DNA of 64,000 nucleotides from Rhizophagus irregularis (Eukaryota; Glomeromycota; Glomeromycetes; Glomerales; Glomeraceae). Below the pieces are notes generated by a model, which had not been told where the DNA came from, did no database searches, and was given only the letters and a program-made list of their open reading frames with translations. The stretch is from contig NC_089452.1 in NCBI RefSeq assembly GCF_026210795.1, positions 3,100,001 through 3,164,000 on the forward strand, given 5' to 3'. Shown here in pieces: positions 1 to 64,000 of the stretch. Positions within the stretch are counted from its first letter, which is position 1, and each line of letters begins with the position of its first letter. The translations under genes were made by a program, and so were the position numbers.

Positions 1-540
1 TAAAAGTGCGAAAATTGCTCGTATTCCGTAAATATTAAACTGATTCTTATGAAAATTAATATTCAGGTAGTTTCGATCTCGCCGAACAATATTACTTAAG
101 CTTAAAAAGGTGATTTCATTTGACTAAAATGCCCAAATTACGCTCCGAATTTAATAAACAAAAAACGTAAATTTTAAGTTAATATTAAAATAAAAAAATG
201 CTCGTATGCAATAAATATTACTCCAACTGCTATAAAAATTCAAATATAAGTAGTTCGACCTTACTAAACAACTTTCTTAGATAGTAAAATATGATTTGAT
301 TTAACCAAAGTACTGAAATTAAATTCTGAAGTTGCTAATTGCTGTACGAATTTTTATATTTTAAAAGCTAATTTTTGTAATAATTTTCAAAAAGATAGTG
401 CTAATGCAAATAAAATTAAAAATATAAAATGGTTTTTACAAGTATAAAGAAGAGAATAAATTTTTTATTTTGAGAAAAAATTATAAAACGTATATTACCA
501 AATATTGTAATAATTGTTGTACAATATTTCAAATTAGTAT
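1..540. other. AT-rich DNA without a gene
   Basis: No open frame of useful length and no recognisable element. The stretch is A/T-rich with scattered short motifs. It leads into the degenerate tandem repeat that follows. Confidence 0.5.
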
Positions 541-790
541 ATATAAGGTAAATATTAAATTTTATATACAATTTTACCTTATTATTTACCGAAACATTTG
601 TAAACTTATATTTGATTTTACCTTATAAAACCGGAAACCTATTTTAACTTTACCTTACATATCTGGAGACCTTTATTTGTCATATATATAATTTTACCTT
701 TATCTATTAAGAGACCTAAAATTTTTTTTTAATATAAATTTTACCTTATATTTTCGGAGACCTCTATTAGAAGTAAGCGGGGTCCTGGCG
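541..790. repeat. Degenerate tandem repeat ending in a Mutator-like element terminus
   Basis: About five imperfect units of roughly 45-55 bases share the core TTTTACCTTATAT followed by GGAGACCTNTATT. The last unit runs into AGTAAGCGGGGTCCT at about 773-787. This matches the right end of the element at 6905-7128 and a related end near 57263. I see no matching left terminus, so this is a fragment or rearranged copy. Confidence 0.5.
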
Positions 791-1029
791 TGAATAATCA
801 CTTTTTTTTCGTTACTAGTTAAAAAGATTTAGTCGTGTTCTGTGTTATCCATGGAGTAAAAAAGGTGTGTTTTTGTTGATAAAGTTGAAGGTGGGAACGT
901 TTCTTACCTATTATATAATTGTTATGCTCATATGACTTGATTGATGATTTTTGTGTAATACTACCAATTTAGGTAATGATATTTGTGTATCAACATTTTT
1001 GCACCGGACCATATTAAAAAAAAATAAAA

Positions 1030-2490
1030 AAAAGATAAAGATTCATACTAATCTTTATCTTTAGGTTTTCGTTCTTCAGAAGCCCACCCTAGAGCTCCAA
1101 ATGGGTCAGGTCAGGTCAGGTTATATCAGGTTGTCTGTTTGACCTGACCTGACCTGAAACCTGAAAAATTTCAGGACTATTTTTATTAAAGTATTGAAAA
1201 AAAATGGTACAAAACTTTTTTTTTTTAATATAATATTATGAAAAAAAACGTTTTTGCAACGTTTTTTATTAAAACTAGTGTTCACCTGTTGTCTACGACA
1301 ACAGTTAATATGTAATTCCAGCCAGAATTAAAAGATCTGCAACGAATTTCCTTTTTTGGAAATTTGAGCAACACAATTTTTTTAATTTCTCTGAAAAGTA
1401 ACAGAACCCAAAATTTCAGTTTTTCGCCAGAAATGAAATTGCCTTTTTTGGTCTTGTGTAACATTGGCGACGAATAGGAGTAGAGTTACACAATTCAAAT
1501 GACTTATTTATATGGTTAATCTAAACATAACGCCCACGTGATTGCAGTGTTTTTTAATATATAGATATTGAAAAAAAATATTGCAAAACGTTTTTTTTAA
1601 TATAACATTATGAAAAAAATGTTTTCGCAACGTTATTATTGAAATATCAAAAAAAAAACGTTACGAAACATTTTTTTAATATAATATTATGAAAAAACGT
1701 TTTCGCAACATTTTTTCTCGAAATATTGCGATTCAACATTTTTATATTGATTTTGTATAAAAAAAGTGAGTTGCGGTATTGCGATTCACTTTTTTATATA
1801 GATTCTATATAAAAAAAGTGAGTTGCGGTATTGCGATTCACTTTTTTATATAGATTCTATATAAAAAAAGTGAGTTGCGGTATTGCGATTCACTTTTTTA
1901 TATAGATTCTATATAAAAAAAGTGAGTTGCGGTATTGCGATTCACTTTTTTATATAAATTCTATATAAAAAAAGTGAGTTGCGGTATTGCGATTCACTTT
2001 TTTATATAAATTCTATATAAAAAAAGTGAGTTGCGGTATTGCGATTCACTTTTTTATATAAATTCTATATAAAAAAAGTGAGTTGCGGTATTGCGATTCA
2101 CTTTTTTTATATAGAATTAATATAAAAAAGTGAATCGCAATATCGCAACTCACTTTTATTATATAAAATCAATATAAAAAAGTGAATCGCAATACCACAA
2201 CTCACTTTTTTTTATATAGAATCTATATAAAAAAGTGAATCACAATACCGCAACTCACTTTTATTATATAAAATCAATATAAAAAAGTGAATCGCAATAC
2301 TGCAACTCACTTTTATTATATAGTAGAATCAATAGTTTCAGGTCAACAGGTCAATCAGGTCAGGTCAGGTTACCTGAATTTGGCTGACCTGTTCGGAGCT
2401 CTAGAACAGTTTATTAACCGTTCCTTTCTTTATTTTTTTAGATTCGGGTGGGCTTCCGAAGAACGAAAACCTAAAGATAAAGATTCGTAC
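1030..2490. mobile_element. Candidate foldback / TIR element with nested repeats
   Basis: The left arm (about 1030-1135) reads GATAAAGATTC, GGTTTTCGTTCTTC, AGAAGCCCACCC, AGAGCTCC and then tandem GGTCA. The right arm (about 2355-2490) carries the same blocks in inverted order, interrupted by about 40 bases at 2403-2445. Between the arms lie three copies of an AACGTTTT-type repeat (about 1200-1720) and the 52-bp array. No coding capacity is visible, so if mobile it would be non-autonomous. Boundaries are approximate and no target duplication was identified. Confidence 0.45.
1755..2330. repeat. 52-bp tandem array that switches orientation
   Basis: Seven direct copies begin GTGAGTTGCGGTATTGCG at 1766, 1818, 1870, 1922, 1974, 2026 and 2078, an exact 52-base step. 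Four copies in reverse complement (GTGAATCGCAATAC) follow at 2130, 2182, 2235 and 2287. Each unit is itself an imperfect palindrome (AGTGA...TCACT) flanked by TATATA. The switch point is near 2105, so the whole array can fold on itself. Confidence 0.85.
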
Positions 2491-3090
2491 TTATCTAAAA
2501 AAATAAAGAAAGGAACGGTTAATAAACTGTTCCAAAATGATATAAAAAAAATAAAAAAATAAATTTATAAAGATTCATACTTACGAATCTTTATTTTTGG
2601 GTTTTCGTTCTTCAGAAGTCCACCGAACCTAAAAAAATAAAGAAAGGAACGGTTAATAAACCATTCCAAAATGATATAAAAAAAAATAAAAAAATAAATT
2701 TATAAAGATTCGTACTTACGAATCTTTATCTTTGGGTTTTCGTTCTTCAGAAGCCCACTGAACCTAAAAAAATAAAGAAAAGAACGGTTATTAGTAACCG
2801 TTCATTAATAAAATTAAAAAAAACAAAAAAAAATTAAAACCAAAATTCGTATATACTTACGAATCTTGGTTTTTTTCGTTCTTCAGAACTCGGAAGCTCC
2901 ACCCGAAAGCCGAACCTATAAAAAAAGAAAGAAAAAAGAACGGTTAGTAACCGTTCATATTAAAAAATAAAATAAAACTCCAAAGTATTCGTACTTATGA
3001 ATCTTTAGAGTTTCTGTACTTCAGAAGCCCACCCGAAAGCCTAACCTAATAAAAAAAAGTAAAAAAAGAACGGTTAATAACCGTTCATAT
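2420..3090. repeat. Degenerate tandem repeat, unit about 110-130 bp
   Basis: At least four units repeat the order GAACGGTTAATAA, an A-rich spacer, AAGATTCGTACTTACGAATC (itself a palindrome), GGTTTTCGTTCTTCAGAAG and CCCACCCGAA, near 2460, 2570, 2700, 2850 and 2980. The blocks are the same as in the arms of the preceding candidate foldback element. The array therefore looks like amplified arm sequence. Confidence 0.65.
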
Positions 3091-3107
3091 AAAAAAATAA
3101 AAAAAAA

Positions 3108-3240
3108 ACTAGAAAAAGTGAAAGGGGAAAGGGGAAGGAAGGAAAAGGAAAGGAAGGGAAAGGGGAAGAAGGGAAAGGGGAAGAAGGGAAACAGGGACAA
3201 AGTGAAAGGGAAACGAAGGAAGGGAAAGGGGAGGGGAAAT
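3108..3240. repeat. Polypurine (GGGGAA/GGAA) tract
   Basis: About 130 bases are almost pure A and G on the plus strand, built from GGGGAA, GGGAAGAA and GGAAGGAA runs. The minus strand of this tract reads as a Phe/Pro/Leu-rich open frame, which I treat as an artefact of base composition. Such tracts can adopt triplex or G-quadruplex structures; that is inference. Confidence 0.85.
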
Positions 3241-3685
3241 AAAAAAAGTTTAAAAAAAGATGTATAAGATGATTTTTTTTTAAACTTTAATACGCGTAAC
3301 ACATAATGCGTAATGCATAATGTTTGATTAACAAAATTAATAAATCGACCATAAATCATATATGTCGAAATTTGGCCGATTTTTAATAATTTCTGAAATT
3401 TGGCCAAAATATATGACAGATCAGCCGATTTGTCACATGACCGAAAGTTTTGATTTCGACCAGTGCTTCAAACTGGTTCAATCCAAATCTTAAACTTTTT
3501 ATAAATATTGCGAATCAACTAATTTGTTAAAAATCATTTGTAATAATGTAAAAATTTTTATAAATATTGTGTCAAGCAATTTGTTAAAAATCGTTTGTAA
3601 TAATGTAAAAATAAATATTATGTTTATTATTAAAAAATTTTTAATTGTTAATTAATATTGATAAAAAGTATTAAGTAAAAAAAAC
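3241..3685. other. AT-rich spacer without a gene
   Basis: No gene seen. Two related copies of TATAAATATTGYG...TTTGTTAAAAATCRTTTGTAATAATG occur near 3500-3550 and 3557-3610, a short local duplication. Confidence 0.4.
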
Positions 3686-3687
3686 TG

Positions 3688-3885
3688 AATTCAGATTCAT
3701 CAGATTCACTAGATTGACCAGATTATTCAGATATCCAGTCAACCATCTGGTCAAATTGGTGAACAAGTATTGACCAGATATCCAATGATCCATCTGGTCA
3801 ATCTGATGAATCATCTGGATCAATCTGAATCCAGTCAAATTTCGGATGGATGACTGGATATCCAGATTGACCAGATTCAGAGCAT
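3688..3885. repeat. Cluster of GACCAGAT / ATCTGGTC motifs
   Basis: A dense cluster of short, mutually inverted motifs: CAGATTCATCAGATTCA, GACCAGATATCCA, ATCTGGTCAA and GATATCCAGTCA. Many alternative hairpins are possible. There is no coding sequence. I regard it as an ordinary palindromic low-complexity repeat. Confidence 0.6.
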
Positions 3886-4490
3886 ACCTCTATTCTAAAG
3901 TTCTTGTTAATTGCTTAGTTTTATGTTTTGCAAAGAATTCTCCCTTCTATTTCTGTTTACTCAAATTATTCTACGCTACCTGACTTAATTCACATTTTGA
4001 TTCTACATGTTATTCGAAGCCATTCTTTTTTCAAGCATCATGTATTGTTCAAGAAAAGCACAAAGTACCACATTCATATACTATTATATTCTTCAAAGTT
4101 AAATATTGTAAATAATTTGTAAATTCTCTTTAGCTAATTATTCTTTCAATCACATAACTACTTTTACTGATATTTATAGTCACAATGCCCCCTTTTTTTT
4201 TACAAAACATCTATAGAACCTATTACATTACAGTTAAAAGAAAAAAAAAGAAAAAATTTTTATGTTACGCAAAAAAAAGAATAATAATTTTCATTTTGAT
4301 TGTTTTTCCTTAACCTTTTAAAGAAAACAGATATCAAGTAACTTTTTCTAATCAAGTTATAGGATCCAGTATACATACAATTATATTAAGACCAATCAGC
4401 CATAAAGAAAGAAAACCTTATATTTACAAATAATCTTCAAAATTATAATTGAAAAAAACTTCATATATAATAAGAAAATTGTATGTTAAA
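3886..4490. other. AT-rich stretch without a supported gene
   Basis: A 64-codon open frame at 3928-4122 has no recognisable domain and no splice partners. I see no RNA gene. The stretch ends at a GGATCC-bearing element terminus. Confidence 0.4.
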
Positions 4491-4491
4491 A

Positions 4492-4656
4492 TAGGATCCC
4501 ACCTACTATTAAGATAAGTCATCGTATGGCCTAAGGTAAAGTTTACATATAAAACTCTTTGAAAAGTTTGCTTAGCAGACATGAAAAATATTTGCTTATT
4601 GACCTTAGTAAAATTTAAATTTTTCATCTAACCTATATATATATTGTTCGGGATCC
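4492..4656. mobile_element. Decayed relative of the Mutator-like MITE
   Basis: The left end AGGATCCCACCTACTATTAA, then GATAAGTCATCGTATGGCC and TAAGGTAAAG, is collinear with the left end of the better preserved element at 6905-7128. A short inverted end GGGATCCT lies at 4649-4656. No target duplication is evident, so the copy may be truncated or rearranged. Confidence 0.45.
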
Positions 4657-4796
4657 TAATAAGACTTTTGTCATAAACTCTTTTCATATTCAAAAATTAT
4701 GCTTAATAATTTCAAAGTTGTATATTAGTCTTCATAACATTGTTATTTAAGGTAATTTTTTCTTTAAAATGTTTTGTCATTTAGTTTTCGTTCTGA

Positions 4797-6050
4797 TGCA
4801 TTTAAGGTTGCTAAGCGAAACTAAGTAGTTTAGACAATTGTTAAAATCGAAACTAGTTGAAACATTTTATTAAAAAATTAAAAATTTGCGAAACTGTGAA
4901 ACTAATGAAATTGGTAAAACTGTAAAAGGTTTAGACATATTTTTACATAGTAATTAATAAAGTTTACCATTTATTATAATAAATTATATGATTTAATATA
5001 AATTTAACCAGTTTTGCAATTATAAAATTTAATATACATTATATTAATTGACGATCCATGAGTCAACTAGAGAAATTACATATAAAATTTGACGTAAATC
5101 ATATACTAATTTGTGTAAAACTTTTTTTTAACGAAGTTTACCTTAGAAGCACGCAGCATTTACTATATTATTAGGTAAACTAAGGTTTTAAAAGTACAAA
5201 TTATGGAAATTTTTTTATATTTCACTAAACTTTTATGCATATTGCTTTATTTTTGATATATTTTATTAGTAAACTATGCTGTAATAACTTCTAACTTGAT
5301 AAATTCAAGACTTTTTCACACTCATTATATAAGTGATATGATATGATAAAACTAGTTTTTGTCTTTCAAATCTCAGATCTCTTGGAAATTGGACTTTTTT
5401 CCAATGTTACATTATGGTTTTTTTTTGCATGAGATTGGTGGAAAAACTGTGGAAAATTATTTCATTAAAGCAAAATGGCGTTATTTAAACATTTGGCTAG
5501 AGAAATTCATGAACAACCCCACATTCAGAAATGCGGCTTTTAATTAATAAATTTCTGTCAAATTTTATTATTATTTTCGCTACTTGACTTGCGGATCACC
5601 AATTAATTATTTAAATTATTATATATATTAAAATATATAGTAAGTTTAATTAATAACCAGTTTTATAATTTTACTTTTTATATATTATTACTAGTACAGT
5701 CAGATCTCAAAGGTTTTTTTATATAATAAGTATATAAATTAGTTTTTCCCAAAAGTGTGATTATATGGAAAAATTTTATATAATATAATTATATGGAATG
5801 TTACTATATGGAAGTCTAACTATATTTATTAATAATTGTATATAATATTTATTTATAAAAAATTTATTTAAATATATATAATAATGTATTAATAATTATT
5901 TATTTTAAATTTTATTAATTAGAAAGTTTAGACATAGTTTAGACATTTAGCTATTGTCGAAACCTTTTGTTATAGTTTAAACTATTACTAATTAAAGTTT
6001 AGACTTTTGTCAAAAGTTAAAATGAGTTTAACCAAGCAATCTTAGATGCA
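4797..6050. mobile_element. Candidate TIR element (about 1.25 kb) without an intact gene
   Basis: The left end TGCATTTAAGGTTGCT (4797-4812) pairs with the right end AGCAATCTTAGATGCA (6035-6050), a 16-base inverted repeat with two mismatches. The interior is AT-rich with several GTTTAGAC motifs. A 62-codon open frame at 5359-5547 has no recognisable domain. Flanks TTTTCGTTC and TTTCAGTTC are a weak imperfect 9-base duplication. Similar GTTTAGAC-rich sequence recurs near 61080-61170. Confidence 0.4.
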
Positions 6051-6474
6051 TTTCAGTTCAACTTTTATCATTTACCTTCATAACTAACGAGAATTTTTGC
6101 TCAAACTTAAAAAATAAAAATTATCAATACTAAAGCTAACGAGAATTTTTGCTTTCAATACTTAAAAAATAGAAAATTATCGATACTAAAGAAAAAAGAA
6201 TGTATAAATAAAGGATTTATAAAAAATAAAAAAAGCTTAAAGAAAATATTAAAGAAAAACAAAAAAATAAAATTTTTATTATTCAGAAAAAATAGTCATA
6301 GATATAATCAGAAAGAATGTTTCTATTAAATATTTAAACAATTTAATATTAAAAATTAATCAATTTTTATTTATATAATATTATAGTAATTATTATTTAT
6401 TAAAACTTTTTCTAATTTTATTTATACCCATTTTTTTAATAACAAAAAATTTTATTTAAACCTCTTAATAAATA
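6051..6474. other. AT-rich spacer without a gene
   Basis: I see only A/T-rich sequence and a short local duplication, CTAACGAGAATTTTTGCT, near 6086 and 6136. Confidence 0.4.
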
Positions 6475-6604
6475 AATATTGGCGGATTTGTTTATCACAT
6501 GTCAGCTGAATATAGTAAATTAATTAGAAAATTGGGTTTTTCCATTTCTATAATAAATTTGTTATAGCAAATAACATGTAATGAAACAAATCCGCTGATA
6601 TGAT
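6475..6604. mobile_element. Short MITE-like element
   Basis: ATATTGGCGGATTTGTTT at the left faces AAACAAATCCGCTGATAT at the right, an 18-base inverted repeat with two mismatches enclosing about 95 bases of A/T-rich DNA. There is no coding content. Its family is unknown to me. Confidence 0.5.
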
Positions 6605-6904
6605 ACTTTTTATTATTTTACTTTATTTTTATTGTTTAAATACAATTATTTTTTATTTTTATATAATTTTCAAAGAACTTATATAATAGGTTGCCAACCA
6701 TATATTATAAAAAATTATAATATTAAGCAGATCAATCTGATCAGATTGAACTGATTGGTAATATAATACAACCTAAATTAATTGTATTTTGATCAGCTTA
6801 ATATAATTTAAAATAATCATTAAAATCCAATCATTAGATCACAAGATAATATTTTTCAGATTTAATTTAGATCAGATCAGATTCAAATATGATTACTAAA
6901 ATCC

Positions 6905-7128
6905 AGGACTCCGCTTACTTATAAGATAGGTCATCCCTAGGCCTAAGGTAAAAATCATATATAAAATTCTTTGCAGATTCTACTATAAAAAGAAATTTTA
7001 TGTTACATTGTTATGATTTTTTCCTTTTTAGCTAATTAATCAATAGAATTTAAGAAAAAAGTAAAGTAAAAACTATTAGTAAAAAGCTAATTTTCTACAA
7101 TGACCTTTATTATAAGTAAGCGGGTCCT
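6905..7128. mobile_element. Mutator-like MITE with 9-bp target duplication
   Basis: A 224-bp non-coding element. The left end AGGACTCCGCTTACTTATAA (from 6905) and the inverted right end, ending ...AAGTAAGCGGGTCCT at 7128, match over about 28 bases with one indel and two substitutions. The flanks carry a perfect 9-base direct repeat, CTAAAATCC, at 6896-6904 and 7129-7137. A 9-base duplication is typical of Mutator-like (MULE) elements; that class assignment is inference. Decayed relatives lie at 4492-4656, about 770-787 and 57027-57263. Confidence 0.75.
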
Positions 7129-7194
7129 CTAAAATCCTAATCTGATCTGAATTTTTAAGAGTACTAGTTACTACTTTTTTATAAAAAAAATCAA

Positions 7195-7290
7195 AAACAA
7201 ATACAGTCTACTCTCTTTATAGTCACACATTTGGAACAGTCCATATTTGATGATTATAAAGAAATGTGACTATATAAAAAATTTCTTATA
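7195..7290. repeat. Fragment related to the CAGTC MITE group
   Basis: ACAGTCTACTCTCTTTATAGTCACA, given here as ACAGTCTACTCTC then TTTATAGTCACA, faces a partial inverted copy (TGTGACTATA) near 7265. It looks like a decayed copy of the same broad group as the elements at 8360 and 55977. Confidence 0.4.
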
Positions 7291-7369
7291 TTTGTATATC
7301 ATAATTCTGGCCAAAAATTAATATACTTTTGACCAGAATTATACTTAAAACTTTATTGTATCGTAACAA

Positions 7370-7560
7370 GTAACTCTGCCAATATTAATTATAGAGATGA
7401 TCTTACTACTATTCAATTCGTCTTGATGAGACAGTTCTGATGGTAAAATACATCAAAATCCAATTACTAGATTAATTTCTGAAATTAAATAATATTAATT
7501 GCCAATCCACCACTCAATGATACAAAATTGATTAGTAGATCCGTCATAAGTTCTTATATG
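7370..7560. repeat. Foldback-family fragment with hairpin core
   Basis: It contains CTCTGCCAATATTAATTATA, then CTACTATTCAATTCGTCTTG and ATGAGACAGTTCTGATGG. This is the same order as in 8095-8340. The GATTCGTCT-loop-AGACGAATC hairpin core is partly degraded here (7408-7440). Confidence 0.5.
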
Positions 7561-8090
7561 AATGATGTTAATCGCCACATTTTAACTCCAATTTTGTCTT
7601 ACATAAGTCATGTTTAATGTAACTATACTTTACTAATCAATAATGCAAAACGTGAATATGTCACAAAAAAAAAATTTTTTTTTGTTTGCTATAAAATTTA
7701 AAGAGTTTACTTTGGAGGAAGTCATCATTCCAGCTCATATTTTAGGTAATTTTACACCAATTATTCACAAATTTTGCAAATTTTATAAGGTTTTTTTGTA
7801 TTATTATATAATATATGGTATATTCTCGCTTAGATTAACAAAATAATGTTTAAAAAAAATAAAATAAAAAATTTTTTTTTTTTTTTGGCAATGTTTTAGT
7901 TTTACCAGTTTTATAAAACTATATTTAAGTAATGTAACACCTTTTTTTAATGTATTTTTAAGGCATTTATATTACAACAAAACATTTTCAAACTTGTACA
8001 AACACCATTCAGAAGCAATAGTATTTAATATAAAAATGTCTGACAAGATTAATTATAGATTGCCGATCATTTTGTATCACTGAGTAGCAA
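7561..8090. other. Stretch without a supported gene
   Basis: An open frame at 7643-7846 has no recognisable domain and a homopolymer-rich start. I see no RNA gene here. Confidence 0.35.
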
Positions 8091-8094
8091 ATTG

Positions 8095-8340
8095 GCAATT
8101 AATGGTTTTTGTATAATAACTCTGCCAATATTGATCCTAGAGAGACAATCTTAGTACCATTTAATTCGTCTTGATGAGACGAATCTAATGGTATAAGATA
8201 CATCGAAATCCAATTACCAGATCAATTTCCAAAATTAATGGTTTTTAAGTAGTAATTTTGTTAATATTGATCACAGGAAGATATGCTTACTACTATTCGA
8301 TTCGTTTTGATGAGGCGATTCCAACAAGCTATTAATCATT
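8095..8340. repeat. Two adjacent copies of a foldback-family repeat
   Basis: Two head-to-tail copies start CTCTGCCAATATTGATCC (about 8122) and TTTTGTTAATATTGATCA (about 8257). Each leads into TTCGTCTTGATGAGACGAA-like sequence (8157-8192 and 8292-8322). The first copy holds an intact hairpin, GATTCGTCT-like stem with loop TGATG. Confidence 0.6.
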
Positions 8341-8359
8341 TTTTTTTATAATTACTAAG

Positions 8360-8535
8360 TACAGTCAACCCTTGTTATAATGAACCCTAGGTTCCAGACC
8401 TCAACTTCGCTATAGGGTTATAGTGAAAATTTTAAGAGATTTGATTGGTTAATTCGTTATAGTAAGGGGAAATTTATTATAGTTGTCTGAAAAATTCACT
8501 ATATCAAGGGTTCGCTATATCAAGGTTTGACTGTA
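8360..8535. mobile_element. TA-insertion MITE (TACAGTCAA ends)
   Basis: A 176-bp non-coding element begins TACAGTCAACCCTTGTTATA and ends ATATCAAGGTTTGACTGTA. Inverted ends match over about 25 bases with a few mismatches, and both outer bases are TA. CAGTCAA-type ends with a TA duplication are typical of non-autonomous Tc1/mariner-pogo-like elements; class assignment is inference. Internal subterminal copies of the end (GGTTCGCTATATC) are present. Confidence 0.7.
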
Positions 8536-9200
8536 CTGAGATATTTAGCAAAATGCTAAATAGTGCAGTAAACATAAATCAAGAAATATTATAATGCTGA
8601 TGTTTATCATTTTATTGAATAACTCATCAATCAGTAATCGTAAAAGGATAAAACTGATGAGTAGGCAGTGTATTCCTAGCTTCAGATCAGCCTAAAATGT
8701 CCCTATAGGGGATGTTCTTATATAAAGTTCTGTCTACTTAACAGTCAGCGGAAATGTTACACTTGATGTACTCTTGATGTCGATCATTAATTAATAAAGT
8801 TTATGTAACCAAAACAGCACGAAGTTAATATCAGAGCAAAAAAAAAACTATATATTAAAAATTTTTTAAACTTTCACCAGTGATACTTTATGAGTTATGC
8901 TACAAATTTTTATAGTTTTTGGAACACCTCAATATTTATATAAAAAAAATATTAGCGACGTAACTTTACTCACTTTTCACCTTTATGTCGCTGATTGAAC
9001 TTATAAACATGCTTGAAAGTTTACGAATACTACCCAAATATATGTCTTTTATAGCGATCTCACACAAAACATAAGTAAGAATTAGCAGTTTAGGCGACGG
9101 TTTTTGTAAAAATTTCAAATTATTGTTTTATATATACTGTATGATATTTTTAATTAATTTATTGTAACTTTGCAATTATAATACAAATAATAATAAATAA
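8536..9200. other. Stretch without a gene
   Basis: I see no coding sequence, RNA gene or clear repeat here. It becomes AT-rich toward 9120-9200, ahead of the coding remnant that follows. Confidence 0.35.
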
Positions 9201-9201
9201 A

Positions 9202-9388
9202 TTATTTATTTTTATTTACACGATAATTCCACCAATTATAAACCCTTTTTTTATCCCATTCAGTTCCAAGTTGTTGAAGAATTTCATCATATACATGGGT
9301 TGGAATCTTATCATTATAATCTAATAGACGGATATAATCTAATAGACAGACCAGTATTTGTTCTTCATGTAAAAGTATTTTTCTTCAT
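9202..9388 (-). pseudogene. C-terminal coding remnant, Trp-rich
   Basis: An open minus-strand stretch of about 61 codons ends at TAA 9202-9204. It contains an apparent LLDY-IR-LLDY internal duplication and a basic, tryptophan-rich tail (TEWDKKRVYNWWNYRVNKNK). There is no start codon, and an in-frame stop lies just upstream. The tail weakly recalls a DNA-binding recognition helix, but I do not recognise the family. It could be a separate relic or the broken 3' end of the transposon-like gene upstream. Confidence 0.35.
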
Positions 9389-9518
9389 TTTTTGGACTCC
9401 TGCTTATCAACTTGTGGCTAAAGTAGCATAGAAAGATTAAGTATGAGTTAAGGTTACAATAAAGCATTGCATAGTACAGTACCTCTGGGTGGAATACTTC
9501 TTTATCATGCTTTTGCCT

Positions 9519-12239
9519 TCACCTTGCCTTCCTCTCAGTTTTTTTTTTCTCAGCATAGTCTTTGTGTCTTGTTCTCTGAATTTTTAAAGCACGTCTTCCT
9601 TGTACATTTCGAAATTTGATCTTTATCACGTCTTGTTTATAAATTACTTGCATTCGCTCTAAACCATTTTTGTAACATGCGACCAATCTCTCATACTCCT
9701 CTTTGTATAATTCAGGTGATTCAAGATCTTTAAAAATTTCATGAGATAATGGATCTATCATATCAAAAATAATAACCAAATCTTCAATTAACTTCCATAA
9801 TACTTCACTTCTGGAATCAATAGCGCGTTCACTCTGAAAAATTGAAGTGTCATCAAGATATTCACTTAAGAGTAAATCAATTCAATCTCTTTCTGATTGG
9901 CTGCTTTAATACTCGCCTTTAATTTTGCTTCATCAATAACGTTTCCAGTAATGTTTTATTTTACAAAATGAATACCGAATGTTTCAAGGGCTTCATCAAA
10001 GCCAAAACAAACAGGTTTTTGATCTTCATTTTTATTATCATTGTTCTTTGGTATTCTGAATGCTCCAACATATTGCAAAATCTCATTTAATCTTGGATAC
10101 TTGGTTAAGGTAGAGAGGTGCTGAGCAATCGCTAATACATAATTAGATTTACCGGCACTTGGAAAAAGAGGTGAGGCTGCAGAAAGAGCATCCTGTTGCA
10201 AATTGTGATTTCCAATTCTCATCCCTATTTGGTGCACTTTCCAAATTCCAGCCCATTGATAATAAAGGTACCAAACTTTTAGCAAAATATGTGTGTCATT
10301 ATTTCCATCTATTATTTCAGATAGAAGAATTTTTTTTTTTTTGCAATATATTAACTGCAACTCTAATTGCTAACCACAAAAGATCTAATACTCTAGATGT
10401 TGTTCAATAATCAACAGCAGCTTTGAACTTATCTAAAAATCGAACATCCAATTTTCTCGCTAAATTTAAAAGCCCATAGCTGGAAAATAACACAATTAGG
10501 ACTGAACAGAAGTTCTTCAAGGTATGCCATTGCCTAAGCAATGGTCTTAATTGGGAAAATTGTGCTTGACATCTCATTAACCGGCAAAAGATTGCTTCAT
10601 CAGCAACGATATCAAGGTACCCGTTTTCTTGCAAATTAAAATCAGCTCTATACATATTAGTAGTTTCTAATATCGCTTGATCTGAGTTTAGGTTATCAGT
10701 TGGTTTAAGAATCACAACATGGGAAGAAAAACCTTTACAACCATGTTCAAATTCTGCCAATATTTTCTTTTTAATTATTTTTGCATCAAAATTTTTATTA
10801 TATTCTATATTCTCTTCATTTGTTTTTAGGATATCTAACAATCTTTCTAATATATTTTGAAATCTATCCAGAGCTTCTTTCGTAGTAGAATTCATACCAT
10901 ATATATTAGTAGTTTCTTCATCTAAGGTAATTATTTCTTTCTAACGTAATGCAAGATTATTGGAAATCTTTGACTGAAATACCATTCTTAAGGTTGTGTG
11001 TGAAGTATCACAAGTGGCATCATATATATTCTCAAAAGAAAAGGTTTTTTGCTTGAAATCTATATTGTCTATAATTGCAAGATTCCATATATTTGACTCT
11101 TGGTATAACCTTTGTGCAGGAATAACTTTATTAATACGTTCTTTCTCCAGATTCCGTTCATGACGTTCACTATACCCAATTACAACTATTTTTGTAATTG
11201 TATTTTCAGGTAAAGTTTTTTTTTGTTCACGTTGTTTTCTTTTTCTATTACTAACAGTAAGTTTTCAGTTAAAAATTTCTATCAACAGTTTCTGAAAAAA
11301 TGCTGTAATAAAATCTGGGAATGCATGAAAATATTCTAAAAGTGATTCAGGTGAGTTTAATGAATCTTTTTTCTCATTTATCGCTTCACGTGATTTCTAG
11401 AGTTTAATTCCAAATTCTCGTCCAAACTTTTCACAGTCTATATCATCACATTCTTTACTATTGCTAATAGATGTATCAAGAAAGAGAATTTGAATAGTGA
11501 AAAGGCTAGGGGTTTCATCTGATTTGAAATTGTTTAAAGTTGATGATATAGTTTTAGTTGATGTGAAAATAAAAGGAAAAATAACTTTAACAATAGATCT
11601 TAAGATATCTTCTTTTTTTGTCTCTTTATCTGTATGGAAAATTTAATAAGCCAATTTGCAATTATTTTAATTCCTTTTGTAATATCTTCTTCATGCAATT
11701 TATCTTGAACACAGTTTGATTTTTTACCTTGACCAGTACGTTTATGAATATGTCTGCCTAACCGTTCATAACAAGCGCAACAAATAAATCTTGGTTTATT
11801 CATTTTATTAAAAGCAGGCTTTGATATAATGTATTACTCCATTGCAAGGTACTTGAATATTTCGTTCATTAATCAACCAAGAATGATTTCTACATCCTTC
11901 TCCTCAACTAAAAAAATTATAAATTTTTTTACATCCTATACACCTTCGATGTTGAATTATTACATCTGTAAATTCTTTAAATATTTTTTCTTTAGGATCG
12001 TGAATTTGGTTTTGATCATACAAAAAATGCGAATCACATACTCCCAATTTTAAATGGTCGTTATTGACTTGTTGAACTGCATCTTGATCTATTTGCCATG
12101 TTCCAATTAAATTTTGCACTTTTCTAAGTTTATAAGTATCGCCATATCGTTTAATTGTACCATGAATATTGTCAATAATTACACAAGGTGAAAGTGCATT
12201 GTATTTTTGGCTACAGTGCATACAACCTAGTCCCAACAA
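9519..12239 (-). pseudogene. Decayed transposon-like gene (DUF6589-like family)
   Basis: The minus strand carries a run of homologous-looking segments broken by many stops and frameshifts. The first (12239-11904) has cysteine pairs (GCMHC, CIGC). The next (11803-11600) has CCACYERLGRHIH. Then come 10895-10404 (with RQWHTLKNFCSVLIVLFSSY and VRFLDKFK), 10360-9956 (with LFPSAGKSNYVLAIAQHLS and CFGFDEALETFGIHFVKQ-like sequence) and 9779-9519 (DPLSHEIF, QGRRALK). This order recalls a large repeat-associated protein with a DUF6589-like core known from fungal transposons. That identification is from memory. No intact frame remains, so it is non-functional. Confidence 0.6.
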
Positions 12240-12614
12240 AAAAATTTTTAAGCGGCCAAATTTTTTATATTATGTAATACTTAACCCTATAATTTTATTG
12301 GTCAGATTTATTTAATTTAAGTCATAATTCTTAATTCTAGCCAAAATTATATATAATTTTAGCAAACGAAAGTAATTTTGGCCAGATTTACATGTAATTC
12401 TGGTTAGAATATAATGGCCAAATATTTAATTCAATAGTAAAATATTTCAACTTTGAATTGCTACTACTTTATTAAAAAATACTTTACAGGAAATTTAAAA
12501 ACATAGTTTTATTAAGCTTAATCTGGTTTATCATTGTATGTTTATACTTTATGTTTATCTTTTTTTTTGAATGAATAGTAGTGATTTAAATTTCATCAAA
12601 TTTAATTGCTAGGA
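12240..12614. other. Spacer with GGCCAGAATTA-type repeats
   Basis: No gene seen. Short palindromic motifs around TAATTCTGGCCAGAATTA (degraded) occur here and also near 7300, 13130, 14670 and 14880. This is a dispersed small repeat. Confidence 0.4.
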
Positions 12615-12938
12615 TTAAGTTATATGCACTGTAGTAAGTCCTTCATTTTCATTATTTGGTATTATTTCATCTCTCTCTTCTTGATTATTATCAAAATTAT
12701 GTTCAACATTAACTTGTTCTAATTCTGCTTCAATATTACTATCATATTTACCCTTATATACTTCCATTTCGATATCATTTTCTTCTTCATAAGCTATCAT
12801 TTCGCTTAATGCATTACTAAACCTGACAGTAAATTCATCAAAATCACTATCCAGTTCAAATACTTCTTCGTCATCATGCTCAAGTAAGCCGCCTTCACTA
12901 AGATATTTTAAGTTAAATTCGATGCGTAGAACTGTCAA
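12615..12938 (-). CDS. Hypothetical acidic 107-residue protein
   Basis: An uninterrupted minus-strand frame from ATG 12938 to TGA 12615-12617. It is strongly acidic: Asp/Glu clusters include EHDDEEVFELDSDFDEF and NNQEERDEIIPNN. I see no domain, signal peptide or membrane segment. It sits about 375 bases upstream of the decayed transposon-like gene on the same strand, so it may be that element's former N-terminal exon or accessory gene. It could also be a chance frame, though its composition is more protein-like than the AT-rich surroundings. Confidence 0.35.
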   Translation of the reverse strand: MTVLRIEFNLKYLSEGGLLEHDDEEVFELDSDFDEFTVRFSNALSEMIAYEEENDIEMEVYKGKYDSNIEAELEQVNVEHNFDNNQEERDEIIPNNENEGLTTVHIT

Positions 12939-13438
12939 AATTTGACATCGTTAAAATACTCCAACTTTAGCTTCTCCCCGATTGAACTGAATGTAATTAA
13001 AACTCTCGTCAAAGCAACACTTTTATTTTATTGTTTCAATCATGTATTTTTACGTTACTTATTTTGTAAAAAGACGTTTCATTGTATAATTTTAGTATTA
13101 CCTTTGACCTGAAAATTCCAATTTTAACTAAATTTGGGCTGACATTATAATTTCGGCCAGAGTTAAGAAAATTTTGACCAGAATTACGATTTAAAGATCA
13201 GCATTTTTTAATCATATGCGCATATCTTAACACTAACCCTAATTTTTTTAGGGATAACCCCACATTTTTGTAGTACAACCACATGTGCAGTCATTTAAAT
13301 TGGCACCTCTTTGATTGGTTAATATGAAATATCTTGTAATACACTAAAATTTGATCTATTTTATGGTTTAATGATTTAATAATAACGATAATAACATAAA
13401 TAAATTTATGCGCACTTTTTCTACTTAACTAGCTTAAA
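12939..13438. other. Spacer upstream of a transposon-like pseudogene
   Basis: No gene seen. It contains another copy of the AATTTCGGCCAGAGTTA / GACCAGAATTA palindromic repeat (about 13140-13190). Confidence 0.35.
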
Positions 13439-16400
13439 ATGTCTACTTATCCTGCCTCTAACATTATTGTACTTAATCAAAATAGTACTCAATATACTTA
13501 TACGATTATTAAAGAAGGATATTATCCTCAAAATGATATACTTTGTTACACTTCTGCTCGTTCATGTAATAACACACAGTTTAAGATTCCAGACGACTAT
13601 TTAATACAAACAAGTTGGAGCAGAGGTTCTTCTAAACATATAATACAATGTGGAATTATTTATATAGAGAAAATACCAGTTTTTAAAATTTCATTTGGAG
13701 AAAATTTTCAAGCAAGTGTAGAATCCATACACTCAGCAACAAAGGCAGCAAATGCTTATTTACAAGTAAGTTGTATTAAATTAAATATATTGATACCATT
13801 TTATATTTAAATTAATGTTAACTTTCAAATAGATAAAGAAACCCAATACTCAAGCTCGTCTTTCTGGGTTACATGTATTTTGCCTTAATAGTCAGGAGCT
13901 AGAAAGGGAGTGTGAAAGAAAACGTAGATCTCATATGCTCAAACCTTTTAATAAAGCTTGAGCAACTCTATGAAAACTAAAAGAGTATATATGTTTAATG
14001 AACAATTGGCTGTTAACTTCACAAATACAGCAGCTAAATATTTTCATTCTGATGATTGTCCAACACTTCAAAAAATTTGCTTTACCGTTCAAGACAAAAA
14101 CTTTCAAGCTTAAAGATATTAGCCGTAATTGATTGGCTGATGCCGTAATATTACAGCATACAGCATTACAGTTATAACACTTTTCGTAATACTGTAATTA
14201 GGCCGTAATGCTGTAATTGGGTCGTAATGCTGTAATTAGGTCGCAATGCTATAATTAGGCTGTAATGTCGTAATTTTTAATGGCATAAAAATTTAAAATA
14301 AAAGTAATGAATTATAAAAGTAAATTACAATAGTTTATATGTCGTGTAATTTTAATTTTTAGGGGTATATAAGACGCGTCGCGTTTTTTTTTGTATTTTG
14401 TATACGCGTTTGTGTAAAGAAAAAAATTATATAATGAAGGGTGGGTGGTCGGGGGTGGAAGGTGGGAAATATTAAGTTTTTTTCAAAAAATTTATATTAA
14501 ATTAGCATAATATCTTTAATAATTAGATGATTTTATGCATAATTTACATATAAACTTTTTTACAAAAAAAAAAAATTATTATTATTATTATTTTTGATAT
14601 TATTTACCCCTTAAAATTGAAATTACACGGTCACATATTTCCTAAAATCCAAAATCCAAAATCCGAAATATAATTCCAGCCAAAATTAACGTAATTTCAC
14701 TTAAACATGTAATTTCAGACGAAAATCATAATTCAGCCAAAACGAGAATGCAGATCTTTTCTTTTTTGGCGATAGCCATTCCACAAAAATTGATTTTAGT
14801 GGGAATGACACTGGAATTTTGTGTAACATCACTTTCCTTTTTAGGATATTTGTTAATTTCTGCTAAAATTAAGTGCATAATTCTGGCCGAAATTACATAC
14901 GTAATTTCGGAATTACGGCATTACGGATTAGTTACGGCATTAAGACCTAATTACAGTATTACGACCTAATTATGGCATTACAACCTAATTACAGCATTAC
15001 AACTTTTGCTTTTTAATGTAGATAGGTTGCAACCTATTACATACGACACTGTGTCTTAATATTACAGTTACGGCTAACATCTTTATTCAAGCTAGTTTTG
15101 AAAATCAAAATAAAGAAAAAGAAAATCAACGAAATGAGGCATTTACTAAAGTAATAGATCAGGGGCCTATTGCATGAGATTCATATCGAAACCTAGCTGC
15201 ATTACAGCCTGAATTACCACGTGAAACTACTATCTATAAAACAAAAAAAAGAATTAATGAGGAAATGAATAATACAATTCCTATATCAATTTTAAATATA
15301 TCAAATCAACTATCTCCTACTCCAATTAATGAAAATCTGGATATTAATGATCCAGAAATCGTAGAGGAAGTTTTGAAGTATATTGGTAAAGCTGGATATC
15401 ACAGAATTACAGATATCTTACTTTTTATACTTCCAGATCTTATAAATCGACATGTTATTAATCCTGATAATCCAATTATTAATTTACGAATATCTGGTGA
15501 TGGGAGGAACGTAGGATGTAAGGTTAAACATGTGATTATTACATGTGTAATATTAGATAATATTGCGAACCTGCATAAATCTGATTATCATTATACAATT
15601 ATTTTATATTCAGGAACTGAAAATTACGAATTACTACAAAGAATGATAGAACCAATATCTAACGAATTAAATGATTTGGTATTGAATGGATTAAGAGATT
15701 CAAATGGTACAATATGGACAATCAATCCATATTTTAGTAGTGATTAGAAATTTATGGCAATTGTACTTGGCTTTAATGCTCCCAATTCAAAACATTTTTG
15801 CTCTTGGTGCCTTTGTACAAAAGAGAATATTGGAAATAAACACAAGGTTTGTGTTATTGAAAAAACTATGGATCAAATTAAGTTAAAGCTACCACCAGGG
15901 CATGTTAAATCTCCTTTACTTCAAATGATTCCTTTAAGTCACTATGTTCCAAACGAGTTACACATAATGTTGCGAATTTGGGATAGGTTATGGGATTTAG
16001 TACTACAAGAACTCAAAACACAAAATCAATTTAATGATTTAGCAAGAGCAAAGATTCTTGCCAAAATGCGTAGGATTTTAATTTCATTCAATTTTTGGCA
16101 GGAACAGGGAACGCAAAATTGGTCTTATACATCTTTAATGGGAGAAGATAAGGAAAAAGTATTAAAAAACTTTAATTTTTGAGTTGTTTTTGCTGAAGAA
16201 CGTGCATTTTTAATCAACCAATTATGGAGAAATTTTTATGAACTTTATAATAATATGAAATCTCAAAAAATTAATCCAAGTCACTTTGCAGACCAGGTAA
16301 AGCAATAGTTAGATTTGTTTCTTACTCCCTTCCAAGGTGAGCCTAATACTATTACTTTCAAGATGGGTTTATATCGTCCAAAAGATGTAACACCTTACAT

Positions 16401-16677
16401 GCATGTTTTAGTTCACCATTTACCTGAATTTATGGAACAACATCAGAAGTTTGGATTAAGTGCTTTTTCATGTGCTTTTGTTGAAAAAAAAAATCACGAT
16501 CAAGTTTCTGCATTTTTTTGAAAAACAATGAAAGATGGCAGAAAGGGTATAGAAAGAAAATCAGCTATTTTTGAGATTTTACATTATGAAAATAGATCGT
16601 TGTATTTTGCTCAAAAGGGTACTATAGATAAATACTCCAAACCACAACATATTCATGTTAAAAAATTAAAAAAATAA
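13439..16677 (+). pseudogene. Decayed transposase-like gene split by a nested element
   Basis: It starts at ATG 13439. An intron probably spans 13766-13832 (GTAAGT...ATAG). Coding resumes to a frameshift near 13962, then runs to 14110, is interrupted by the inserted element 14111-15085 plus one target-duplication copy, resumes at 15094 and ends at TAA 16675-16677. Conserved-looking blocks are ISGDGRNVGCKVKHVIITC (about 15500), LGFNAPNSKHFCSWCLCTKE (CxxC, about 15770), MIPLSHYVPNELHIMLRIWD (about 15930) and a C-terminal HHLPEFMEQH block. In-frame stops occur at 13959, 15175, 15745, 16180, 16306 and 16519. I recall this block order from a high-copy family of Rhizophagus repeat proteins and cannot assign a transposase class. 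It is clearly inactive. Confidence 0.7.
14111..15085. mobile_element. hAT-like non-autonomous element inside the transposase-like gene
   Basis: A 975-bp insert. The left end TAAAGATATTAGCCGTAATT (from 14111) matches the inverted right end (TTACGGCTAACATCTTTA, to 15085) with one mismatch in 18 bases. A perfect 8-base target duplication, TTCAAGCT, sits at 14103-14110 and 15086-15093. Subterminal arrays of TAATGCTGTAATTAGGYCG (14150-14280) and its inverse (about 14900-15010) resemble transposase-binding arrays. An 8-base duplication is characteristic of hAT elements. No transposase is encoded; the 73-codon frame at 14748-14969 looks like chance. Confidence 0.85.
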
Positions 16678-16800
16678 AATTCATGTATGTACAAAAAATA
16701 TTTTTTTTGTTTTATTCATGTACAGTAAATACAATACATAATAAATTCTAAAACTCTATTTTAGTTTTTCTAATGAATATATTATATACATCTATGATAA

Positions 16801-17507
16801 TCAGATTTGTTGTGCACAAAATTTTAAATTAATATATCCTGCCGAAGTTCTATTATTTTTTGCATCTTCTTTACTTTTCTTATATTTCCACTCAACCGTT
16901 AATTTAAGCAAGTTAAATCTTTTTAGCCTATTTTTTGGAACCCGATTACCATGTTGATCAGAAAGACTTTCTTGATTAGCATCTGCTTCAGCCTGCGCAT
17001 CAAATAACACAACAAAAGTTTGCTGGTTATTATTAAAAAATTTGCGTCCTCAATTTGGATTATTAAATAAATTATCTACTTCAGTTGTGTATACGCGTCT
17101 GGACCTTGGAAAAAACATTTATAACTACCAGTCTGATAGTTATAATAATGAATATAACCTTCAAAGACTCCAAAAAATAAACTTTCCAGACAAGGTAAAG
17201 AAATAGTTTGTCTACCTGACTTAGAAAAATGATCTTTTAGTTTACCTTGAATAACGTGAATAAGCTGTGCTTTGAACTCGTTTATTGCTTCTAGAGGTAA
17301 TGTATACAACCCTTCACGCTGCGTATTGTATTTTTGTACAATAGTTTTATGTCGTGTTAAAACAGATTTACTTCTGTATGAAGCCTTACAAACCGTACAT
17401 TCATGTAAAGTGGAGGAAGTAGTTGGTGAAGGAGATGGAGTGAGAATAGGATTTATTTGATTACTTTGATAGAAACTTTGAGAAAAGAAATTAACAAAAG
17501 TGTACAT
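16801..17507 (-). pseudogene. Decayed zinc-finger-like repeat gene
   Basis: The first segment (17507-17076) holds CTVCKASYRSKSVLTRHK, a C2H2-like finger with a poor second half, then EFKAQLIHVIQGKL, SLPCLESLFFGVFEGYIHYY and YKCFFQGPDAY. The second segment (17010-16801) continues with LFDAQAEAD and LTVEWKYKKSKED. Reading across the gap needs a one-base shift near 17080 and passes a TGA at 17050-17052 that replaces a probable Trp (WGRKFF-like block). This block order recalls a repeated C2H2-like gene family of Rhizophagus; that is from memory. It is convergent with the transposase-like pseudogene, with ends about 120 bases apart, so both may derive from one element. Confidence 0.55.
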
Positions 17508-18728
17508 GTTTTTTGCGAAAAAAAATATTTAAAAAATTATATAAAATAGCAATGAAAACTTTTAGCAATTTCAATATTCTTACTTGTCAAAAACACTTGG
17601 TCAAAGGTTGGAACGATTGGTTTGGCGTCGGAACGATTGGTTAGACATTAAAATACGTTAAAATACGTTAGAACAATTGGTTTAATCATAAAAAATTTTT
17701 TTCTCCTCGTGTATTAAGGGGATACTTGCATCAGCTGATAAACCAAGTCGCAAATCACAGCTGCAGAAATCAGCTGATCAGTGGCCTTAAAAAAGGCCCA
17801 ATTACAATGATACGTGCATATGTTATTTATATATGTATTATATATTCTAAGACAATGATTGTATTGACGATTTACATTATGGATTTATGATAATTAGTAT
17901 AGAAAATATTAAGTGTAACATTTCCACTGACTGTTAAGGAATTAAGTATTTAATGGTATGATTACCTTTTAGGGATGATAAAATACTGGCCCAATAATAC
18001 CTCAAAAAGAGGTAAAGGGAGATCTTGCCATAAAAATACTAGCAAAGTAAAAGGATAAAACTACCACCATTTGATTCATCTTAGTAAGATGATTCTAATA
18101 AACTATGGTACATCTTTGTACGATTATTAGATGTCAAGTTATTTAATATAATATTCTTTATATAATTGTAATTATAAATAGTTTTTTTTAATATAAGATT
18201 TTTGAGGATAGGTGTGAATGTGACTATAATAGAAGTGATTATAGAGAAAGTTAACTGTACATCATATTTATACTCAGAATAAATACCACACAAACCCTTC
18301 AGATTTTTTCTATACATATAAAGTCCATTTTTTAAACATACTAAAAATGTTGTTTTTTTTATACTAGTAGAATACAACTCAAAATATTTTTGCCATAATA
18401 TTTTTTTAGGTACTTAAGTGGTTTATTATTTTTTGTATTTACTTTGTAAGAACTCAAATTTACAATATTTTTGTCAGCAAAAAAATTCTGAACTGCTTTT
18501 TATTTCTTCAGTAATTTGAACTTATGTAATAATTAGTTTATCTATTACTGTACATTCTGGACTATTAACCTCACAAATCACAATGATATTTAGCTTTTAC
18601 TACTATTTTGAATAAGGCAATTTCTATTTATATATGGAATGTTTAAACCCAAGTTATATGATTATTGCCATTTTGACTAATAGTATAAACTTCAAAATTA
18701 GTAAATAAATGGATTTTTACTTACTTTA
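17508..18728. other. Non-coding stretch with small repeats
   Basis: No gene seen. Short tandem copies of GGAACGATTGGTT (17610-17690) and several CAGCTGAT motifs (17730-17790) are present. A degraded foldback hairpin core (ACCATTTGATTCATC...GATGATTCTAATA) lies at 18066-18107. A 98-codon minus frame at 18081-18377 overlaps it and has no domain. Confidence 0.4.
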
Positions 18729-18903
18729 CAAGTTTACTTAAGGCATCAAAGGTGCATTTGAATGTCAGTTTTGACTTTACCTATGAATAATTGATTTTGC
18801 CAATTGCTTTTAAAAAAATTTAGGAAATAATTGGTAAAGACAGTTTTTCATATATAAATCAAAAACGGTATTTAAAACCTCCTTTGATGTCTTAAGTAAA
18901 TTG
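18729..18903. mobile_element. Short MITE-like element
   Basis: TTTACTTAAGGCATCAAAGG (18733-18752) faces CCTTTGATGTCTTAAGTAAA (18881-18900), a 20-base inverted repeat with one mismatch. It probably extends a few bases outward on both sides. The interior has no coding content. No target duplication is clear. Confidence 0.65.
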
Positions 18904-19593
18904 CAAAGCAGTCATAAATACATATATTACATAAAAAAAGTAAAAGGATGTGACATTAGTGTTATTATATTTCATATGACTCGTGTTCAAATATTTATGT
19001 AAACTTTGAAATTTTTTTTGAATAAACCTATTATAATGTTGATTATGATTGTAAATATATAATATATGATTAATATAAGTGATAATATTATTACCTTGAA
19101 ATTTTATTGAAATTCTTTATATTCAAAATCATTTGCAATGATTAATAAAATTCATATTTTTCTATCATAGCCTTTTTTATTCTCTTCTAGTAACTTTTGA
19201 AAACACTTTTAAAATTGATTGCTTGAATTAAATACATTGATTGAAATGGTATTTAGAAATCCATTATAATATAAATTTCTAAAGTATTTTAATCTATTAA
19301 TGGATTAGAATTTTAAGACTAAAATTCATATTAAATAGATAAAATATTTGTTAATTAGATTTTAATAGTAATAATAGTAATCAATTATTATTAACAAGCA
19401 TATTACCTCCAATTGATTTTTAAAAAATGGGTAATTTCTATGATGTATTTAGCAACTCTCAATATTGCATATTATGCTCAAAGTTTTCACTTATTATGCA
19501 AATAATTTAATAGGTATATTTTTTTTAAAGTATCATTTAATTTAATGATTGTACTACTTTTCTATACAAATTAATTTAAAAAAATTGTTATCA
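18904..19593. other. AT-rich spacer without a gene
   Basis: I see no coding sequence, RNA gene or recognisable element in this stretch. Confidence 0.4.
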
Positions 19594-19980
19594 ATTAGTC
19601 ATCAATTGGCATTTTTGCCAAATACCATCACCAATCAGGCAGTTTGCTAACTTTTGATCCAGTGATCAAAAAAGAATGAAATATAGCTCATTGGAATCGT
19701 CTTAATAAGACAAATCTAATGGTAGTAAAATATTATTTCTAAGATTAATAGTTAACAAAAAATCAAATAAAATATAAATGATATATTTTTATATTTATAT
19801 TTTACTTAATTTCTCATCAAGTATTAATCCTAGAAATGCGATTTTACTACCATTAGATTCGTCTTGTTAAGACGATTCCAATGAGATATATTTCATCCTT
19901 TTCTGATCACTGGATCAAAAGTTAACAAACTGCCTGATTGGTGATAGTATTTGGCAAAAATGCTAATTAGTCACCAATCA
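19594..19980. mobile_element. Long foldback element
   Basis: Two arms of about 155 bases (19594-19747 and 19821-19980) are near-perfect inverted copies around a loop of about 73 bases. Shared landmarks include GGCATTTTTGCCAAATAC, CACCAATCAGGCAGTTTG, TTTTGATCCAGTGATCA and CATTGGAATCGTCTTAA. Each arm contains its own CATTAGATTCGTCTT-type hairpin core. Extra CCAATCAG copies follow to about 20030. No protein is encoded. Confidence 0.85.
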
Positions 19981-20030
19981 GTCAGCAATCAGTTACCAAT
20001 CAGCTACCTGATTGGTGATTGATTGATGCC

Positions 20031-20574
20031 TGATTTTTCACTTTTCGACCTATATATATTTGTAATATATAATAAAATTTTCCATTTATCTTAATAGCAA
20101 ATATTTAATAACTTAAAAAATGATATCTTTCAATGAGGCTTCCAAAAATTCATTATTATTCCAATCTAAAACAAAAGATTCAGAAAATTTTGTTATTGAA
20201 TTAGGAAAAATTTGTTAGTAACTTAGTATAAACTTATTATCATATAATGTTTTCAGTTATATATATGTAAAAATGTTTGTTATTTATTACAGTTTGTTAG
20301 CTTACATAAATAGGATAAAGTAATATACCTTTTTTTAGCTTACTATCATCTTTTATAGTTCACCATTCTCTTGAATATTTTTATAATGCAGCTAGGTACT
20401 ATTTGGCCAATAGAAATAAGTTTTATATCAAGTATAGGTCATTTATTTATAATTTGATTTAGATTAATGGTGATTACGTTGCTTTTATTATTACTTTTAT
20501 TACCATTATTAAATTATAATGTAGATTTTTCAATTTTCTACAAATTATAAATTAATTTTTAAGGATAAATCTAA
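20031..20574. other. AT-rich spacer without a gene
   Basis: I see no coding sequence or recognisable element here. Confidence 0.4.
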
Positions 20575-20887
20575 TTGTAACAGCCTGTTACACGTCTTAT
20601 TTGTAACAACCCCCAATTTTATCCAATTAAAATTTAAGATCAGGCGTAATGTAAACAAAAACAAAAGATCAGTTGTATAACTAAGACAAAATAATTTTTT
20701 AAAAAATTTCAAGAAACTGCTTATAACTTAAAATTTTGTCTATGAAACTGTCTTAAATACATTAAGTAAAAGTTTTCCAAATTAAATTTTGCATATAAAA
20801 ATTTTATTTGTGAAACACATTAAATTTATTATTAAAAAAAAATAAAAAAAGGATGTTACAAATAAGATATGTAACAGGCTGTTACAA
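20575..20887. mobile_element. MITE-like element with GTAACAGCC ends
   Basis: The left end TTGTAACAGCCTGTTACA, followed by TCTTATTTGTAACA, is mirrored at the right by TGTTACAAATAAGA and TGTAACAGGCTGTTACAA (ending at 20887). The inverted repeat is about 34 bases with two mismatches. Each end holds its own small palindrome, GTAACAGCCTGTTAC. The interior of about 245 bases is A/T-rich and non-coding. Confidence 0.75.
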
Positions 20888-23800
20888 ATACATTTTTTCA
20901 ATTTTTAAATATTATTAATATATAAAAATATTTATTAATTATATAAATAGTATTAGACTATGTAAAGCAAATTATAAATTTAATTTTTTGATTTTTATAT
21001 TTTAGTTAAATCAGTTTTTGTTAAATTTCAAAAAAATTTTTATTTAATTTTGTTCTAAAAATATTGTAAAAAATTTGAAAATCCTACTATATTATATATA
21101 TAGATAAAATGATAAATTACATATAAAAAGAAAATAAAGAAAATTACATTAAATTGTTTTGATTTTTTTTGCTAATTAATAAAATTGCTAGTAAAATTAC
21201 TAGTAAATTTAAAATTTTTTACAGAAATCTTTATTATAAATAAGTAAAATTTTTAATTTTTACTAAATTTTTCAGTTAATTAGATTTATTTAAAAATCAG
21301 ATTAATAATTGAATTAATAAATTAAAAAAGTTGATGATTTAATTATCTAAATATAATATATATTTAGATTTATAATTGGTATAATTGGTTAAAAATAAAT
21401 AAAATAGATTAAATATAAAAATTAAAATAAATAAAATAATATTTTTAAAGTTAAAAAAATTTCATATGAATTTTATATATAAAATTTTTTGAAAAAAAAA
21501 TTAAAAATTGGGTTGCTGAATTATTTTTAAAATTGTTATATTATAAAAACTAAAAATTAAGTTTGTATAGTAGTTTTATATAAAAATATGTTTAACTTAA
21601 TTTATTTTAAAAATTTATTATAAGTTTTTTTAGTTCCTTTAAAATAAAAAAAAAATAATTTAATAAGATGATATTAATATATACTAATTATTAGTAATAT
21701 TTTAGAAATTAGAAATTCTTCTTAATTAAATTTATAAGAAATCCTTTTCATTTCTAAGGATTTTTAATATAAATTTTATAGAATTTTTAAGGAACTATAA
21801 ATTTTTAAAGATCTTTAAAGAATTTTATAACCAATTTAAAAATCTTTAAGAATTTCTTTTATTTATAAATAATTAACTGAATTGATAAAATTAAATAAAT
21901 TTAAATTCTGAATAAGTAGATAATTGATTTAATCTAATTTACTAAAAAAGTAGTATTGAATATAAATCAAAATAGATGATGAATTATATTAAAAAAATTT
22001 GAAAAATTACTAGTTTTTTAAATTATTTTTAATATTTAATAATTGAAAAAATATATTTAAATATAACTTATTATATTTGACAAATTAAATAATAATTATT
22101 TTATTTAAACAAATCAACAGAATTATTAAATTTTGAACTTTTTAATTAAAATTTAATTTAATCCAAATTTTTTATAGAATAATTTTCTAATATTATTATT
22201 ATAATAAAATTATTAAATTGTTATATATGATTGCAAATATAAAAATTAAAGTTAAAAATACTAATTTAAACTTATTTTTTAAATATTTTAGCAAAAAAAT
22301 TTACTTAATTAATATCATAATATGAAATAATTATGTCAGTAGATTAACTAATGAGAATAAAAAAATAAAGTAATATATAAAAAATATATAATAATAATAT
22401 ATTTTTTTTTATAGTGTTAAATACCAATTAATAAAATTGGTTTTAAATTATGTTATTTTTGCATATAAAATTATTTAAAATTGATTTGTTTTAAATTTTT
22501 CGATTAATGATTTTAAAAGATTTGACTATTATAAGTTAAGGTAATGTGATTATTTTAACTTAGTTTTTCCAGTTTTGGTATCTAAATTTAATTGGAATTT
22601 AAAGATTAAAGTGGCATGTATAATCGGGGGTTAAAGTCCTATAGAACACGAAGTAATTATTAATTTTTTTTTAAAAAAATAATTTTTGTGTAATTTTAAT
22701 ACATTATTTTAAAGATGAGACATTTTGATTTGTTGGTCGATCCTTATGATTGAAATTGTTGAAATTGAAAGTAATTTTTTAGTAAATCATTTATTTTATT
22801 TAGTGTGTTAGTGATATATAATGCATTATCGATTTGGCGTAGTCTGTTTCTCATCGGAAATTATGAAAAAAGTTAATTATTTTTACTTATTTTGAATTAT
22901 AATCACATTTGGAAAAACGAATGAAAATCATCAAATCATCATAAAAAAAAATCGCCGATAAGGTTTTTTTAATATCCGCAATGAATTGAATCTAGACCGT
23001 TTTTATTTTGACATTAATATAAATCTATACAATCGTACCACTTATGATAGCACCAATAAACAATCAAGGAAAATTTTTTTTTTTTGAAGATCTTCAAACA
23101 GGGATTATTTTACAATTGTTCAAATATAACCCCAAAGATCCTTAAAAAAAAAAGGTAAAAGGGAAAATGGTTGTTGCGCAACTATAATAAGCGTAGATTG
23201 CCTGCATTTGTTTAAAGACAAATCACTTTTTTTAATGCAATAAGTCACTCTTTAAACTTATTTCAATATATATACGATTTTCCGAAATTTATTTTAATTT
23301 TACACAGGATTTATTCGGACAAATCAAAGTTATAATAATATTAATAATATTATATAATCTTATATAATCTTTACATAATCTAAATTCTACCAAAGATGAT
23401 GAAATTTCATAGAACTGTTTACAAGTTGATGTACTGCATATATGTTTAAGTTCAAACGTTTGTTGTATCACAATTTTCTCACTTTAAAATTTTATTTTTT
23501 AATACCAAATGAAAAATTATAAAGAATTATTATATAGTCAAGCAAAATTTTAATATAAGGAAAAGTTGCGTAAAATCTGCAACGCACAATTTTTTTTTTT
23601 TTACAAGGAAAGTTGGAAAACTATCATGAAAGTGTACAATTTAAAAGAAAACACTATCTTGTCTTTTTTTTTTTTTTAAAAAAAAATAATATATGTATAT
23701 ATATCCCCAAACGTTTAATAAATTTCGTAGAGAAATTTTATCACAAAAACAAACCACGTTCATAGTAAACCATCACTAATATAAAAAAATTAAATAATAA

Positions 23801-24483
23801 TAATAAATAATAAATAATAATAATAAATATATGCAATAAAATAATATATAATAAATAAATAAATAAAATACAATGAATATACCAAAAAAAAAGGAAGATC
23901 AATATATAATAATAATATAGAATTATATATAAAAATCTAATAGTAAGAAAAAAAAAATTTCTATACAAAGAAAAAAACTATTTTAAAAATTGGAAAAGTG
24001 ACTTTGAAATGATAGATCATGTGCAAAATGGGCTATTTCCGATCGACGGACTAATAAATATTTTTATGGGGAGTACTGTAAAAAATGTGATGAAAAGAAT
24101 GACCATAGGGATTGAAGGAATGTATATTGATCATATTGTTCGGATTGATTGCTATTATAAATAAAAGAAAGAATTCTATAGGAAAGTAAATATCATTATT
24201 ATATTATCCCCGTTAAATAATATCTCTTAAAGCCCATCTCGCTCAGTATTCACCATCTATAACTTATCCAATAATTTTTCACCTGCTGAAATCAGGAGGT
24301 TTTGTTGTGATAAAATAAAAAGTAAAGAAAATAAAACACACACACACAAAAGAAAAAAATTTACACAGATTTTTTTGTATAAAATCTCATTTAAAGAAAA
24401 AAAAAGACACCCTCCAAAGTATATGTATATGTATATATATAATAGTAAGAATATGTATATATATGTATATGTATATGTACTTC

Positions 24484-24520
<37 letters not shown>

Positions 24521-24695
24521 ACTCTCATCCAAAAACCTAAATTTCAAATCACATGTTTTAATTCTGCTGTATAAGTAAGAATCATGAAAAAATTGAGGAG
24601 GGCACCAGTATAAACTATCAATTCCCTTTCTCATAATTACGTCGCAAATTATATATAACCTAACACCTCCCAAAAAAACCTTTGAAATTATGATA
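20888..24695. other. Long AT-rich region without a supported gene
   Basis: No coding exon or RNA gene could be supported. A decayed copy of the Mutator-like MITE interior (TTTTGCTAATTAATAAAATT near 21165) is present. ATA/AAT microsatellite lies at 23780-23890 and TATG/TA repeats at 24419-24515. The last few hundred bases probably include the 3' UTR of the minus-strand transcription factor that follows. A 75-codon frame at 23741-23968 is made of microsatellite and is rejected. Confidence 0.45.
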
Positions 24696-27159
24696 TTAAT
24701 TACATAATAAAGAATTTACACTCATCCTTGTTGTTGAGGCAGAATCATCTCCAACCGCACTCACATGTGATGATGCTTTTCTCGGTATAGGAGAGATCAT
24801 CATGTCTTCTACTCGCCCATTATTCCGAAACGTAGGGAGAGAATTGTCCGAAGATATTTCATCATGATCATTTTGATGTGAATGAAAAGTAGCATTATCA
24901 TCATTATTGTTATGAAAACGATTTGACTGATTGGTATATGATGGAGGATCTAAAGATTTGTTTTCTATTTCGTTATAAAAAGGAATAGGAGATCTAACTG
25001 AATTAAATGCTGATGGTCGCCTTTCGAATGAAAACGGTGATTGTGATCCTGAAGGTGAACAAGTTGGAGGTGAAACAAGAGGTTCATGTCGAGATATGAT
25101 AGGCGTAATCGGATTTGGGCGTGAAACAAATGAAGAAAATGTTTCAGAAACATTACGATCTTGCGAAAAATGATCATGTGAATTGTAGGGGTGAAGAGGT
25201 TTTCTGTGCCCGAAATAAGTATGTGAAGAATGATTTGTTTCGTTATATAAAGGTGCTGGCCCGATCTCGGGAATTTGTCTTGGTGATAAAACGGGACTTA
25301 AAAGTCCTAACCTTCCTCCACCTAAACTCGAATTAGGTGAACCAATATTATTATTATTATTAATTGGAGTATGCATGGTTAACAAAGAGGGATCAATTGT
25401 AGTCGTTGGTGGTGAAGTGATTTGAGTCGGAAACCCACCAACAACTGAACTTCCCTTCATTCTTGGTTGAACGTAATTTGACCCTTCATTTAAAAAAGAA
25501 GTTCCAGATTTGATACGCTTGAAAAGTGAGACAATATACAACTTATTCCAAGTTTCTTTACGTGTTAAATCTGCGCAAAAGCCACCACCCAAATACATTC
25601 TCACTTCGTACAAATCATATGGACCTATTCTTTGTTTCAGATGCAAGACGTCTGAAATTTCAATTACTTGACCTCCTTGAGCTGGTAATTGTAAAATTTC
25701 AGGACTAATTTGTGAAAATCCTGGATCTTCGGTTGTTACCGGTTCGGATAAAGGAGACGAAAATTGATAATGATGAGTGGTTTGATTATGAAATCGATTC
25801 GCATCATCTAATAAAGATGAAATCATTTTTCGTAATTTTTCCCTATCTTGAGCATGTACATATTCATACAAAGTCTTATGAACCAATTCTGACGGATAAT
25901 AACCCATTATTCCAAGACATTCATCAGAAACTCTAGCACAAGCAATATTATCAATTGCTAAAAACATTGTAATAATAGGTGTATTGTCTTGTTGTGAATA
26001 TGCTTGTTGTCTAGGTGTGAATTTTGGTGATTTTATGTATGGTGTTGAATGTTGACGATTATGATTGTTATGATGATGTAAATGATGCCTGGAAGATGAG
26101 TGTTGTGTCGTCTGAATAAATGTAGAGGAATTTGGAGGTTGATCGCTTTGTTGATGTAGATTTGGGTTTGGATTAGTAGTAGTCGGAGGAAGAAATTGTG
26201 GATTTTGAACCCAAGTCTTTGCATCTGCAGTTGCGTGAGTATTGTATGGATGAGGTTTCTTATCCTTCAACTTTGGTCTTCCGCGCTTTTTATGTTTAAT
26301 ATCAATACAAGTATCCACTTTTCCAAGGGCCACACATCTTTTGCAAGGTCGCGACACTAAAAAAAAATTATTTTTTTGTTAATAAAGAAAAACATATATA
26401 TACGATGTATAATTATGCAAGATGTAAAAACGTGTCATGATTAATGGTTTTTTTTTAAAAAAAAGAATTTATATGAAATGTAAACTTTAGAAAAGTAAAA
26501 ATGAATTTAATCTCCGATTCAACAAAAAAAAAAAGAAAATTTTCCGATACACAAACAACCCGAGTGATTGGATATATGATGAATGTACATAATTTATGTA
26601 AGGGGTCGAAACTTAATTAGGGAAATAAGGAATTTAATTAAACTAATTATGAATCTTTAATAATATCGACAAAAGAAGTATTTTCTGCAAGCGAATTTCT
26701 TTCGTTTTTTTTTTACATAATTATTATTATTAATTTTTTTTTTTTTGAAAAAAAAAATAATAACATATGGAAAAAGAAAGAAAAAAAATACGTAAACAGT
26801 AAAATTTAATTCAACAACTTACCGTCACATGCAAGGTGTGCTCGCTTACAATTGACACAAGCGCTTGGTACATGAGTTTTATTTGTTCGTTTCATTGTTC
26901 CAGAGCCTCCCTCTTCAACGCCTAAACCCGAATTCAACATACCCATACTGCTACTTTGTTTTGAAGTACTTGTATCGGCACTAGTTCTTACTCTGGGATT
27001 ATTAGAGTATGAAGAGTAATGATGTTCAGAAGGAGTATATAGTCTTTGACGGTCATTTGAATCATAATGGAATGTAGGCGATTGTTGAGACGCTGTTATA
27101 TGCGTATCACTTAGTGAATAAGGTGATAGAGAAGGATACGCTCTTCGTGGTGTTCCCAT
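24696..27159 (-). CDS. Zn2Cys6-PAS fungal transcription factor
   Basis: Two exons, 27159-26823 and 26356-24696, are joined across a 466-bp GT-AG intron to give 665 residues. The intron splits the zinc cluster. Exon 1 ends with CVNCKRAHLACD and exon 2 begins VSRPCKRCVALGKVDTC, together the CX2CX6CX5CX2CX8C binuclear cluster (about residues 100-127). A basic KKRGRPK segment follows. A PAS-like domain lies at about 240-300 (FLAIDNIACARVSDECLGIMG). Cluster followed by PAS is the architecture of the Ert1/AcuK/AcuM regulators of gluconeogenesis, and the ERT1/RDS2 group is my best guess. The rest is low-complexity (His, Asn, Ser, Pro). It probably acts in the nucleus as a sequence-specific regulator; target genes cannot be read from the sequence. 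Confidence 0.85.
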
Positions 27160-30100
27160 TTTGAAAATAAATTTTTTTTTCGTGAAAATATATATATATA
27201 TGAAAGAGAAAAAAAAAATAGTTGATTGTTTTTTTTCCTTTTAGAAAACGGAAAAGATACGTATGTGTATATATATATATTGATATAGATATATATATAC
27301 AAGAAAAATATTTTTTTTTTTATTTTATTTCTTCTATAATTTAAAAAACAATGTGAACAAGAGGAAAAAAAATAGGGGAAGAGAAAAAAAAAATAAAGTG
27401 AAATTTGGTGTGATGATATACTGTTTACCGAAAAAATAATATACTTAAAAAGCAGTTATATTTGTTATAATGTAATATTTGTACTATACTATAAAATTAT
27501 ACGGGAAAAAAAAGGGATATAAGCACCTGTTAAAAAATAAAATATAAAATAAAATAAAATTATGTAAAATAAAAAAAAAAAGTTACACCGATTGCAAATA
27601 GCGAATTCGCTTTATTTAGGAGGTATATTACAGTATAAAAAGTAAACTAACGATATTCAAAAAGAGTACACAGCATAAATTCTCCATTTTGTTATTGTAC
27701 TTTCGGCAAATTTCTAAAAGACCCGCTATTTTAATTCACCGAATTGACACGGTTGGTCGATGAATGTTGATGACTGCGCCACTGGCTCCGTTTATACTTT
27801 ATTAATTAATTTATATGTTATACAAAATATTATGATTTGACTAGTTCTTATCTATTATTTGAATGCGGCTATTTTTACAAACAATCAGAGAATGGTCGGA
27901 GAAAAAAAAAATTAGAAAGGGGAAAATTTTGGTGACAACAAAGCTTTCCTTTAACGAACGTTAATCATATATATCACTGATCAAATTAGAAATACAAACA
28001 TCACAGTAAACAAACATTAAACTATTTAAATAATTAAAATAATATATTATATATATATATTATATATATATACATATATATATACATATTTTATATATAT
28101 GTATATATTTATATTTATATTGATGGAAAGTTATTTATTTGGTGGGAAAACTTTCATTTTTATAGTTTTATATAAATAATATCTTTCAACCTTAATAGGT
28201 TAATATATGTACAGGATTGGACGTATTGCTGACAATCGATAAAAATGATTACAAATTCACCGAATTTACTCGAAATTTTAAATTTGCAGAAAGATTGTGA
28301 TGTCAAATGCATTAAAGGCATACATGCCAAGGGGAAGGTTTTTTGTTACATGTATCATGCTATATCAATTAAGGCTAAAAAAATTGAAATCGATCTCTTT
28401 CTTTTTTTCTTTGTGTTATGAATGGCTTGCATATTGAAAAAGAATCTTGTGTTGCTTTTTTTTTCTTTCTAAGCCAATTTTTCTTCTCTTCAAATTTATT
28501 GGGGTCTCGTGTTTATTATGAATGTAAGTATGTAACTATCATTCAACCACACAAACATCCTTTCCATAATTGGAAAATCACTTTATATTTAAAGTTCAGA
28601 CTTTCCCGCTACAGTCCGGACGTTCGACAATCTCGGTTTTGGATATTAAATTAACACCTTCATGCGCAGTAATTACATTTTTAATTTCCGCATCCAATTG
28701 TCATTCATTGTCATAATTTATGTGGTCATCTACTATAAAATTAATTATTTTAAGCATTGCATAAAAATTTATATCACTGCATTGATCAGAAATATACAGT
28801 TTAATTTATATTTTTTTTTTAAAAAAAAAATATTCCGAATATTTATCTATTGTATAATATCTTATTATGCATATAAAATTAAAATTTTTTTTTTTGTCCG
28901 GTGGCTTTTCAATAAAAATCTAAACATTGTTAAAATGACTGATAATGCGGTAATTCAAATTGGTTTTGTCCGTGTATTACTTTGTTTCAAAGAATGTATT
29001 CACATGGTAACTACAAGTTCAAGTTATTGAACCTGTTAAAATAGTCCTACAAATAGACGACAACATTGTAGATCCAAAATTTTTGGGTCTGGACCCTTCC
29101 AAAAGTTCCTATTCGCGGCCAAAAGTCGTCATTCGTTTCAACTCTAGTTTCTGTTTGTTTTAGCTACACATTACGTATTTTTATACTTTTGGTTTGGATC
29201 ACAAAAATTTACAGCATTAATCCGTTTCAAATACTCCGCTTTAATTATTCCGCTTTTCGATTCAAATTATTTATATTTCTGTCGTAATACTGTAACCTTG
29301 CTTAATTCGGTTTTTCATTTTGTCATCTTGCCTTCAAATTTTTTCTTTTTTTCTAAAATTCTGTTCACATTTTGTTGCTTCTTTTCGTGTCACTATTTTC
29401 AAGTGTTACATGGAAAATATAATATGATACCATGTCATTATTGTTATGTATTTATATTTTTTAAAATAAACAACTTTTTTTTTCCTTTTTTTTTTTTTTT
29501 TTTTTGTTGGGGAAATTTTCATTCACAAGCAAAGAGGAACACAACATTAAAAATTCCGAGTAAAAAAAACAGGACTTCAAACAAGAAAAAAAAAATAAAA
29601 AATAAATAAACCGGTTTACCATCTGCATTGATGGAACATCATTTGAACGTCGCCACGATTTCAAATATATATCTCCCTTGTTATACCTGCATGCCGCAGT
29701 AAATGTCAATCTAACATTATCCAATTTAAAAAAATCTAATTGGCTGAATTTCTGAAAAGGAAAAATGGTTGTAAGGTGATAATAACGATTTAAAAGGGTT
29801 CATTTCGCGTTTTATCGTGTCATAAATATATTTAGTGAATTCAACGATATATTAACGGGTTTCGCTAAGACAATGTTATTTTTGGAATTGTTGCATCACA
29901 CGCACAATTTTGACTAACTTGCATTATCGATAAATGGAGATTTTGAATGCGGGGCGTTGAAATGTATTTCGCCACTTATCAACATAATATTATTAAATTG
30001 CTCACATGTTAAATTATTAAAATTTTTTTCCCACACGATGATATACCCACGCCATTTGCATTTACAATTTAGGTCACTTGGTGATCATTTCGGCACTTTT

Positions 30101-30690
30101 ACAGTTTAATTTGATCCGCGATTCCTCAAGTCCCTGAGAGTTTTTTTTTTTCTCCGAAAGCATAATTAATAATTAAAGATCCGCAAATTATTATGATTTT
30201 TAAATTGAACCTTCCCGCCAATATTTTTATTAATTATAATAATACGATATTAACAAATTTATATCCTTTACAAGTACGTATATTGCTTCACTTTAAACTA
30301 CTAAAATAGTATAATAATTTTATTGCTTTTATCACTATACTATAGATTATAGTAGTATTTGCATAATATATAGTATTGACTCATAAACTGTACTCCATAC
30401 TTTCTGTAGACTCAATTGTGGAAAGGTATACTATATAGTATCTACTACTCACGCTTTCAATTGTGAAGGTTGTACTCCTCTGTTTTTAATGAATAATTAG
30501 TATTCTCCAAAATAAAAGTTTAAAAAAATATTACGAACCGTAGCTACTTATGTGATCAGAATCATAATAGCATTTTTTATATTTATAATAAATTTATTAT
30601 TCGCACAGTTATAAACTTTCTAAACTATATATATAAATTTTTAAAAATTTTTGTAACAAACGGCGGTTTTCAAATTAACGTTAGCCTTTC
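27160..30690. other. Long intergenic region, no supported gene
   Basis: It probably holds the promoter and 5' UTR of the transcription factor (GTATAAAAAG near 27633) and the 3' UTR of MCM3. TA/TATG microsatellites lie at 27257-27300 and 28040-28110. Open frames at 28418-28654, 28662-29030, 29298-29609 and 29461-29724 are rich in Phe/Ile or Lys from homopolymers and have no domain. I do not support them. Short repeats of AGTATACTATA type occur at 30300-30470. Confidence 0.45.
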
Positions 30691-34253
<3,563 letters not shown>

Positions 34254-34418
34254 TTTTATAGCGAATTCAGGATTCAAAGAATTAGAAGTTATCCAAATTT
34301 CGAAACGCGAAATTCAAAATGGATTATAATTGCACGTGGATAATTGACTTTTATGTCATCATCATCATCATTAGCATATTTATAGAGCTACATTGTCCCA
34401 CCTGTCTCACAACTCAAA
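34254..34418. promoter_or_regulatory. Probable bidirectional promoter, MCM3 / J-protein
   Basis: Only 165 bases separate the two start codons, which point away from each other, so both promoters must lie here or overlap the genes. The stretch includes GCACGTGG (a CACGTG E-box core, near 34332) and a CATCATCATCATC run (34358-34370). The regulatory role is inferred from geometry. Confidence 0.6.
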
Positions 34419-35715
34419 ATGACACTTAATCCACAGTATGAATATTATAAGGCCCTGGGAATCACTCCTACTGCCTCACCACAAGAGATAAAAAAAGCTT
34501 ATAAGAAATTAGCTTTAAAATATCACCCCGACAAACATAAACAACGTCTTGATGATGATACAAACATAGCTTCTATTAATAATCAATTTATTTTGATAAA
34601 TGAAGCTTATTCAGTTCTTGCACATGAAGAATCTAGGGCTCGGTACGATTCTCTGTGTTCTACAGGAAAAGCTTCAGATCAAGAATTATCTGGCGATTGC
34701 GGTGAAATTCAATTAATGCACAAACTATTCCGCGAAATAATGACTAAGAGAGAACAGATAAGTGAACTCTCTGAATCATTTGAAAGCCTTGCTATATCAA
34801 TGGGCTGGATAATACAAACTCATAAAAATGAAGATAAGCTGTTTAATGCATTTGAAAAAGCAATATCATTAATTGAATCCAATATTCTTGAAGACGCGGA
34901 TATTGGCGAACAAGCTTCATCGGATATAAGCCTTTCCTATTCTGAGCTTTTAACACATTATCTTTCCGATGATGATGTTGTATTAGTTGTTGAAAATCCT
35001 CAATGGATTATGATTGAAAAAGAACCATTAATTCATCATCATCAATTATCGGAATTTGCTGAATTTCACATGTTGTTGATAAAATCGGTTAAAATTATTA
35101 TTTCTCCATTGATGATGGCTTGTACTTATGGGACCTGGGGTGAACAAAGAATTAACTTATTACAAAGATTTACGTCAATAATGACACGTTATATACAATA
35201 TCTTGAATTTATTCAAAAAAAAACAACAGATGAAGGATTTGAATCCATTGTTGAAAAGGTTTTGTGATTTTTATTATAGAAATCTATTTTATTTATTATT
35301 TATTTATTTTATCTTACCAAAATCCAGATGAGTACCCAGAATATCCAATCTCAGGTTATAAATTTATCGAAACATCCAATTTTATCCAAGATTTCCAATG
35401 GTCGATTTGGGCTAAACGTTTATCCTCTTGTTAATCTTGCAATTTTGCTCGGACCATCCTTTGTTGGCCAATCAATTTATTGGTTTGTTATTTTATTCTT
35501 TAAATTATTATTATTTTCAATATAATTATTTTTTTTATTAAATTTATTTTTTGTTTTTTTTTAATATTAGGTCAATTCTGGCTGTTATCCTTTTGAGTAT
35601 GGTATCTGTGCATCGCAATGAAGAAGACTTAGAAAAATTTCAGCAATTTTTGAATATTTTTGATGAAATTGTCACTCTTTTGGATAATATAACAAGTAAT
35701 ATCGATATTGACTGA
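34419..35715 (+). CDS. J-domain (Hsp40) co-chaperone with hydrophobic C-terminus
   Basis: Three exons, 34419-35258, 35328-35482 and 35571-35715, give 379 residues. The J domain spans about residues 7-79, with helix II ending LALKY, the HPD tripeptide at 36-38, and helices III-IV (INEAYSVLAHEESRARYDSL). This domain stimulates ATP hydrolysis by Hsp70 partners. The remainder (80-279) is mainly helical without Gly/Phe or zinc-finger regions, so it is a class C J-protein. Exons 2-3 encode a hydrophobic stretch (about residues 305-345: VYPLVNLAILLGPSFVGQS, then SILAVILLSMVSV), which suggests membrane association. I do not recognise the exact subfamily. It converges with the GYF gene, with ends 269 bases apart. 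Confidence 0.85.
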
Positions 35716-35984
35716 TTTTCTGCTCATGGAATCGGCTAAGGACTTTTAACATTGCTTATTTTTTTATTTTTTTATTTTGCAAGGGCATGTACGCTAATAA
35801 AGTTATTGCTTTTTAATTGTGTAATAAATAACAATAATATTGTAAACTCTATGTATTTAATACATCACATAATATTACATATATTTACAATAAAAGGCAA
35901 CACATATGTATCAATAATAAAAAAGATTTGCACTACTAAAAATCTTCGATTTGTTAGAAAAGTCATTCCATGTTCTAATCTTCA

Positions 35985-38900
35985 TTAATGCTTTTTTTTA
36001 CCTTTTTTTGTAGTTACAACTTTGAAAGCGCCTGCACTATTTATAGAATGATCATCCTTTGTGTTACTGTTACCCGTTCCCGTATCTTTACCTGACTTCC
36101 CTTCCGTATTAGTATTCAAAAAACTATTTAATGGTAAACCGCTAGCATCTGCCTTACGCCTCTTAATAAATTCATCTGCAAATCTTCGACCATCTAAAGT
36201 GGGAGAATTAGCATAAACCGATTCTTGTATAATTTCAATAGTTGCAGGAGGAGGATCAAGCGGAAATGTGAGCAACATTTGAATAAAATCCTCAACTATA
36301 AAGAATTTGGTAAGAAATTAAAATAAATCAAAAAATAATAAGGGATAAAAATAAAATAAAATAAATTTACCATTCACATCATTTAACCCACGTAAAGCCT
36401 GACGACACCATTTTAAAAATTCTTCAGAAGGGGGTCGGGGTGTAGAATGCTCATTAGAACTGTTAGCATTAATTGCGCCGCTGTTTGCAGAAGTCTTTGA
36501 TAAACTTAAGCTGACGGGAGTTGATCTATTAGTATTTTTTAAATGTTCTGATGGTTTATTTGATTGAGTTTGTGATCTAAATTATAAAGTAAAATTAAAT
36601 AAATACATACATAAATAAATAAATAAATAAAATTTAATAAAATTAAATAAAGAAAAATATATATATACCTTAAGCCATTTATACCCTTGTGCGAATCCAT
36701 ATCCCAAACCACAGTAGAATCTTTTCCGGTAGGCTTTGTTGATAATACATTTACAGTAGTACCAATGTTACTTTGAGGAGATATTGCAGTAGTCGAACGA
36801 TTATTTGATTTGCTAGCAACAGTTGTCCAAGCGGCGTTCATAGATGTAGATCCTATTTTCTATAATAACAATAATAATGAATGAATGTAGCTTTATTGCT
36901 AAGCTTTATTGCTAAACAAAAAAAATTTGTTACAAATGTATATATTATACAAAGAACACTAGATTAACACTATTTTACATGTACCTTTGTTCCAGGGCCA
37001 CCGCTTCCCGTGGCTACGGTATCCGCATAACGTTTACCCATACTATTTGTAACAGAAGTGCTAGTTCCAGAATTAGCACCAAGCAAAACTTGTTGTTGCA
37101 TTTCACGAATTTTATTACGTCTTTTCATTGCTTCTTCTTCTTCTTTTTGAATTTCCCTAAGTGTTTTTTTGGGGGCAGAATTGTTTGATTGCCACGCTGG
37201 TGTAGTTACAACAGGAGAAGTAGAAAGTGAAGACGAATTTGATGTACTAGACGAATTTTGACCAATGATACCCCAAGAAGAATTTGAGGGTGTTGATTCT
37301 TCTTTAGTAACCATAACAGTAGCCTGAGCAGTGACCGTAGACACCGCTTTACGTTCAGCAGCTTTTCGAGCTTCCATCTCTTGAATTTCTCGCAGTGAAG
37401 GAGTTTTGTGAGCAGTGTGGTCTTCATCTTTTGCCCATGGTGCAGGTGAAGAAGGAGTGATAGAATTATTATTTCCCCATGCTGCGCTGTTAATTTTCTG
37501 TGGCTGGGGTGCTTTGGCAATTGGTTGATTGGAAGTTTGTTGAACAGAGGTAGCGAATTTTTCTTTTTCTTGTTGCTGTTTTTTGCGTCGTTCTTCTTCG
37601 GCCTGAATTTCGCGTAACGAAGGTTTTGTACGATACAATTCTTCTTTCTGAACAAAACGAGATGTTTCATCGACAATATTCTTTGATGCAGATGATTCAT
37701 CTTTTCCTTCATTAATTACTTTTTCATCAATTTTTTTTGAATGTGTTTCATCATCTGCTATTGCCATAGACTTAACCATCTCATTAACTTTACTATCAAG
37801 TGACGAATCTTGAATATTTCCACTCATCATTTCATATTGTCTTTCATTACGACGTGATGATTGCTGTAATCCTTCTTTCCTCAAACCAAAATATCCAATT
37901 TCATCTGACTGAGTAGCACGTGAAGGAGTAACTCCAATACCGGGTCCCCATGGCGATGATGGAGTTGGTTCAGTAGTAGTTGTGGCAGGCCAACCTGTGG
38001 CTCTCGTGAACGGAGAAGTTGGCGCATTTGATATAGGGGCTGATACCGGTCCAGACATTCCTACATAACTTTGGTGTTGTTGCCTAATGAAGGCGTCTGG
38101 GTAAGAATTTTGATTCTGTTGATTTTGTTGTAATTGTCTTTGTTGCAGCACCAAATATTGTTGTTGACGATCGATCTGTGAAGATAACACTCGTTGATGA
38201 TCCAAATAGGTTTGAGGCGGTGAAACATTAAAGGTAGCGGAATTATTATTAAATAAAGGTGGAGAATTAGGGGCTTGTATACGAGGAGACAGACTTTCAT
38301 TATTAGATGTAAAACTATCAGTTTGTCCCCATGTATTATTTGTAGAATTTAGATCTCCCCATCCCCCATCATTTCGCCCAAAAACACTGCCGAATTGGTA
38401 TCGATCAAATGGAGTGTTTGGTACAGAAGCAGTTCCGCCAAAAGGATTAAATCTTTGTTGATCCAAAAACAACTGTGCTGTACTAGGAGAATTAGGACCG
38501 ACCCAAGACCTTTGGAATGGATCATTAACCAGGCGTGATGAATTATTAGGCATAGAGATAGTTAAAGAAGGTCTTGAACCAGGTATCTGTGCTGAAAAAG
38601 GCCTTTCATCATCACCTGTCTTTCGTATTAAGACACCTAAAGGTTCAAACGTAGTATCCTCAACTCTTTTAACTAAAAGACTATGAACAAAAAATCCGCC
38701 TTTGTACCATTCATTCATTTCTTGACTACTAAAGGGTCCTAAATAATTTAATTAAGTAATTGTTAAATGACATATTATTAGTATAACACAGTTAAAAAAA
38801 AATATTAGTGTACCTTGAATGTTACCACTTGGATCACGGTACATCCATTTATATTGTTCAGACGTTACTTTTCTTGATTCAACATTTATTCCCGCACCAG

Positions 38901-41130
38901 AAAAGAGACTAGCCGTCCCAGAATTACTATCTACAAATGCATTGCTAGTGCCAATAATTGAATGTGCAGAAGTATACTTATTAGTCTTGCCCGTTGGGGA
39001 TAATGGTGGTGTATTACTTCCTACATTTGAATAAGCAAATGCTTCTTTTAACACATCGTCATCTTGATCTGGATCAAAATGATGAGGTAATAATAATTGC
39101 TGATGTTGTTGTAACAATTGTTGTTGACGATATTGATGTTGGTGTTGCAGTAAATCTTGTTGATCTTGTAATATTTGCTGCTGTTGTTGTTGTAGTAACA
39201 ACTGTTGTTGCTGTTGTTGAATTTGTTGATGTTGCTGTAATTGTAACTGCAATTGTAATTGTTTCTGTTCATTTTCTTGTCTTTGCTGTATTTGTATTTG
39301 TAATTGTTGTTCTTGTTCTTGTTTTTGCTGTAGCTGCAACTGTCTCTGTTGTTCTAAAATCAATTGATCTTTTTCTCTGTCTAGTTCAAAGCTGCGATCA
39401 TCATCTATTTCACGTTCAAGGTCTTTTTCGTCATCTTTACGATTATTTTGTGGTTGTTGTAATAACTGATGTTCTCCTTCACTTCTTTGTGAATGTTGAA
39501 ACGATGTTTGTTCTCGCTGTTTTTCTTGATGAAAGTCTGTTTGATCTCGTTGTAAAGATGATTCTTCAATTTCTTGATTTGACTGACTTTGTGATTCTTG
39601 CCAATCCTGTAACACTTTATTTTTTTTTATTTGACGTTCATGCCGTGTTTCCTGTTGAAGACCAAGTTGCACCGAAGTATTTTCCTGCAAGTCCTCCATA
39701 AATTCATTCCTTGTGGAATCTTCAATACCATTCATAGATTCATTGTTCATTTCTCTTTCTGATTTGGTCGTCACAATTTCACTCTGGGAAGACTTACTAT
39801 AGGTATTTGCATCCGATCGGTCGGTCGGATTTTTCCTTTCAAGCTGCATTGGGAATATATAATGTCATACCAACTCGATTTCTCAAAATTAGATTTTCAA
39901 TTAGTCGCTCACTAACCTCTTGCTCAAATTTCTTGCCACGTTCGGTATCCTCTTTCTTAACTTTATCTAAAGTTTCATCCTCTACATTGTTCCCGGGAAT
40001 TCTGAAAACCCCATTACTATCAAAAGTCCCCACTGCATGCCGTGTAACACCATTCCACACTGGATCATCTGCAGATGATAAGTTGAGAGATCCTGATGTT
40101 CTAGGTGGACGACTGCTACGAGGACTTGTTCGCCCGCTAAGTACTCCACCAATAATGCCACCAAAACGTTCGCTTCTCGGTGAAGTTAGACCAGTATTAA
40201 TATGTTTTTCACCACGAGGAGGAAATGGTACTCTATCTCTTTCAACACGTTCACTTCCAGTAACAGTTCCACTCGATGCATTGGAAACGATGCGCCGAGT
40301 AAGTTCACTATTAACAGACGTGCCTGACAAAAGCTATTAATCGAGGTGAAATTTTTATATTTAATAATAATGGAATAAATATTGTTTTAATATGTAATGA
40401 ATAAAAGAAATTCCAATGCTAAAAATTCATCGATTATTGATTATAGTAATTTATTTTTGGTTGATCAATAAATATTCTGCTTAATTCAATATTATGCTAA
40501 CTACACCCAAAATTTTGATTATGAACTTTCTAAACAATTTTCTTATTATAAAAAATAGATTCAAGGTGTTACCTTTTGTTCCTGTTCTGTATAAATTATC
40601 ATGGCCATTGGTTGTAGTGGCTCCTCACTTGTAACATATTCATGTCTTTCGAATTCCAAAGGTAATCCTACTGGCTTATATAATTTAAGCATAAATTCTT
40701 TTGAGTATTTAAAAGGATTTAGTGCAGAATCACCTGCACCAGGTACGTCAGATTTCTCAGACGCTTCACTATGAAGTGAACGATTTGACGTAGTATTATT
40801 ATTATTAGCAGCAGCCACTGAAGACCAAGAAAATGTAGTTCCGTTGCTATTAGTATTATTTGTAGGATTTATATTGCTATTTGCACTTGCAGAAATGGTA
40901 GACGAATTAGTCGTTGCATTAGATGAAGTCAAAGTAGGAGAAGTGGAACGATTACTATCGCTCGTTGGAGTTTTAGGAAACCGTCTCATCCTTTAAAATT
41001 AAATTTATTAAAAATTGAGTTAAAAATCAGAAATACTGAACTAGCTTCAAACTTGGAGTTCACCGAAAAGCCAAATGGTTATGAGTAATTACCATTCTGG
41101 TCCGAAGTTCATGGTGTTGCTTGTAGCCAT
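35985..41130 (-). CDS. GYF-domain protein of the GIGYF/Smy2 type
   Basis: Eight exons give 1454 residues: 41130-41093, 40990-40573, 40333-39917, 39843-38814, 38738-36985, 36859-36669, 36576-36371, 36295-35985. The N-terminus reads MNFGPEWMRRF, like animal GIGYF proteins (NFGPEWLR). Residues 108-114, YSKEFML, fit the eIF4E-family binding pattern YX4(L/M)-hydrophobic. A Gln/Leu-rich region precedes the GYF domain (about 620-680: KWMYRDPSGNIQGPFSSQEM then WYKGGFF, with Phe for the usual Tyr). Three LREIQ repeats in charged helical segments (about 1010-1190) and a conserved C-terminal helical block (EEFLKWCRQALRGL) follow. GYF domains bind proline-rich partners, so translational repression or mRNA turnover is the likely role. 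The end of exon 3 rests on choosing the GTTAGT donor at 39916. Confidence 0.88.
39060..39370 (-). repeat. Glutamine/leucine repeat tract inside the GYF gene
   Basis: Plus-strand CTG/TTG/TTGTTG runs encode Gln- and Leu-rich repeats (LQLQLQLQQHQQ, QQQQQQ) on the minus strand in exon 4. It reads through in frame. Length is likely to vary between strains, as is usual for such trinucleotide tracts. Confidence 0.8.
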
Positions 41131-42123
41131 ATTAATTTGTACGAAATTTGAACGAGTTTATTTGTGCTATTTCTTGTTCCGATTTACTTTTTGAAAATCA
41201 AGTATTGTAATTAAACCAAGCGTTTAGAAAATTAGTAGCGAAAAAAAAAAATCGTAATTATTATTGGAAGATTTTAGCATCATCCATGTATACTAGGTAA
41301 TGTCATATGATAACCATATGATATTTCAACATATATAGTAAAAACTTTTATTACGTTACTAGTCAATTATTTTTTGTTAAGTCATGGTTGTTTAATTAAT
41401 AAATAATATTTTCTATAAATAGCATACTTCAACTTGGATGGTTTTTACCGCAGTTTAATTAATACTTTTAACGAAGGATTCTTTTAAAACAAATAAAATT
41501 CAACTTTTTCATAGTTTTTTCAAAACTATCCGAATAGTAACTGCCTTTTAACCTAAGGATTGTTCTATTTGTTATATAGGAATACAACCAATACTAAATA
41601 TGCGTTATTAATTTTATAAAAATTTATTTATTTACTACATTTATTCAAAATTTCTGTCTAATAACAGTCAAAAAACGGACGAGAAGAAAAAAATGGTAAA
41701 AATATATTAATATTAAAGGAAAAATTTCTTAGTTTTATTTTCTTAGCTATTTTTAGACCTGGTATTATATACTATGTAATTATAATAAATTCTATTATTT
41801 GATAGTTTTGGCCAAAACCTGGGACGACGTGCGTTAGCCGCTGCCAGATGATTTAAGCCGGTGTATCGACAAAACATTATATTTACGACATTGTTATTAT
41901 TGTCAAATTTTATAGGGATTTTATAAATTTAAAAAATAATATCACTATTATTTATTTCTAATATACAGAAGCTCAATAAATTTAAATATAAAACAAATCA
42001 ATATAATAACTAATAACAATAATTGAGCAATTGTATAATACCTTCCTTCTAACAAAACGTTTTTATAAGATACTATATGTTTGTTTAGTACATCTATAAA
42101 ATTAAGTACGGTTATAAAATTAC
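41131..42123. other. Intergenic region, GYF promoter side
   Basis: About 990 bases between the GYF start and the VPS4 stop. It should contain the GYF gene promoter and VPS4 3' UTR. It is A/T-rich with no coding exon visible. A GACGACGTGCGTTAGCCGCT patch near 41825 stands out only by its higher G+C. Confidence 0.45.
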
Positions 42124-44240
<2,117 letters not shown>

Positions 44241-44526
44241 GATTCAGTGAGTTATCAGTTAAACTATCGTAAACGGTTTGAGAAGTAAATAACAGTGAGA
44301 AACTGGTTTGAAATAACTCTCAATTTTTTCCGCGTTATCCCAGTAATTTCCGCGTTATACCAGCGTATTACAACATCTCATCTTTATATTTATTACCCAA
44401 TTTTAGTATCAGTATCATCATGTGATTGCTATGTCATAAAAGTCATAATAAACACTTCCAAAATTAAATTATACAATTTATAAAAAGTTCAAATTTTATT
44501 AAAGCATCTATAGAACAGTAAGATAT

Positions 44527-45593
44527 TTAATGAAATATATCAGGATTAGATGAATCAGTATAACTAGTGAAATCATTGAAATCACTAAAATCATTAGGCG
44601 AAGGAGATCTTTGAATATTTTGTGCAGCGGGAGAAATACTTTGTTTTTTTCTAACAGAAGCAGCAGAAGGTGGAGGCGGTAAAAGAGGAACAGTTTTTGT
44701 ACTTTCATCAGTATTAATACTTGAAATACTATCTATATGCCGCGTATTATGCTATTATGAAAATAATGAATTTTAGAATGAAATTTTTAAAGATTTTGCA
44801 AATCATATATGTCATGTAATTATGTTCTTACATTGCCAATCTTTAATCTAATTGTTTGACCTTCTTTCAAACTATAGTCTCTTTTTGGTTGCTCTAAGGC
44901 TTTTTTAGAATATTCAGCTGACTCCTTTTCTATTTTGAGATGTCTATTATACACAAAAAAGTGTCAATTATCTAATAGTAGAGGTATAGAATTATTAGTA
45001 AATTTAAGAAGATGATTACTTGACATGATCTTGTAAAGCTACTTGAAAATCAAAAGCTTCCGAACGTTCTTGAAATCCCATGCCTATAAATGCATGTCGA
45101 CCATCATCTTCAATACGCAATACAAAATATCTGCTTGAATCACGTACAGGTTCAACTGTATTAGTATCAGGATCATATAAACACTGTGCGAATAGTTCTC
45201 CTGATGTAGTTGTTAAAATGTGTTAAATATAAGTTAAAAGAAGACTCAAAAAATAAACTTATTTTACCAGTTGTCCCATCTTCTAACTTTATAAAACACT
45301 TTTCTCCTACGGAAATAACTCTTAAACGTCCTTTCCATAAAAAAGCCTCCATATCACCCCATTCTGATGCTCTGAATTACAAATTTTTATTAAATGTGGT
45401 TTTTTTAAAAAATTATTATATAACATAAGCAATTACTTGTATTCTCGACTAGATGTTCTCGGCGGAATTTTATATACTAAGATCACAATATTTCTTGTTA
45501 AAAATCTTGTCTTTATTAGAAAAAAAAACTAATATAAAACATACCATAACATTCACGAATTACTAACAGTACGCTTTCGTACTCGTCTGACAT
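44527..45593 (-). CDS. NECAP-like adaptin-ear-binding endocytic protein
   Basis: Six exons give 236 residues: 45593-45545, 45476-45437, 45371-45268, 45200-45020, 44943-44832, 44751-44527. The N-terminal PH-like NECAP domain is recognisable from [19 protein letters not shown], then [38 protein letters not shown] and [14 protein letters not shown]. The C-terminus has a proline-rich stretch and repeated Asp-Phe motifs (NDFSDFNDF), of the kind that contact AP-2 appendages. In animals NECAPs bind AP-2 and regulate clathrin-coated vesicle formation; the same role is inferred here. It is divergent from the MAPKKK across 164 bases. Confidence 0.92.
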
Positions 45594-45757
45594 CACAATG
45601 TCCAAAAAATATTGCCGGAAAACAAAAATAACGAGTTTATAGTTATCACGCAGAAAATCATGTGATAAATTGAATATCATTATCAGTACCGACTAGTTAG
45701 TTTTCCTATTGGTAATTTCATAGAATTTTTGTTTGCTTATTATTTGTTGCGACTCCA
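45594..45757. promoter_or_regulatory. Probable bidirectional promoter, NECAP / MAPKKK
   Basis: Only 164 bases separate two divergent start codons, so this gap must contain or overlap both core promoters. I recognise no specific binding site with confidence. The role is inferred from geometry. Confidence 0.55.
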
Positions 45758-48700
45758 ATGAAAAATACAGTACGTTTTAACACTCCTTACGAAGACGAAG
45801 AGCCAAGAAGGGATGAAGGACGCGAGAGCTTTAATGGATATGCGATCTCGGGAGATTCAATCGTTAATCATAGGAACGGTGTTGGATATGGCAGTTCACA
45901 ACGACCTTTTCAAAATCTAATCTTTGTTTTACATGGGCTCGATGAGTATCAAAAGCAAAGACTGGAAAGCAAAATATTTCAACAGGGCGGTAGTGTCTCG
46001 TCAATGATCAGTGAACGGGTAAAATTTTATTTTCGAATTCTTTTTTCGTATTCGTCCAAACATTTTTGTTGATTTACTGAAAATTTCACTTTGTGTGTTA
46101 ATATAAAGGAAATATTTATATTAAATTTTTTAAATTTAGACGACTTATCTTGTAACAACGCAAGAGTACCATGATAGAAATACTGAAGAAATTAACGAAT
46201 TGGTGAAATCTAACAATGTACAAATCATGTTCGATAATTGGATTTATGAAGCGGCAAATGCGGCAAATAATATGCATGAGGACATCGGGTAAATAAAATG
46301 TTTAATAACCCTTTTATATCGTCGCTTTAAGTAATAATTAAAAATTGTAAGAATTATATTTTCAATAGTAATCCAAATAATCACCGTTATAATCGCCGTG
46401 ACAGAGATGATGATAACGACTATGATGATGATGATGATAACGAACATGGCCATGAGAGACCTATAAATCCTATAAATCGAAAATCAAAATCTTATAGTGA
46501 TAGAACTAAAGATGAAAAGGGCCTAAACCAAAAACATGACTGGGATCATTATTCATATTTTCCAAATGAATATGGTAATAGGAAACGCCACTCTAGAGAT
46601 GGATTTGCAAGTAGTCGGAGGAGTAATGATGTTTTTGATTGGGATCGAGCATCTAACGATTCAGATGAATCTGATGGTGTAGTTAACGATTTTCCAAATT
46701 CTGAAGATGCCGATACTTCTACCACAAAACCTGGATTGACTCATGAAATGCAAAAGGAAAGAATGGAATGGCAAAGTTTTTTGGCATCCGTACTTAATGG
46801 CGACGTTATTAAATCGGAGAAACGGCGTATGTCAGGTTCAAATCCAAGGCAAGCGGCTAGTATAAGTTATCAAATTTGGTTGGGAATCCGTGCTATAACG
46901 CGTGGACGTACACTCGCGGAAGAGAAGTTGATTGTTGAGGAGAGTCGACAGATAATCGATGTTTTACTCAAAGAAGTTATAGAATTTGAGGTAAAACCAG
47001 GTGATGTGCCTGCAATTGATCAGGTAGCCGAGATACTTCAGAGAGTTGATACATGTGAGAATCTTTATCATTCACGCAAAGCAATGATGCTTGATAAACC
47101 TTTATATAAATCAGAAGAATTTCAATATAGTTTGGATGCTCTTAATTCATGGTTAACGATAACACGTAGTTTGCAAACACAATTAAAAATTTTACAAAAT
47201 TGGACAGGAAGTGGAATTTTGGAAATTACTCGACCGAAGGATGCCCCAACCGATGCAGAAAATCCTTCTTTTCTTGAACGAATATTGAAAGAGAATAGTT
47301 TGAAACAAACTTTTGAAAACCGAACTCTATCGACTTTAGATTCGCTTTTGCTAAAAGCGAAACGTGTAATGATTGATAATGCTGCTGCTTTTGCTAAAAT
47401 GAAATTACCTCCTTATATCAACGAATTACAGCAACTTCTTAATTTTCCAACAAAACTTATGGAAGAATGTATGAAATTGTTACTTACGTATTCTAATCGT
47501 CTGTCCGATCCTACTATGTTGATGGTTCAGCAGATGATGGAGAATTTTCGAATTTCTCTTTCATTAGCATGTCAAATCAAACATCAATATCTCGAGCTTA
47601 TCAAACCTGCAGATGGTTGGGATATTCCTCCATGCATCGATGAAAATTATAATACAGTTTTACTAGACTCGTTGAAATTCTACTTTAAGTTACTACAGTG
47701 GAAGCTCAAAATTGGATACAAGACTGTATCATTTAAGGAAGCAGAAATTTTAGAAAATGAATGGTCTTTTTTAAGTGGCATATGTCGTCATATAGTGGGA
47801 GGTGATTCTGAAACTGCAGTACAATTTTGGTGAGTATGTAACTTTTTGTATTTGAAATTTTTTTATTACACATTTACATATTTATTTTTTTGGAATATAA
47901 TGTATAAAATTTGCTTAATGTTAGGAACTTTTTTATACATATATACATGGGAAAAATTTAATTTAATAAAAACGAATCGGTTTATTAGTTAATACACAAT
48001 TTTCACACGATTTTAACAATTTTATAGTTCTCTAACGAATAAGTTACTTCAGAATGTCATGACTTATTATGATAAGGAGCTTGGACTAGGACCTACGAAG
48101 TCTGATCCTTTAAAATTTTATAATAAACTCTTGGAAAGTGTACGTTTAAGATTGAGAAGATTGATTCGGTTTACGAAGTAGGTACATTATTTAATTTATT
48201 TAAATATACTCTTTATTAACTTCATCGCTTTTATGTAGATTTCTTTTCGGTGAACTCGAAAATGCTGCAGAATATTTTATTGATGATAATAATTATCAAG
48301 CTTTTATCAAAGGATTAGAGCATACCTCACATGTTCTTGTGTACCCTGATACTTATGAGTCTGATGGTGTGTGCTTCATTGTTGAACGAACGCTTCATAA
48401 CCGACCTCAACAAATACAAAAACTACTTACTTCTGTTCTTACGTCCGAAAAAAGACAAGATAATTATGATGAAGAATTAATAGGAACGGAATATGTCCTT
48501 ATTCTATCACCCAGGGTACAATTTGAATGGAATGGTCTTAATATGGTTGAGTCGATGGAACAACTTAATATTGAACTCAAAACTCACCGTATCAGGCTAG
48601 TTTCTGGTGCATATCCAAGACTACAAGCATGCAAACAACGTTTTCGCGAAGCAGTCGATGGTTGTGGTATTGAAGTTTTGTTAGAAACGCGAGCAAACGT

Positions 48701-50717
48701 ACCTTGCGTTAATCGCGAAATGACTAAAATTAAAAAAACTGTTTTCAAGCTTGCTAATAAAATAATTGATAGTGTTGCATTAATTAAAGAAAAAACAAAG
48801 AATGAAGAATGTCAAGATTTGATTGAAAACTGTTTTAGTTTTGCAACTGAAATAGGTCAACGTTGTTTGCGTTATATGCATCGAGATGCTGTGCGTGCGC
48901 AATTAAATGTTAAATTAACCCGAATGGCGATAGATTGGGTTAGTTTTATATGTGATGATTGTGTTCCCACAGATCGCAAAACGTTTAGATGGGCGGTAAT
49001 TGCTTTAGAATTTGCTATGGCGACAAATCGTGGTAACAATATTCTAGGTTTAACAGAAAATGAATTTGCCATGTTGCGTAGCAAAGTAGGGATGTGTATG
49101 AGGTTACTTATATCTCATGTAGATATTATGGGTGCGCGATCATCTCATGAAGAGCAACAACGGCAAGAGACAACTGGTCATCAGAGTGATCTTGTATTAC
49201 AGTCTCTTCTTCAACTCCAAAATAATTATGGTAATGCTTATAGCGGCAAGGATTCTTTAGTTATGCGAGATGAATGGATGGCTAAGTTAAATGAATTAGA
49301 AGCTAGACGCTACGAAAAGGAACAAGATCAACGTCTTGTTGGTAAAGTTCTTGACGATAATCAACCTGAAAATCGACCTTTAGTCTTTTTAGCATCATCA
49401 AGTTCAAATATTTCTTTACGATGGCAACAAGGCAAATTTATAGGAGGTGGTGCTTTTGGATCAGTTTATTTGGCTGTCAATTTAGATACTGGAGATCTTA
49501 TGGCTGTCAAGGAAATACGATTTCAGGATCCATCTTCACTTACAACGCTTTATAGGTCTGTCAAGGAAGAAATGTCAGTTATGGAAATGCTTGATCATCC
49601 AAATATTGTTTCATATTACGGTATTGAGGTACATCGGGACAAAGTATATATTTTCATGGAATATTGTCAGGGTGGTAGTCTTGCTTCTCAGTTAGAACAT
49701 GGACGTATCGAAGATGAAGGAGTAATTCAATATTATGTTTATCAGATGTTGCATGGGTTAGGTTACTTACATGAAAACGATATAGTTCATAGAGATATAA
49801 AACCTGATAGTAAGTAGTTATTTTAACAATTAAACTTTTTTATTCTTACCCCTAACATCACATATTATATAAAGATATACTTTTAGATCATAATGGAGTG
49901 ATAAAATTTGTGGACTTTGGAGCAGCAAAAATTCTTGCAAAAAATCAGAAGACAATGGGCCGAACTACAATGGCACAAAAATCTAAAACCAATGTTCATA
50001 GTCTAACTGGTACTCCAATGTATATGGTTGGTTGAAATAAATATACTTCTAAAATAAATTTTATATTAAATAATACTAACAAATTTGTCTAAAATTTAGG
50101 CACCGGAAATAATAACCGGAGGGGAGAAGGGTCGTAAAGGATCAATGGATATATGGTCATTGGGATGTTGTGTATTGGAAATGGCCACTGGTAGACGTCC
50201 TTGGTCAAATTTAGATAACGAATGGGCTGTTATGTATCATGTAGTTACAGGTCATCCACCTTTACCGGATCCCTCACAGTTATCGGAATTAGGAATGGAT
50301 TTCTTAAAAATGTGTTTTATTAGATCAGCACAACAACGTCCTTCCGCTAAAGAATTACTGAAGCATCCATGGATCGAAGATGCAGTTAAAGGAGTTTCTG
50401 CGAATATGGATTCAAGCGAGTGGACTCATAATGGTAGTATGTTGAGTACAAGCTCAAACTCCGCAACTAATACAACACCTAACACTAGTAGTACTCCCAC
50501 AACTCCTTTCAGCAATATATCAATGCGAACAATGGAGTCTGCAATGCGGACTTTAGAACTCGTGAGTGATGAAGATTTTAGACCTTCATCCCCGCCATTA
50601 TCGAATGGTAAAGAACATGTAGAAGATGATTCTCAAAAGATATTTATGATCAAAGATGGGTTACCATCTAGTACTTCAGTAGTATCTGTTGAAAGCGAAG
50701 ACGGTGTATTAGTTTAG
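45758..50717 (+). CDS. Ssk2/Wak1-type MAPKKK with N-terminal BRCT-like domain
   Basis: Seven exons give 1449 residues: 45758-46018, 46140-46288, 46369-47829, 48028-48177, 48239-49809, 49887-50026, 50100-50717. Residues about 52-130 look like a BRCT domain: LIFVLHGLDEYQKQRLE, the Gly pair QQGGSV, TTYLVTTQEY and VQIMFDNWIYEA with the conserved Trp. A charged Asp/Arg/His-rich linker follows (about 137-260), then a long helical region as in Ssk2/Ssk22/Wak1. The C-terminal kinase domain (about 1068-1330) has GGGAFGSVY (1076-1084), AVKEI with K1098, HRDIKPDN (D1193), VDFGAAKI (D1207), GTPMYMAPE and DIWSLGC. DFGAAK is characteristic of the Ssk2 group, which activates the Hog1-type stress MAPK cascade. 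Last is a Ser/Thr-rich tail. The kinase looks active. The BRCT-like domain is the unusual part. Confidence 0.92.
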
Positions 50718-51193
50718 TTCATATAATGCTATTATTTTATTTATTTTACAATAATTTATTTTATTTTTGTACGAAGATTTTGGTTTGATATTATCTATTT
50801 ATTTAATTATATCCACATTTTGGAAATAAAAATAAATAACTTTAATAATAATTTGACACATTCTGAACATCTTGCAAATTTCGGAGGGTTTGATTTACAA
50901 ATACTAAAATTTAAAATCGAAAATTTCCGTGTAGTTTTTTTAAATTCAGAAAAAATTTTAGAGTACATGGTACTAAAGGTGAAGATTATCATGTGATTAG
51001 GTAATTAATAAAAATTTGTGACATCATTATTTAAATGCCCTGATAAACTATTAATAAAAGTTAAGTATTACAGGTATTCGATAAATTTTTCTTTTTGCCT
51101 GACATTTGGGTTAAATAGTTTATATTATGCCTCTTAAATTTTCAAGTAATATTTCTAGACTAGATGTCTTTTTTTCTTCAATAAATAAATAAA
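50718..51193. other. Intergenic region between the two kinase genes
   Basis: It holds the MAPKKK 3' UTR and the promoter of the STE20-like kinase. It is A/T-rich, and a run of AATAAATAAATAAA lies directly before the downstream start codon. No coding exon seen. Confidence 0.5.
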
Positions 51194-52781
51194 ATGGATA
51201 CAAAAAGAAACATGCTACTTTTTCTTGTTTTGATAATAGTATATTCGATAAGTGTGAATCTGGTTATACCGGAACTTGGTAATCTAATTTTGATTAACGT
51301 GTTGATTGCTTTGGTTTATGGACTGGTCTATAAACTTAAGGTTCATTTTTCAAAACACTATGTAATAATAATAAAGAATCCTTTTACACACAAAAAATTT
51401 TCTTTATTAACTTCAGTAAGTAAAAAAAACTATATATATTATATATATTGGACATACTGGGTATTTTATTAAAATTTTTTTTGAATGTTAGACATATACC
51501 ACTTATATAACATCATCCATCATTGAAGAAGAAGAACAACCACAACCACCACAAATTTCACCACAACCACCTACTTTAATTGCCAGGATGCAAGAAGAAA
51601 ATCGACAATTATTAATAAAGTTAGCTGGTCTTGAAAATGAAAAAATGATGAGTAATAGTGATAACGAAGATGATAGTAAGCGTGTACGTAATTTAAGACG
51701 TAAAGGTAATAAATACAAATGTAGTACTGGAACATTAAGTAGCAGACATGCGTCAAGCGTTTTTTCAGCATCAACTTCAGCATATGAAACAACCCTTACG
51801 GATATAACACATTATTCTTGTGATTTGGAAGAAATGAAACCAAAAATAATAAATAATAATTGGGAAGTTATTGATGAAAGAGCCGAATCACAAAATAAAC
51901 ATCTTTATCTGTCAAAAATTAGGAATTCGGTTGAAGAGCTAGACGTACGCGATATATTTAATATGGATCAAATTAATTCAGGAGCATTGGGCAAAGTTTA
52001 TAAGTGCACACATCGAAAGTCACAACAAATTTTAGCAATAAAATTAATAAGTTTATCCTCCTCAAAACTTCTTAACGTAACATATTCCGAAATCTTGGCT
52101 TGTCGCCTATTACGTCACCAAAACATAATTCAAAATTATAAACAATATATTTACGAAGATTACTCTTCAACAAACGATTATGATTCAGAATTACCTAATT
52201 ATACACTATGTTTATTAATGGAATATTGTGAACAGGGGTCTCTGTGGGATATAAGGCACAAACGACAATCAAAAAGATTAACTGAACATGAAATTGCATT
52301 CGTATGTAGAGAAGTTTTAAAAGGTTTAGAATACATTCATTCAATGGGAATAATACATAGAGATATTAAAGCTCAGAATATTTTACTATCAAACGACGGT
52401 ATAGTTAAGATAGCTGATTTTGGTTCTTCTTCTTTACATTCAAGAGCTTCATTAAAACTTGGAACTTTATATTGGATGGCGCCTGAAGTATTACATGACC
52501 AAATTTATAATAGTAAAGTTGATATATGGTCTTTAGGTATTATGGCAATAGAATTAATTGATGGTCGTCCTCCATGGTTTCCTTTGGGCCAAAGAAAGGT
52601 CGTAGAGTTAATAAGAACTGTAGGAACTCCTCCAATTCCATTAAATATTTCTTTAGATTTTGAAAATTTCTTGAGAGATTGTCTTAAAGTAAATCCTGTT
52701 GAAAGACCATCTGCTACTGATTTACTATCTCATCATTTTATAAAAGAATTCTCTCTCGCAATTGAAAAATTACAATTGTAA
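51194..52781 (+). CDS. STE20-group kinase with two N-terminal hydrophobic segments
   Basis: Two exons, 51194-51415 and 51492-52781, give 503 residues. Residues about 7-46 form two hydrophobic stretches (MLLFLVLIIVYSISVNLVI and LILINVLIALVYGLVY), read as a membrane hairpin or signal anchor. An acidic/proline segment (EEEEQPQPPQISPQPP), a short coiled region and a Ser/Thr-rich linker follow. The kinase domain (about 229-495) has a glycine loop INSGALGKV in which the first Gly is Asn, AIKLI with K258, HRDIKAQN (D365), DFGSSS (383-385), GTLYWMAPEV and DIWSLGIMAIEL. The GTxYWMAPEV and HRDIKxxN patterns place it in the STE20 (PAK/GCK) group. Other catalytic residues are present, so it is probably active. 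It lies 476 bases downstream of the MAPKKK, same strand. The STE20 subfamily is unresolved. Confidence 0.87.
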
Positions 52782-53196
52782 ATTATTAGCATACATACAT
52801 AGTATAAAATTATAATTATAATGCATTTATATTATTATTTAATAACCCTATAAACTATAATTATGGATAATGTGTAAATGAATAGATCCTACTTACTAAA
52901 TCCAAATCGTGTGGAACGTCAAAGCGGAAGTGTATTGTAATCATGTGATAACAGAAAATATTTGTTACCCATGTCGCACATTTATAGGGCGTGAATTCAT
53001 AGAGCCGGCCGGAATTATTAAATTTCCTAATAAGAAATTCCCGGAATTATATTTTTAGATAGAAGTAAAATTCGCAGATGTCGCACCGTTAACCAAATAT
53101 CATTTTATCAAACAATTTATTGAATAAAATAGATGTATCAAATTTGTAATTAATGCTTGAGTATGTAAATTCTCGATGAGATCATTTTATTTCCCT
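52782..53196. other. Convergent intergenic region
   Basis: It carries the 3' flanks of the STE20-like kinase (plus) and the demethylase (minus). No coding exon seen. A higher-G+C patch, CATAGAGCCGGCCGGAAT, lies near 53000, of unknown meaning. Confidence 0.45.
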
Positions 53197-55415
53197 TTAA
53201 CTTTTGTAACTTTTCTTTCTATTTTCTAGCTCGAACTCTCGAATTTTTTCCTTTATTATTTGTTCAACTTTCGCTATTTCTTCTGGTGTTGGTGAAGTTG
53301 ATGATTCTCGGTCATTTTCATCATAACTATAAATGCTATAATTATATGGTGGTGGTCGTGGGACTGAACTACTAGTTTTTGCCCACTTTACACTTCTTTC
53401 ATGATCATCTTCTAACACTCGTTTTTTAACCCTTAACTTGATTTTTGTGGAAACAGAGTTATCTTTTCGTGATGTTCCGCTATTATCATCATGATTCCTT
53501 CTACACGATTTTATATTAACCTTTTGGTCTTCTGATTCTTCTTCATCGAAATTCATATTGCCTTGGTTTATAATCCTATTTATCCGTCTACTTAATCTTT
53601 TCGTTAATCTTATAGGATCAGATACCTCATTTGGAATATTGTCTTTTATTAATTGCCGTTCTTCCATTGTTGATTCACTATTTGATTCGAGTTTACCAGT
53701 AAAACCAAGTAAAAACAGTGCAAGTTCCACTATGCCTTTCAACTCCCATTGAGACAAAGATGATGGATCCTCTAGAAAATTTTTATCATTAGTAATAATA
53801 CCTTAAAAGCGAAATTTGTAACTATCCTTTTATCACCTTTAAGTATCTTGTTATAGTGCTTTCCAGCATACCAACTCATTTTCTCAAAATATGGAAATCG
53901 ATATTTTATTGGAACATTAGTACGTTTCTCAATGTCATAAATAGCCAATTGTATTCCAATATTGAACCCATGCAAAAAATTGCCTCCAATAACTATCGAA
54001 TCATCTGGTGTATATACTGCATGAATCCATCCGGTAGGAATTATCCTAACGTGAATAAATAATTTGTCAAAATTATTAGACATTAAGGAAAATCCTTTGC
54101 TAGTAAATAAATAGAAATTCTTACATAGTATTACCAGCAACTAATTTCACTTCAAAACAATCTTTGACCAAATCGGCAAAAAAGGTCATGGATTGCTCTG
54201 GTGATGATATCCATCTTGAATACTTCTTTAAATTAGATGGTGTTGGCGGAACAAAATAAAATACTTTTGATCCCCTTATAACATGATAGAAAACAGATGA
54301 TCCACCAAAATCAATATGGAAATCGGTAAAGCTATCCTTAATACTCATAAGGCAGTAAAGCTGAACTTTAGGATATTCGACCATTTTTTTATTTGGCCAC
54401 ATGTTCTCGACCCAATCGAGCTCTCTATTTAATTTAAAAAAATATCGATAAATTGGTTACGAAAACAAAATTTTATTATTATTTTAGCATACCTTACAAT
54501 GCGTGGTCGCAATATCGAATCGCCGAAGGGTGTTTCGCTTACTTCCAGGCTTATTACATTTAAGACCTGATCCCGTTTTGGTCCGTCGAAATAAGTAGCC
54601 CATTTATACATATTCCAATCAGGAATTTCTTGTTGGGTAGAAACATCTTTAAGAAAGATAAATATATTTAATAAGTGCGCCGCAGAAATGACGTTGTACA
54701 ACTAGAAGCTACATTACCAATTACATCAACAGGAGTATCATAACCTGATCAAACAATAAATTTTATATTAGTTTGTCTTAAATTAGGGTAATCATCTAAT
54801 GAACATACCAACAGTTTCGGCAATTTCGCTAACTGTGATGTCCTTATGAGGCATTTTCATATCAAGGCCATCTGGATTTTCGATAATGATAGGCTCTTCA
54901 AGACCAAACCAACGCACCCAATCTATTGTCAACTGTTCACCACGTATTTTACGGAATTTGTGCTTTTGAAATATTTTTGAATCGAGAACACGTTTCCATT
55001 TATAAGGATTGCCAGTTAAACCATTTTCTAAATCAGCATAATTGACTTTGGAATGTTCGCGTTTTGACTTTCTTATTCCCACTTTATCTTTAATTAAAAA
55101 AAAAATTACAAAGCATTAAATTGAGATAAATTTCGTGAACGAATTATAATATCAATTGATTATATATCATTTCACAACGAATTTTCACTTACAGACACTA
55201 GGACCATGAGTCCGTGTACAGTTTGGACAATGATATTCATCAATTCTATCACATTCCTCGGAAGGAAGTTTGAGACAACTTGCATGACACCAGACATTGC
55301 ATATATCGCATTTTATCCAAGTCTCAGTATTTTCCTGGAACCAAAGTGGAACCAAACGTTGTTTATTAGCACAGAGCGGACATTTTTCGCCCGGAGTATC
55401 CATAACCTGAGACAT
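53197..55415 (-). CDS. PHD-JmjC histone demethylase, JHDM1/KDM2 type
   Basis: Seven exons give 588 residues: 55415-55193, 55087-54809, 54744-54718, 54646-54493, 54424-54125, 54045-53837, 53771-53197. The N-terminal PHD finger (about 12-66) shows CPLC, IKCDICNVWCHASCL and YHCPNC. Conserved JHDM1 blocks follow: KHKFRKIRGEQLTIDWVRWF and RELDWVENMWP. The JmjC core has Fe(II) ligands H264, D266 (FHIDFGGSS) and H336 (IIPTGWIHAVYTPDDS), and likely 2-oxoglutarate contacts T261 and K281. PHD plus this JmjC type removes methyl groups from H3K36 in yeast Jhd1 and animal KDM2, the expected reaction here, in the nucleus. The C-terminus is charged and of low complexity. The join at 53837/53771 is chosen because the alternative intron would be only about 32 bases. 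Confidence 0.93.
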
Positions 55416-55976
55416 TTATCAAAGGTTATCGAACTAACTGAAATTGTTAACTAATATAGATAATTCTAGTTTTACGGAAAAAAATAAAGCAAATTTCCCT
55501 CGAAAAAACCAATAACCAAATCTGGTGAAGTAACTTCAATCTATGAGGTCATCATATAAGACATTTAGAATCAACAATAAATATGATTGGTTGTCGTGTA
55601 GAGATCTGACGTGACACCACGTTCAGATTTTTTGGTTACGTGCAATCCGATTTTTCCGGACAAATGACTGATTGGTTTAAAAGTCAAATTTTTTAAACTG
55701 ATTAATAAATTGAATATTGTCTAGATATCATCGCTGGAGATTGTCACCTCACCAGAATTAGGGTAGTATTAAAAATGTCATGAAACTCCGCCCACTAATA
55801 TTTGCTAATGTTGACATTTTCTTAAAATCCAAAATTTTTAGGAAATTGCTAAATCTTATCAGTGTGATCATCACCACTATAATTTTTATATATGTAATTT
55901 TTATCACATAACTACCATGAAATTTGTTACCTATATCACACCTTCTATTTTTGCATTTAAAGTAGCAATAAATATC
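55416..55976. other. Intergenic region upstream of the demethylase
   Basis: It contains the demethylase promoter. The first 300 bases are less AT-rich than the repeat-bearing DNA beyond. A 75-codon minus frame at 55758-55985 ends in a MITE terminus and has no domain, so it is not supported. Confidence 0.45.
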
Positions 55977-56156
55977 TACAGTCAACTCTCTATAAATGCA
56001 CTACTTATAAGTGCATTCCCTTCTTAAATGCACACTTTGATTCAATCCCAAGTATATATAACCTCTAATTATTTACTCTTTATAAATGCACATCTTTTGT
56101 AATTGCACACTTTTATTCAGTCCCAAGGGGGATGCATTTATAGAGAGTTGACTGTA
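55977..56156. mobile_element. TA-insertion MITE with perfect terminal repeats
   Basis: A 180-bp non-coding element. The first 24 bases (55977-56000, TACAGTCAACTCTCTATAAA...) are the exact reverse complement of the last 24 (56133-56156, ...TTTATAGAGAGTTGACTGTA). Subterminal repeats of AAATGCACA type occur inside. CAGTCAA ends with TA at both borders suggest a Tc1/mariner-pogo-like origin (inference). Perfect ends suggest it is younger than other elements in the window. Confidence 0.85.
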
Positions 56157-57026
56157 ATAAACTTATAAAAGTAAAACTTTTTTCTTTTTATTATTTATTC
56201 CAGAAACTTGAATTTTTTTAGTAGAAAAAATAAGATTCTGAACTATACTATAAATCTAACTCAAATTTGAATTTATATAGTTTATATATTAATTCTAGCT
56301 AAAATTGCATTATAAAGAAATTTTTAATAATTTTTTATCCTACATACCTCTATTTTAAGTAATCTACTAATTGGATTTTGATAAAATTTATATCATTAAA
56401 TTTATTTTAATAAGTGGAATCCAATAATAGTAAATTGCATTTTTAATATAAATATTGACTGAAATATTGCAAAAAAAAGTACTTTTTAAAAAACTAAAAT
56501 TAAAAAATTGGTCATAAAATCATAATGATTTTACCAAATTATATGTAAAATAGCTTATTTAAAAGATGGAAACAGGACTTCACTTACTTAACCAGTGTAA
56601 TCAGTAGAGACCAAGCATAAATTAATGAAAACAAAAGTTGTAGGTAGTGCAGAAATTAGGAAAATAGAAGGATAGATGGAATTAAGGAAGTAGACAGTAA
56701 TGCAGATTACTTCAGACCATAAGTATAAACTAATTCCAAAATAAGATACATAAGGATATAATAGAAAAACAAGGATATCACTTATACACAAATGATGGAT
56801 ATTACTCCTATCATATGAGTATAAACTGGGTATATAATGTCAATTATTATATCATAGTTTTTGAAAAAGATATTTTATGTTATAATTTATTTGTAATCAA
56901 TTTATTTAATAAAAGAAAAATGATTTAGAGTTGAATTTTATTTTTGTTGATTACATATTGTTATTACTAACATTATTTGATTTATTGTACTACTAACTTT
57001 TATTCTATAACTTATAATCTGATGTG
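56157..57026. other. AT-rich spacer without a gene
   Basis: A 67-codon minus frame at 56588-56791 has no domain. No RNA gene or clear repeat was recognised. Confidence 0.4.
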
Positions 57027-57263
57027 GCAACTCTTATGAGGAGATTAGGACATTTTACCAGAAACTTAAGGTAAAATTTATAATTGAGAATTTTTAAAGA
57101 TTCTATTATATATAGATAAATTACAGCTAAAAAAAGAAATATTACACTAAGTTACTATAATTTTTTCCTTTTTAGATCAATTAACCAATAGGATCGCTGA
57201 TAAAATTACTAGTAAATTTTAAATTTTTTTTAGAGACCTCTATTAGAAATACAGCGGGATCCT
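57027..57263. mobile_element. Decayed relative of the Mutator-like MITE
   Basis: Interior blocks TATAATTTTTTCCTTTTTAG, then AATTAACCAATAGGAT and AGTAAATTTTAAATTTTTT, follow the same order as in 6905-7128. The right end reads GACCTCTATTAGAAATAC and AGCGGGATCCT (to 57263). The left end is poorly preserved (TTAGGACATTTTACC). Confidence 0.5.
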
Positions 57264-58334
57264 ATAGAAACCCATAAATTTTATCAATAATAAATTAATA
57301 TAAAATTTATTTTAGTAATTTTTCTATAATTAAATTTATAATTATATTTTTTTATTTAAAAATTCTTTATATTTTTTTTGCATAAAATATTTTATGTTGT
57401 TAAAATTTTTTTTTTATTCAATATTTTTTATTTTTAATTTAAAAATTTCATATTAAATTTTACTTTAAAATTAACATTTGTAGTTAATTTTCTCAAAAAG
57501 TAAAAAAATATTAGAATCCCAAATAATATCAAAATGTAATTCCAGTATTCAAATTTATTTTGCATTTTAAATGATAAAATTGCTTTTATTTTAAGTAAAC
57601 TATACATATTTTTGTAATTATTAGTATTTTTTATTTTATATATATATCAAAATTGTGATAATTTGAATTCTTTAATGCAAATTTTTTTGATATTTATTTT
57701 TTGGTATTATTTTTAATAATATTTGAGTATTTCAAATTAAATCTAATCCACTAATATTTTATAAATATAATTTAATTTGAAAATAAATAATTATTACTAA
57801 TTTTTTCAAAAAATATTTACAGAACTTAAAGTTTGCCGCTACCGTAGTACTTAAATCTGTCAATTAATGATGTTGCCACCTTAAGCTACAAAATAATCCT
57901 TTATTAAATTCAATAAAATATTAATTAATATATATATTCATTTTAGCATGTACATTTATTTGTACTGATTTTTTTATAACATATTATATATTATATTGAT
58001 AATAGTAACTTTCGAAAAAATCTAAATTTTTAATAAATTTAAAATTTTCTTTTTAATTATTATTATGGTCTAATGCAAAAAAATTTGTACAGAACCCTGA
58101 ACAATACTGAATAGGTAAGGTCCAGAAAAAAAAATTTACTATTAGCTATATGCAGCACTTTTGACTATGATTAGTACGCATTTATAGCTCCTAATAACCC
58201 CTGAAATTTTTACAAAATATGCATTCTAATCCTCTAACTTCAAGTCAGTTTTTAAAATTTTAATTGGCTCTTTTATTAGTTTTATCAGTACATTTTATTA
58301 AGATTTTTTCAATCATCTTTTCAATAATTTCTAA
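57264..58334. other. AT-rich spacer without a gene
   Basis: Extremely A/T-rich. I see no coding exon, RNA gene or element. Confidence 0.45.
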
Positions 58335-58731
58335 GGCTCTACATGAGCCAGCTTGAGCCGAGCCAAGGGCTAGCTTAGTTTGGCTCAGCTTGGCTTGTTC
58401 CAAAAGCTCACAAGCTAGCTCATTTTCAAAATCATATAAAATTTATTATAACTAAAATTTCAAAACGTGATAACTTCGCCAATATCGCCAATATTGCTCC
58501 AAATTTAATGATTTTACTACCATTAGATTCGTCTCATCAAGAGGAATCAAATGGTGGTAAATTCATTAAATTTGGAGCAATATTGGCGAAGTTATCGCGT
58601 TTTGAAACTTTAGTTTTAATTTACAATAAATCGAGCTAAGCCAGCACCAAGCCAAGCTATAACTGCAGCTTGGTTTGGCTTGACGTGGCTCAGCTCAAAA
58701 GCTCACAAGCTGGCTTGGCTCATGTAGAGCA
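58335..58731. mobile_element. 397-bp foldback element with central hairpin
   Basis: The ends GCTCTACATGAGCCAGCTTG and, inverted, GGCTCATGTAGAGC match. Outer arms are rich in GAGCCAAGCC/GGCTTGGCTC motifs. The inner arms of about 90 bases are nearly identical (GATAACTTCGCCAATAT, TGCTCCAAATTTAATGA, CCATTAGATTCGTCT), and the two halves meet at a tight turn near 58530. No protein is encoded. A transcript through it would form an almost uninterrupted hairpin. Confidence 0.85.
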
Positions 58732-61534
58732 CTAATAATTTCTTCTTCTAAAATAATCAAAATAATATTTTTTCATTACCTACTAATCTTACTAATCTTA
58801 AAATATTACCAATAGAAATTTCTGATACTCCTGAACATGCTACATGTCTATTTAAATAATCTACTTCATATCTGCAGTTTAGTTTGATCTTTTCCACATA
58901 TACATTCTACTTTTTTTGCATTAATAATATGAGCAACGTATTTATGTTTAGCCAATCGCTCTTTACCATATTTCTAATGAAACATTATGTATACAATACA
59001 AAAAAGATTTTTTTTTTTGAAAAAAAAATCCAAAAATGTACCAACAATAAGCAAATCTAACATTTTACCATTCTAAAATCCAATCAAAATTACGCAAAAT
59101 CAAATTCTAACCTTATCAAAATTTTTCGATGATTGTACGCATTTCCAAATTCTAACATATTAATAGCCACTAAGATGGTGATGCATCTTCAGCTCCTATA
59201 TTAGTATTGTTCGGGATCCTATTTGTACATCACTAAAAAAGGATAAGATTTATGCCAAAGAAAAATTTTGTAAAACTAAACATAACGGGCTGGAATTTAT
59301 ATATTTATTAGTAAATAATTGCCTAAATTTGCTGCTAAAATTTTTTTTTATTATATGATACTTTCTTCTTCCTTAAAATGAAGTGGCATACCACTAACAG
59401 ACAATGAAAAACTAATGATAATAAAGTATGCATAATTATCTTCCAAAGGCTAATTTTATAAAAGAAAGTCATCTGGAACTTAAATTATGCAAATAAGTTT
59501 CTTAACTGAAACACTAATTGTACCAAGAGTACAGTTGGGAGCATTGCATTAGACTGGAATAAATACAGTGATTGCACATTTACATCACATAAAACACTTT
59601 GGATGGCCTAATCTAACTTCAAGTATGAAAAACTGGAAGTCAATATTGTTTTTCAAATGAATTACAAAAACTAGAACTATTGGAGCTGGTTTAAATGCAC
59701 AAGAAAATGTTACCATTTTCTTGCATTAAAATAGCAAAACAATATAATCATGAAGTTTTTATATGTCACTTATTACTATGAACTACAGCCAATTGAAGGT
59801 GTTTAAGCAGTTGTAAAAGGTGAAATTGTAAGATCTTAAATTATTGCCTGTTTGAAATATACTTTTAAATGCATTAAAAAATGAAGTTAACTTAAAGATT
59901 ATAATGAACTTTAGAAAAAAGTGCTTAAAATACCAAGGCATATTTTAGTATATTTTAAGGCTAACAAAAATGTCTAATTAATTAATAAAGAATCTAATAA
60001 TTATAGTGAATCCGATGGTAATGCACAATTTGGTGTAATAATGATATTATAATATTTCTGAATATATACTGATAAGATTTATATAAAAAAAAATGAAATT
60101 TAATTTATTAAAAAATTTTTTATTGATATTTTTTTTGATGTACAAATCTTTTTGCACCAGACTATAATTATTAAATTATTAAATTTATATAAAAATATAA
60201 AAAAAATTGACTAAACATATGCGATTATATGATTGTTTTTATTTTTATTTAATTGGAATAATATTGCACTTAATTTAAAGGTTGAAATATCTGTCAATAA
60301 TATAAATTGATTATAAATTCAGTTTTTATATTCTAACTGTATATTTGTATCATTAAATTACAAATTTAAATTTTTTTTTTTTATATTAAATTAAAAATAG
60401 TTTATATTTTATAATATTATGTAATAATTGCATATATTACAAAGGTATTTTAAAATAAAATTATTGATTAAATAACTAAGATTTATTAGTTAAAAATTTT
60501 TGAATTTAAAAATAAAAATCTGGGTAGCTGAATCAAAAAAAGCAAATTGTAATATAAAAATTGAATTTATAACTTTGTATTACCTTAATGTAATTTTACT
60601 GATTAAATTATATTTTAAAAATAATGTCTATTAAATAAAATTAATTAATAAATAAAAAAAAAAAAATTGCTACATATTACCTACAGTAATTATTACTAGT
60701 ATTATATAATTAAATTTTAACTTTATTTACTAGTGATCATCATCAGTAACTACTTTTATATAATCTTATTACTAGTGATATTTAGTTAAACTCTTTTTAC
60801 CAAAAATTTCGGGTTCATCACCAACTAGTTTCAGTTTCATTATTGACTAAACTATATAGTAATAATTTTTAAGTTTAAATTTTAATTATATAAAATTATA
60901 GTTTTATTATAAAAATATATAAAATTATATTATACATATAATAGTTTTATAAATTCCTTTAAAAAATATTATATTTTAATATGAATTTATTATTTTTTTT
61001 TTTTATAAGTAATTATTATAATTAAAAATCCATGGAAATCTATAAAAAAATCATGAAAATACTATGAAATATTGAATTTCGGCATTTCATCTTTTAATTT
61101 TAAATGTCTAAACTATTTCAGTTTAGTCAAATGACTAAATATTTCAGTTTTGTCCAGGATCTCTACTTTTTATTTCATTATTGTTTATTTTATTAAGTTA
61201 TAAATGCTTTATAAATACTTTATTTCTTAGATATATCTTTCTTTAAACTTTATAGTTAGTATCTAAAAAAAATTTGAAATTAGATATTAAAAGTTTAATA
61301 AATTAATAAATTTTATATAATTAATACTTACAAAAAGTAATTTATAACTTAATTTTTCTCATAAATACTCTTTCTAATTTTTTAGATTTTTAAGCTTCTT
61401 TTTCAGTTATCTTTATGGCCAGTTTTATAAATAACTTTAAAGTTAGATATCAGTTACTATAATATTGCTAATCAACTTACAAATTATAAATATTAATTAT
61501 AAATAACAAATATCAAATAAACCAACTATTTAAC
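58732..61534. other. AT-rich region without a supported gene
   Basis: No coding exon supported. A GTATTGTTCGGGATCCTATT terminus near 59205 matches 4643-4656 of the Mutator-like group. GTTTAGTC/GTCTAAAC motifs near 60840 and 61100-61150 resemble the interior of the element at 4797-6050. The stretch 59240-59830 is slightly less AT-rich and may be an old coding relic, but I cannot identify it. Confidence 0.35.
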
Positions 61535-61860
61535 CTTTAACTGATGAATTATGAATATCATCAAAATTAAAGCCAATTATCATCTGATTAACTAATGGAA
61601 TATAAATATCAAAATCAGAACTAATTATTATCTTATCTCTAGCACTTCTCTAGCTGATGAATTATAAATATCAAATCCAAGGCCAACTATTGTCCAATCA
61701 TCAACTAATAGATTACAAATATTAAAATTAAAGTCAATTATTATTTGGTTTTCAGCTAATGGATTATAAACAAGATTAATTATTATCTTATCTTCAATTG
61801 ATAGACTATAAATATTAATATCAAAGCCAATTATCTGATTAATTTTATCTAATAAATAAA
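61535..61860. repeat. Degenerate tandem repeat, unit about 60 bp
   Basis: About five imperfect units follow CTGATGAATTATAAATATCA, then AAATTAAAGCCAATTATTAT and CTTATCTTC, near 61540, 61595, 61655, 61710 and 61780. Divergence is high, so the array is old. It is non-coding in all frames. Confidence 0.6.
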
Positions 61861-62290
61861 GAAAAAATAATTACTGAATCTAATTATGAATAAAATAATA
61901 TAATAATAATATTAGGCCAGTTCATAATTGTTCAATCAGTATTTGTGATAAATAAAATTTATTTTAAAAACAATTAATTAGCCAATTTTTTGGACTACTA
62001 AAAATGCAGATTATTATAATTAAGTTAATAAAATAAAGGTAAAGTATATATAAAAAATATATACTAGACGTATTTTTCTTTCTTATTTCTTCTTTACTAA
62101 TAAAATTTCTGAAAGATTCTTTAAATAATTTCAAGTAAATATTTTATATAAAAATAATAAGTTAAATAAAGTAATATAAATTTATATCATATAGACTGAT
62201 TTATGATGGAATTAAGTTTTTATATTCAAAAAACTAACTTTATTAAACAAATGCAAATACAAGTTACATAAAAATAATAGATTTACATCA
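61861..62290. other. AT-rich spacer without a gene
   Basis: No coding sequence or recognisable element seen. Confidence 0.4.
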
Positions 62291-62299
62291 GCTGACATA

Positions 62300-63010
62300 A
62301 AGATAATGATCATTGTACTTTCTCTCCCGTTGGGCTCTTCCCATTTTTTCCCATGAAGTTATGGATGAAAAATATGAGGATTTTTTGCCTTGAGTGATAG
62401 TAAAAGGACTTTTCGACGTTATATGAAGTTATTACTGAGGTCTTTAGTTTCGCCTGAACTCCTTACGGCTTATATTGAGTTAGAACTGTTATCATGAGTC
62501 TTGGAGTTACCAATAATACTGTAAGATGGCAGTTCCATACGAACGTTCCCCTGGGCTTTCTGAAAGGTTGAAAAGTAGTGCGTCTTGGTTCCTACACCTT
62601 TAAAATCTAACTGGCCAAGTGGTTCGCAGGCCGGACCAGTATTTCTTGGAAGGAGCTCCTGACCAACGTATTTCTTGCTAGTTGATGTTGTTAACTGGGG
62701 AGTTAGTCTTCTAAAATAAAGAGACAGAGTTGAGGTGTATGTTTGGTGTTTTTTACTCAGGTTTTTCTCATTGCACTTCGAGTTTTCCTGAGGTTTATGT
62801 CTTTATTTTTTGTTTTTTGTTTTTCTTGGTCACTTTTTTTGGTGTAACCTTATTTTCTTTGGGGGATGGGGGGATACTGGAAAATTTGATCATCATGGTG
62901 GCTTGGTGTTACTAATTTTAAAATCGATGATCATTCGGGTGATAAGGGGGGTGACAGGTTGGGTGCCGCAGTTTTTGTAGTATCTAGGGGATAGGTAAAT
63001 AAACGAATGG
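62300..63010. other. Unexplained G+C-richer island
   Basis: This stretch is visibly less AT-rich than the DNA on either side and lacks long open frames; a 61-codon Phe-rich frame at 62730-62915 is not convincing. Notable segments are TCTCTCCCGTTGGGCTCTTC, then TGGCCAAGTGGTTCGCAGGC at about 62610, and a G-rich patch near 62865-62965. The composition suggests a relatively recent repeat copy or a non-coding RNA gene. I cannot assign it. Confidence 0.35.
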
Positions 63011-63373
63011 TACAACTTAAGGTTACACAGAGCTGATCAAAAATTACCAGAACTGAAGTTTTGTAAAATGGTTACACAAAATAAAATCATATATTAAAAA
63101 GCGCAAAAATTGTGAAAAATTTTAAATTTTTTTGATAAAAACGCGTAGAAGAGCAGCCGATTTAAAAAGTTAAGATCATTTACGCTAATTCTACATATAC
63201 AAAGTAGTTTTGTTCAAATTGGATTAGTGTAACTTTTTACAGGTTACTTTCTTTCTCGTAAAAATGACTCGGAATGCAATTAAACTATTTAATTCACAAA
63301 TATTACTATATAATGTTCAAAATTTTATTATTTTATAGTAAAGTTGTAGTTTTACAGTAGTCTACAATGCAAA
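63011..63373. other. Spacer without a gene
   Basis: It is AT-rich and non-coding. It probably contains the 3' flank of the transposon-like pseudogene that follows. Confidence 0.35.
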
Positions 63374-64000
63374 CATATACCTTTTTAATAGGGCTTCTTC
63401 ACAAAATTGGGTTCCTTTTTTTAGGTGGTCAAAAATCAAAGGTATTAAAATTTTTTTTCTCTTATTTTTAACATTATCCCCAAACGCCCAGAGCAACCAT
63501 TGCAACTCTGCTACTTGAAATATCTTTGAAAATACTTCTTCAGCGTCATCTAGTTTTGCCTAAATTTGAAGTTACCCCAAACCAAGTAACGGATTTTGTG
63601 GAATATTTTCTTTTTTAATTAAAGTAGGTTTATTTTCTTTTCTTGAGATAGTTTGAGTGTCTTTACGAAGGGTTTTCAAATTCTCACGAAGGCTTGAAGT
63701 TCCTTTCTCAGGAATGAGATCGTTGAATCTTCACCATGTTTTTTGTCTACTCCTCATATATATAGAAATAATTCGTTCATAAAGAAAGTTCCTAACTTCA
63801 TCTTTTAACTCGTGTCTTTCGTTTGTTGCAGGTTTACAAATTAAAACCTGTTGGTCTGCAAAATCAAGAAGTATATTAAAAGATTGTAATAATGGTAAGT
63901 TGCCAAGTAAACTGTTGTATATATATATTGAAGAGTATTTGGTCCTAATTCCTTATGCTTCTCAAATAATAGAAGAATTAATGATTCCATCTTATACATA
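63374..64000 (-). pseudogene. Decayed transposon-associated gene, partial at the window edge
   Basis: The minus strand encodes broken but coherent segments: EVRNFLYERIISIYMRSRQK, then FNDLIPEKGTSSLRENLKTL, PQNPLLGLG, AKLDDAEEVFSKIFQVAELQ followed by WLLWAFGDNVKNK, and LIPLIFDHLKKGTQFCEEAL. Several stops interrupt it: a TGA replaces a likely Trp after KTW, a TAA a likely Gln after GLG, and a TAG follows. The gene starts beyond base 64000. The blocks recall a repeated protein family of Rhizophagus genomes (from memory). It is non-functional as it stands. Confidence 0.55.

What the first reader, a model, noticed from the sequence alone, without database searches (positions are those of the whole stretch)
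45758..46700. BRCT-like domain fused to an Ssk2-type stress MAPKKK
Exons 1-2 encode a fold signature of BRCT (hydrophobic strand, Gly-Gly turn, TTYLV strand, conserved Trp). They are spliced in phase to a 1461-base exon leading into an otherwise ordinary Ssk2/Wak1-type kinase. BRCT domains read phosphorylated proteins, mostly in DNA-damage and replication pathways. Ssk2, Ssk22 and Wak1 are not known to me to carry one. If real, it would connect a phospho-peptide or damage-linked input to a Hog1-type cascade.
Basis: partly seen in the sequence, partly recalled or inferred. Interest (0 to 1): 0.7.

Follow-up and report, generated by a model that had tools for sequence, protein, structure and literature searches.

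The report
Stress-signalling kinase carrying a BRCT domain
A probable fungal stress-signalling kinase gene encodes, at its front end, a protein-binding domain best known from DNA repair proteins; the domain looks real and joined to the kinase, but it seems to lack the residues such domains use to grip phosphates, so its job is more likely ordinary docking than damage reading.

Summary
Residues 48-123 match Pfam BRCT (PF00533) above its cut-off of 21.3: 35.1 bits, E 1.6e-8, isolated; 30 bits in the whole protein. Exon 1 alone scores 19.1 bits and exon 2 alone has no BRCT match. Downstream is an Ssk2/MEKK4-type MAPKKK: MEKK4_N 54.1 bits (cut-off 24.9) and a full kinase domain. Exon 3 looks coding from its start yet has no Met for 126 codons, and a NECAP-type gene starts divergently 164 bases upstream, so one fused gene is the simplest model.

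ECT2's phosphate positions T153 and K195 fall on H59 and on I105 or E104; no alignment tried put Lys at the second, though this rests on weak pairwise similarity. A phosphate-independent docking module on an acidic tether fits better than a damage-mark reader. No eukaryote genome collection was available, so presence in other fungi is untested. Literature listings and passages showed no such fusion. There is no RNA evidence.

The parts
45758..46018 (+). Exon 1: N-terminal 47 residues and the first half of the BRCT domain (protein residues 1-87)
   Evidence: open, coding score 49.3 bits, BRCT half-match 19.1 bits
46019..46139 (+). Intron 1 (121 nt, GTAAAA...TAG), splits the BRCT domain
   Evidence: GC 0.19, negative coding score in all frames
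46140..46288 (+). Exon 2: second half of the BRCT domain (residues 88-137)
45899..46247 (+). BRCT domain (Pfam PF00533, residues 48-123), interrupted by intron 1. H59 (45932-45934) faces ECT2 T153; E104 (46188-46190) or I105 (46191-46193) faces K195
   Evidence: coordinates computed from the exon table
46289..46368 (+). Intron 2 (80 nt, GTAAAT...TAG); if retained, TAA at 46290-46292 would end a BRCT-only protein of 137 residues
46369..47829 (+). Exon 3: acidic linker (residues 138-263, 24 Asp of 126) followed by the Ssk2/MEKK4-type N-terminal region; first in-frame Met at 46748
48028..48177 (+). Exon 4: regulatory region
48239..49809 (+). Exon 5: rest of the regulatory region and start of the kinase domain
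49875..50026 (+). Exon 6: kinase domain (DFG region)
50100..50717 (+). Exon 7: end of the kinase domain and Ser/Thr-rich tail, stop codon at 50715-50717
49425..50375 (+). Protein kinase domain (PF00069, residues 1070-1340), spanning exons 5-7
   Evidence: 231 bits, profile 2-263 of 263; coordinates computed from the exon table
45594..45757 (.). 164-base gap between the divergent NECAP-type gene (ATG at 45593-45591, - strand) and the kinase start codon

Best explanation
One gene encodes a 1453-residue Ssk2/MEKK4-type MAPKKK with a single N-terminal BRCT domain, joined by an acidic, probably flexible linker to the usual regulatory region and C-terminal kinase. Shown here, at sequence level: domain, linker, regulatory region, kinase and in-phase open reading frame. 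Inferred: the core works as in other Ssk2-type kinases (an activator such as an Ssk1-type response regulator binds the N-terminal region and frees the kinase), while the BRCT domain docks the kinase to a partner, or to a second copy of itself, without needing phosphate. It would thus steer location or dimerisation rather than read DNA-damage marks.
For: BRCT above the Pfam cut-off, and above it only when exons 1 and 2 are joined. MEKK4_N and full kinase domain. Held-out coding scores for exon 1, exon 2 and the 5' part of exon 3, with 0 of 5000 shuffles reaching each. No Met for 126 codons in exon 3. Intron 2 is 80 nt at 19% GC, little room for a gene end plus a promoter. ECT2 T153 faces H59 in 18 of 18 alignments; K195 faces I105 or E104 in 16 of 18 and Lys in 0 of 18; the RFC1 alignment (18.3 bits) also puts a Thr at H59. 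Phosphate-independent pairing of BRCT domains is on record for XRCC1 with DNA ligase III (PMC10386641, passages). Ssk2 autoinhibition and its relief by Ssk1: PMC3644883 and PMC4578879 (passages).
Against: No RNA evidence for either junction. Introns 1 and 2 show no YTRAY branch-like motif within 40 bases of the acceptor, whereas the other four introns do. No relative was found, and no eukaryote collection could be searched. The phosphate-residue test rests on weak similarity to ECT2: that stretch scored 5.5 bits, and the K195 partner varies among four residues. Some single BRCT domains do bind phosphopeptides (TopBP1 BRCT5; [quoted passage not shown] PMC10386641 passages). No structure of the domain was predicted. 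Docking and self-association are untested.
Confidence: 0.55

Rival explanations
1. The BRCT domain reads phosphorylated partners (for example at damaged chromatin) and feeds a damage or cell-cycle signal into a Hog1-type cascade.
For: BRCT domain present. Single BRCT domains can bind phosphopeptides (TopBP1 BRCT5; TDT, REV1, DNA ligase III; PMC10386641 passages). The animal relative MEKK4 is switched on by GADD45 proteins (PMC4578879 passage).
Against: The positions facing ECT2 T153 and K195 are H59 and, in 18 of 18 alignments, not Lys. There is no second BRCT repeat in the Pfam scan.
Confidence: 0.15
2. Two overlapping products: exons 1-2 with intron 2 retained make a 137-residue BRCT-only protein, and the spliced form makes the kinase; or exons 1-2 are a separate small gene and the kinase starts at Met264.
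For: TAA lies directly at the intron 2 donor (46290-46292). Intron 2 has no branch-like motif near its acceptor.
Against: Residues 138-263 score as coding (78.5 bits, 0 of 5000 shuffles) yet contain no Met. Only 80 bases separate exons 2 and 3.
Confidence: 0.12
3. The BRCT domain is a leftover of a recent exon capture with no function of its own; the kinase behaves as ordinary Ssk2.
For: The domain is near the extreme N-terminus, apart from the conserved core, and the known phosphate residues seem to be missing.
Against: The domain still scores well above cut-off and the exons keep coding bias.
Confidence: 0.13

Closest known systems
Ssk2/Ssk22, Wak1/Win1 (fungal stress MAPKKKs) and animal MEKK4/MTK1
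   Same: Long N-terminal regulatory region matching MEKK4_N and a C-terminal MAPKKK kinase domain
   Different: An N-terminal BRCT domain. The passages seen do not mention one in these kinases, but only passages were read and no such kinase sequence was examined here
ECT2 BRCT domains
   Same: Best PDB sequence match of the domain (E 0.0073); ECT2 is a signalling protein (a RhoGEF, listing) with BRCT domains
   Different: ECT2 has several BRCT domains (passage) and T153/K195; here one domain, with H59 and I105 or E104 at those positions
XRCC1 and DNA ligase III BRCT domains
   Same: XRCC1 is among the PDB matches (E 0.16 and weaker); the pair associate without phosphate (PMC10386641 passage)
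   Different: Those are DNA repair proteins; no repair-enzyme domain shows in the Pfam scan here
Fungal Rap1 N-terminal BRCT
   Same: N-terminal BRCT in a fungal protein, function unsettled (PMC10386641 passage)
   Different: Rap1 is a transcriptional regulator (passage), not a kinase

Membership tests
BRCT domain (Pfam PF00533) | Profile score above the curated cut-off (21.3 bits) | tested here: met
   31.1, 30 and 35.1 bits
BRCT domain (Pfam PF00533) | Gly-Gly turn and conserved Trp near the C-terminal helix | tested here: met
   G77-G78 align with GG of ECT2 and W121 with its W (W121 in 18 of 18 alignments)
BRCT domain (Pfam PF00533) | Three-dimensional BRCT fold | not testable with these tools
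Phosphopeptide-binding BRCT | Ser/Thr at the ECT2 T153 position | tested here: not met
   H59 (18 of 18 alignments; residue named in PMC2680334, one passage)
Phosphopeptide-binding BRCT | Lys at the ECT2 K195 position | tested here: not met
   I105 in 12, E104 in 4, E96 in 1 and R100 in 1 of 18 alignments, Lys in none; HMMER gives E104 beside a gap in a 5.5-bit stretch. A structure is needed to be sure
Ssk2/MEKK4-type MAPKKK | MEKK4 N-terminal regulatory region (PF19431) | tested here: met
   54.1 bits, cut-off 24.9, best stretch residues 480-965
Ssk2/MEKK4-type MAPKKK | Complete, catalytically equipped kinase domain | tested here: met
   PF00069 profile positions 2-263 of 263; GGGAFG, K in AVKEI, HRDIKPDN, DFG, APE in the sequence; best PDB match MAP3K2, E 1.3e-53
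Ssk2/MEKK4-type MAPKKK | Activation by an Ssk1-type response regulator and signalling to Pbs2/Hog1 | not testable with these tools
   needs bench work

The most novel reading that the evidence does not exclude
A lineage of fungi has wired its stress MAPKKK to a new class of input through a BRCT domain, so that chromatin, replication or cell-cycle proteins directly recruit and activate the Hog1-type cascade by a phosphate-independent BRCT contact.
Probability: 0.15. Interest if true: 0.65.

Novelty: new variant of a known kind. Interest (0 to 1): 0.45.

Why it matters
Ssk2-type kinases are an entry point of the fungal stress cascade, and how different inputs reach them is still partly open: PMC11706498 (passage) speaks of unknown osmotic-stress regulators of Ssk2 in Candida albicans. 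A built-in BRCT domain would be a ready-made docking site for an input or location not yet considered, and could be tested by deleting one small domain.

Tried and rejected
Relatives: viral contigs were scanned with the kinase domain (3 stretches matched a pattern, none a relative) and with the BRCT exons (no pattern match); genome contigs, prokaryotes only, with part of the regulatory region (30 stretches matched a pattern, none a relative). The window's own genome is not held. These nulls say nothing about fungi. PDB search of the regulatory region: 0 matches up to E 1. Separate-gene model: judged unlikely. No call names the species; a fungal origin is inferred from the Ssk2-type kinase and gene content.

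Literature searches for a BRCT/Ssk2-type fusion; for Rhizophagus with Ssk2; for BRCT chemistry and Ssk2 regulation. One search held 1 paper and held 2 (3 listings, 2 distinct papers); both were read at passages: PMC7181643 has BRCT only in a reference title, PMC12930229 only for mre11. One search did not require BRCT; 20 of its 25 papers were listed, 2 of the 20 contain 'BRCT domain' (PMC8399174, PMC8131943) and neither was opened; PMC4177888 from that list was read at passages and has BRCT once, in a reference. The 5 papers were seen as listings only; of the 4 papers only PMC7181643 was opened. One search held 0 papers. The library holds only open-licence papers, so none of this shows that the fusion is unpublished.

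Full report
What is there. The + strand from 45758 to 50717 holds a seven-exon gene (45758-46018, 46140-46288, 46369-47829, 48028-48177, 48239-49809, 49875-50026, 50100-50717); all six introns are GT...AG, 61-198 nt, and the joined frame of 1453 codons runs open to one stop.

The domain. Pfam BRCT (PF00533) matches residues 48-123 with 31.1 bits in the N-terminal 624 residues, 30 bits in the whole protein and 35.1 bits (E 1.6e-8) in the isolated 90-residue segment, against a curated cut-off of 21.3. Eight shuffles and the reversal of that segment gave 0 of 9 BRCT matches. Exon 1 alone gives 19.1 bits, below cut-off, and exon 2 alone gives no BRCT match, so the score passes the cut-off only after intron 1 is removed. 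That supports the 46018/46140 splice independently of the reading frame. Against PDB chains, the 16 distinct sequences listed up to E 10 are all named as BRCT-bearing proteins, although the best E-value is only 0.0073 (ECT2).

The kinase. The full protein matches MEKK4_N (54.1 bits, cut-off 24.9, best stretch 480-965) and nearly the whole Pkinase profile (231 bits, residues 1070-1340, profile 2-263 of 263). The catalytic motifs are intact by inspection, and the closest solved kinase by sequence is MAP3K2 (E 1.3e-53). I recall that the conserved part of Ssk2-type kinases begins near the EWQ motif (residues 270-272 here), preceded by an acidic stretch; no call tests that.

Is it one gene? A codon model trained on other window exons, with exon 1, exon 2 and the first 374 coding bases of exon 3 held out, scored these at 49.3, 23.6 and 78.5 bits in the predicted frame; 0 of 5000 mononucleotide shuffles reached each value, while introns 1-3 and the upstream gap scored negative in the three forward frames. 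The training set did include later exons of the same gene. Exon 3 has no in-frame Met until 46748, 126 codons in, although those codons look coding. Upstream, a gene whose hand-joined exons match PF07933 (179.5 bits), the family I recall as that of NECAP, begins at 45593 on the - strand, 164 bases from the kinase start, so a shared promoter there could serve exon 1. Against this, introns 1 and 2 are the only two of the six without a YTRAY motif within 40 bases of the acceptor, and retention of intron 2 would give a BRCT-only protein, since TAA follows at 46290-46292.

Does it read phosphate? PMC2680334 (one passage seen) speaks of phosphate-coordinating residues of the ECT2 BRCT and uses a T153A/K195M double mutant; that these two are the coordinating residues is my reading of that passage together with recall. 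In the alignment the matching Thr and Lys of the ECT2 chain, 42 residues apart as 153 and 195 are, face H59 and E104. That stretch scored only 5.5 bits, so I repeated the alignment under 18 settings (three matrices, six gap costs each): T153 faced H59 in 18 of 18, and K195 faced I105 in 12, E104 in 4, E96 in 1 and R100 in 1, Lys in none. The better-scoring RFC1 alignment (18.3 bits) also puts a Thr opposite H59. So the domain is BRCT by profile, while the known phosphate-reading feature is tested and not met, with the Lys position less certain than the Thr. Phosphate-independent pairing as in XRCC1 with DNA ligase III (PMC10386641 passages) is the closer model, though the same review reports phosphopeptide binding by some single BRCT domains.

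How it probably works. Fungal Ssk2/Ssk22 are held off by an N-terminal autoinhibitory region until Ssk1 binds (PMC3644883; PMC4578879; passages). The matching region is present here. The BRCT domain hangs from it by 126 residues with 24 Asp, 15 Asn, 13 Ser and 13 Arg, which suggests a flexible tether. My best reading, marked as inference, is a docking or self-association module. A damage input is not excluded: MEKK4 itself answers to GADD45 proteins, but nothing in the sequence favours it.

Novelty. Six searches combining BRCT with Ssk2, MAPKKK, MEKK4, Hog1, MAP kinase kinase kinase or Glomeromycotina (one search did not require BRCT) turned up no account of a BRCT-bearing Ssk2 in the listings or the passages read; most listed papers were not opened. 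A study of the MAPK cascade proteins of the Mucoromycota fungus Blakeslea trispora, with domains from InterProScan, has 0 occurrences of BRCT (passages; its figure was not visible). Since fungal genomes could not be searched, the fusion could be anything from a single-species oddity to a common, merely unremarked architecture. I file it as a new variant of a known kind with moderate interest.

Noticed in passing
window 51194-52781 (+): Directly downstream lies a second kinase gene: a first exon with a hydrophobic, probably membrane-spanning N-terminus (51194-51415) joins in phase to a kinase whose best PDB matches are STE20-group kinases (STK3, PAK1). A possibly membrane-anchored STE20-type kinase beside a MAPKKK.
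   Followed up: partly
window 45016-45593 (-): Divergent gene whose hand-joined exons match PF07933 (NECAP type by recall), 179.5 bits over 125 residues; shares a 164-base upstream gap with the kinase gene; its 3' end was not worked out.
   Followed up: partly
window 53775-54456 (-): Pieces of a JmjC-type protein: Jumonji helical domain (PF17811, 49.2 bits) and JmjC (20.2 bits, below its cut-off of 24).
   Followed up: no
window 1724-2323: Tandem array of a 52-base unit, 11.5 copies, 92% matches; by eye the unit contains an AT-rich inverted repeat.
   Followed up: no
window 33062-33457 (-), 24699-26378 (-), 42564-42959 (-), 36973-38751 (-), 34386-35264 (+): Above-cut-off matches to MCM_OB, PAS_3, AAA, GYF and DnaJ families, in that order, in other open frames of the window.
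   Followed up: no
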